A stretch of DNA of 44,276 bases from positions 1 to 44,276 of the forward strand of contig JABWBH010000041.1 of assembly GCA_013360585.1 (NCBI GenBank), written 5' to 3'. The stretch comes from Phycisphaerae bacterium (GTDB lineage: Bacteria > Planctomycetota > Phycisphaerae > UBA1845). The notes beneath the pieces were generated by a model. That model was not told where the DNA came from and ran no database searches. It saw only the letters and a program-made list of their open reading frames with translations. A program made the position numbers and the translations under genes. This document shows, piece after piece, positions 1 through 44,276 of the stretch (within the stretch, counting starts at the first letter, position 1; each line of letters opens with the position of its first letter).

Positions 1-1
1 C

Positions 2-109
2 CCCGACGAGCAGCCCTCCATCCTCGAAGAGCGCCTCAAGCAGGCGGAGCAGCAGCGCGACGCGGACAAGGGCCGCGAGCCCGAACCGCCGCAGCAGGAA
101 AGGGAGTGA
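2..109 (+). CDS. C-terminal fragment of an unknown protein, cut by the window edge
   Basis: An open frame runs from the window edge to TGA at 107-109 and gives 35 residues, very rich in Glu, Gln, Arg and Lys (for example EERLKQAEQQRDADKG), ending PPQQERE. This looks like a charged helical or coiled-coil tail. The next gene starts 4 bases after the stop, so the two are probably co-transcribed in the integrated element. Too little remains to assign a family. Confidence 0.5.
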   Translation, partial: PDEQPSILEERLKQAEQQRDADKGREPEPPQQERE

Positions 110-113
110 CGCC

Positions 114-890
114 ATGCATCACCTGTTGATACCCGCCATCGAGTTGGCCGTGGGCGGAGTGGCCTGGGCGTGGTCCCGGAACAAGAACCGCAAGCCGCAG
201 GCGCCCGTCGAGTGGACCGGACGCCGGACAATCGACCTGCCGCTGCACATGGTGCGTCGCACGGTGGCGAAGTACATGTCGGATGGCGATTGCGTTGCCG
301 TGGAAAGCGATGACTTGTCGGACGTGTACAAGCGCGGTGATACCTCCGTCAGGCGCGTCCCGTGGGAACGCAATCTGCGCTGGGGCGAGGTCCCGGTGAT
401 CATCGCTAACGGCTTCGGGAATGACGCTGGCAAGACGTTCTTCTACTTCAAGGTCTGGGCGCTGCCGACGGTGACCTTCTCGCCGGCCGGCGAGCAGTTC
501 TTCCTCCGGCAGGCCCAAGCGGAGTTCGATGCCATCGTCTCGCTGCTTGAAGCGCTGGCGCAGCGGGAGCGCGCGGGTCGGCCGTCGGGCAACGGGCGTC
601 GCCCGAACCACCGCTGGTATCCCGGTGATGACGAAGCGGCATCGCCGCGCGAAGCGCCGGCGGATGGTTCGCTCGATGCGGACCTGGCACTGCTCGACCT
701 CAAGCGCGGGGCCACTTTCGAGCAGGTCACGAAGGCGTACCGGGTCGCCTGTCACAAGTACCACCCCGACCGCCTCGCCGGCCAGAACGTCGAGCCGCAC
801 CTGGTCGAACTCGCCGTGCAGCGCTTCAAGGAAGTGACCGCGGCCTACCAGCGCCTGCGCGAGCGCATGGCGCAGCACCAGCAGAGTTGA
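114..890 (+). CDS. Membrane-anchored J-domain (DnaJ-like) protein
   Basis: A 258-residue protein. Residues about 5-20 are hydrophobic and followed by a basic stretch (SRNKNRK), suggesting an N-terminal membrane anchor. Residues about 40-150 match no family I recognise. The C-terminus (about 188-252) has the layout of a J domain: a helix (DADLALLDL), then FEQVTKAYR, the HPD tripeptide at 217-219 in KYHPDR, and the helix RFKEVTAAYQRLRERM. J domains stimulate the ATPase of an Hsp70 partner; no Hsp70 is in the window. Here the J domain is C-terminal, unlike classical DnaJ, and no zinc-finger region is present. It starts 4 bases after the preceding stop and lies 15 bases before the next gene, within the cargo next to the recombinase. 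The J-domain call is firm; the cellular role is unknown. Confidence 0.8.
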   Translation: MHHLLIPAIELAVGGVAWAWSRNKNRKPQAPVEWTGRRTIDLPLHMVRRTVAKYMSDGDCVAVESDDLSDVYKRGDTSVRRVPWERNLRWGEVPVIIANGFGNDAGKTFFYFKVWALPTVTFSPAGEQFFLRQAQAEFDAIVSLLEALAQRERAGRPSGNGRRPNHRWYPGDDEAASPREAPADGSLDADLALLDLKRGATFEQVTKAYRVACHKYHPDRLAGQNVEPHLVELAVQRFKEVTAAYQRLRERMAQHQQS

Positions 891-905
891 GGGAGGCGCG
901 GACAC

Positions 906-1121
906 GTGCGGACGCGGAAGGTCCATCCTGAACCGGAGAAGGCGCGCGACGACGCGGCCGTCGCCGTCCCTCCCGGCACGCCGGAGTGGATCACGCCGGA
1001 GCTCATCCGCCGTACACTCCAAGTCTGGCAGCCGTACTACGCGCAGAGGCTCACGCCCGAGGATGCCGTTACAATGATCCGCAACACCGGAGAGTTGTTC
1101 GCGGTTCTGTCGCGGGAGTGA
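906..1121 (+). CDS. Small protein preceding the recombinase
   Basis: A GTG-started frame encodes 71 residues. The charged N-terminus is followed by a compact part, TPEWITPELIRRTLQVWQPY, then TPEDAVTMIRNTGELFAVL. The TPEL/VWQPYY/DAVTMI pattern is one I associate with short proteins encoded just upstream of large serine recombinases in planctomycetes; that is recollection, not a search. The stop codon at 1119-1121 is 5 bases before the recombinase ATG, so translation is probably coupled. A role as recombinase accessory or directionality factor is possible but purely inferred from position. Confidence 0.7.
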   Translation: MRTRKVHPEPEKARDDAAVAVPPGTPEWITPELIRRTLQVWQPYYAQRLTPEDAVTMIRNTGELFAVLSRE

Positions 1122-1126
1122 GCGTC

Positions 1127-2617
1127 ATGAAGAGGTTCGTCGCCCTGGCACGGGTCAGCAGTCGGGAACAGGAACGGGAGGGCTTCTCGCTCGCGGTGCA
1201 GGAGGACGCCCTCCGGCGCTACGCCGCCTCCGCCGGCGGCGAGATTGTCCGGCTCTTCCGCATCGCCGAGACGGCGAGCAAGAGCGACGAGCGCAAGACT
1301 TTCCGCGAGCTTATCGCCTACGCCAAGAAGCACGCCGAGGAACTCGACGGGCTGCTCTTCTACAAGGTGGACCGCGCCGCGCGCAACCTGTTCGACTACG
1401 TGGAGCTGGAGCGGCTGGAGAGCGAGTACCACCTGCCGTTCATCTCCGTTTCGCAGCCGACGGAGAACAATCCCGCCGGCCGCATGATGCGGCGGACGCT
1501 GGCCAATATGGCGAGTTTCTACACCGAGCAGCAGTCGCTCGACGTGAAGGAGGGCCTCGCCCGCCGCGTCCAGGAGGGCTGGTTCGTCGGCAAGGCGCCC
1601 TACGGCTACAGGAACGTCCGCCGGGACGGCCGTTGCATCTCGGAGGTCGATCCGCCGGCGGCGGAGAACGTCAAGCGCATCTTCCACCTCTACGCATACG
1701 AGCCGCTGACGCTCGATGCCCTGCGGGACCGCCTGCACGCCGACGGCATGGTCTACCGGCCGGAAGCGCCGAAGTTCACCCGCAGCAAGCTGCACGCGAT
1801 GCTGACGGACCGCTCGTACATCGGGGAGATCCCGTTCAAGGGGCAGTGGTATCCCGGCAGGCAGCAGCCGCTCATCGACCGCGCCACCTGGGACCGCGTG
1901 CAAGCGCTGCTCGGCGGCCACGTCTACCACGCCCACCAGATGACCTACGCCGGCGACCGCATCGCCTGCGCCCACTGCGGCCGCGCCGTCACCGGCGAGC
2001 GCAAGACGAAGGAGACGAAGTCAGGGGAGCGGCACTATGTCTACTACCGGTGCAGCGGCTACACCGCGCCCGGGCATCCGCGCGTGCGGGTGAAGGAAGA
2101 GGAACTGGACCGCCAGGTGCTCGAACTCTTCGGCCGCATGAAGGTCGAGGACCCGGAGGTCCGCGACTGGTTCCGTCTGGTGCTGGCTTCGCAGACGCGG
2201 GATGCGCAGAGGGACGCCCGCGCGCAGAGGGAGGAACTGACGCGGCAGGCGTCGCTGCTCGTCGCCCAGCAGGACCGCCTCCTTAACCTGCGGCTGGCCG
2301 AAGACGTGGACCAGGAGACCTTCGCCCGCAAGCACACGGAACTCCGCGACCGGCTGGCGTCCATCAAGCTGCAACTGGACGTGCTGGACCGCTCGCACGA
2401 TGAGACGGCCGAACTGGCGGCGAAAGCGTTTGAACTCTCGCAAACCCTGCAAGAACAGTGGGTTACGGCCGATTACACCGCCAAGCGGCGACTGCTCGAA
2501 ATCGTCTGTTTGAACTGCCGGCTGGAGGGCGTAAACCTCGTTCCCACAATGAGAAAGCCCTTCGACGTGCTCGCCGAAGGGCTTGATCTCTCGAAAAGTC
2601 GGGGCGACAGGATTTGA
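1127..2617 (+). CDS. Large serine recombinase (site-specific integrase)
   Basis: A 496-residue protein starting at ATG 1127; the frame is open further upstream but would overlap the small gene before it. The N-terminal resolvase domain begins FVALARVSSREQE, with Ser11 the expected nucleophile, and contains KVDRAARN. The 'recombinase' domain follows (FVGKAPYGYRN to about residue 280), then a zinc ribbon (CAHCGR, then a later Cys in YRCSGY) and a long charged coiled coil (about 360-450). This is the architecture of large serine integrases, which use no branch migration and integrate at att sites. The last codons (RGDRI-stop) lie within the 3' end of the opposite-strand tRNA-Pro gene, which suggests integration at that tRNA and marks this as the end of an element extending left of the window. 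Confidence 0.92.
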   Translation: MKRFVALARVSSREQEREGFSLAVQEDALRRYAASAGGEIVRLFRIAETASKSDERKTFRELIAYAKKHAEELDGLLFYKVDRAARNLFDYVELERLESEYHLPFISVSQPTENNPAGRMMRRTLANMASFYTEQQSLDVKEGLARRVQEGWFVGKAPYGYRNVRRDGRCISEVDPPAAENVKRIFHLYAYEPLTLDALRDRLHADGMVYRPEAPKFTRSKLHAMLTDRSYIGEIPFKGQWYPGRQQPLIDRATWDRVQALLGGHVYHAHQMTYAGDRIACAHCGRAVTGERKTKETKSGERHYVYYRCSGYTAPGHPRVRVKEEELDRQVLELFGRMKVEDPEVRDWFRLVLASQTRDAQRDARAQREELTRQASLLVAQQDRLLNLRLAEDVDQETFARKHTELRDRLASIKLQLDVLDRSHDETAELAAKAFELSQTLQEQWVTADYTAKRRLLEIVCLNCRLEGVNLVPTMRKPFDVLAEGLDLSKSRGDRI

Positions 2618-2674
2618 ACCTGCGACCTCTGGACCCCCAGTCCAGCACTCTAAACCAGGCTGAGCTACGCCCCG
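2599..2674 (-). tRNA. tRNA-Pro (anticodon GGG)
   Basis: On the minus strand the sequence folds as a full cloverleaf. The acceptor stem CGGGGCG pairs with CGCCCCG, followed by discriminator A. The D arm is GCTC/GAGT. The anticodon arm CTGGA/TCCAG encloses loop CTGGGGG, giving anticodon GGG for proline. The T arm GCAGG/CCTGT has loop TTCAAAT. CCA is not encoded; the bases after the discriminator are CTTTT. Its last 19 bases overlap the 3' end of the serine recombinase gene on the other strand. Confidence 0.95.
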
Positions 2675-2848
2675 ATAGGATTCAATTTCGTCATGACGCA
2701 GATGCGAGCGCGGGGGGGCGATGGGCGGTCGTCTGCTTTTCCGACCGTGCGATTTCCGGCGGGTGCGCGATCATTTCGCACTGCCGCTCGGCGCCTCAGC
2801 GGCGGAATGCTCGGGACGTCGTCGAAGACGTCGCCCGAACCGCCAAGA

Positions 2849-2920
2849 CTACGCCAGGAAAACGTTCAAAAGCGTCAGCCCCAGCAGCACCCCCACGATC
2901 AACGCAAACAAAGCTTCCAT
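2849..2920 (-). CDS. 23-residue single-span membrane microprotein
   Basis: ATG at 2920-2918 begins a 23-codon frame ending at TAG. The peptide starts MEALFALIVGVLLG and ends LLNVFLA, so apart from one acidic residue it is a single hydrophobic helix. A Shine-Dalgarno-like AGAAAGGA lies 6 bases upstream of the ATG. It stands alone between the tRNA gene and the HEAT-like gene, on the same strand as both. A second 23-residue, Gly/Ala-ended membrane peptide with a strong ribosome site occurs at 42394, which raises the odds that such peptides are real here. No family is recognised and function is unknown. Confidence 0.5.
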   Translation of the reverse strand: MEALFALIVGVLLGLTLLNVFLA

Positions 2921-3459
2921 CGCGGTCCTTTCTCCGATCAGACGTTGCGCGGCGCCGCACCTTGCGGCCCGCCGCCTCCACCACGTGCATCAGGCTACCT
3001 CACAGGCAAACCCGGCACAAGCGCCGTAGGCCTCTCGCCGAGCCCGTCGGCGACCTGGGTTCGCCGGGTGTCGGCCAGGCCGACTCCGCTGCATTCCCCG
3101 CTGTTTATCGCACGATCTGAGTCTCTATCTGACTCCGGTGCGCCGCGCCTTGATGGTCTCGAGGTTGCGACGTGGCGCGCCCTTGTGCTCCTCCTGGGCA
3201 CAACAAACCCCGTCGATTTCCCAGCATGATCGTAAGTTCATGCGAATCCTAAGCCCGCCAACCGGAGTCCAGTGGAGACTCGGGACGCAGAATACCCGGG
3301 GTCATTCCCCAACCGCCTGTTGAAAACCCGGGATCGGTCTTTGTGATGTCGGTTTTTCCCGATGAAATTCGCCTCCCGGAGGGAGGTGCTACCCTTTTTC
3401 AACGGGTCGCTAACACGGAAGATCGAACCCCGAGTGCATCCGGCGACGCAGGCACGTCT
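2921..3459. other. Noncoding stretch between the microprotein and the HEAT/SEC-C gene
   Basis: No frame in this 540-base stretch has coding character. One perfect small hairpin, CCTCCC-GGA-GGGAGG, lies at 3372-3386, with a run of five T on the plus strand at 3395-3399. The run is eight bases from the stem and on the strand opposite the flanking genes, so it is a weak terminator candidate. I could not fold the region into a known structural RNA. Confidence 0.4.
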
Positions 3460-4713
3460 TCATGTCCCTCCGCAGCACCGCTTGTACTTCTTTCCGCTGC
3501 CGCACGGGCAGGGTTCGTTGCGACCGATCTTTCCGCCGGAAGTCACGGGCGCCAAAGCGTCGTCCTCCTCCCTCGGGTTGAACAGCAGCGACGCCTCGGA
3601 GTCCTTCACTGTCCACTCCCCCAGGGGGCGGGCCATCTCGTTCCGGCGGCGCTCCCGGCGCTGCTCGTCATGCTCACGCTGGCGGCGCCAGTCGGCGTCC
3701 TCGGGGATCGTCAGGCCCAACACGTCAGCCACCACGAGAATCTCGTCTTCCAGCTCCACCATCATCCGGTCATACCCGTCCGCAACCTGCTTCCGGGCCA
3801 GTTCGACGCCGCGCGGCGAAAACAGGCGGCAAAGGGCGTAGCAGAGCGTGGTCCGGATCGCAAGGTCCGGCTCACCTTCAAGCAGCGCGATCATCGCGTC
3901 CTCCGACTCCGGCCGGCGCAGCCCCTCGAGCACCTCCGTCGCCATCATGCGGAAACCGAAACCGCTCGACGGATAGCCCTCACGGATCAGCCGGATGGCG
4001 TCCACGTCGCCGATCCGCACCAGCGCATCCCGCGCGCGCTGCGGCATCCAGTCGTCGTCCGTGTGCAGGCGATGCACCAGCTCGGGAACCGCCTCGCGCA
4101 TCTTGCACGCACCGGCCAGGTCGACCAGAACCAACTCCAGAAACGAGTTCTCGACGCCCGGATCTGCAAGCCGCTCGCACACCGCCTTCGCGCCGGGAAA
4201 ATCCTGCCGGCTCAGCGCCTCGACCAACACCTCGACATAAGCCCAGTCCAGCTTCCACGGCTCCCGGGCGTTCTCCGCACGCCGCGCGAAGGTGACCAGC
4301 GCATCCCAGAGTTCCGCCGCGGACAACCCGGCTGCTTCGATGCGGCGGGACATCGTCTTCGCCTGCTGCGGGCTGAGCAGCCCCTCGCGGCACAGCCGAT
4401 CGCCGTGATCCCGGAGCAGATCGACCGGCCCTTTCACCAGCAGCTCGCCGACGCATTGCCCCAGCTTCCCCGGTCCCAGCGCTGCACGAGTCGCCACGAT
4501 GTCCTCGAAGACCGGCGATTCCAGCGGAAACCGAACCCAGGCGTGCAGCGCCGTGTTGTTCGCCGCAAAGCCGAACCGCCGACACGCCGCCAGAATCGTC
4601 GGCACCAACTCCACGTCCCGCGCCCACGCGTCACGCAGACACCGGACCACCGTGTCCCGCACGTACCCGTCTGAATGAAGGAGCAACGGCTTGAGCGCTT
4701 CCACCGTCAGCAT
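3460..4713 (-). CDS. HEAT-like repeat protein with C-terminal SEC-C zinc-binding motif
   Basis: A 417-residue protein. I start at the ATG at 4713, preceded by GGAG ten bases upstream; the frame is open upstream but non-globular. Most of the protein is alpha-helical with repeat-like units such as [37 protein letters not shown] and [16 protein letters not shown], typical of HEAT/PBS-lyase-type scaffolds. The C-terminus is a clear SEC-C motif, [20 protein letters not shown], which binds zinc and, in SecA, helps contact SecB and ribosomes. No signal peptide, so it is likely cytoplasmic. Such HEAT plus SEC-C proteins are widespread without assigned function; the partner is unknown. The gene stands alone, 82 bases downstream of the next minus-strand gene. 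Confidence 0.8.
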
Positions 4714-4795
4714 AAAAGGCGATCTCCAGTCCACGCCGGTCTCGCAGCGATCAGCACGGAGGCCCTGAGGCTTACGCCAGACTTCAACGCGCGAG

Positions 4796-6364
4796 TTACT
4801 CGCGACAACGCGCCGTGCGATCGAACGCAGGACAATCAGGCTCGACCAGCGAAACCGGAACCTGACCCGAGTCACCGGAGTCGCTGCGCACCTTTGCGCG
4901 ATCGCCGCGGATGCGAGTGACGTGCTCCGTCTCGCCGATCCGGATCCGCACGCGCTGCCCGTCAAACAAAGCGTTAACGAGCCGCAGCTTCACCTTGACT
5001 TCGCCGGACTTGCACCGCGCCTTAAGCGACGCGACGTCCGCACACCCGACCTCACATCCGCCGACGCAGACAGACGACAGACGCACGCGCCGGTCCGCCT
5101 CCAGCGCCAGTTCGAGCGGCAAACCGTCGCTCGACGCCACGACCCACGACGTGACGCCTGCCGGATCAAACGGCGGCGACGAACCGTCGCCGTCCACGTC
5201 CGTGAACGCGGCGGTCACGCCCCAGTCTCCCGCCAACCCGCTGATCCCGAACCCGTCCGTATTGCAGCCCTCCCAGCCGTTCTGCGCCGTAAATTCCCGG
5301 CGATCCTCGGCGAAGAAATACTGATCCCCGATGTCGCCCTCCTGACCGTGCGGTCCGTCCTGGATCGTGTTCTCCAGGCCTTGAGTGTCGCCCGCAAACG
5401 TCAGTCTCATCTGGGCGGTTCCGTCCACCGCTTCGCCGCTACAGCCGCACTGTCCGGCGCGGTTGTGAACGACCAACGCCGTCAATCCCTCCCGGGCATC
5501 CAGAAACGCAAGCGTGGTTCGCGTTTTCTGCAGGTCCAGCATCTCCTGAAACTCGCCGTAGGAGACGGCATTGCCGCCCGATCCGTAAGAGTACAGGTGG
5601 CACACGCTCGGCGCCGTCAGCGGCGGCGAACGCCAGGGGCGGACAAGTCCGAGCACGTTCGCATCGAAATCATCTGCGCCGGGCGCCGACTCTTGCGCAA
5701 CTTGAATGAAGAATTCAACCGGCTGCGGCTGCGGATCACGAAACACGGACAACGCACCGAGCGAGAACCCCAGCGACCCTCGGGACGACGTTAACTCCAC
5801 GCGCGTAAACGGCTCGTGATCGTCCGCCCACTGCGTGAATTTTCCGTTGCGCCCCGTGCAGTCCTTGTGCGACTGCACCGACTGCTCCGGGTCGCTGTAG
5901 TAAGCTCGGACCTGGGGAAGCTCGTGCCCGTCTTCGTCCGGAATATGCACCCAGAATCGAAACCCCCGCGCCGGCGGATCAAACGTGATCCGAATCGGGC
6001 GAAACGCGAACACGTCGCCCCCGTCACCGACCGGGTCAGTCAAACCGTGGTCCACGACGCCCTCTTCGCAGGTCATCAGTCCCTTGATCGGGGTGTCGTC
6101 CCCGTCCGGGCCGGTGAAAGCGACCGCCGGCGAACCCTCCGCCACCGCGATCGGCGCGCCCGGACCGTCCGCCAGCGAGAAATACACTCCGAAGGCCGCG
6201 TACTGGTCCGTGATCGAGTCTCCCTCGGTCAGTTCCTGAAAGTTGATCCGGGCGTATTCCGGAATCTGCGCAGCGATCGGACAGGTCGCGCCTGCGCCGA
6301 CCAGAACGAGCATCAGAGCCCGAACGCGCACACTTCGGAAAAAGAGATTCCTGGGATGGCTCAT
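4796..6364 (-). CDS. Secreted protein of unknown function with Cys-bounded C-terminal module
   Basis: A 522-residue protein. The ATG at 6364 has AGGAG seven bases upstream; an in-frame TTG eight codons earlier lacks one. Residues 1-33 are a signal peptide (basic start, hydrophobic [11 protein letters not shown], then PIAAQ). The mature protein is Asp/Gly-rich, with a region (about 35-215) that looks like a beta-sandwich of the kind found in extracellular matrix proteins ([15 protein letters not shown]), followed by a second extended region. The last 80 residues, from Cys441 to Cys520, form a module ([17 protein letters not shown], then VSLVEPDCP) whose spacing matches the tail of the secreted metzincin encoded at 35302-36849. 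No catalytic motif is recognised. Likely a surface or exported protein. Confidence 0.75.
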
Positions 6365-6515
6365 GCAACGACTCCTGCTGAGGGACAAAGAAAATCATGC
6401 CGCAGACGTCCCGGTCAGAACTGACCCGCCGGTCTCGCCGAGCAAACACGCATCCAAGGTATATTAAATTGCTCGGACGCGGCAAGAAAAAAGCGCCCCG
6501 CGGATCGGTCCCTCG

Positions 6516-6851
6516 TCAGCGCTGCCGCTGCGGATCGGGAAAGGTGCGGTACAGCGCCGAGCGGAAGTCCGTCACGCGGGCGTAGACGTTGGCGTGCAGC
6601 TTCTCGATGTCCCCGCCGCGCCGCGCGATGACCTCGAACGCCTGCTCAAGCTGCGCCAGATCGCGGCACGCCAGGGACATGTTGAACTCGCCCAGCTCCG
6701 CCGGGCCGAACCCGAGCTTCCGCCGCGTCAGGCGGTAGTCCTCGATCAGACCGCGCCGTTTCAACTCGCCCAGATAGACATGAACCGCGTCGGCGAACTC
6801 GACGTCCTTGTGCGAGTCCTTCAGGTTGCACCAGATCTCGTAGTAGTTCAC
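6516..6851 (-). CDS. DUF6614-like small protein
   Basis: A 111-residue protein starting at GTG 6851, with GAGG five bases upstream. It begins MNYYEIWCNLKDSHKD and contains YRLTRRKLGFGPAELGEFN followed by a dimer-like helix. This ferredoxin-like layout and the 'NYYEIWCNLKDS' opening match what I remember of the DUF6614 family; that match is from memory. No signal peptide or membrane segment. A half-copy of the palindromic repeat (6861-6885) sits just ahead of its ribosome site. Six T residues follow the gene on its own strand (6492-6487), without a convincing stem. Function unknown. Confidence 0.7.
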   Translation of the reverse strand: MNYYEIWCNLKDSHKDVEFADAVHVYLGELKRRGLIEDYRLTRRKLGFGPAELGEFNMSLACRDLAQLEQAFEVIARRGGDIEKLHANVYARVTDFRSALYRTFPDPQRQR

Positions 6852-6860
6852 CGCACCCTC

Positions 6861-6885
6861 GAGCCGCAGGCTTCAGCCCGCGCGA
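6861..6885. repeat. Half-copy of the GAGCCGC palindromic repeat
   Basis: The 25 bases from GAGCCGCAGG to CCCGCGCGA match one arm of the 56-bp palindrome at 37720-37775 except for a one- or two-base difference after GAGCCGC. They are almost identical to 38740-38765 inside the kinase gene. Each arm holds a small internal hairpin, GGCT-TC-AGCC. Here it lies ten bases before the DUF6614-like start codon. Confidence 0.8.
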
Positions 6886-7055
6886 ATCCCCAGCCCCGGC
6901 AACCGTTCAACCGCTCCTGATGCTCACCGATCCGCTTCACCTGCGGATACCCGCGCGAATCTTCCGCTCGTGTCGACGCTCATACACGGGCCGTTAATCG
7001 CCGCGGAGGGACGCTGGATACAATATGCGCGAAGAGCCGGAATCGCGCGCCGGCT

Positions 7056-8732
7056 TCACGGCGCGATCATCACCGTCTGCACCGCGATGTCCACCACCGG
7101 CGGACTGCCGTCGAACACCAGCGGATCGCCCGCGCCGCGCCCGCCCTGCACCGGCGGCGGGAACACCCAGACCGTCCGCAGACGCTCACAATCGTCGAGA
7201 ACCCGGTTCGGTTGAACCTGGCATTCCGTCCTGTCAGGTCTCCCGCAGGGATCGCAATCAGGGTCGTTCGGATCGCAGATGCCGTCCAGCGCGCCGAAGT
7301 CCACGTCCTCCCGGAAGACTTCGCGGTCCAGCGTCAGGTACGCCGTGCGGTCGTCGTCGGTGAGCCGGGCCTTCTCCACGCGGTAGATGTTCCCCGAAAG
7401 CTCATCGATGAACACCGCCCCGCGATCGAACAACCCCGTCACCCACGCCGGCTGATTTCGGTCGATTTCCGCATCTTTATGATTGACCGTGATCTCGGTA
7501 GCGATGCCCGTCGGACAGTCATCCGGATCGGACGTCGCCTCGCACCCGCTGCGAAGCTTCAGGTCATCCGGAAAGAGCACCTGCACGCGCCACGGCGTCG
7601 GCAGCATCACGTCCTGGTCCGACGCCAAGGCCGCCACGGGCGTCGCCCCATCCTCGTACGCCTCCCGCGGGTCCGGGTTCGGCACGGCGTCCGGATCCTG
7701 CCGGGCGTAGCGCGCCGTCGGTTTCGGACGGCGGAGCGTGACGTAGTACATCGTCACGACGCGCGAGTCGCTGATCGTGTCCAGGTCGAGGTAGCGGTCG
7801 CCGTCGTTGTCGAGGCAGCTTCCGGCGTTGGCCGTGCAGATGTATTCGTCGTCAAATCGGTACAGCGCCGCCCAGGCGTAGCGCCGCGCCGAATACGCAT
7901 CGTCCCAGCGCCGGTTGTCCGCGGAAAGATCGGTGAAGTCGTCGGTCGGTCGGCTCGGCAGCGGCGGATACACCCGATCCTGCACGGCGATCACGGGCTT
8001 CAGCACGTTCGGCAGCCGCGAAAAATCCACCGTGTTGTTCGACGCGCGATACGGGCAGTTGCACGACGACGGAACGTTGAAGGTTCCACCGCCACGGAGC
8101 AACTCGCCGACCCGAGTCTGCTCCAGCATCCACGCATCCTCGCCCACGAACGCCCGGTTCTCAAAGAGCACGTTCCCGAGGTTCAGCACGTGAACGCGCC
8201 CGATCGGAAACCCGAGGTCGCCTTTGAACTCGATCGACCCCGCCTCAAACGAAAGCTGACCCTGATCGCTGCAATCCGTGCAGTCGCAGAACTGGATCTG
8301 ATCCCCCGGAAGCACTGCAACGTCCGTCGCCTCCCCGTCCACCTTCAGCAGCGTCCGCACCGCCAGGTCCGCCGCCTGCCGGCAGGAGAACTGCGTGGTG
8401 TTCTCCGCAAGTCGCCGCGCGGACAGCCACGACACCGGGAACAGGCTCGCCACCATCAGCAGGCCCAGCCCGAGGATCACGACCGCGATCATCATCTCCG
8501 CCAGCGAGATACCGCGCCGACGCACGCCGACCGCGGAAGACGCCGCTCCCGCTGCCGCACGCCGCAGGCGACCCGCAAGCTCGCCGCGTGCCGAATGCAC
8601 GCCGCGCGCCGCACGCACCGAAGCCCCCCCCCCCGCGGCAAACCTCGCCTCGCCCGAATTGTCTGCGTCCCTCTGCGTCATCTGCGGATCACTTCCTGCG
8701 TCTTGCTCCCTCACGACGCGGCGGGCGGTCAC
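7056..8732 (-). CDS. Large prepilin-type protein with an unusually long basic leader
   Basis: The frame opens at GTG 8732, overlapping the TGA of the upstream pseudopilin as GTGA, and encodes 558 residues. The prepilin signature RRRGISLAEMMIAVVILGLG begins at about residue 71, with cleavage expected after the Gly and Glu at +5. The leader would then be about 75 residues, rich in Arg, Ala and Gly, against the usual 6-25. An internal start such as the in-frame GTG just before the RRRG is possible. After the hydrophobic helix the protein has Cys-rich and Asp-rich stretches (CDCTDCSD; CDPNDPDCDPC) and several Asp-rich loops. Last gene of the pseudopilin operon. Probably a GspI/GspJ-like minor pseudopilin or a carrier of an exported domain. 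Confidence 0.8.
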   Translation of the reverse strand: MTARRVVREQDAGSDPQMTQRDADNSGEARFAAGGGASVRAARGVHSARGELAGRLRRAAAGAASSAVGVRRRGISLAEMMIAVVILGLGLLMVASLFPVSWLSARRLAENTTQFSCRQAADLAVRTLLKVDGEATDVAVLPGDQIQFCDCTDCSDQGQLSFEAGSIEFKGDLGFPIGRVHVLNLGNVLFENRAFVGEDAWMLEQTRVGELLRGGGTFNVPSSCNCPYRASNNTVDFSRLPNVLKPVIAVQDRVYPPLPSRPTDDFTDLSADNRRWDDAYSARRYAWAALYRFDDEYICTANAGSCLDNDGDRYLDLDTISDSRVVTMYYVTLRRPKPTARYARQDPDAVPNPDPREAYEDGATPVAALASDQDVMLPTPWRVQVLFPDDLKLRSGCEATSDPDDCPTGIATEITVNHKDAEIDRNQPAWVTGLFDRGAVFIDELSGNIYRVEKARLTDDDRTAYLTLDREVFREDVDFGALDGICDPNDPDCDPCGRPDRTECQVQPNRVLDDCERLRTVWVFPPPVQGGRGAGDPLVFDGSPPVVDIAVQTVMIAP

Positions 8733-9739
8733 TGCGCCTCGCTGCCGATCGGCCCGCGGATCACGTCCCCCGTCGTCGCGCTCACGTAATACGGACGCGC
8801 CGTCTCCCGCAGATATTGCCGGTGCGTCCCGGGCGTCGCCTGCTGGAACTGCTCGTCGTCGTATACGATCACCCCGCGCACCGACGCGAAGTTCACCGCC
8901 ACGTCCTCGCCCCGCATCCGCACGGTCAGCATGTGTGCCAGGTTCGCCAGACGGTTTGAAGCGTCCAGTTCCCGCGGCGTCTCCTTCAGGACCGGGTCAT
9001 ACGAACCCGCCGCGTACTTCGTCACCATCGGCATCACCCGCACGCCCGTCAGATCGCCCAGTTGATATCCCGCCGACCCCGCCAGATCCGTCTCACTGTC
9101 CTCGTCGTACACCAACACGTCGCGTCCGATGAGTTGCTGCCCCAGCGGCGAGAACACCACCGCGAAGTAGTTGCGATGCCGCTGCGGCTCGAACTCCTCC
9201 TGTCCGGTCAAGCCGACCGGAGCGTCGAAATCATTGTTCACCAGTTCCGCGTCGCTGAAGCGCTCGAAGGAGAGTTGCCGATCACGGCGCGGATTTCGCG
9301 CCGGATCAAGCAGCGCTGCGCTCGGCGCCGCCCGGATCGGCTTGGGCATCGTGAACTGCACGCCCGGAACGATCTCGAACCGGCTCGACGAGATCAGGTC
9401 CACCCGCACCGACGGATCCAGCGGATCGACCGTCGTGTACTTCGGATTGCCGCTCTCGTCATACCGCGCCGACAGCGGCTCATCCGCCCGCTGAATCAGC
9501 ACGACGTGCTGCACGCCCGCTCCGTCGAGGTAGAACAGCAGACCCGCCTCGGTCGCCCCCATCGCCCGCTGACGCGCGTTCATCAGCGCCCCGCGCAGGA
9601 TCGTCTCCGCCTCGGAGATCTTCCGCTGCTCCCACATCTGGTTGATCGCCGGAACCGCCGCCAGCGCCAGCAGCACGACGATCCCGATCACCACCAGCAG
9701 CTCAGTCAGCGTGAACGCGCCTCGCCGCGCGGGTTTCAT
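8729..9739 (-). CDS. GspH-like pseudopilin
   Basis: Starting at ATG 9739 gives 336 residues with a short leader MKPARRG, then AFTLTELLVVIGIVVLLALA, a classical type IV prepilin N-terminus with Glu at +5. Two other ATGs lie upstream in frame (9757, 9769), and none has a strong ribosome site, so the start is uncertain. The segment NQMWEQRKISEAETILRGAL follows the transmembrane helix, then a mostly beta C-terminal part. Length is about twice that of classical GspH. Its TGA overlaps the next gene's GTG. Likely assembled by the pilB/pilC machinery encoded upstream. Confidence 0.82.
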   Translation of the reverse strand: MKPARRGAFTLTELLVVIGIVVLLALAAVPAINQMWEQRKISEAETILRGALMNARQRAMGATEAGLLFYLDGAGVQHVVLIQRADEPLSARYDESGNPKYTTVDPLDPSVRVDLISSSRFEIVPGVQFTMPKPIRAAPSAALLDPARNPRRDRQLSFERFSDAELVNNDFDAPVGLTGQEEFEPQRHRNYFAVVFSPLGQQLIGRDVLVYDEDSETDLAGSAGYQLGDLTGVRVMPMVTKYAAGSYDPVLKETPRELDASNRLANLAHMLTVRMRGEDVAVNFASVRGVIVYDDEQFQQATPGTHRQYLRETARPYYVSATTGDVIRGPIGSEAQ

Positions 9740-9803
9740 CTCACGGGTTGTCCACATCCGTCGTTTCATAACCAATGCCGCAAGCGACAAACCCCCGGCT
9801 GGC

Positions 9804-9833
9804 TCACCCGAGCCCCCGATCCCCGTACCCCCC
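9804..9833. repeat. Degenerate 7-bp repeats after the third pseudopilin gene
   Basis: The stretch reads as CACCCGA, GCCCCCGA, TCCCCGT, ACCCCCC, about four units of a C-rich seven-base pattern. It directly abuts the stop codon of the pseudopilin gene ending at 9834. It belongs with the other heptad arrays listed here. Confidence 0.5.
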
Positions 9834-10802
9834 TCACTTCCCCCCCGCCAGCTTCTCCGCCAGCGCCGGGTTCGCGTACACGTTGTCCGCGTTCAGGGGG
9901 TTGTCGATCCGGTTCGGCGCCGATCCGTCCAGTCCAAGAAGATCCATCGCGATATTCGCCGCCGTCGATCCGGTCTGATTCTCCACCGTCCGCTGGTCCT
10001 TGCCGTCCGGACCCCACGACATCAGCACCGGCGCCCCGCCGTTCATCTTGACCAGCCGTGTCGAAACCTCATTCCAGCTCCAGTCCTGCTGCCGGTTGCT
10101 CGACGGCGTCGCCCCGGCGCGGAAGTCCCGCTGAGCGAAGTAGGTCACCGGAACCTGCCAGTCATCCACCAGCCAGCGCAGCGCCTCGTCGTCCTTCGGG
10201 TTGTATTTCCCGTCGCCGTTACGATCGAGGTACTGCACCGGATCGCCCGCGCTGTCCAGCGGCACGGCCACCAGATGCTTCTCCGACACACGCGAAAGAA
10301 TCTGCGCCGCCGACTCGCTGTGCAGCTCGATCGCCAGCAGCATCGTCGCAATGTCCCGATTCTCATATTGTTGCGGCGCCGCAGCCCCGAGGATGAACGT
10401 CATATCCTGAAATTCGCTCGAATCCGGAACGACGACCCCGCCGCCCGGCGCAAGACTGCGACCCTCCGTCGCGCCCGGAATCCCGCTGCTGCCGTAAACT
10501 TCCAGCTCATCCGCCGGGTACTTGCCGTAGCGCGACACGTACGTGACCTGCCCCGTCCCTCCGGGTTGCTTCACCGCCGCCAGCGGTGCATCCGCCGCGA
10601 ACTGCTCCAGCGCGTCCGCCACGATCCGCAGCATCCCCTCCGTGTTCTTCGACTGACCCTTGCGCACCGCCCACCCGCCCAGCGTCACCACGCTCACCAG
10701 CAGGATGACGATGATCGCCACCACCACGAGGATCTCGACCAGCGTGAACGCCCCGCGACGGAATAACCCGGCGGACGAGGCTCGGCGCACGCCAAGCCGC
10801 AT
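9834..10802 (-). CDS. Pseudopilin (prepilin-type N-terminal domain)
   Basis: From ATG 10802 this encodes 322 residues. The leader MRLGVRRASSAGLFRRG is followed by AFTLVEILVVVAIIVILLV, the prepilin helix with Glu at +5. The frame stays open upstream through repeat DNA (MLTIELRMRITASDRS), which is why I prefer the internal ATG although its ribosome site (AGG three bases away) is weak. The globular part contains SEFQDMTFILGA and an Asp/Asn-rich stretch, DRNGDGKYNPKDDEAL, that resembles a calcium-binding loop. It ends ALAEKLAGGK. Middle gene of the five-pseudopilin series; the exact Gsp class cannot be assigned. Confidence 0.8.
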   Translation of the reverse strand: MRLGVRRASSAGLFRRGAFTLVEILVVVAIIVILLVSVVTLGGWAVRKGQSKNTEGMLRIVADALEQFAADAPLAAVKQPGGTGQVTYVSRYGKYPADELEVYGSSGIPGATEGRSLAPGGGVVVPDSSEFQDMTFILGAAAPQQYENRDIATMLLAIELHSESAAQILSRVSEKHLVAVPLDSAGDPVQYLDRNGDGKYNPKDDEALRWLVDDWQVPVTYFAQRDFRAGATPSSNRQQDWSWNEVSTRLVKMNGGAPVLMSWGPDGKDQRTVENQTGSTAANIAMDLLGLDGSAPNRIDNPLNADNVYANPALAEKLAGGK

Positions 10803-10826
10803 CGACCTGTCAGACGCTGTGATCCT

Positions 10827-10854
10827 CATTCGTAATTCGATAGTCAACATTCGA
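10827..10854. repeat. Degenerate 7-bp repeats between two pseudopilin genes
   Basis: Four consecutive seven-base units: CATTCGT, AATTCGA, TAGTCAA, CATTCGA. They fill most of the gap between the stop of the upstream pseudopilin (10865) and the start of the next. Period seven with partial conservation of the ATTCG core. Confidence 0.6.
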
Positions 10855-10864
10855 CCTTCTTGCG

Positions 10865-11932
10865 CTACTCCTGCCGCTGCCAGTTCACGATGTCGTCGCC
10901 CGTCCCGTAAACCAGGTCCGGACCGGCGCTGATCAGCAGGTAGCTGTCCTTGCGCACCGGCTCATTCCGCGCGGTGATCGACTTGTCCCAGATGAACCGC
11001 GCGAACGTGTTGTCGAAATCTGATCTCGTCAGATCGCCGTTGTTTCCCCGCGGCACAGCCTCCACGTAACCCGGCTTGCCGATGCGATGCACCAGGTTCG
11101 GATCGTCCGCCAGCGGACCCGCGCCGAAGTCGATCCCCACCGAGTTGTACGTCGTGTTCAGCGCCCCCTCCGTCCCCGTGATCAGGCCGTTATCCTCCTG
11201 GTTGTAGATTCCGCCGTAAGGCGTTCCGCCCATGTCCAGACCACACATTGACTTCGCCGACGGCGTCGCCCGGTAGTAAAGGATCGGGAGATTCCACGCA
11301 TCCGTGAAAAACGGAAGACGCTTGCTTGAATCCGTGTCCAGCAGCGATCCCCCGGGCAACTGGCCCGCCGGAATCGTCCCCTCGGTGATCAGATCGTTGA
11401 TCGTCTTCAGTCGCTCCCGCGCCGACTCATCCACGTATCCGCTTCCCCCGCCGTAACGCGTCCACTTCGCCTGACCCGTCGACGGGTCCAACCCGTAAAG
11501 CCCCGCCGGATTCCGGTCGTTGCCCTCGAAGGCGTGCATGTCGTCGGACCACCGACCGTTGTTGTTGATGTCCTTGAACCCCGGCGGCCCCAGCCGGTCC
11601 GCCCCCACCAGGGCAAACGCCAGCAGATGCGCCCCCGTCACGGCCGTCTCCACCGCCGCCCCCTGGTTGGTCGCCTGCGGATCGGCGATCTTGCGGAAAT
11701 CCGTCGTGTCATCCCCGCGCGAAGGCGGATACGAACCGCCGATCGACGTATCTCCCCGCAGCAGCTCGATCCCGGCGTTCAACGCATTGAACGACGCCTG
11801 AACCCCCGCGATCTTCGCCTTCTGCCGCGCGGCTCCGATCGCCGGAATCAGAATTGCGATCAGGATGACGATGATCGCGATCACCACCAGCATCTCCACC
11901 AATGTAAACGCCGCTCGCTTTGTCCTTGTCAT
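10865..11932 (-). CDS. GspG-like pseudopilin with acidic C-terminal loop
   Basis: ATG 11932 has GAGG eight bases upstream and gives 355 residues. The leader MTRTKRA is followed by AFTLVEMLVVIAIIVILIAI, a typical prepilin N-terminus. Here the residue before the cleavage point is Ala rather than Gly. The C-terminus, SAGPDLVYGTGDDIVNW, matches the calcium-binding loop pattern of GspG major pseudopilins (GPDG-x-GT-x-DDI-x-NW) and recurs in the next upstream gene. The central part is Gly- and Pro-rich and larger than classical GspG (about 140 residues). Likely a main subunit of the pseudopilus in this operon. Confidence 0.85.
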   Translation of the reverse strand: MTRTKRAAFTLVEMLVVIAIIVILIAILIPAIGAARQKAKIAGVQASFNALNAGIELLRGDTSIGGSYPPSRGDDTTDFRKIADPQATNQGAAVETAVTGAHLLAFALVGADRLGPPGFKDINNNGRWSDDMHAFEGNDRNPAGLYGLDPSTGQAKWTRYGGGSGYVDESARERLKTINDLITEGTIPAGQLPGGSLLDTDSSKRLPFFTDAWNLPILYYRATPSAKSMCGLDMGGTPYGGIYNQEDNGLITGTEGALNTTYNSVGIDFGAGPLADDPNLVHRIGKPGYVEAVPRGNNGDLTRSDFDNTFARFIWDKSITARNEPVRKDSYLLISAGPDLVYGTGDDIVNWQRQE

Positions 11933-12010
11933 CGTCCCGTCCTCACTTGCCTCATCGCACTCCGCGTCAGCACGGCCCCGCTGCGCCGTCCGCGACCGCA
12001 CGCCCCGGCG

Positions 12011-13057
12011 TCAGAAATTCGTCACGTCGTCCGGCGTCCCGTAAAGCTGGTCCGCCCCCGGGCTGACCAGGATGAACGAGTCCGCGTTCTTCGCCCGCAA
12101 CGGTTTCGGCGCGTTGCCCGACTGATTCTCCGTCGCCTCATGCGCGCCTTCGTCGTGAACCCAGTACGCAAACGTCTCCGGAAAGTCGTGCAGGTCGTCC
12201 GCCGTCAGCAGATGCCCGATCGCCGCGATCCGGTGATCCCCCCCCTTCCCGAAGTTCCATCCCTCACGAAGGTCGCTGCCTGACGGGTTCGTCGCATAAC
12301 CGGTGAACCCGCGGTTGTCCTGATGAAAATAAAACGGCGGACCGCCCTCGTCCGCGTAATTGTTGTCCAGCTTGTGCATGTCCTCGACAAGGTTCCGCGT
12401 CGAGGCTCCGCGGTTCGAGGCGTAATACAGAATCGGCGTGTCAAAGGCGTCCAGCAACACCGGAAGCTGCTTCATCTGGTCCCAGTCCGGAAACAGGCTG
12501 CTGTCCGTCGGAGCGAACCCGGGAAGGTTCTCCGTCGCCGTCATGCGCATCTTGCTCGGATCCAGGTAAAGCGTGCTGCGGTCCAGCAACTGTCCCGTCG
12601 TCGGATCCGGAAGGTACCACTCCCACGGCTCGTTGCGACGATCCTCGGGAACGCTGCCCGGACGGATGTATCCGTTCAAGTCCGCCCCCATCAGCATCAG
12701 CGGCAGCAGATGCGCGCCGTACACCCGGGGTTTCTGCTGAAGATACGGATACCGCCCTTCCGCACCGTCCTGCGGCGTGAACACCTGCGCGCCGTTCTTG
12801 TCCAGCAGCATCGGGTGAACAAACGACGGCGGATATCCGTTCGTCCGCTGGTGGTCCTTGTCGTGATCGCCCTTGAACATCTCCAGACCGGTCCCGATCG
12901 ATCGCACGATCGCCGATGACGAAGCCGTCTTCGCCGACCGCCGCGCCGCATTCAGCGACGGAACCAGGATCGCGATCAGAACGCCGATGATGAAGATCAC
13001 CGTCAGCAGCTCCACCAGCGTAAAACCGCCGCGACGACGACTTCGGTTCGTGTGCAT
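12011..13057 (-). CDS. GspG-like pseudopilin
   Basis: Two in-frame ATGs lie at 13063 and 13057; GAGG is nine bases before the second, which I use (348 residues). The leader MHTNRSRRRGG leads into FTLVELLTVIFIIGVLIAIL, with Glu at +5. The C-terminus, SPGADQLYGTPDDVTNF, has the same acidic loop layout as the protein encoded at 10865-11932, so the two are probably paralogues. The frame is open 42 codons further upstream, but that part is heptad-repeat DNA. First pseudopilin gene after pilC in the operon. Confidence 0.85.
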   Translation of the reverse strand: MHTNRSRRRGGFTLVELLTVIFIIGVLIAILVPSLNAARRSAKTASSSAIVRSIGTGLEMFKGDHDKDHQRTNGYPPSFVHPMLLDKNGAQVFTPQDGAEGRYPYLQQKPRVYGAHLLPLMLMGADLNGYIRPGSVPEDRRNEPWEWYLPDPTTGQLLDRSTLYLDPSKMRMTATENLPGFAPTDSSLFPDWDQMKQLPVLLDAFDTPILYYASNRGASTRNLVEDMHKLDNNYADEGGPPFYFHQDNRGFTGYATNPSGSDLREGWNFGKGGDHRIAAIGHLLTADDLHDFPETFAYWVHDEGAHEATENQSGNAPKPLRAKNADSFILVSPGADQLYGTPDDVTNF

Positions 13058-13078
13058 GTTCATATCCCTCGTGTCTCG

Positions 13079-13166
13079 AAGTGCGAATTCGGAACGGCGA
13101 ATCACGATCAGGCTCTTCCCTCCCCCGCTCTTCGCACCCAATTCGTTATTCGCAATTCGCAATCCG
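13079..13166. repeat. Degenerate 7-bp tandem repeat filling the pilC-pseudopilin gap
   Basis: The intergenic space reads as about twelve consecutive heptads, for example AAGTGCG, AATTCGG, AACGGCG, AATCACG near one end and CAATTCG, TTATTCG, CAATTCG, CAATCCG near the other. The last four share the core ATTCG with few changes. The array ends a few bases before the pilC stop codon (13170). The periodicity was read by eye. Confidence 0.7.
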
Positions 13167-13169
13167 CCC

Positions 13170-14417
13170 TTACCCCGCCACCGACTCAATCAGCTTCACC
13201 AGCGGGAGGAACAGCGCCACCACGATGAACCCGACGATGCCGCCGAGCACCACAACCATCACCGGCTCCAGCAGCGAGATCAGGCTCGCCACCGCCGTCT
13301 CAACTTCCTCATCGTAGTTGTCCGCAACCTTGATGAGCATCTTGTCCAGCTCGCCCGTCTCCTCGCCCACGTCCACCATGTTGACCACGATCGCGTCGCA
13401 CGTCTTCGTCGCCCGCAGCGGGTTGGCGAAGCTGTCGCCCTCGCGGATCGCGTCGTGGACTGTCTCCATCGCCCGCGCAAACACCTCGTTGCCCGCCGTC
13501 TCCTTCGTGATGTTCAGCGCTTCCAGAATCGGCACCCCCGCGCTGATCAGCGTCCCCAGCGTCCGCGTGAACCGCGCAATCGCCGACTTCTCCAGCAGCG
13601 GTCCGATGATCGGAATGTGCATCACCAGCCAGTCGGTGACGTAACGCCCCCCCTTCGCCGAACGCACCAGCTTCAGCGTCATGAAGAACACGATCGGAAT
13701 CAGCGGAACCAGAACCACGCCCGGCGGACGCCCGTTCGCAAACCAGTACGACACGCTGATCAGCGCCTCCGTCAGCGCCGGCAGCTCCACGTCGAAGTCC
13801 TCGAAAATGTCTCTGAACTTCGGGATGACCCAGTACATGATCCCGCCGACGATCGCGCACGCGAACGTGATCACCACCAGCGGGTAGATCATCGCCCCGA
13901 TCACCTTCCGCTTCAGCTTCTGCGCCTTTTCAAGGAAGTCCGCCAGACGGTTCAGAATCACGTCGAGCACGCCGCCCGTCTCGCCCGCCGCGATCATGTT
14001 CGTGTACAACCGCGTGAACACCTTCGGGTGCTTCGCCATCGCCTCCGACAGCGTCGCCCCTCCCTCGATGTCCTCCACCACGATCCGCAGCGTGCTCTTG
14101 AGCTTCCCCGGACGAGCCTGCTCCTCCAGAATGTTCAGACTCCGAAGAATCGGAAGACCCGCGTCCTGCAGCGTCGAAAGCTGCCGCGTGAATTGCACCA
14201 TCTGCTTGTTCGAAACGCGACCGATCCCGCCGCCCGAACGCTTCTTCTTCGTCCCCGCCGCCGCGGCGCCTTTCTTCCCGCCCTTCTCTTTGATCCGCGT
14301 CGGGAAGTAGCCCATCTGACGGATCTTGGCGAGCGCGTCCTCCGTGGAAATTGCTTCCACTTCGTCCTTGACGTCCTCCCCCGACTGGCTCATCGCCTCG
14401 AATGCATACGTCGCCAT
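13170..14417 (-). CDS. pilC: PilC/GspF-family inner-membrane platform protein
   Basis: A 415-residue protein starting at ATG 14417 with GGAG ten bases upstream. It begins ATYAFEAMSQSGEDVKDEVE, as usual for PilC/GspF. A Lys/Gly linker (KGGKKGAAAAGTKKKRSGGG) leads to two T2SSF domains, each starting with the family motif: QFTRQLSTLQDAGLPILRSL (about residue 75) and RFTRTLGTLISAGVPILEAL (about 275). Membrane spans follow each (AMIYPLVVITFACAIVGGIM; PVMVVVLGGIVGFIVVALF at the C-terminus). It anchors the assembly ATPase to the pseudopilus. It is the only platform gene here although two PilB-type ATPases are present. Confidence 0.93.
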   Translation of the reverse strand: MATYAFEAMSQSGEDVKDEVEAISTEDALAKIRQMGYFPTRIKEKGGKKGAAAAGTKKKRSGGGIGRVSNKQMVQFTRQLSTLQDAGLPILRSLNILEEQARPGKLKSTLRIVVEDIEGGATLSEAMAKHPKVFTRLYTNMIAAGETGGVLDVILNRLADFLEKAQKLKRKVIGAMIYPLVVITFACAIVGGIMYWVIPKFRDIFEDFDVELPALTEALISVSYWFANGRPPGVVLVPLIPIVFFMTLKLVRSAKGGRYVTDWLVMHIPIIGPLLEKSAIARFTRTLGTLISAGVPILEALNITKETAGNEVFARAMETVHDAIREGDSFANPLRATKTCDAIVVNMVDVGEETGELDKMLIKVADNYDEEVETAVASLISLLEPVMVVVLGGIVGFIVVALFLPLVKLIESVAG

Positions 14418-14536
14418 GACCGAAAGACTCCATATCAGCGAAAGGCTTCAGGCGAATGTCTCGCTGTGCGCCGCCAGCCAGAACTTCCCGATCCCGTTGC
14501 CCAACTCAAATCCTGCGATGAACGAGCACCCTCGCG

Positions 14537-14575
14537 CTCCACCCGAGCGCCCGACCCCCGAGCACCTAGTCCCCG
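14537..14575. repeat. Degenerate 7-bp repeats at the 3' end of a pilB-like gene
   Basis: Units such as CTCCACC, CGAGCGC, CCGACCC, CCGAGCA, CCTAGTC run across the stop codon (14566-14568) of the ATPase gene. The same phase may continue toward 14480 with lower conservation. This is less regular than the arrays at 13079 and 17781. Confidence 0.45.
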
Positions 14576-16374
14576 ATGATCGTCTCCCGCACCACCTCTT
14601 CGATCGTCGTGATCCCTTCGTAGATCGCGTTCAACCCTGACTCACGCAGCGTACGCATCCCTCGCTTCACCGCTTCAACGCGCAACACACCCGTTGACGC
14701 ATGACGCATGATCAACTCACGCATCACGTCATCGAGAACCATGATCTCGTAAATCCCGATCCGACCCTTGTAGCCCGTGTTGTTGCAGTAGTCGCACCCC
14801 TTCCCGTAGAAGAAAACCTTCCCCCCGATGTCGTCAGGACGAAGCTCCAGTTCATACAACTGCTCTTCCGTCGGCGTGTACTCAGCCTTGCAGTTCGTGC
14901 AGATCCGGCGAACAAGCCGCTGCGCCACAACAGCTTCAAGTGTGGCTGTAATCAGGAACGACTCCAGTCCCAAGTCCAGCAGACGTGCGATCGCCGACGG
15001 CGCATCATTCGTGTGCAGAGTTGTAAAAACCAGGTGTCCCGTCAACGAGGCCTGTACCGCAATCTGGGCCGTCTCAAGGTCACGAATCTCCCCGACCAGG
15101 ATGATGTCCGGATCCTGACGAAGGAAGCTACGCAACGCCCGGGCGAATGTCAGCCCGATCTCGGGCCGGACCTGCACCTGCACCAACCCATCGATGTCGT
15201 ACTCGACCGGATCCTCCGCCGTCAGCAACTTCGAATCCGGATTATTCAACTCCGAAAGCGCTGCATACAGCGTCGTCGTCTTGCCGGATCCGGTCGGACC
15301 CGTATTGATGATGATCCCGTTGGGTTTGTTAATAAGCTGGCGGAAGATCGCCATCTCTTCTTCCCGGAATCCGAGGCGATCCAGTTTCAACTGAACGTTG
15401 GACCGGTCCAGCACGCGCAGCACGACGCTCTCCCCGTGCATCGTCGGCAGCACGGCGACGCGCAGGTCCACCGGGTTGCCCGCCACGGTTAACTCGATGC
15501 GCCCGTCCTGCGGAAGACGGCGCTCCGCGATGTCCAGGTTCGCCATGACCTTGATGCGCGACGTGATCGCCATCGCAATGTACCGCGGCGGCGGAACCAT
15601 CTCGTACAACACCCCGTCGATGCGGTAGCGCATCTTGAACTCGTCCTGGAACGGCTCGAAGTGGATGTCCGAGGCCTTGTCCTTGATCGCCTGAAGCAGA
15701 ACGAGGTTGAGCAGTTTCTTGACCGGGTTGGCGTCCGCCAGGGTCCGCAGGTCGTCCAGGTCGATGCTCTCGCCGCGACCTTCGAAGCGCGCCAGATCCT
15801 CATCCGACTGGACCTCTTCGATCAGCGACGCGATCGACTGCTGCTCCTGCTCAGGGTAGTACCGGTCCAGCGCCCGACCGATGTCGTCCGGGTTGGACAG
15901 CGCCGGACGGATCGTCATCCCCAGCAGCGTCCGAAGGTCGTCCACCGCGAGGAAGTTCTCCGGACTCCCGATCGCCACCGCCAGCTCGTTGCGGTTCGCG
16001 TCGAACTCGTAGGGGATGACGCGATACGTATGCGCCATCTGGTTCGGAATAAGGGCGAGCACCTCTTTCGGAACGTCGTACTTTCCGAGATCCACCACCT
16101 CCATCCCGACCTGCGCCGCCAGCGCCAGATTCAGGTCTTCCTCGGTGATGAACCCCTGCTCCACCAGGATCATCCCCAGCGGAACGCGCTTCTCCTTCTG
16201 AATCTCCAGCGCCAGCGTGATCTGCGTCCGGCGCACCTTCCCCATCTTGATGAGGATGCGCCCGAGCTGCCGTCCGCGAAGCTGCTCGATCGGCGGCATC
16301 TTCCCGTCGCGCCGGCGCCCCGGTCGGCCCTTGTCCTTGTCGTCGCTCATCGTCGCTGGTCTGGCCCCGCTCAT
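14566..16374 (-). CDS. PilB/GspE-family assembly ATPase, first copy
   Basis: A 602-residue cytoplasmic ATPase; ATG 16374 has AGAGG nine bases upstream. Residues about 35-175 form the N-terminal MshEN/T2SSE_N domain (LGRILIKMGKVRRTQITLAL, then GFITEEDLNLALAAQVG). The catalytic part has Walker A GPTGSGKTT at 359-367, the Asp box region (LLTAEDPVEY), Walker B with IILVGEIRD, and the His box TTLHTNDA. A four-cysteine zinc site is present (ICTNC at 491-495, CDYC at 527-530). It powers pilus or pseudopilus extension with the PilC encoded next. The second copy at 17821 has the same layout, so two assembly motors share one operon. Confidence 0.93.
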   Translation of the reverse strand: MSGARPATMSDDKDKGRPGRRRDGKMPPIEQLRGRQLGRILIKMGKVRRTQITLALEIQKEKRVPLGMILVEQGFITEEDLNLALAAQVGMEVVDLGKYDVPKEVLALIPNQMAHTYRVIPYEFDANRNELAVAIGSPENFLAVDDLRTLLGMTIRPALSNPDDIGRALDRYYPEQEQQSIASLIEEVQSDEDLARFEGRGESIDLDDLRTLADANPVKKLLNLVLLQAIKDKASDIHFEPFQDEFKMRYRIDGVLYEMVPPPRYIAMAITSRIKVMANLDIAERRLPQDGRIELTVAGNPVDLRVAVLPTMHGESVVLRVLDRSNVQLKLDRLGFREEEMAIFRQLINKPNGIIINTGPTGSGKTTTLYAALSELNNPDSKLLTAEDPVEYDIDGLVQVQVRPEIGLTFARALRSFLRQDPDIILVGEIRDLETAQIAVQASLTGHLVFTTLHTNDAPSAIARLLDLGLESFLITATLEAVVAQRLVRRICTNCKAEYTPTEEQLYELELRPDDIGGKVFFYGKGCDYCNNTGYKGRIGIYEIMVLDDVMRELIMRHASTGVLRVEAVKRGMRTLRESGLNAIYEGITTIEEVVRETIIGD

Positions 16375-16413
16375 CGCGCCTCGCCTCTTTACACCGAAAT
16401 CCCCTCGCCCCGA

Positions 16414-17559
16414 CTACGTCCGAAGCTGGATGTCGTCGCCATCGTCCTCGCCTTCGCCGCCCGGTTTTTCTCCCTCGGTGACCGCCAGACCGCGGCGGTG
16501 ACGGTCAATCTTGTCCTGCATCTGTCCCGGATGACGCGAGCGGTCGATGCAGTCCTCCGCGTTGATGTCGCCCTTCAGGTACAGACTCCACAGGTGCTCG
16601 TCGAGGAGCTGCATGCCGTATTTCTTGCCGGTCTGGATCGACGAGTCGATGCGGTAGGTCTTGTTCTCGCGGATCAGGTTCGAAATCGCCGGCGTCGTCA
16701 CCATGAACTCATACGCCGCCACCATCCCCTTCGGCTGACGCGGAAGCAGCGCCTGCGACAGCACCGCGATCAGGTTCGTCGAGAGCTGAACGCGGATCTG
16801 CTCCTGCTGATCCACCGGAAACGCGTCGATGATCCGGTTCACCGTGCCCTGACACCCGGTGGTGTGCACCGTGCTGAACACGAGGTGGCCCGTCTCCGCG
16901 GCGCGGATCGCCGACTCCATCGTCTCCAGGTCACGCAGCTCGCCGACGAGAATCACGTCCGGGTCCATGCGCAGCACGCGCCGCAGCGCCTCGGCAAAGC
17001 TCGGCACGTCGCTGCCCACTTCCCGCTGGTTGATCACCGACTCCTTGTGCGTGTGATAATACTCGATCGGATCCTCGACCGTGACGATGTGACGGTCGAA
17101 GTTCGTGTTGATGTAGTTGATCATCGACGCCAGCGTCGTCGTCTTCCCCGATCCCGTCGGTCCGGTCACCAGGAACAGCCCGCGGGGACGGCGGCACAGC
17201 GCCCGGCAGATGCGCGGCAGCCCGATCTCGTCGAACGAGAGCAGCTTAAAGGGAATCAGACGCAACACCATCGAGATGTTGCCCTTCTGCTTGAAGATCG
17301 ACACGCGGAAACGCCCGTGATCGCCGAACGCGAACCCGAAGTCCGTCCCGCCCTCTTCCTGCAACTCCTGCTGGTTGCGGTCCGGCGTGATCGACTTCAT
17401 CAGGCTCGTCGTGTCCTCCGGCGCCAGCGTCTTCGTCTCCAGCCGGCGCAGGTGCCCGTGAAGGCGGATCACCGGCGGCTGACCCACCGATATGTGCAGG
17501 TCCGACGCCCCCTGTTTGATCACCGTCTCCAGAAGACGGTCAATATGTAATGTGGCCAT
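16414..17559 (-). CDS. pilT: PilT-family retraction ATPase
   Basis: A 381-residue protein with GGGGGAG five bases before ATG 17559. It begins MATLHIDRLLETVIKQGASD followed by LHISVGQPP, the PilT hallmark 'ASDLHI'. Walker A GPTGSGKTT is at 133-141; later come VTVEDPIEYYHTHKESVINQ, VILVGELRDLET and the His box VFSTVHTT. It has neither the MshEN domain nor the tetracysteine zinc site of the flanking PilB-type ATPases, which supports PilT. The C-terminal tail is charged (GEGEDDGDD). A retraction motor suggests a type IV pilus, or a retractable pseudopilus, rather than a plain type II secretion system. Confidence 0.93.
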   Translation of the reverse strand: MATLHIDRLLETVIKQGASDLHISVGQPPVIRLHGHLRRLETKTLAPEDTTSLMKSITPDRNQQELQEEGGTDFGFAFGDHGRFRVSIFKQKGNISMVLRLIPFKLLSFDEIGLPRICRALCRRPRGLFLVTGPTGSGKTTTLASMINYINTNFDRHIVTVEDPIEYYHTHKESVINQREVGSDVPSFAEALRRVLRMDPDVILVGELRDLETMESAIRAAETGHLVFSTVHTTGCQGTVNRIIDAFPVDQQEQIRVQLSTNLIAVLSQALLPRQPKGMVAAYEFMVTTPAISNLIRENKTYRIDSSIQTGKKYGMQLLDEHLWSLYLKGDINAEDCIDRSRHPGQMQDKIDRHRRGLAVTEGEKPGGEGEDDGDDIQLRT

Positions 17560-17780
17560 CGATGCTCCCCCGGCTCAACCCCCGCTTCAGGGAGGTCATG
17601 CCCTCCTCCGCCCATCCCGCCGATCTCTCAATGCCGTCTGCGGAAGCAGCCGATCAAAACGTCTTCAGCCCTCAAAGCGCGCCTCCGCTTCGTCATCCTC
17701 ACGCCCGCCGGACGCGTCGGGGGGAACGACCCTATCCGCTCCGCGTCTTCCCCGAACAACCCGACGTCCCGCCCCTACCG
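17560..17780. other. Gap between pilB-like and pilT genes
   Basis: Together with the heptad array that follows it, this gap of about 260 bases separates two genes on the same strand. I see no gene, no strong hairpin and no clear promoter in it. The part next to the upstream gene is filled by 7-bp repeats. Confidence 0.4.
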
Positions 17781-17820
17781 CATTCCGCATCCCGCACTCT
17801 GCATTCCGCATTCTGCATTC

Positions 17821-17822
<2 letters not shown>
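17781..17822. repeat. Six-unit 7-bp tandem repeat
   Basis: Six consecutive units with the consensus CATTCCG/CATTCTG: CATTCCG, CATCCCG, CACTCTG, CATTCCG, CATTCTG, CATTCTC. The array overlaps the first two bases of the complement of the stop codon of the upstream pilB-like gene. It is the cleanest of the heptad arrays in the window. Confidence 0.85.
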
Positions 17823-19536
<1,714 letters not shown>

Positions 19537-19835
19537 GGCGGATGATGATAGTAACCCGCTCTCACGTCGGCAAACCGCCGATGCCCACTCTCACCAAAAA
19601 CCCGGCCTCGCCCGGCGACCCGGAGACGGCCGGTCGCTCGCGCCGGGACACGATTCGCACCGTCTCCCGCCTCTTGTCCGGGTTGGAACACACGGAGGAG
19701 GATCGTGGACGCAAGCCTGCCCGCAGGTTGACCGGACCACGGGGTTTCGTCGATGCTCACGAAGCACGCCCGCATGCACCGCGGACGCCGGGCAAGGCGC
19801 AAGCGGCTCGGACCACGACGCTTTTGAGCACAGAA

Positions 19836-20915
19836 ATGACGCCGGACGGCCTTTTTGAGCACACGCCTGAGACGCTCGCGGCGCTGTTGCGCGAGCGTGG
19901 CGAGCCGCCGTTTCGCGCCAGGCAGATCCTGGAGTGGGTCTACCGGAAAGGCGCCGAAACCTACGACAGAATGAGCAACCTCCCGCAGGCGCTGCGCCAG
20001 ACGCTGGCGGAAACGCTGCCGGTTTACCGGTCTGCGGTGACCGCACAACAGGCTTCCTCGGACGGAACCGTCAAGCTCCTTTTGACCTGGGACGACGGCG
20101 CGACCAGCGAGTGCGTGATGATTCCGGACGGCGACCGCCGGACGGCCTGCATCTCGACGCAGGTCGGCTGTCCCGTGAAATGCGTCTTCTGCGCAAGCGG
20201 GATCGGCGGACTCCAACGCCAGTTGACCCGCGGTCAGATCGTCGAGCAGGCGATGCGCGTGCGGGCGGTCTGCGAACCCGACACGAGGCTGTCGAACGTC
20301 GTTTTCATGGGGCTGGGCGAACCGCTGGCGAATTACGAAGCGACGGTCGCCGCGGTGCGGGCGATCAACGCCCCGTGGGGGATGGAGATCGGGGCCCGGA
20401 AGATCACGATCAGCACGGTGGGCGTACCGAAGGGCATTCGCCGCCTCGCCGAGGAGCAGCTCCAGATCACGCTGGCGATTTCGCTGCATGCCCCGAACGA
20501 CGAACTGCGCCGGCGGATCATTCCCTGGGCGGAGGCGATCGGAATCGACGAACTGGTGGACGCGGCCAACGTCTACTTCCGCTCGACCGGGCGGGAAGTC
20601 ACGCTGGAGTACATCCTCCTCGGCGGAGTCAACGATCAGGCGGAACACGCGAAGGAGTTGGCCGTCGTCGCGCGGCGCATGCGCAGCAACGTGAACCTGA
20701 TCCGTTATAACCCCGTGGAGGGGCTTCCCTATCAACGACCGGCGGCGGAGGATGCTGAGCGTTTCCAGGCGATCCTGCGCCGGGAGGGCGTGAACACGCA
20801 CATGCGCCGAAGCCGAGGACTGGACATCGACGCGGCCTGCGGTCAGTTGCGGCGTCGGGAGGCGTCCTCCGGAACGGTCATGCTGGCCACGAGGCTCGAA
20901 ACGGGCGGACCCTGA
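19836..20915 (+). CDS. rlmN: 23S rRNA (adenine2503-C2)-methyltransferase / tRNA (adenine37-C2)-methyltransferase RlmN
   Basis: A radical-SAM enzyme of 359 residues, the usual family length, from ATG 19836. The 98 codons open upstream have no family features. The N-terminal part (RGEPPFRARQILEWVYRKGA) is the usual RlmN accessory domain. The iron-sulfur triad is CPVKCVFC in VGCPVKCVFCASG. The family motifs VFMGLGEPLANYE, ITISTVGVPKGIRRLA and SLHAPNDELR are intact. The C-terminal catalytic cysteine lies in GLDIDAACGQL. The enzyme adds a methyl group to C2 of A2503 in 23S rRNA and A37 in some tRNAs. The 300 bases between it and the divergent pilB-like gene contain no other gene I can support. Confidence 0.95.
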   Translation: MTPDGLFEHTPETLAALLRERGEPPFRARQILEWVYRKGAETYDRMSNLPQALRQTLAETLPVYRSAVTAQQASSDGTVKLLLTWDDGATSECVMIPDGDRRTACISTQVGCPVKCVFCASGIGGLQRQLTRGQIVEQAMRVRAVCEPDTRLSNVVFMGLGEPLANYEATVAAVRAINAPWGMEIGARKITISTVGVPKGIRRLAEEQLQITLAISLHAPNDELRRRIIPWAEAIGIDELVDAANVYFRSTGREVTLEYILLGGVNDQAEHAKELAVVARRMRSNVNLIRYNPVEGLPYQRPAAEDAERFQAILRREGVNTHMRRSRGLDIDAACGQLRRREASSGTVMLATRLETGGP

Positions 20916-21007
20916 GATTCCGGCGGGGGAGTCGAGGGCGGTAAGCCTTCGCCGGGGTCCGGTTCCGTAGTCGCCGCCGTCCTTTGCGGAATCTTTGTAC
21001 GAGGGGC

Positions 21008-21036
21008 TTGACACGGCCGGCGGGGTCCACTAGGCT
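21008..21036 (+). promoter_or_regulatory. Sigma70-like promoter upstream of coaE-rho
   Basis: A perfect -35 hexamer TTGACA (21008-21013) is followed, after a 17-base spacer, by TAGGCT (21031-21036), a moderate -10 match. It sits in the 330-base gap after rlmN and points at coaE and rho, about 200 bases upstream of the coaE P-loop region. No other gene was found in the gap. Confidence 0.5.
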
Positions 21037-21239
21037 TGATTGTCGATACGCGGCGAACACCCTCCATCGCAGCGCAATTGTGTCCGACGCTCCTCAGCCG
21101 TTGGCCCGCAATTCCCCGTGGATCATCCGCGTGCCGATTCGCCTTGGCGGGTGCGGGAGGTTTCGGGATCGCGATGGAGCCGAGGAGCGGGTGAAACACC
21201 GGAACGTCGCGGCAAGGCCGGGTCGGACGGGGTTGGACG

Positions 21240-21887
21240 CTGTCGCTGAAACGATCGAAACCCATCATTGGCATCGTCGGGACGATCGGCGCGGGCAAGT
21301 CCGCCGTCGCCGGTCTGCTGGCGGAGTTTGGCGCCGGCGTCATTGATTCGGATGCGGCGGCGCACGAAGTCCTTCAGGAGGAGGACGTTCGCGGAACGCT
21401 GGTGCAGTGGTGGGGTCCGCGGGTGTGTCCGGACGGGCGGGCGGTGGACCGGTCGGTCGTCGCTTCGATCGTGTTCGCGGACCCGGAGCAGTTGCGCCGG
21501 CTTGAGGGGCTTTTGTATCCGCGCATCGCCGAGCGGCGTGATGCGCAGGTGGCGCGGTTCGAGCAGAACGCGGCGATCCGGGCGATTGTGCTGGACGCTC
21601 CGAAACTGATCGAGGCGGGTCTGGACAACCAGTGTGACGCCATCGTCCTGGTGGACGCCGACCGAAACAGGCGTCTTCAGCGGCTGGCGGCGTCGCGCGG
21701 TTGGACCGAGGCGGACCTGCTGGCTCGGGAGCGCCGGCAGATTTCGGTGGACGAAAAACGGGCAAAAGCCGATGAGGTCATAATCAACGACGCCGACGTA
21801 TGCGCGCTGCGTCCCGTGGTTCGCGCGGCGTTCGAGAGAATTCTGGGGGCGTTCCATCGCGGACGTCCCGATCAAGTTCATTCATAA
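21240..21887 (+). CDS. coaE: Dephospho-CoA kinase CoaE, apparent CTG start
   Basis: The frame from about 21240 to TAA at 21885-21887 encodes about 215 residues, close to normal CoaE length. It opens (S)[19 protein letters not shown], containing the P-loop G-T-I-G-A-G-K-S, then [33 protein letters not shown] and [16 protein letters not shown], a near-complete set of CoaE motifs. It phosphorylates the 3'-OH of dephospho-CoA, the last step of CoA synthesis. No ATG, GTG or TTG lies in frame between the preceding in-frame stop (21192-21194) and the P-loop; only CTG at 21240 and 21246 are available. Either a CTG start is used or a small indel hides the true start, for instance the out-of-frame TTG at 21233. 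Confidence 0.88.
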
Positions 21888-21972
21888 ACCTGTCACTACG
21901 AACCCGGAGCGCGTCGCGGAGCGGACGCCCAGGGTCGATTCACTGACGATCAGCAACAGGAGGTTTGTTCCG

Positions 21973-23478
21973 ATGGCGAAAGCCGGAACCGATAGAGGTC
22001 GCAACAATGCCCGCCGGGGCCCGTCTCCCAACCGTGGGGGGCATCGTCCCCGACCCAAAACGCTCGCCCGTCATGACGACGACGGCGTACACACGATGCA
22101 GGATATCGACGAGCCGGCGCCCCCGCCGTCCGTGTCGGCTCCCGAGGGTGCCGCGCCGCCGGCGGAAGGCGGAACGCCCGGCGTCGATGAAACGCACGCC
22201 AAGTACGAGGAAGTCAAACGCGGCAACATCCACATCACGCAGCTTCAGCAGATGCCGGTCAACGACCTGCATGAACTGGCGCGCCAGGAAGGTCTGGAAG
22301 ACTACACCGGACTGAAAAAGCAGGATCTGATCTTCCGCATCATTCAGACGCGGGTGAACCGCAACGGCATGATGTACGGCGAAGGCGTCCTGGAGATCCT
22401 CCAGGACGGCTTCGGGTTCCTGCGGTCACCCGAGTACAACTACCTTCCCGGTCCGGACGACATCTACATCAGCCCCTCGCAGATCCGCCGCTTCGGACTG
22501 AAGACCGGGCACATCGTCTCGGGGCAGATCCGTCCGCCGAAGGAGTCCGAGCGGTATTTCGCCCTGCTGAGGGTCGAAGCGATCAACTACGCCGACCCCG
22601 AGCTGGTGATGGAGAAGACCAACTTTGAGGACCTGACCCCGCTGCACCCCGAGGAGCGGATCATCCTTGAGACCACGACGCAGGAACTCAACATGCGCGT
22701 CGTGGACCTGGTCACGCCGATCGGCAAGGGACAGCGCATGCTCATCGTCGCCCCGCCGCGCACCGGAAAGACCGTCCTGCTCCAGAAGATCGCCAACGCC
22801 ATCTCGCATAACCACCCCGAGTGTCACGTCATCATTCTCCTGATCGACGAGCGCCCGGAGGAAGTGACCGAGATGAAGCGGCACACGCAGGCCCAGGTGA
22901 TCAGCTCGACGTTCGACGAGCCGGCCTCGCGGCACGTGCAGGTGGCTGAGATGGTGATCGAGAACGCCCGCCGCCTCGTCGAGTGGGGCAAGGACGTGGT
23001 CATCCTGCTGGATTCGATCACGCGCCTGGCGCGGGCGCACAACACGGAGATGCCGCACTCGGGCAAAATCCTGTCGGGCGGCATCGACGCGAACGCCCTT
23101 CAGAAACCGAAGCGTTTCTTCGGCGCCGCGCGAAACATCGAAGAGGGCGGAAGCCTCACGATCATCGGCACGGCCCTGGTGGACACGGGATCGAAGATGG
23201 ACGAGGTCATCTTCGAGGAGTTCAAGGGCACCGGCAACAGCGAGTTGCACCTGGACCGCCGCCTCGTGGACAAGCGCGTCTGGCCGGCGATCGACATCCC
23301 GGCGTCGGGCACGCGCAAGGAGGAACTGCTGCTGGATCCGAAGGAGCTGGAGCTGGTCTTCCGCCTGCGCCGCGTGACGAGCGATATGAACCCGGTCGAG
23401 GCGATGGAGCTCCTGACGGCGCGCCTCAGCAAGGTCCGCACCAACCGCGAGTTCCTGATGACGATGAACCTGGCGTAG
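21973..23478 (+). CDS. rho: Transcription termination factor Rho
   Basis: A 501-residue protein; AGGAGG lies nine bases before ATG 21973. Residues 1-80 are a low-complexity, basic then Pro/Ala/Glu-rich extension. The helical N-terminal domain follows ([20 protein letters not shown]), then the RNA-binding cold-shock-like domain ([20 protein letters not shown]). The ATPase has Walker A APPRTGKT at about 260-267, a conserved [29 protein letters not shown] and the Q/R-loop region [20 protein letters not shown]. Rho is a hexameric RNA helicase that ends transcription. The extension resembles the variable N-terminal insertions found in Rho of many phyla. Likely co-transcribed with coaE. Confidence 0.96.
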
Positions 23479-23660
23479 CGGGAGCCGCTGACGGCGGCGC
23501 AGAACATACGAGCCTGATCGACGAGGCGCGGTTCGACCGCGCCCAGGTGTTGGTGCCCGTCCTCGGAGAGGACGACTCGGTGAACACCTCGCGGCGCCTG
23601 TTCCGCGCGGGGCGGACGACTCCTCGTTAGCAGCTCCCGGTCGTCAGCGCAAGGATCACC

Positions 23661-23687
23661 CGGCGAAATGCGCCGACGCTTTCGCCG
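23661..23687. terminator. Hairpin between convergent rho and a minus-strand gene
   Basis: CGGCGAAA pairs with TTTCGCCG around an inner GCG-CCGA-CGC stem, with one unpaired T. It sits between rho (plus) and the minus-strand gene ending at 23692. There is no T-run, so it may act as a bidirectional or Rho-assisted end signal at most. Confidence 0.35.
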
Positions 23688-23691
23688 CGGA

Positions 23692-25080
23692 TCACCCGTC
23701 GCCCGGCTTCGCGGAGGAGCGGCGATTCAGGGCCTCTTTTTTCTGTGTGTCGTTCGGCAACTTCAGCAGCCCCGGTTTGAGTCGCTCATCGAACACCTTA
23801 TCCATGAAGACCGAAAGCTCCTCCAGCCGGCGCTGACTTGCCATCAAGGCCTCTTCGTCCTCGTCGGAACGAGGTTTCCGCGTCTCCAGAAGGGCAATTC
23901 GCTCGTTGATTTCCCGAAGCTCCTTCTCGTGCTGCCCGCGGTGCTGATGGACGGCGGACACGCATTCACCGTGGTGTTTCCACGCCTTCGTCGCCTGCTC
24001 CGTGTTCAGTCTGTAGAACCCGATGAAACGGCGAACATAGGTTTCCCACAGCCCCGGCTCCCGTTTAACGGCGGCGCCCAGTCCAAAGAAACCCGCTTCA
24101 TCGACCGTGCCGGCGTATCTTTTCGGGGACACCCCCTCTTTGTGCCGACGGCGCAACTCAATCATGGCGCTGTTGTCGATCTCGCCCTGACCGACGCCGC
24201 GGGCGTATTCATCAATCGTGATCGTCTTCTTTCCATCCCACAAGCGAACCGGCTGTCCCGCTTCAACGACATGAACGCCCGCCACAAGGCCGAGGTCGGC
24301 AGGCGTCAGCTCCTGGTCATGCCAGGGCTTGTCGAAAGAGGCGAGCGTCACCACGATCCGCGCTGTGGCGTCGCCCATGAAAAAGAAAGTGGACCGAGCA
24401 GGGGACCAACGACCGTCGGCTTCTTCATACTCGGTGTCGCAACGGGTGATCTCCTGGCCGTTAACCCAGCTCGAACAGCGGACCGGCTGCATGCCGACGG
24501 CGGGATCGAGTCTCCAGATGCGCCGAATCCCCTCCCCCTCGTCATAATAGGCACTGACCTCAATGACTCCATTTGAGGATTCAGTCTCAAACCGCGTGAT
24601 GTCCTGCGGGAGATACCCGCCAGGAACTTCTGTGGCACTGGGAGCGTCGACAAAACCCAGAAGACTGATGTCCAAGAAGGGATGCAGGTTGTTGTTGTCG
24701 CGGATCTCGGCCTCAAGCGATTCTTCAATATAGTACCATTGGCGCCCGCCTGACATCAGCTTGCGATCCTCCGAAAACGCATACGGTTCCCCAGACCTGT
24801 CCGGTCCGGGAAGCCGCTGGCCCGTGGAATTGCCGCGATACACACAGATCTGATCCTCTCCGGCATACTGAGAGGAAAAGCGTCGTGTATCGTCCCGATC
24901 GATCAGGATCTGCTCCCGCTCAAACTGTGCCGTCAAGAATCGGCTCCGGCTTTCTTCAGCCGCTTTCAAGGCAGCGGGAACCTCGACAGCTTGTGCATGA
25001 CGCTCGGCATGAAAGCAGGGAAAGCAGCTCGCTGCGACAAACAAACCGGTTTGATAATGAATGAACAATCTCATGTTCAA
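23692..25080 (-). CDS. Secreted protein of unknown function
   Basis: A 462-residue protein. The N-terminus, [20 protein letters not shown] then PCFHA, fits a signal peptide, with a second ATG two codons in. The middle, roughly residues 60-280, is a mixed beta-rich region ([38 protein letters not shown]). The C-terminal 130 residues are highly charged and helical ([39 protein letters not shown]), like a coiled coil. The base composition is lower in GC than in the flanking housekeeping genes. No catalytic motif or family recognised. It converges on rho. Confidence 0.7.
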
Positions 25081-25232
25081 AGTCGCCTTCTCATTGCATG
25101 CTGAGTCCTCTCACTTGAAGCTGCCCGACGGCTTTGAGGCGTTCAGCAGTGCGGGGAGAATCAAGCGAGCATTGACGGATGAATGCATTGAATAGCCGGG
25201 AATAACCGGCTTCAACTCGAACGCTCGGAGGT

Positions 25233-25622
25233 TCAGCCTACGGGATCGCCTTCGCATGAAACTGGAGGATCATCATAATAAATCAGCGTCTCTATGGAAT
25301 ACTCGCCAAGCATGATTATCCCTGGTTTGTAATTATCGTATCCCATGCACGTCAGGCCTGCGATCGGTACACAGGTCCATTCCTGGAAACAAGGGCTCCA
25401 GGTCGTACCGATTACATATCCATCCCCGGATACGAAATGCCGTTTCACCTGGAGCGGAACGTGGCGATTGGAGCAGGATCCCTCAACGCAATGGCAAACG
25501 ACCGCAAAGGTGCAAGCATTAGGCGCATCGATCAGACCGCGCATTTCGTCGTAGGCGCTCGCAGGATCCATCGCCGCGACAATGCCGATACCGCACGCGA
25601 AACCCATCCATAATCTGCTCAT
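25233..25622 (-). CDS. Small secreted cysteine-rich protein
   Basis: A 129-residue protein with a full AGGAGGTGA ribosome site nine bases before ATG 25622. A signal peptide covers MSRLWMGFACGIGIVAAMDP to about ASA. The mature part contains eight cysteines (including VVCHCVEGSCSN and TCVPIAGLTCMG), suggesting disulfide bonds in the exported protein. It has aromatic and Pro residues but no recognised domain. The next gene downstream on the same strand is the unknown secreted protein at 23692-25080, 150 bases away, so the two may form a pair. Function unknown. Confidence 0.7.
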   Translation of the reverse strand: MSRLWMGFACGIGIVAAMDPASAYDEMRGLIDAPNACTFAVVCHCVEGSCSNRHVPLQVKRHFVSGDGYVIGTTWSPCFQEWTCVPIAGLTCMGYDNYKPGIIMLGEYSIETLIYYDDPPVSCEGDPVG

Positions 25623-25800
25623 CGTGCTTCACCTCCTATGATTCTGAGCCTCATATCGCGTTCGCCTGGCGAGCAGGCTCGACGCTCTCCCCATGCCTTT
25701 CGTTCCACCTGATCGGACCGGTGAGTTTCCCAACGCGATGCTCGGTGGATCGTACCTCTATAGATTGTACACCCATTCCGGGGGGGAGGGGGGCAAGTGA

Positions 25801-25827
25801 GAAAACGGGTTTTCGCAAAAAAACCGG
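25801..25827 (-). terminator. Possible intrinsic terminator of the DUF255 gene
   Basis: On the minus strand, CCGGTTTT pairs with AAAACCCG (one bulged C) and is followed at once by TTTTC. It lies about 100 bases downstream of the DUF255-like gene's stop (25926), on the same strand, which fits a simple hairpin-plus-T-run terminator. Part of the stem is T-rich, so the hairpin is not strong. Confidence 0.45.
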
Positions 25828-25925
25828 ATGTGCTCTGTTCCGGGCGGGTGAGACGGAGCCTGGTACACTGGGAATTCCTGAAGTTTTGTCGCTTTCCGGA
25901 CAGGCAACGCGCCACAAGCTTCAGA

Positions 25926-28166
25926 TTAACGGCCGATCCTGCTCATCATCTCCTGCGGGTCCGTCGTCGGGGCGGCGCAGGCGAAGTTGCGGCAGACGTA
26001 GGCGGTCGCTTTCCCGTCGATCGGTTTCTGCGCCGCGGTGAAGGGCGCAAGGCGCGTGATCGGCGGCGCGTCGGGGGCGTCCGGACGGAGGAGCACGACG
26101 GCGTTCGGGTGGAAGCCGCGGTTAAGCGCGCCGAGCATCGCCCGCGTGTCGGCGGCGTCCGGTTTTCCGGCGATCACGACTTCGTACGCCGGACCGAGGG
26201 CGAAATCCGCGGCGCAGAGGAACTGCGTGAACGCCATCGGAGCGCGGCGCGCTGTCCCGGCGAAACCCGTCGCAGTGCGCAAGGCCAGAGCTTCGAGCGC
26301 CGGGTCGCCCGTGAGGCGCGCCAGCCGCAGCAGGTTCAGCGCAGACACGGAATTTCCCGAGGGCAACGCGCCGTCGTACAACTCCTTCGGGCGCGCGATC
26401 AGCTTCTCTGCGTCCGCGGCGGTGAGGAAGAATCCGCCGTGCTCCGCATCGCCGAACTGAGCGGTCTGCACGCGCTGAAGCTCGATCGCCGCTTCGAGAT
26501 ACCGCACGTCAAACGTCGTCTCATAAAGCTCGATCAACCCCCAGATGAGATAGGCGTAGTCGTCGAGGTGGGCGGGAAGACCCGCGTCGCCCTCGCGGTA
26601 GCGCTTCAGGAGGCGGCCGTCCTCGCGGCGCAGGCGGGTCAGCACGAAATCGGCGGCGCGGCGGGCGGCGTCGGCGTAGCGCGGCTCATCGAGGGCCCGG
26701 GAAGCGATCGAGGCGGCCGCGATCATCAGGCCGTTCCAGTCCGTGAGAACCTTGTCGTCCTTGTAAGGGGGAATTCGCTTCCGGCGGGTTTCAAAGAGCC
26801 TGTTCCGGAGGCGTTCGGAGCGCGAGCGCAGCTCGTCCTCCGACGTCTTCAGCTCCGCCGCAACGGCGCTGAGCGACCGGGCGAGATGTAAGATGTTCGT
26901 GCGCGGGGGAGTATGCGGGTTGGTGAAGTTGCCGTCCGGGTGGAGGTTCCAGATCGCCGCGGCAACGCGGGCGTCGTCCTCGCCGAGGGCGGCGCGGACT
27001 TCCTCCGCCGTCCAGAGATAGAACCTGCCCTCGACGCCCTCGCTGTCGGCGTCCTCGGCGCTGTAGAAAGCGCCCTCGGGCGAGGTCATGTCGCGCAGGA
27101 CGTAGGTCATCACCTCCCGCACCGTCCGCGCATACTCGGACTTGCCGGTCGCCTGATGCGCCTCGGTGTAGGCGATGAGCAGCAGGGCCTGATCGTAGAG
27201 CATTTTCTCGAAGTGCGGGACGAGCCAGTCCGCGTCGGTAGAGTAGCGGTGAAAGCCGAACCCGAGGTGATCGTAAATGCCCCCCGCGGCCATCGCGGAC
27301 AGCGTGCGCTCGACGAAGTTAAGCGCCGCCGCGTCACCGGACCGCTTCCACCATCGGAGCAGAAAGGTCAGGTGATGCGGGGTAGGGAACTTCGGAGCGT
27401 CGCCGAAACCGCCGCGCTCGGCGTCAAACCGACCGGCGAGCTGGCGGAAGCCGAGGGTGAGCGTCTCAGCGTCGATCTCGCCCGCGTCCGGCGCCGCGTC
27501 GCGCGCGGCGGTCTGCTCGGCGATCTGCCGGGCGACGGTCTCGACGTCGCCGCGTCGCGTGCGCCAGACTTCGGCGATCTGCGGCAGGACACGGAGCATC
27601 CCCGCGCGGCCGAAGCGATCCTCGCGCGGGAGGTAAGTGGCGGCGAAGAAGGGGCGCTGATCGGGCGTCATGAGGATCGTGAGCGGCCAACCGCCGCTTC
27701 CGGTCATCGCCTGACAGACGCTCATGTAGACCGCATCGACGTCCGGACGCTCCTCCCGATCCACCTTGACGCAGATGAAGTCGCGGTTGAGCAGTGCGGC
27801 GACGTCGTCGGCCTCGAACGACTCGTGCTCCATCACGTGGCACCAGTGACAGGTCGAGTATCCGATCGAGAGGAACACGGGTTTGTCCTCCGCGCGGGCG
27901 CGGGCGAAGGCTTCGTCGCCCCAGGGGAACCAGTCCACCGGATTGCCGGCGTGCTGAAGGAGGTAGGGACTTTTCTCGAAGACAAGGCGATTGAAGTCCG
28001 GTCCGCCGTCGGGCGGCAGTTTCCGGCGTTCCTCCACGGAGGGGATCGGAGGACGACGCGGACCCGTTTCACCAGCTTGAAGGAAAGCGGCCATCGAAAC
28101 TCCGATCAGCGCAAGCAGCGGCATGACGGTGATGCTCCGAACGAAACCCCGCGACGCCGTCCGCAT
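25926..28166 (-). CDS. DUF255 / thioredoxin-domain protein (YyaL/SPATA20-like)
   Basis: ATG 28166 with GGAG ten bases upstream gives 746 residues; the 105 codons open further upstream are unlike protein. A signal peptide is present ([20 protein letters not shown]). Residues about 55-220 form the thioredoxin-like DUF255 domain: [29 protein letters not shown] and the CxxC in [15 protein letters not shown] (Cys106, Cys109). The remainder is an alpha/alpha-toroid of the six-hairpin glycosidase type, with motifs such as [35 protein letters not shown] and [13 protein letters not shown]. This matches the widespread YyaL family of unknown physiological role. A signal peptide is unusual, since most relatives seem cytosolic. 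Diverges from the flippase-like gene. Confidence 0.92.
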
Positions 28167-28314
28167 TGTCCCGGTGCTCCGCCGATAATCAACCGAAGCG
28201 GACCGCCGCCCCCCGCGCGGAAGCGTCGGAAGTTGAAGGCCTGCCTGCCGCCGCGCTTGCGAGTCGCGTCCGCGGCGTGTATCCCACCTTCGCCCGCTAA
28301 GGAACCGGAACGGC

Positions 28315-29481
28315 GTGGAGTCGAAAAGTCGCAAGAAACTGTTGTTCAACGCCCTGCGGATCGGCGTGTGCGTGGCCGGTCTGTATCTGGTCGTGCGCGG
28401 CGTGTCGTGGAGCGACGTGGCGACGCTGCCGGATGGACGCACGTTCGTCGGGCGGATCGCTGAAGACGAGGCCGCTGACACGTTCTCGGTGACGGCGTCC
28501 GGCGCCGGGCCGGTTCAGACGCTTCCGCGCACCTATCCGCCGGCGGAAGGCTCCGACAAACCGGGGAAAGCTGACATTCATTACGGGCTTCGCACGACGC
28601 TGTCGCAGGCGAAGATCGCGGTGCTGATTGCGGCGCTTTTCGTCTTCGCCCCCGGGACGTTTATTCAGGGGAAGCGTTTTCAGTGGATGCTGCGTGCTCA
28701 GCAGATCGACATCGGATACTGGGAGTCGCTGAAGCTCTGCTACGTCGGGAATTTTCTGAACTTTGCGTACGCGATCGGCGGGACGGCGGGCGACATGTAC
28801 AAGATGTACTGCGTCGCGCGGCACGCAAAACGCAAAACCGAGTCGATCATGAGCGTGCTGCTGGACCGCGTGGCGGGCCTGGTGGGGCTGGTGCTGCTGG
28901 TCGGCGTGATGGCGCTGTTCACGCCGAAGCTGGCGGCGTTCCGGCCTGTTCTGGGGGGGATCCTGCTGGCGGGCGTCGTGGGGGGCTTTCTTTATTTCTG
29001 GGGACCGGTGCGTCGTCGGGTTCCGACCGGTCTGCTGTCGCGCCTTCCGAAGATCGACTACCTGCGGAAGATTGATCAGACGGCGTGCAACCTCGTGCGG
29101 CATCGCTGGCTGACGGCCGGCGCAATCGTCTCGACGATGCTGCTTCAGGTCTTCTGCACCGGGTCTTACGTCGTGACGGCGGCGGCGCTGGGGTTTCAGA
29201 TACCGGGGATCGGGACGGTCTTCGAGTTCTTCGCCTACTTCGGTACGGGCTGGGTCATCACGGTGATTCCGATTTCGGTGCAGGGCGCGGGAGCGGTCGA
29301 ATTGTTTTATGTGGAGGTCTTCCGCGACTACGGATCGGTGTCGCAGATTCTCTGCCTGGCGCTGGCGGTGCGGGTGGTGCAGATCGTGTCGTCGCTTCCG
29401 GGCGCGGTGCTCTTTTTCCTGGGGGCGCATCATCTGCCGACGCCGCAGGAGATGGAGGCCCTTGAAGGCAGCGAGGGGTAG
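28315..29481 (+). CDS. Lysylphosphatidylglycerol synthase TM-region (UPF0104/flippase-like) protein
   Basis: A GTG-started, 388-residue integral membrane protein with several spans, including [20 protein letters not shown] near the start, [34 protein letters not shown] and [15 protein letters not shown]. The motif [20 protein letters not shown] and the later [15 protein letters not shown] and [13 protein letters not shown] fit the LPG_synthase_TM (UPF0104) family, in which relatives flip or modify polar lipids or pass on glycan precursors. A periplasmic-looking segment between the first two spans (about residues 33-95) is Gly/Pro/Thr-rich. It diverges from the DUF255-like gene. Substrate unknown. 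Confidence 0.85.
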
Positions 29482-29573
29482 TGCGCTTTTTCGCGCCGGC
29501 ATCCCGCCTCAGAGGCGCCGTGCCCGACCTGAAACGCCTGGCGGCGCACTGCGGGAGCAGGAGAGGAGCAACG

Positions 29574-30092
29574 ATGACTGAGGGAGCGCCGCGCGTTTCG
29601 AGCCTTGAGATTCGTCCGGCGACGGTTGCCGATGTCCCGCTGATCGTCGCCTTGATCCGGGAGCTGGCGGAGTATGAGCGGCTGTCGCACGCCTGCGCGG
29701 CGACGGAGGACGCGCTGCGGCGGCATCTTTTCGGGGCGCGCCCTTTCGCCGAGGCGCTGGTGGCGGAGGTGGAAGGGCGCGGCGTGGGCTTCGCGCTTTT
29801 CTTTCACACGTTCTCGACCTTCGAGGCGGCTCCGACGTTGTACCTCGAGGATCTTTATGTTCGTCCGGAGGAGCGCCGCCGGGGCGTGGGCAAGGCGCTG
29901 CTGACGCGGCTGGCGAAGCTGGCGGTGGAGCGGGGCTGCCGGCGGTTTGAGTGGTCGGTGCTGGAGTGGAACCGCCCGGCGATCGATTTTTATGTCGGAC
30001 TGGGGGCGCGCCTGCTCGATGACTGGCGCATCTGTCGCGTGGATGGCGCGGCGCTGACCGCGCTGGCGACGGGAGCACAACGGGCGACGTAG
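29574..30092 (+). CDS. GNAT-family N-acetyltransferase
   Basis: A 172-residue protein with AGGAG five bases before ATG 29574; the frame is open upstream into the flippase-like gene but that part is not conserved-looking. Motifs: SLEIRPATVADVPLIVALIR (GNAT start), LYLEDLYVRPEERRRGVGKA (acetyl-CoA binding motif A, RRRGVGKALL) and WNRPAIDFYVGLGA (motif B). The ELAEYERL and ALFFHTFSTFEA segments resemble the diamine/thialysine acetyltransferase branch (SSAT-like), so a polyamine or similar amine is a possible acceptor, but this is a guess. It follows the flippase-like gene by 93 bases. Confidence 0.9.
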   Translation: MTEGAPRVSSLEIRPATVADVPLIVALIRELAEYERLSHACAATEDALRRHLFGARPFAEALVAEVEGRGVGFALFFHTFSTFEAAPTLYLEDLYVRPEERRRGVGKALLTRLAKLAVERGCRRFEWSVLEWNRPAIDFYVGLGARLLDDWRICRVDGAALTALATGAQRAT

Positions 30093-30148
30093 TCGCGCCC
30101 GGCCGCCTTTACGCCTCGCGCGGCGCGCCGCACAATACGCACCGGAGC

Positions 30149-30194
30149 GTACTCGAAACCCGAGTACCCGAGTCGCGAGTACCCGAGACCGAAC
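30149..30194. repeat. Degenerate 7/8-bp repeat directly before kbl
   Basis: Units GTACTCGA, AACCCGA, GTACCCGA, GTCGCGA, GTACCCGA, GACCGAAC run up to the kbl start codon. It replaces any recognisable ribosome site. A mixed 7/8 period and the alternating ACCCGA core make it a looser member of the heptad-repeat set. Confidence 0.55.
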
Positions 30195-31436
30195 ATGTAC
30201 ACCAACTTCCAGCCGCATCTTCAAAAGGAGCTTTCCGCGATCCGCGAGGCGGGGCTTTACAAGGAGGAACGTGCGATCCTCACGCCGCAGTCGGCGGGCA
30301 TCCGCGTGTCGTTCCCGATCGGATCTGCGCCGCGCGAGGTGATCAACTTCTGCGCCAACAACTATCTGGGCCTGTCCAGCCACCCGAAGGTGATCGCGGC
30401 GGCGCGGGCGGCGCTGGAAAGCCACGGATTCGGCTTGTCGTCGGTCCGCTTCATCTGCGGCACGCAGGACATTCACAAACAGCTCGAGCGCCGTATCAGC
30501 GAGTTCCTCGGGACCGAGGATGCGATCCTTTACACGTCGTGCTTTGACGCCAACGGCGGGCTTTTTGAGACCTTGCTGGGGGAAAATGACGTCATCATCA
30601 CCGACCAGCTCAACCACGCCTCGATCATCGACGGCATCCGTCTGTGCAAGGCGAAGCGGCTCATCTACGCCAACGCGGACATGACCGACCTGGAGGCGAA
30701 ACTGAAGGAGGCGAAGGCCGCGCGTTTTCGCATGATCGCCACCGACGGGGCGTTCTCGATGGACGGGAGCATCGCCCCGATCGACCGCATCTGCGACCTG
30801 GCGGACCGGTACGACGCGCTGGTGATGGTGGACGACAGTCACTGCACGGGTTTCCTGGGAAAAACCGGGCGCGGATCGGCGGAGCATTGCGGCGCGGAAG
30901 GGCGCGTCGACATCATCACCTCAACGCTCGGCAAGGCGCTCGGCGGCGCCTCCGGCGGGTTCACGACCGGGCGGAAGGAGATCATCGACCTGTTGCGGCA
31001 GCGGTCGCGCCCGTACCTTTTCAGCAACACGCTGGCGCCGATGATCGTGCAGGCGTCGATCGCGGTGCTCGACCTGCTCAGCGAGACCACGGCGCTGCGC
31101 GACAAGCTGGAGGCGAACACGAAGCGCTTCCGCGCGGGCATGACGGCGGCCGGGTTCGACATCAAGCCCGGCGTCCACCCAATCGTGCCGATCATGTTGT
31201 ACAACGCGAAGCTTGCGCAGGACGTGGCGCGTGACCTTTACGGCGAGGGCGTCTACGTCATCGGGTTCTTCTTCCCCGTCGTCGGGCGCGGGTTGGCGAG
31301 AATTCGCGTCCAGCTTTCCGCGGCACACGAGTTCTCGCACATCGACCGCGCGATCGAGGCGTTCACCAGGGTCGGGCGCAAGTATGAGATCCTCGGCAAA
31401 AAACGCGAGGAGATCGTCGCCCGTTACGGGGAGTAA
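30195..31436 (+). CDS. kbl: Glycine C-acetyltransferase (2-amino-3-ketobutyrate CoA ligase)
   Basis: A PLP-dependent alpha-oxoamine synthase of 413 residues. Signature features: [36 protein letters not shown], the [15 protein letters not shown] motif and the PLP lysine in [13 protein letters not shown] (Lys247). The ending, [20 protein letters not shown], is typical of Kbl. The enzyme cleaves 2-amino-3-ketobutyrate with CoA to glycine and acetyl-CoA in threonine breakdown. The usual partner, threonine dehydrogenase tdh, is not adjacent. ATG 30195 has no clear Shine-Dalgarno site; the bases before it are repeats. It converges on the aminotransferase gene, with 18 bases between the stops. Confidence 0.93.
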
Positions 31437-31454
31437 GACGCCGGCGCGCGGCGG

Positions 31455-32609
31455 TTACCCGAGCTTCCGCAGCCGCCGGCACGCTTCCTCCAGCTCCGGC
31501 ATCTTCTTCGCGTAACAGAAGCGGAGCTGATCGTCCCCGTCGGCAGGGTTGCGGTAGAACGCCGACCCCGGAACCGACGCCACGCCGGTACGTTCGAGAA
31601 TGTCCTCGGCGGCGTGAACCGCGTTTTTCCAGCGCCCCCGGGCGAACGCCGCGAGCATGTAATAACTGCCCGTCGGAAGATACGGCGTGAAGCCGATCCC
31701 CCGCAGCGTGTCCGCCATCAGATTGCGCTTCGTCTCGTAATCCTTGCGCATCCGGTCGTAATACGCCTGCGGCAGGGCCAACCCGGCGACGATGCCGTGT
31801 TGCAGCGGGTTCGGAGCGCAGATGTAGAACAGGTCGGAGACGACCGCGATCTTGTCGATCATCGCCGCCGGCCCCACCGTGTACCCGACGCGCCAACCGG
31901 TGACGGCGTAGGTCTTGCTGGCGCCGCTGATCGTCAGCGTGCGCTGGCGGGCCTGGGGTAACGCGCCGATCGAGAAGTGCTCGGCCTCGTGCGTGATATA
32001 CTCGTAGATCTCGTCGGTGACGATCCAGAGATTGTGCCGCTCCGCCAGCGCCGCGATGGCCTCCAGTTCGGTCCGCGAGAAGACCTTGCCGGTGGGATTT
32101 CCGGGCGTGTTGATGACGATCATCCGGGTGCGCGGAGTGACGGCGGCAGCCAGCGCCCCGGCATCGTAGCGCCAATCCGGCGGTTTGAGGTCCACGTAGC
32201 TGACGCGCGCCCCGATGAGGGTCAGCAGGTTAACGTGATAGCTGTAAAACGGGCTGAAGACGATCGCCTCGTCGCCGGGGTTGAGGATCGACAGGCAGGT
32301 GCAGGCGAACGAGCCGGCGGTCCCGACGTTGACGGTGACTTCGGTCTCGGGGTCGCACGCGATGCCGTTGAAGGCCTGCATCTTCGCGGCGATGGCGCGG
32401 CGCAGCTCGACGATGCCGCGGAGGTTGGTGTAAATCGCGTGGTCGGCGTCGATCGCGCGCTTCGCCGCCTCCTTGACCTCGATCGGCGCGGGCTGATCGC
32501 AGACGCCCTGCGACAGGTTGACCCCCCCCATCGCCTGACAGATCGCCGAGTACCGGCGGATGTCGGACTGTCGGATGTCACGGACGCGGTCGGCGATCGG
32601 CAGACTCAT
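31455..32609 (-). CDS. Class I/II PLP-dependent aminotransferase
   Basis: A 384-residue protein; GGAGG lies eight bases before ATG 32609. It begins MSLPIADRVRDIRQSDIRRY. The fold-type I motifs are in order: GIVELRRAIAAKM, NVGTAGSFACTCL (PLP-phosphate region), INTPGNPTGKVF, VTDEIYEYITHEAE, the PLP lysine in SGASKTYAVTGWRVGY (Lys232), and a final DQLRFCYAKK with the substrate-carboxylate Arg. It resembles aspartate/kynurenine-type aminotransferases, but the substrate cannot be told from sequence. It follows the S41 peptidase gene by 85 bases on the same strand and converges with kbl. Confidence 0.92.
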   Translation of the reverse strand: MSLPIADRVRDIRQSDIRRYSAICQAMGGVNLSQGVCDQPAPIEVKEAAKRAIDADHAIYTNLRGIVELRRAIAAKMQAFNGIACDPETEVTVNVGTAGSFACTCLSILNPGDEAIVFSPFYSYHVNLLTLIGARVSYVDLKPPDWRYDAGALAAAVTPRTRMIVINTPGNPTGKVFSRTELEAIAALAERHNLWIVTDEIYEYITHEAEHFSIGALPQARQRTLTISGASKTYAVTGWRVGYTVGPAAMIDKIAVVSDLFYICAPNPLQHGIVAGLALPQAYYDRMRKDYETKRNLMADTLRGIGFTPYLPTGSYYMLAAFARGRWKNAVHAAEDILERTGVASVPGSAFYRNPADGDDQLRFCYAKKMPELEEACRRLRKLG

Positions 32610-32694
32610 GCGAATACCCTCCCAGGCTGTCCGATCGTTATACGCGGCGCAATTCAGCGTGTCACGCGCGAGGTGTCCGCAGACCGGCCGGGCG

Positions 32695-34326
32695 TCACGG
32701 CTTCCGCCCGGGACGGCGGGATTCGGCGGGCGACTCCCGCAGCTTCTCCAGCGCGCAAAGCAGCACCGGATCGGACCGCGGCGTAAAAGCCTCCGGCGCG
32801 GCTTTGACGTACACCTCAGGCTCGACGCCCCCGGGTTCCAGCGGACGTCCGTCGGGCAGACGGTCGATCCAGCGCGGAAGGTTAACCGTAATGTTCAGAC
32901 CGGTCTCGATCCGTCGGGGGTTCGCGCTGGAGCCTGCGGTGCGGTCGCCCAGGGTCGTCGTCTGCGGCGCCTGCGCGAGCATCAGGGCGAAGGATTCCGC
33001 GGAACTCATCGTGCATGGCCCGATCAGGACCACGACGGGCGCCTCGAAGCGCCACGGCCCGCGCGGTTCAACGACGCGATCCAGCATCGGACCCAGGTCG
33101 TCATGCTTCGGTCCCGACCGGTACTGGTTCCGGCTGTAAACGCGCGGGCGGTCCAGGAAGCGCCCGGCGATGGCGCGGGCGAGAAGTTCGTCGCCGCCGC
33201 CGTTGAAGCGCAGATCGAGGACCAACCCCCACGAATCTCCGAGGGTTTCGAGCATCTTGTCCACCAGGTCCGGCAATTCCGCGTCGGACAGCGCGTACAC
33301 GTTCAGGTAAGCAATCCCGTCCTCCGTCCGGGCCCACGCCGCGCCGCGTCGCGAGTCGCGCAGCGGACCGACGAGCGCCTCCGCCGCCTGCCAGTTCGCG
33401 TTCAAGGGACGAGATCGCGAGTACCCCGGAACATTCTCGTCGCCGCAGTTCACCCAGACATGAAGGTCTTCGAGCGGTCGAAGCAGGTCCGCGATCGCCG
33501 CCGCGGTCTCGTATGTCGTCCTCGCCGCGGCAGCGCGCGGACGGAACGTTTCTCGCAACTTCGCCCAGTTCACTCCGGGGCGAACCCCGAACATCGCGTA
33601 CTCTCGATCGAACGCCTCCCAGACCTCATCGAAGGCGCGAAGCGAGTCGGTCTCCGTGACGGGCGTCAGGGGAGGCAGCGGGCGCCTCTCGAAAAAGGGT
33701 TCGTACTTGACTGTTCCGGCCTCCGTATCCGTCATGAAGAGCCGTCGGGCGACGCTCGTCTCAAGGTCCACGACGATCGACTTGCGCCAGGGGATGACGG
33801 GAAGGTTTCCGCTTTGCCACGCCGCGTTGATCTTCCACGTCGCGGCGCGCCGACCCCACGCCGCAAACGCCGCCTTCCCCTGCCCCACCACGGTTCCTGG
33901 CGGGAACACGTGGCCGAGCACCGCCGGGTTGAAGCGCAGGAAGATCGAGCGGACCTCCTCACCTGTCCCGACGGGGGCGCGCAGCACCCGACCCGGCGCA
34001 TCCGGCTGAACGTAGGCCCAGACCACGTTCCCCTGATGCACGCCGAACGCGACCTGTGACGGACCGAGTTCGACAGCGAACCCGTCGCCGCACGTGAACG
34101 AAAACGACCGGACCGACCAGATGTCTGCGGCGTCACAGCTCCACGACCGCCCCACCGGAGGCTCGGAAGCATCAAGCGAAGCCGGATAGCGGGACGCGAG
34201 GTTGACGTCTTGCTCCTGCCGGGCGTGAGCCGACGGCCCCGCAACCGCCGCGATGAGGAAGACGACGGTCTGAACGATGACTTGCGGAACCCGCAAAGCG
34301 GAATCGCCGGGTTTCCGGGACGACAC
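32695..34326 (-). CDS. Exported S41-family (tail-specific-like) peptidase
   Basis: Starting at GTG 34326 gives 543 residues with a signal peptide (MSSRKPGDSALRVPQ, then VIVQTVVFLIAAVA to SAHA). An alternative TTG start 12 codons later gives the same hydrophobic segment. The frame open upstream of these overlaps the divergent gene and is unlikely to be translated. The N-terminal half (about 35-220) is a beta-rich domain of unknown role. The peptidase domain follows: SLRAFDEVWEAFDREYAMFG, DLHVWVN, VLDLRFNGGGDELLA and the nucleophile region IGPCTMSSAESFALML, with the catalytic serine at about 441-442. This matches S41 tail-specific proteases, without an evident PDZ. Likely periplasmic; substrate unknown. 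Confidence 0.85.
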   Translation of the reverse strand: MSSRKPGDSALRVPQVIVQTVVFLIAAVAGPSAHARQEQDVNLASRYPASLDASEPPVGRSWSCDAADIWSVRSFSFTCGDGFAVELGPSQVAFGVHQGNVVWAYVQPDAPGRVLRAPVGTGEEVRSIFLRFNPAVLGHVFPPGTVVGQGKAAFAAWGRRAATWKINAAWQSGNLPVIPWRKSIVVDLETSVARRLFMTDTEAGTVKYEPFFERRPLPPLTPVTETDSLRAFDEVWEAFDREYAMFGVRPGVNWAKLRETFRPRAAAARTTYETAAAIADLLRPLEDLHVWVNCGDENVPGYSRSRPLNANWQAAEALVGPLRDSRRGAAWARTEDGIAYLNVYALSDAELPDLVDKMLETLGDSWGLVLDLRFNGGGDELLARAIAGRFLDRPRVYSRNQYRSGPKHDDLGPMLDRVVEPRGPWRFEAPVVVLIGPCTMSSAESFALMLAQAPQTTTLGDRTAGSSANPRRIETGLNITVNLPRWIDRLPDGRPLEPGGVEPEVYVKAAPEAFTPRSDPVLLCALEKLRESPAESRRPGRKP

Positions 34327-34392
34327 GTCGGCGGAGCGTCTTGGTCGGACGAAACCGCGTGCGTACAATTCACCAGCAAGGATCGTCGCGCA

Positions 34393-34863
34393 ATGCCGGT
34401 ATCCGATGAAGAATTCGATCACCTTGTGGCGCGGGCGTCGGGGGATGAGACGCTGCGGGCGATGACTTTGTGCGGGGGTTGCCTTTATGATCTTCGCGGG
34501 CTTCCGGCGGCGGGTCGCTGTCCGGAATGTGGAGGCCGCTACTGCGCGGCCGGACTTCGTCGTCGCGGCGTGTTTCGTCCTGAACATGCTGAGTTTCCTC
34601 TTGCGGAGCTTTCCGCGTCGCTGGTTCTCTTGCTGATCTGCGGGTGGATCTTCGATCCTTATGCCCTGATCGTGTTCGGCCGCACCGCGCTGCACGTGGC
34701 GTTCGGATTCCTGACCGGACTGACCGGGTTGCTCTGCACCCTGATGACGTATGCCCGGATTCGGCGTTATGTCCGAGCGCGATGGCGGCTGAGGCAAGCT
34801 CAGGCGTATGCGCGATCCCTGGTCCCCAAGGAAGAGCCGTGGGTCGTGGCGCCACGCCCGTAA
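34393..34863 (+). CDS. Zinc-ribbon membrane protein
   Basis: A 156-residue protein from ATG 34393. A zinc ribbon near the start has CGGCLYDLRGLPAAGRCPEC, a CxxC pair on each side of the planctomycete-like YDLRGLP signature, so four cysteines can bind one zinc. Two hydrophobic segments follow (SASLVLLLICGWIFDPYA and ALHVAFGFLTGLTGLLCTLM), then a basic tail (YARIRRYVRARWRLRQAQAY). The ribbon faces the cytoplasm if the tail does. Proteins of this shape are common in planctomycetes, often near other membrane genes, without known function. It diverges from the S41 peptidase gene. Confidence 0.75.
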   Translation: MPVSDEEFDHLVARASGDETLRAMTLCGGCLYDLRGLPAAGRCPECGGRYCAAGLRRRGVFRPEHAEFPLAELSASLVLLLICGWIFDPYALIVFGRTALHVAFGFLTGLTGLLCTLMTYARIRRYVRARWRLRQAQAYARSLVPKEEPWVVAPRP

Positions 34864-34895
34864 CCGCAGGGCAACCGCATTCTAACCTCGAATCC

Positions 34896-34929
34896 GGGTG
34901 GCATGCCCTGGCGTACTCGCCTGGCCATG
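34896..34929. repeat. TACT-loop extragenic hairpin, copy 1
   Basis: Begins GGGTGGCATG. A stem-loop with lower arms CATGCCC and GGCCATG (one mismatched pair), a T-T mismatch, upper stem GGCG/CGCC and loop TACT. It starts 33 bases after the zinc-ribbon gene's stop codon. Confidence 0.75.
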
Positions 34930-34955
34930 TTGAAGGATCAGAAAGCCCGACGACA

Positions 34956-34992
34956 GGGTGGCATGCTCTCGCGGTACTCCGCGTGAGCATGC
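34956..34992. repeat. TACT-loop extragenic hairpin, copy 2
   Basis: Again begins GGGTGGCATG, but the arms differ: GCATGCTC pairs with GAGCATGC and CGCGG with CCGCG, around the same T-T mismatch and TACT loop. The arms of copies 2 and 3 differ yet each pairs perfectly, so changes on one side are matched on the other. Confidence 0.8.
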
Positions 34993-35036
34993 GAGTTCAT
35001 CCCACCAGATGAGCATGCGAGTTCATCCCACCAGAT
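34985..35036. repeat. Two tandem copies of a 26-bp unit
   Basis: The 26-base unit beginning GAGCATGCGAGTTCATCCCA occurs twice in direct tandem, followed by a truncated third start (GAGCATGCG). Each unit reuses the right arm of hairpin copy 2. There are no spacers, so this is a simple duplication and not a CRISPR array. Confidence 0.85.
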
Positions 35037-35049
35037 GAGCATGCGGGCC

Positions 35050-35083
35050 GGGTGGCATGGCCTGGCGTACTCGCCTGGCCATG
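35050..35083. repeat. TACT-loop extragenic hairpin, copy 3
   Basis: Begins GGGTGGCATG. Lower arms CATGGCC and GGCCATG pair fully, with a T-T mismatch, upper stem GGCG/CGCC and loop TACT. It lies about 220 bases upstream of the metzincin gene. The rest of the 34864-35301 gap holds no gene I can support. Confidence 0.8.
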
Positions 35084-35301
35084 CTGAGGGATCAGAACGC
35101 CCGTTTCTTCCGAACACGGACCGCTGCTGCGGACTCTTGTCCCCCGACGCACCGGCAGATATCAGAACGCGGTCGCCCTGCCCGTAACCGCGGGTTTCCG
35201 CACATTTTCATTGAAATCACCGCTTCAACCAGGTACGCTGGCATTGCCGCCGGCACCCGGCGGCAGGGGGTTCCGGGGTCGGTTTCAGAAAGGAGATCAT
35301 C

Positions 35302-36849
35302 ATGAGAATTGGGACGTGCATCAAGGCAGGCGCGTTCGCCTGTGCGGCGGTTGTGCTGGCGGCACAAGTCGCGGCCGAGGAGCGGCGGATGTCGCCGCTG
35401 CGGGTCAAAGGACCGACGGACGGAAACGGTGTCACGGCGTTGACGTTCGATGCCGACGCCTACGAAGCGTTGCGGGGGGCGGAGTCGTTCGTCCTCACGC
35501 AGGTGCCTTTGACGGACCGGCGGCTGGTGAATGTCGAGGCGCGGCGCGTCGAGGCGTTCACCGAGGACGCGGTCGTTGTCGTGGGCGGCGCGGGGGGCGA
35601 GTCGGCCGTCGAGCGTCCGGACGTCATCGTTCTTTCCGGCAGCGTGGTCGGGGCGCCCGAATCCCACGTGACGCTGGGGTTCTCGGCGCACGGATGCAAC
35701 GGAATCATCGAGCTGGACGGACAGATGCATCTCGTCTCCGCCGGTCCGGTCGGCGGGACCGGTCCGGTGGTCTACAACTTCACGACGCTTCCGCAGGGCG
35801 TCATCGACTGGGTTCCCTTCCAGTGCGGCAGCGACCTGCTGGCGCATCCTCCGCGTGCACCGCAGACCCGCGGCACGGGCGGGTCGGCGCCGGCGGGTGA
35901 TCCGCCCTGCCGCGTGGTGAACGTGGCCATCGAGACGGATTACGAATACACGCGCGACATCTTCGGCGGGGATACCAACGCGGCGGCGGCCTACGCCACG
36001 ACGCTCGTGGCGGCGGTGGGGGAGACGACGCTGCGCGACCTGAATGTACACTTGAAGATCGCCTATCTGCGGACCTGGAGCGCCAACAACGATCCGTATA
36101 CCGCGAACAACAGTTGGGATCGCTTCTTCGAGTATCAGGATCACTGGAACGCGAACATGCGCCACATCGTCCGCGACAACGTGCATATGTTCTCGGCGTT
36201 GCGCGACGGCCAGATCGGCGGGCTGGCGTACCTGCCCGGCGTCTGCCAGACCGACTATGATTACGCGTACTCCTCGTATCTGAACGGCTTCTTCCCCTAT
36301 CCGCTCCAGGACCATCACGACCAGAACTGGGACGTGTTCGTCGTCGGGCATGAAGAGGGGCACAACCTCGGCGCGCCGCACACCCACGATCACAATCCGC
36401 CGATCGACGGCTGCGGCCTGGGAGATTGCAATGACGCCTTCGGCGGCACCTACATGAGCTACTGTCACGGCTGCTCCGGAGGCATGACGAACATCGTCCT
36501 GGCGTACCACGATCGCACGATCCACGAAGCCATCCTGCCCTACCTGGGCGACGCCCCGTGCAATCTCGAGGACGATCCGCCCTGCACCGGCGGCGTCGAC
36601 TGCGACCGGATCTCCGAGCTTAACGTGACGTGCAGGCAAGGCCGCTTCAAGCTCAAGGCCGTGGTGAAGTCCACGCTCGCGGAAGGGACGACCCTGACCC
36701 TGACGCGCGACGGGTCGGACTCGCAGGCCGTCTCAATCAACAGCCGCGGCAAAGCGCGAGCGGTCTGGAAGAACGTCGCCGGCGGCGGACACGACGTCTG
36801 CATCGACGAGTGCCCCGCCCTCTGCGGCAGCGCAAGCTGCAACCCGTAG
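35302..36849 (+). CDS. Secreted metzincin-type zinc metallopeptidase
   Basis: A 515-residue protein; AGGAG precedes ATG 35302 by six bases. Signal peptide: MRIGTCIKAGAFACAAVVLA, then QVAAE. Residues about 30-200 look like a beta-rich prodomain. The catalytic domain (about 200-420) has the extended zinc motif HEEGHNLGAPH at 350-360 (HExxHxxGxxH) with Glu351 as the expected base, and a Met-turn in GGTYMSYCH (Met385), as in reprolysin/M12B-like metzincins. The C-terminal 80 residues, Cys434 to Cys513, form a separate module with SELNVTCRQGRFKLKAVVKS and CIDECPALCG that resembles the tail of the secreted protein at 4796-6364. Probable exported protease; substrate unknown. Confidence 0.9.
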   Translation: MRIGTCIKAGAFACAAVVLAAQVAAEERRMSPLRVKGPTDGNGVTALTFDADAYEALRGAESFVLTQVPLTDRRLVNVEARRVEAFTEDAVVVVGGAGGESAVERPDVIVLSGSVVGAPESHVTLGFSAHGCNGIIELDGQMHLVSAGPVGGTGPVVYNFTTLPQGVIDWVPFQCGSDLLAHPPRAPQTRGTGGSAPAGDPPCRVVNVAIETDYEYTRDIFGGDTNAAAAYATTLVAAVGETTLRDLNVHLKIAYLRTWSANNDPYTANNSWDRFFEYQDHWNANMRHIVRDNVHMFSALRDGQIGGLAYLPGVCQTDYDYAYSSYLNGFFPYPLQDHHDQNWDVFVVGHEEGHNLGAPHTHDHNPPIDGCGLGDCNDAFGGTYMSYCHGCSGGMTNIVLAYHDRTIHEAILPYLGDAPCNLEDDPPCTGGVDCDRISELNVTCRQGRFKLKAVVKSTLAEGTTLTLTRDGSDSQAVSINSRGKARAVWKNVAGGGHDVCIDECPALCGSASCNP

Positions 36850-36891
36850 CCCGGGTCCGCTGGAGCGGGATACGAAAATGACGTTGAACGA

Positions 36892-36920
36892 ACCGGGCGA
36901 GGGCGAACCCCTCGCCCGGT
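36892..36920 (+). terminator. Strong hairpin after the metzincin gene
   Basis: ACCGGGCGAGG pairs perfectly with CCTCGCCCGGT around a 7-base loop, 43 bases after the gene's stop. No T-run follows, so it may be a Rho-type or processing signal rather than a classical intrinsic terminator. The bases from 36921 to 37047 hold nothing else I recognise. Confidence 0.55.
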
Positions 36921-37047
36921 GTCGTACGCAGCGCCCGGCCTCGCCCCCCCGCCGCCCGATGCCTGATCCACCTTCCCCCTCTTCCTTACGATCGCCCGCG
37001 AACCGACCTGAACCAATCCTCCGATCGCTTCAGGGGCGAACCCGGTC

Positions 37048-37110
37048 TTTTTATGACAAAACGGTTGCGAAGCGGTCCCGACCTTCATTAAAATGAAGAA
37101 GTCATAAAAA
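37048..37110. promoter_or_regulatory. Nested inverted repeats upstream of the ECF sigma gene
   Basis: Outer arms TTTTTATGAC (37048-37057) and GTCATAAAAA (37101-37110) are exact reverse complements, 43 bases apart. Between them an inner dyad, CTTCAT-TAAA-ATGAAG (37083-37098), also pairs perfectly. The site ends 25 bases before the ATG and just before its ribosome site (GGGAG). It is AT-rich against a GC-rich background. It could be an operator, an autoregulated promoter or a leader hairpin; the sequence alone does not tell. Confidence 0.55.
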
Positions 37111-37134
37111 TCGTTTCCTGGGAGACGCCCCGGA

Positions 37135-37710
37135 ATGCCCGTTTACGATCCGCCGCCCATAACCCGCATTCTCGAACTCGTTCAGACGGGGGACGAGTCC
37201 GCGCGCCGGGAGCTGTGGCGGCGCACCTATGACGAGATTCACGCCATCGCCGCCGCATTTATGCGCCGCGAAATTGCCGGACGCACGCTCCAGACCACTG
37301 TCGTCGTCCACGAGGCCTACCTTAAACTCTTCGGACACGCCTGCGCGGACTTCCGCAGCGCGGGACATTTCTTCTCCGCGGCCGCCAATGCGATGCGCCA
37401 GCTCCTCGTCGAACACGCACGGAAGAGAAGGGCGGCCAAGCGCGGCGGCGGGATCGGCACGGTTCCGCTCGACGGCGACGGCTTCGCCGCGGAGTTCGAC
37501 CGCGATCCGGAGTTGGAGCTGGCCGTCAACGAAGCCATGACGTTGCTCGAAAAAGAGCACCCGCGCGCGGCCGAGGTGGCCAAGCTGCGCTACTACACCG
37601 GGCTGACCGTGCGCCAAACGGCCGAGGCGCTCGCCGTCGGCGACCGCACCATCGAGGCCGACTGGCGGTTCGCGCGGGCGTGGCTGTATCAGCGGCTGGG
37701 AGGGAAGTGA
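37135..37710 (+). CDS. ECF-type sigma factor of the planctomycete/acidobacterial group
   Basis: A 191-residue protein; ATG 37135 has GGGAG ten bases upstream. It opens PPPITRILELVQTGDESARR (region 2 start), contains TTVVVHEAYLKLFGHACADF and AANAMRQLLVEHARKRRAAK, and ends with the region-4 helix-turn-helix KLRYYTGLTVRQTAEALAVG followed by DRTIEADWRFARAWLYQRL. This is the Sigma70_ECF (PF07638) pattern that commonly neighbours Ser/Thr kinases in Planctomycetota and Acidobacteriota. No anti-sigma factor is encoded nearby. The kinase gene starts 186 bases downstream, with the 56-bp palindrome between them, so they probably form one signalling unit. Confidence 0.92.
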   Translation: MPVYDPPPITRILELVQTGDESARRELWRRTYDEIHAIAAAFMRREIAGRTLQTTVVVHEAYLKLFGHACADFRSAGHFFSAAANAMRQLLVEHARKRRAAKRGGGIGTVPLDGDGFAAEFDRDPELELAVNEAMTLLEKEHPRAAEVAKLRYYTGLTVRQTAEALAVGDRTIEADWRFARAWLYQRLGGK

Positions 37711-37719
37711 GAGGACACT

Positions 37720-37775
37720 GAGCCGCGTGGCTTCAGCCCGCGCGATCGATCGCGCGGGCTGAAGCCACGCGGCTC
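37720..37775. repeat. Perfect 56-bp palindrome between sigma factor and kinase
   Basis: The two 28-base arms (starting GAGCCGCGTGGCTTCAGCCC, centre GATC-GATC) are exact reverse complements. It starts ten bases after the sigma factor stop. Half-copies of the arm occur at 6861-6885 and 38740-38765, so this is a dispersed repeat present in both full and half form. Such a symmetric sequence could form a strong RNA hairpin or a DNA cruciform. Confidence 0.92.
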
Positions 37776-37896
37776 GCAAGGTGGCGCAGCGCGAACCATG
37801 CCCGCCGCAACGGGACGAAACGATCGGCCAGCCGACGTGGCTGAACATTCGGTTGACCAACGCGACGCACGCCGCGTCAGCCGACAACATCGACCC

Positions 37897-40656
37897 ATGA
37901 CCGAACCCACATCCAGACAAGACCGCCTGCACGAGCTGTTCACCGCCGCGCTGCACCTGCCCTCAGCGCAACAGGAACCGTACCTGCTCCGCTCCTGCCC
38001 GGACGACCCCGCGCTCGTCCGTGAGGTTCTCGCTCTCCTGCACGCCGCCGACGCTGCGCCGGACGATTTCCTCACCCCGCCGGACCCGCCTTCCTTCCTG
38101 TCGAAAGCGACGCCGCATCCGCCCGCGCCCTACGACCCGGCCAAGGACACGCTGCCGGGCCGCCGCCTCAAAGGCCGGTACACGATTCAGCATCGCCTCG
38201 GCGAGGGCGGCATGTCCGTCGTGTACGAAGGCGCGCAGGATCACCCGCGCCGCCGAGTGGCCATCAAGATCTTGCGCCCGCAGTTCGTCTCGCCGAAGGT
38301 GCTGCGCCGCTTCCGCGACGAGCCGGAAATCCTCGCCCAGCTCAACCACCCGCACATCGTCCGCGTCTTCGAGGCTGACGTGGAGGACTTCGGCGCCGGC
38401 GACGGTCCGCAGCCGTACTTCGTGATGGAATACGTGGACGGCATCCCGCTGACGCAGTACGCCCACGACCGCCGCCTGCCGCTGCGCCAGCGCCTCGAGC
38501 TTTTCGCCATCGCCTGCGACGCCGTGCACGAGGCCCACCAGCGCGGCATCATCCACCGCGATCTGAAGCCGGGGAACATCCTCGTGACCGCCGAGGGACA
38601 GCCCAAGCTGCTCGACTTCGGCGTCGCCAAGATTCTCGCCACCAGCGGTCTGGCCATCGAGCACACGCTCACCGGCGAGCTTCAACTCATCGGCACGCTG
38701 CAATACATGAGCCCGGAGCAATGCGACGTGGGTCTAAGCGAGCCGCAGGCTTCAGCCCGCGCGAATTCACTCTCCCCGGCAGAGCCGCCCGTGTCAGGAA
38801 TCGGTCCGATGGGTGGTTCGCCAAACGCGCCGGGTACTTCGTCGCTCTGCGACGAAAGCCCAGCGCAGAGCGTCGAAAACCCCAAAGTCTCGTCACGGAG
38901 TGACGAACTACCTGCCCTGAACCCTCAACCCCTGAACCCTGAACCCCGAACCCTGAACCCTCAGCCCCAAACCCCGATTCCCGATCCCCGACCCCCGAGT
39001 CTGGACACCCGCTCCGACGTCTACGCCCTCGGCGTCCTCCTCTACGAACTGGTCACCGAGCGCCTGCCCTACGACGTCTCGAACATGACCATCGTCTCGG
39101 CCGCCCGCACCATCTGCGAAGCCGCGCCCACCCCCCCGTCGCACTTCGACCGCCGCCTGCGCGGCGACCTCGACGCCATCATCCTCAAAGCCCTCGAAAA
39201 AAACCGCGCCCACCGCTACGCCTCCGCCGCCCACCTCGAAGACGACGTGCGAAGATACCTGTCGGGCGAACCGACGACGGCGAGACCGCCCACGTGGCGC
39301 ACGCGCACCGTGCGATGGATGCGAAAGCATCCAAAGCTTGCGACCGCCGCGATCGCGTTCTCTGCCGGGGTCTTGGCGTGGATACCCGCGATGTTGGCTT
39401 GGGAGAGGGGGTTCCGACGGGGAATGCAAGCCGTTCCGTGGGGGTTCAAAAAAGCGTTCAACGACTCCTCCGTGGAGTTGATGAGTTTCGATGGAAGAAC
39501 GCTTGCGGGCTTTGCTGCTGGTAATGGCGGGAAGGTTCGTGTTGCTGACGTGCTCGAATCCTCCCGAAGCGGCGGGCGTGACCTGAGGGTCGTCGTTGGG
39601 TTACAAAGCCAACCTTTAACCAGAATTCCCTGCGCATTGACGATGTACCGGTGGAACCAGCCGAAGCAGGCACTTGAACCCGTTTGGGAACTGCATCAAC
39701 CGGACCCCGGACCGCTCCCCGACCCGCATGATAGGAAGTTCAGCCCTGCAGCCTTCCGGTTCGCCAATGGCTGCATAGCCGATATCTTCGACAACAAGGA
39801 GAGCAAGGGCGACGAGATCGTGATCGTCTTTCAGGGCGGGGGGTTCACGCAATCGGTCCTTCAAATCCACGATCTTGACGGCCGGTTGCTTTACCGAATC
39901 TGGGCCGATGCCCAATTCGAGGAAATCATCTGGCAACCCGACTCCCGGCTGCTGATCTGTTTCGGCGGCGACGGCTCGGCCTTTCGACGCGCTCGCCAGG
40001 GGATGCCGGAGGACGAGCGCGCCGAGTATCGGCACGTCAAGGTCGTCTTCGCCTTTCGCCCCGAATTCGACAAGCTTTACGACACGTTTCTGTGCCTAGA
40101 GCCTGAGCCGATCCCGGGCACGATTGCCCCCGAATGGTGCCGCATGATCGGCCCTAGGAATCTGGTGGACGCCTGTTTTGATCATGCGCTCCTTGACCCG
40201 ATCGAGGGAGGCGGGTTCCGGCTGCAAGTGATTGGAAGGGGTGAGGCGGAGAGCATGGGTTCGTTGTCGATCGAATTTGGCCCAGACGGATCGCTGACAA
40301 AGCGCTGTCCAGATTCCGACAATGTCAAGTCCGCCCTGGTCCACGCCGCGCCCGAGAGCATCCTGTATCAGTTTGCGCACAGAATCAACCTCCTGCGCCA
40401 CCCCCCGATCCGCGATGAGTGGGTTCCAGCCAAGGGAAAAGGGGACGCCGCCGAGCGCCTCTACTACCTCCGCGACTGCGAAGCTGACCCCGCCGGCGGG
40501 CCTCCGCGTACCCACTCGACCGAAACCTGCCCGCTCAACGCATACAGCGTCCACGGCTCCCCGTACCGCTGGGCGCGGCTGTTGAGGGATGGCAAAGGAA
40601 CCTCGACCGGACGCTCCCAGCCGCCTTCGCTGGATACCCCATCTTCCCCGCCTTGA
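37897..40656 (+). CDS. Transmembrane Ser/Thr protein kinase with repeat-derived insertion
   Basis: From ATG 37897 this is a 919-residue PknB-type kinase; 33 more codons are open upstream (ATG 37798) and no ribosome site settles the start. The N-terminal 85 residues are a helical region seen in other sigma-linked kinases. Kinase motifs: Gly-loop GEGGMSVVYEG (from 102), Lys124 in VAIKIL, HRDLKPGN (Asp222), DFGVAK (Asp240) and GTLQYMSPEQ (to 275). A 90-residue, Pro-rich insertion (about 279-368) separates this from DTRSDVYALGVLLYELV. A membrane span (about 482-502) precedes a C-terminal region of about 415 residues of unknown type, presumably outside the membrane as a sensor. Probably signals with the sigma factor just upstream. 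Confidence 0.92.
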   Translation: MTEPTSRQDRLHELFTAALHLPSAQQEPYLLRSCPDDPALVREVLALLHAADAAPDDFLTPPDPPSFLSKATPHPPAPYDPAKDTLPGRRLKGRYTIQHRLGEGGMSVVYEGAQDHPRRRVAIKILRPQFVSPKVLRRFRDEPEILAQLNHPHIVRVFEADVEDFGAGDGPQPYFVMEYVDGIPLTQYAHDRRLPLRQRLELFAIACDAVHEAHQRGIIHRDLKPGNILVTAEGQPKLLDFGVAKILATSGLAIEHTLTGELQLIGTLQYMSPEQCDVGLSEPQASARANSLSPAEPPVSGIGPMGGSPNAPGTSSLCDESPAQSVENPKVSSRSDELPALNPQPLNPEPRTLNPQPQTPIPDPRPPSLDTRSDVYALGVLLYELVTERLPYDVSNMTIVSAARTICEAAPTPPSHFDRRLRGDLDAIILKALEKNRAHRYASAAHLEDDVRRYLSGEPTTARPPTWRTRTVRWMRKHPKLATAAIAFSAGVLAWIPAMLAWERGFRRGMQAVPWGFKKAFNDSSVELMSFDGRTLAGFAAGNGGKVRVADVLESSRSGGRDLRVVVGLQSQPLTRIPCALTMYRWNQPKQALEPVWELHQPDPGPLPDPHDRKFSPAAFRFANGCIADIFDNKESKGDEIVIVFQGGGFTQSVLQIHDLDGRLLYRIWADAQFEEIIWQPDSRLLICFGGDGSAFRRARQGMPEDERAEYRHVKVVFAFRPEFDKLYDTFLCLEPEPIPGTIAPEWCRMIGPRNLVDACFDHALLDPIEGGGFRLQVIGRGEAESMGSLSIEFGPDGSLTKRCPDSDNVKSALVHAAPESILYQFAHRINLLRHPPIRDEWVPAKGKGDAAERLYYLRDCEADPAGGPPRTHSTETCPLNAYSVHGSPYRWARLLRDGKGTSTGRSQPPSLDTPSSPP
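38740..38765. repeat. Half-copy of the GAGCCGC palindromic repeat inside the kinase gene
   Basis: The bases from GAGCCGCAGGC to CCGCGCGAA are nearly the same as the half-copy at 6861-6885 and match one arm of the 56-bp palindrome at 37720. Here they are translated as EPQASARAN. Confidence 0.85.
38911..39000. repeat. Translated degenerate 7-bp repeat array in the kinase gene
   Basis: About twelve units around CCCTGAA/CCCCGAA (for example TGAACCC, TCAACCC, CTGAACCC, GATTCCC, GATCCCC, GACCCCC) run to the point where kinase homology resumes. Three 7-base units equal seven codons, so the protein shows a seven-residue period (LNPQP, LNPEPRT, LNPQPQT). The best example of the heptad family in a coding region. 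Confidence 0.85.
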
Positions 40657-40781
40657 CTTCTTTTACCGTCGCGCTTGAGGAGCAACGATTGACCATACGG
40701 AAAACCCCGCCTCCGGAGCTGACCTCGCGCATGAAGAAATGAACGCCACAGGTAGTGGCGATTCTGATTGAGAGGTTGGTC

Positions 40782-41774
40782 ATGAAACTTCGAATCCTAC
40801 TCCTGTTAGCCGTGCTGATCTGTTTTCCCGGTTGCTTCGATTTACCACTCATGGACTCTAACACCTGTCGCTTCGCCTTTGACGGCGAGTGTGACGATGG
40901 AGGAACAGGGGCGACCAACTCCCTCTGTGCCTACGGCTCCGACCTCGCGGACTGCGGGCCGCGATTCTCAGGAGGCGGCGGATCGAACGACAATTCATCT
41001 GACGACGACACCGATGTCAGCGGCATCCCGAGCGAGACGACCCTCGCGGCGGCGGCGGCGAAGCGCTTCGAGTTCTACGGGGCGGAGGGGGACACCGTCA
41101 TATTCGACGCCACGATGCCGGATGACGAGGCTGACGTGGATCTCTTCCTCTACGATCCTTCCAACTCCACTGTGGGATCCTCAACCAACCTCCGCGGACT
41201 CCCGGACAACATCCGCCACGACCTCACCCGAAGCGGAACTTATGCTCTCGAGTGCGTCAATGTTTTTGAAGACCGCTCGGTGACGGTATTCCTGCGGAAG
41301 CAGGTGCTTTCGGATGCGGCTGGCAACGACCTGAGCGGAGTGTATCGCATCACCGAGTACAACGGCGGCGCCGTTCCCGACGGACAGATCGAGAAGTTTG
41401 CCTTCGACCAAGGCCGGTTGGTATCCCGCTACATCTTTCTTGACGCTTCGCTGCTGGGGCTGGGCAGCGATCTCGAAGTCTGGGTGGACCACCGACCGGG
41501 CGAAGTCACCGACGTGTACTGGGAAGGTCAGCACTATCAGGTCAGTGCGCTGGACAGTTCGTCGTCGAGCGACGGGGCATCCCTGTCCTTCACCTACGAC
41601 ATCCGCATACGGTTGATCTCCGGCTCGCAGGTTTATACGAGCGCTGACGGCTCCGTCAGTTTCTCTGGATCGGTATCGGGAGACGGTCGCACGATCACCG
41701 GAATCCGTGAGGGGCTCCTGACGGGAGACCTTTCGCTGGAGTTTTCACACACGCTCACGGCGCGGCGCGAGTGA
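40782..41774 (+). CDS. Predicted lipoprotein with LNR-like and PPC-like domains
   Basis: A 330-residue protein with GAGG six bases before ATG 40782. The signal peptide MKLRILLLLAVLICFPGC could be a lipoprotein type, with Cys18 after FPG, though the lipobox is imperfect. The next 40 residues have the cysteine pattern of a Notch/LNR-like calcium module, NTCRFAFDGECDDGGTG then CAYGSDLADCGPR. A Ser/Asp-rich linker (about 65-80) leads to a beta-sandwich resembling bacterial pre-peptidase C-terminal domains (KRFEFYGAEGDTVIFDATMP; DVDLFLYDPSNSTVG). The C-terminal half is beta-rich with no known family. Probably anchored or secreted. Possibly in the regulon of the sigma/kinase pair just upstream. Confidence 0.75.
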   Translation: MKLRILLLLAVLICFPGCFDLPLMDSNTCRFAFDGECDDGGTGATNSLCAYGSDLADCGPRFSGGGGSNDNSSDDDTDVSGIPSETTLAAAAAKRFEFYGAEGDTVIFDATMPDDEADVDLFLYDPSNSTVGSSTNLRGLPDNIRHDLTRSGTYALECVNVFEDRSVTVFLRKQVLSDAAGNDLSGVYRITEYNGGAVPDGQIEKFAFDQGRLVSRYIFLDASLLGLGSDLEVWVDHRPGEVTDVYWEGQHYQVSALDSSSSSDGASLSFTYDIRIRLISGSQVYTSADGSVSFSGSVSGDGRTITGIREGLLTGDLSLEFSHTLTARRE

Positions 41775-41891
41775 GCGAGACGTGGCACTCAACCCGTCCT
41801 TGCGAGCGAAGAATTCGTCGCCGCTCAAACATGTTGTTCTCGTAACTGGGTCTTCGGAAATTCTGTTTTATCCTTTATCTGGAGCAATTCA

Positions 41892-42281
41892 ATGATCCGC
41901 CATGTTCTGTATGTTCTGATGGTCATTTTTATGGTTCCGCTCACCGGGTGTGCGACCATTGTCCACGGCAACGATCAGAAGATTACGGTGACTTCCACTC
42001 CGCCGGGTGCGCAGGTGCTCCATAATGGCGCAGTCAAAGGTGTCACGCCTTGCGATGTCGAGTTGAGTCGTCGCCCGTTCAAAAGCGTCCTGACCGTGCG
42101 CAAGGATGGATGCTCCGACAAGGAGATCGTGGTCAAGAATGGCGTCAGCATGTGGGCGCTGCTCGGCAACTTCATTTTTGGAGGCATCCCGGGATGGATC
42201 ATCGATGCCGCCACCGGAAGCTTCGGCGCCTACTATCAGGATCATTACGACGTTCAGCTTGAAGCGCGCGCGGCGGGTTGA
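41892..42281 (+). CDS. PEGA-domain lipoprotein
   Basis: A 129-residue protein with GGAG seven bases before ATG 41892. The signal sequence MIRHVLYVLMVIFMVPLTGC has a classical lipobox (LTGC), so Cys20 is the expected lipidation site. Residues about 30-82 resemble the PEGA domain: ITVTSTPPGAQVLHNGAVKG, TPCDVELS, FKSVLTVRKDGCSDKEIVV. The C-terminal part contains a hydrophobic patch, NFIFGGIPGWIIDAATGSFG, of a kind common in PEGA lipoproteins. PEGA domains are thought to bind surface or membrane partners. Located between two exported proteins downstream of the kinase. Confidence 0.85.
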   Translation: MIRHVLYVLMVIFMVPLTGCATIVHGNDQKITVTSTPPGAQVLHNGAVKGVTPCDVELSRRPFKSVLTVRKDGCSDKEIVVKNGVSMWALLGNFIFGGIPGWIIDAATGSFGAYYQDHYDVQLEARAAG

Positions 42282-42393
42282 CGGAAGTCGCGGGTTGTGA
42301 GTGATGACCAAGATACGATCACCCGTTGGATCATCGTACCTTGATGTGGGTGAATGCAGATCATTTCAGTCTCAGGAAACAAAGGAGAATAGC

Positions 42394-42465
42394 ATGGGAT
42401 TCTTTCAGATTCTGGGCATCGCGATCTTCGCATTGTGGGCGCTGGCATTCATGTTTGGGGCCTGA
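42394..42465 (+). CDS. 23-residue single-span membrane microprotein
   Basis: AGGAG lies six bases before ATG 42394, and the frame ends at TGA 42463-42465 after 23 codons. The peptide starts MGFFQILGIAIFALWALAF and ends MFGA, a single hydrophobic helix with no charged residues. It has the same length and character as the microprotein at 2849-2920. It lies 112 bases after the PEGA lipoprotein gene and 101 bases before the phospholipase-like gene, on the same strand as both. Function unknown. Confidence 0.6.
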   Translation: MGFFQILGIAIFALWALAFMFGA

Positions 42466-42566
42466 TCGGAAAACAAGCTCCTTCGCGGAACATCAAAATC
42501 AGGAACGCCAATTTCGGGAATTGCGCGGAGTGTGGCTCCAGGCAATTTACAGTGGAGGTAGAGAGC

Positions 42567-43430
42567 ATGATTCGCAGCAGCATCAATCATCATAGTATCC
42601 GCGTCGTGATCCTTGTGGTCGGAATAACACTCTGTTGCGCGTCGTCGTTGGCTCTTGTGCCTACCGCGGAGTTCAATCCCGGCAACACCGACAACGATCC
42701 TCTTACCGACTGCAACGTGGGTAACGGTTGCGGACCCGGTGGCGAGGACTTCTGCGAGACCTGGGTAAAACCTCGCTGGGGTGAGGGTTATCGGTATGAG
42801 ACATGCCAACGCTACAGGAGAATCTTTCAAGCCGCCTGCAACGCTCATGACGTGTGTTACGCGGAGTGCTGCTGCCAGTTTTCGGACGTCCGATGCAGGA
42901 AGATTCGTCAGATGTATTGTGATATGAAGTTCTACGGCGACATGCTTCGCACCTGTCGCGGGTTTTATGGTATCCAGAGAGACGAATGTAATGTAATTGC
43001 ATCTTTCTTCTTTGTGGCCGTTTCGGCAAAAGGCTTACCGTACGTCAATTGTGAATGCCGTGTTGGGTGCCCACCAGGTGGAGATGGGAGAGCTTCTCGG
43101 ACAACGCAGCAACTTGAGCTGGCGATCAACACTCACGCAGTAACCTTTGTTGAAGGTACGGATGAGAGCGATGAGAATGTGGCGCTGGACGGGGATCACG
43201 ACGGAGTTCCGGATCAATCTGAAGTCGAAGTTGGCATGAATCCGAATGATGCTACTGATGCAATGGAAGACCCTGATCAGGATGGTGTTCCCAGTGCTCT
43301 GGAGGTGCTGTTAGAGTTACAGCCTTTCGTGAAAGATTCAGATAATGACGGGCGAAGCGATCGTGTAGGGATGATGCGTTGGATCAAACAGAATGCCCGG
43401 ATGCAAAAGCGAGGTGTGAGGCGCGAATAG
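42567..43430 (+). CDS. Secreted phospholipase-A2-like protein with calcium-binding repeats
   Basis: A 287-residue protein; GGAGG lies eight bases before ATG 42567. A signal peptide is present (RVVILVVGITLCCASSLALV). The next part carries both hallmarks of secreted phospholipase A2: a calcium loop GNGCGPGG (about 53-59) and the catalytic ACNAHDVCYAEC with His94-Asp95, plus many further cysteines that could form disulfides. The C-terminal half has Asp-rich repeats, DGDHDGVPDQSE, EDPDQDGVPSALE and DSDNDGRSDR, of the thrombospondin-type-3/EF-hand-like kind. Family logic predicts calcium-dependent release of fatty acid from phospholipid. GC content is below that of flanking genes, so transfer is possible. 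An IS remnant starts 20 bases after its stop. Confidence 0.82.
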   Translation: MIRSSINHHSIRVVILVVGITLCCASSLALVPTAEFNPGNTDNDPLTDCNVGNGCGPGGEDFCETWVKPRWGEGYRYETCQRYRRIFQAACNAHDVCYAECCCQFSDVRCRKIRQMYCDMKFYGDMLRTCRGFYGIQRDECNVIASFFFVAVSAKGLPYVNCECRVGCPPGGDGRASRTTQQLELAINTHAVTFVEGTDESDENVALDGDHDGVPDQSEVEVGMNPNDATDAMEDPDQDGVPSALEVLLELQPFVKDSDNDGRSDRVGMMRWIKQNARMQKRGVRRE

Positions 43431-43450
43431 TTGGAGTAAGGCGGTAAGAA

Positions 43451-44187
43451 TGACGTGCCCCCATTTCATGGTCCAGCTGCTATGAGAGTTCCCTGGTTGT
43501 CTGGCATTCGGGCGGGCGGAGTGGAGTCCCCAGGCCACGGAGCGGAGCCCCCGACTGCACGCTACTCCCTCGCACCGCAGCCGCGAACGCCGCCGGCGTC
43601 TGATACCCCAGGGCGCTGTGCGGCCGGTCGTGATTGTATTCCAATCGATGATCCTCCAGCACTACCTTCGCCTCCTGGAGACTGGTGAACAGTTCACGAT
43701 TCAGCACTTCATCGCGCAGCCGGCCGTTGAACGACTCGCCGTAGGCATTCTCCCACGGCGCCCCCGGTTCAATGTAGAGCGTCTTACTTCCGGCACTCTG
43801 CAGCCAGTCACGCAGCGCCCGGGCGATGAACTCCGGTCCGTTGTCGCTGCGAACATGCCCGGGAACGCCGCGGACCTCGAACAGGTAACGCAGCGTGTCG
43901 ATCACCTCGCGGCTGGTGAAGCTTCGCTCCACTTCGATGGCCAGGCACTCGCGCGTGTATTCGTCCTCGATGGTCAGCATCTTCAAGGTCCGGCCGTCGC
44001 AGGTCTGGTCGCTGACAAAGTCGTAGCACCACACGTGGTCGGGATGCGTCGCGCGATGACGCACCACGCCGCCGGCGCTGCCGCCCAATCGCCGTTTTTT
44101 CCGTACTTTTCGTGGCACCTTGAAGCCTTCCTTCCGCCACAGCCGCCACACGCGCTTGCGGTTCACGCGAAACCCGTCGAGGTATTG
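43451..44187 (-). mobile_element. IS3-family element, truncated remnant
   Basis: The left boundary begins TGACGTGCCCCC, resembling the IR of IS3-family elements (TGACCTGCCCCC in relatives I recall), 20 bases after the PLA2-like stop. The right side stops near 44187, where a different element's end (TGTCAAATCCTGTGGACGG) starts. The first half of the transposase region and the other IR are missing. Confidence 0.75.
43480..44166 (-). pseudogene. IS3-family OrfB transposase, 5'-truncated
   Basis: The remaining 228 residues begin [20 protein letters not shown], preceded in frame by GFRV, which is internal to normal OrfB; the N-terminal part with its usual YGYRR-type motif is gone. The DDE catalytic residues are in [22 protein letters not shown] and [15 protein letters not shown], followed by [16 protein letters not shown]. 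So the integrase core is intact but no start region remains, and activity is unlikely. The last 30 residues look like extra codons beyond the usual end. Confidence 0.82.
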
Positions 44188-44276
44188 TCAAATCCTGTGG
44201 ACGGTCCTGTTTCAGGCGGCGTCCATCCTGAGTCCGTTGACGAACTGAATGCCTCCGATCACGTCCGTCAGCAGGC
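44187..44276 (-). mobile_element. End of a second insertion sequence, cut by the window edge
   Basis: The plus strand switches near 44187 to TGTCAAATCCTGTGGACGG, which looks like a transposon inverted-repeat end of the IS256 type (from memory). The sequence right of it continues beyond the window. The insertion explains the loss of the IS3 element's far side. Confidence 0.5.
44212..44274 (-). CDS. C-terminal fragment of a putative transposase
   Basis: On the minus strand the frame enters from the window edge and ends at TGA 44214-44212, giving LLTDVIGGIQFVNGLRMDAA. It lies just inside the inverted-repeat-like end, as transposase stop codons often do. Only about 20 residues are visible and the family cannot be decided. 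Confidence 0.4.
   Translation of the reverse strand: MLTDVIGGIQFVNGLRMDAA

Follow-up and report, generated by a model that had tools for sequence, protein, structure and literature searches.

A repeat-built in-frame insert in a PknB-type kinase of a planctomycete, with related palindromes and transposases in core enzymes

A PknB-type kinase from a bacterium of the class Phycisphaerae carries, inside its catalytic domain, an insert whose DNA is a mosaic of repeats. Our analysis confirmed that this insert is real, as first described from the sequence alone, with small corrections. In our opinion it is probably translated repetitive DNA (transposase-linked palindromes, hairpins and arrays) that has been captured in a permissive loop of an otherwise intact kinase. 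The kinase does not stand alone: in the same genome and in its relatives, other functional proteins likewise seem to include translated mobile DNA, the translation being inferred without expression data.

The kinase and its insert

The window, i.e. the whole stretch of DNA analysed (44,276 nucleotides), is an entire contig (C79, JABWBH010000041.1) of a 4.24-Mb genome assembly (GCA_013360585.1), which is 97.33% complete and consists of 84 contigs. The kinase gene (Table 1) adjoins the gene of an ECF sigma factor, and between the two, directly upstream of the kinase, lies a perfect 56-bp palindrome. The true start codon of the kinase gene is possibly the ATG at 37897. The predicted protein fulfils the criteria of a PknB/Hanks-type kinase in both catalytic core motifs and fold: the HRD, DFG and SPEQ motifs are intact, and the fold nearest to its model is that of PknB (3f69, TM 0.84 by target length). 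Alignment with PknB from Mycobacterium tuberculosis leaves a single gap, in which 88 residues between SPEQ and DTRSDVY have no counterpart; we take this loop to lie between helix alphaEF (SPEQ) and helix alphaF (DTRSDVY). The sequence-only reading had placed about 90 extra residues here, which stands except that the insert proper is 88 residues long. A phmmer comparison with 3f69 pairs residues 24–210 of the query with 9–191 of the chain, and residues 299–396 with 192–287, while the Pfam Pkinase match ends at residue 308 of the kinase and a separate sub-threshold piece (22 bits) restarts at position 39004.

Table 1. Features of the kinase region, with positions in the window
Feature	Position	Strand	Evidence
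ECF sigma factor gene, adjoins kinase gene	37135..37710	+	Pfam Sigma70_ECF, 159.8 bits
Perfect 56-bp palindrome, two inverted REP-A-type halves	37720..37775	.	Equals its own reverse complement
Hanks/PknB-type Ser/Thr kinase gene, 952 aa as called	37798..40656	+	Stop-free ORF; Pfam Pkinase, 132 bits; PknB alignment
88-residue insert	38725..38988 (ORF aa 310-397)	+	PknB alignment gap; low pLDDT; GC3
Half palindrome of the genome-wide REP-A family, GAGCCGCAGGCTTCAGCCCGCGCGAATTC, translated EPQASARAN	38740..38768	+	Pattern search
Hairpin, CTCTG loop	38838..38856	+	
Half hairpin, inverted relative to hairpin 38838-38856	38864..38877	+	Inverted repeat I1
Hairpin, CTCCG loop	38889..38907	-	
7-bp array (CCCTGAA type), translated LNPQPLNPEPRTLNPQPQTPIPDPR	38915..38998	+	TRF: period 7, 11.9 copies, 76% matches

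At the DNA level the insert combines half a palindrome with three hairpin elements, two complete and one half, and with a 7-bp array; the two complete hairpins and the array are those already named in the sequence-only reading. The same reading had taken the half palindrome for a half-copy of the 56-bp palindrome. Half a palindrome is indeed present, but it is a close relative of that element rather than an exact copy, with one base substituted and a gap of one base, and the halves of the 56-bp palindrome fit the REP-A search pattern (see below) only at 4 mismatches. A 21-mer of the half palindrome (up to 3 mismatches) has 2 matches in the window versus 0.06 expected, and a 17-mer of the 7-bp array has five overlapping matches versus 0.13 expected. 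As had been claimed, the insert is in frame and contains no stop: its 264 nt are a multiple of three, within an ORF that is stop-free throughout. The frame used is the only open one on the plus strand, the other two having 4 and 2 stops, and one frame of the minus strand is also open; this test is biased, as only open genes were looked at. The third-position GC content of the insert is 0.625, versus 0.877 and 0.845 in its flanks. The AlphaFold2 model (44 sequences), in which the pLDDT block means of the insert are 36–65 and most of the kinase core exceeds 90, bears out the suspected loop: the insert is predicted to be disordered and the core is modelled with confidence.

We surveyed the length of this loop in 128 distinct kinase parses from the retrieved loci (13 further loci that were checked gave no parse). 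It comprises 5–9 residues in 110 parses, 11–29 in 15, and more than 30 in only three; the intermediate lengths are mostly parsing errors, in which the search pattern caught an earlier 'PE'. The three long loops belong to the window kinase (94 residues by the count used in the survey), to its ortholog from the genome G003 (174 residues) and to a kinase from G031 (54 residues). G003 is a genome of the same genus and agrees with JAJVHU010000011.1 (Phycisphaerae bacterium isolate Bin_14R) at every one of 3,966 bases. When 44 kinase domains were placed in a tree with the insert left out, the window kinase and the G003 ortholog grouped together with full support (100/100); the next clade with support (99/99) adds eight rows, all of them without an insert. 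The long-loop label requires two changes on this tree, with G031 standing apart; the insertion is thus missing from the near neighbours of the pair.

The loop of the G003 ortholog occupies the same site and is likewise made of repeats, but of different ones: its DNA repeats in tandem with units of 27 and 81 bp that are built from CTCCG-loop hairpins, and by eye we could also recognise a weak palindrome piece and a short tail with 7-bp spacing. The two loop sequences appear, again by eye, unrelated except for short pieces. Close relatives with the same, conserved insertion would have refuted the sequence-only reading, and the different repeats of the same-genus ortholog do not meet that condition. 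These observations also bear on the alternative that survives best, namely that selection maintains the loop for a regulatory or docking function and the repeat-like character of its DNA is incidental. A long loop at the same site in two species of one genus would be expected in that case, and a composition rich in proline (22%) and serine (15%) would suit phosphorylation or docking. Nevertheless, the two loops look unrelated and contain different repeats, the GC3 of the insert is unlike that of the rest of the gene, and many unrelated enzymes contain the same repeats, so that we regard a selected function as improbable. A neutral rather than useful role of the insert remains an inference.

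REP-A palindromes between and within genes

The palindrome family represented in the kinase, termed REP-A, has 115 matches at up to 3 mismatches in the window genome, versus 4 for a reversed-pattern control. Background counts refer to an 844-kb sample of the genome rather than to the whole of it, with gene calls from a home-made script. In this sample 24 of 31 matches at up to 4 mismatches are intergenic (4 matches in a shuffled copy), as are 18 of 20 at up to 2 mismatches (1 match in a Markov copy); the first search gave 25 intergenic loci out of 29. REP-A hence fulfils the criteria of a REP element, i.e. a short palindrome present in many copies and mainly between genes. A 14-mer palindrome pattern at 2 mismatches was discarded, since its matches were largely due to chance (88 in the sample of the window genome, including 52 within called genes, versus 24 in a shuffled copy), and was replaced by longer patterns. 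Arrays of period 5–12 are rare in our scan: period 7 was found three times in the sample of the window genome (the kinase and two intergenic sites) and four times in G003, always in intergenic DNA.

At up to 2 mismatches we distinguished 91 copies of REP-A, of which 19 lie inside called genes. Five of these (L276, L308, L292, L321 621-1049 and L020) were discounted because they are situated at gene ends, and five others (L294, L302, L309, L317 and L281 residue 270) are doubtful; the surroundings of the last are conserved in relatives. The other nine, including that of the window kinase, are internal to recognised genes. The expectation that the repeats of the kinase would recur in other genes is thereby borne out, with REP-A in frame at eight further places in seven other genes of the window genome, encoding MetH, ValRS (two sites), ClpB, PurH, HutU, an aldehyde dehydrogenase and a GH20 enzyme. 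NCBIfam identifies MetH, ValRS, PurH, HutU and the aldehyde dehydrogenase above its curated cut-offs and the partial ClpB below, while the GH20 enzyme was named from Pfam. Alignments with solved structures reveal extra segments in ValRS, PurH and HutU, and in the same three enzymes 7-bp arrays are also in frame (by eye). Three segments of ValRS (579-705, 833-909 and 1074-1128) are extra with respect to 1gax, and in them we found no recognised repeat. Five of the six frames of the REP-A palindrome are open and four are used by host genes, which indicates that it is the DNA that spreads and not a peptide.

Taken with the kinase homologs and the low pLDDT of the insert, the copies in other genes support the earlier proposal that repeats were captured into a permissive surface loop, in which transposition and expression are inferred. 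They also bear on the possibility that the kinase gene is a decaying pseudogene that collects non-coding repeats. Such decay could account for an insert placed within the kinase domain and made of repeats that elsewhere are mostly intergenic, but it is hard to reconcile with a 952-aa frame free of stops, with the retention of the HRD, DFG and SPEQ catalytic motifs, and with inserts of the same type in core enzymes such as ValRS; we therefore consider it still less probable than a functional loop.

Y1/HUH transposases nested in core enzymes

In an alignment of ValRS from 29 relatives, some rows of which do not extend that far, three sequences (from G003, G022 and G036) carry a complete Y1/HUH transposase at the third insert site; it is in frame and lies between the same REP-A palindromes. 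What the window genome shows at this site is an 18-bp tandem repeat enclosed by a REP-A pair. Its AlaRS does contain an in-frame Y1 transposase (detected with Pfam), flanked by a second palindrome family, REP-B, and at a further AlaRS site five relatives have a transposase where the window genome has a REP-B pair only. In the 844-kb sample REP-B is weakly above chance at 3 mismatches (10 matches versus 4 in a Markov control). An AlphaFold2 model of AlaRS with its transposase, based on six sequences, was discarded for its low confidence (mean pLDDT 44).

With the G003 transposase as query we obtained matches in 29 of 60 relatives, and 27 of the 57 matches are located in open frames of at least 380 aa. 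Inspection of 22 of these 27 long-frame loci identified 17 with a host domain, which is present on both sides of the transposase in 16 and in the remaining one (L377) is cut by the contig end. The hosts are AlaRS (7), ValRS (4), PurH (4), LeuRS (1) and an MmeI-like methylase (1). L368, L370, L375 and L384 have no host domain and were not counted as nested; in L369 (MutS) the host domain is found on one side only, so nesting is not clear. For contrast at the level of the phylum, the copy from the window genome was used as query (E-value 1e-10), which gave matches in 34 of 294 genomes, with 5 of 76 matches in frames of at least 380 aa: the AlaRS of the window genome, a ValRS, an Eco57I-type methylase, and two (L391 and L412) that by eye look spurious. 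The comparison between relatives and phylum is rough, as queries and thresholds differ.

Matches to REP-A or REP-B (up to 4 mismatches) were observed on both sides of 16 of the 17 nested transposases; two overlapping REP-A patterns were used, so these are matches rather than copies. REP-A flanks eight (three in ValRS, four in PurH, one in LeuRS) and REP-B the other eight (seven in AlaRS, one in ValRS). None of the 17 has a mixture of both families beside it, and only the transposase of the MmeI-like gene has neither. Leaving the transposase region aside, 11 of the 17 host remainders are free of REP-A and REP-B. In a quick tree the REP-A-flanked transposases separate from the REP-B-flanked ones; in the nested cases each of the two palindrome families goes with a transposase type of its own. 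The association typical of REPtrons and RAYTs, i.e. the same palindromes flanking a Y1/HUH transposase, is accordingly met, for REP-A in relatives only: in the window genome we found no transposase of the REP-A type. It has two Y1 matches in total, one in an IS200-like gene that the palindrome does not adjoin, the other being the B-type transposase of AlaRS.

The HUH motif and the tyrosine (YV motif) are intact in all 17 nested copies and invariant in the alignment. The least diverged nested pair, inside PurH, has dN of 0.12 and dS of 0.61, which points to selection for keeping the transposase domain. The scanned proteins satisfy the criteria of PF01797 (Y1/HUH) with more than 23 bits, except L380 (21.5) and L384 (21.4), and a profile built from the nested copies finds transposases of solved structure, among them that of ISHp608. 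With the NCBIfam RAYT model (REP_Tyr_transpos, cut-off 80 bits) six of seven proteins match at 20.6–42.4 bits, and the free-standing C57 gene gives no match. As the tested transposases reach the curated cut-off neither for IS200/IS605 nor for REP-associated (RAYT) transposases, we call them RAYT-like only.

Inserts of this kind could in principle be removed after transcription, as introns or inteins, or be skipped by translational bypassing of the hairpins, which is known for hairpin-containing inserts in other systems. We searched seven sources (kinase, ValRS, AlaRS and PurH loci) against Rfam at the gathering score and found no catalytic RNA of a group I or II intron or of an IStron, the only match being a tRNA at 2599-2674 of the window, and no intein splicing domain is present among the Pfam matches at an E-value of 0.001. 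Moreover, the inserts keep the frame without stops, which would not be needed if they were removed, albeit only copies in open genes were examined. Removal or skipping is therefore very unlikely. Mis-assembly of repeats into the kinase gene can practically be disregarded: the assembly comprises 84 contigs, and the G001 ortholog lies on a contig that ends within the gene, as repeats often cause, but both junctions are in frame, a loop occupies this site in the separate assembly of G003 (JAJVHU010000011.1) as well, and the same pattern recurs in other genes and genomes.

Origin of the inserts and comparison with known systems

Our preferred reading thus remains that repeats were captured in a tolerant loop and translated. 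Because REP-A flanks Y1/HUH transposases in relatives, the palindrome of the kinase most likely would have arrived, or been left behind, by single-strand transposition carried out by such an enzyme; alternatively, palindromes may remain after the transposase part has been lost. The hairpins and the 7-bp array, to which no enzyme could be linked, may have been added or expanded within the loop through slippage or recombination, or by a mover as yet unidentified. Outcomes would survive and then be translated only if they are in frame, free of stops and placed in tolerant loops, with the consequence that the content of the loop would change while the kinase core is kept. The step proposed for the kinase palindrome is inferred from other loci, and insertion cannot be distinguished from recombination, as empty sites were compared for the kinase, ValRS and AlaRS only and never within one species.

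More tentatively, and without as yet leaning towards it, we suggest that a Y1/HUH group of one planctomycete order behaves like inteins without splicing: its members would reside in loops of core enzymes (ValRS, AlaRS, LeuRS and PurH) as stop-less, translated guests, each transposase type being bounded on either side by a palindrome family of its own, and the palindromes, alone or paired, would together with hairpins and minisatellites fill many loops, including that of this kinase. If this is true, mobile DNA is a continuing source of protein sequence. The kinase loop, with different repeats in two species, offers a testable case of non-coding repeats turning into protein. Core enzymes of the kind that contain the in-frame transposases are generally essential, and transposases residing in them would show how a mobile element can become hard to lose without splicing. 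On the practical side, large repeat-derived inserts in core proteins of these planctomycetes may mislead gene calling and alignment.

Palindromic repeats in frame in many unrelated protein genes are known as Rickettsia palindromic elements (RPE), and the criterion of in-frame palindromes in unrelated genes is met here as well; RPE belong to another lineage, and the inserts described here differ in that they stack repeats of several types and may include a transposase.

The principle of intragenic REPs is already known from a study of the GTAG and CGTC superfamilies (PMC3733652). According to that study, these REPs are short palindromes, mostly intergenic and sometimes intragenic, including in tRNA synthetases, they are richest within genes in O. 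terrae (Verrucomicrobia) and R. conorii, in Thauera and R. conorii clusters of them code for stretches of 43 to 82 residues, and RAYTs were proposed as their movers (PMC3733652). The palindromes described here resemble them in being short, mostly intergenic and sometimes inside tRNA synthetases, and differ, as far as we could compare them, in being mixed with hairpins and 7-bp arrays and in the presence of whole transposases in frame in host proteins. A further difference is that on inspection, and by inspection only, no GTAG/CGTC end tag was seen on copies of REP-A or REP-B. In the open-access literature, judged by titles and the beginnings of abstracts, we found no report of in-frame transposases in synthetases or essential genes, or of such repeats in planctomycetes.

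REPINs are inverted pairs of palindromes, and a RAYT is a single-domain Y1/HUH transposase with matching palindromes adjoining it. Both features have counterparts here, with inverted palindrome pairs and Y1/HUH transposases beside matching palindromes, but unlike RAYTs these transposases score far below the cut-off of the RAYT model where tested, and 17 of them form one fusion protein with the host enzyme in which they are nested. Inteins and homing endonucleases are mobile proteins that reside in frame in conserved genes, and in this respect the nested transposases are like them; they differ from inteins in that no intein family is among the Pfam matches and the guest appears to stay in the protein.

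Transposases nested in host enzymes

The in-frame Y1/HUH transposases lie within genes for AlaRS, ValRS, PurH, LeuRS and a methylase, and they possess no stop codon of their own ahead of the point at which the host sequence resumes. At L399 (genome G350), a Y1 transposase is likewise found in frame within an Eco57I-type methylase, which also contains long runs of SRDREGAD and ARLVDP repeats.

Repeat families and the kinase ortholog

Among the 5-nt-loop hairpins sampled in the same-genus genome G003, the CTCCG/CTCTG loop is the most frequent (15/85), and a MetRS gene contains three such hairpins. The loop is constant among copies, while the stem varies in sequence with its complementarity preserved.

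The REP-A palindrome is included in an element of ~90 bp, seen in most of the loci L012-L029. This element is present in many near-identical copies, located in intergenic regions or at gene ends according to a home-made gene caller. In G001 the contig ends within the kinase ortholog (L063, G001:C64:16693-19197), ~45 residues past the insert site.

Coordinates of repeats, nested transposases and the ValRS gene
Feature	Location	Remark
7-bp array (CCGCATT)	window 17778-17820	intergenic relative to called genes
Perfect 26-bp repeat	window 34984-35045	2.4 copies
CTCCG/CTCTG-loop hairpins	L242 17108-17394; L246 2061-2133; window 38839, 38890	other loci too
~90 bp element (example)	L016 around 1501	
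In-frame Y1/HUH transposase	L383 (G000:C77:149351-149905)	
Further in-frame Y1/HUH transposases	L360, L361, L389, L372, L362-L367, L374, L377, L378, L380-L382	
ValRS gene	L318 1753-5601	

Length of ValRS

Recognised repeats are absent from some of the extra stretches of the ValRS encoded at L318, and these stretches may represent a lineage domain. The enzyme comprises 1,282 residues, compared with 862 for the chain in the solved structure (1gax).
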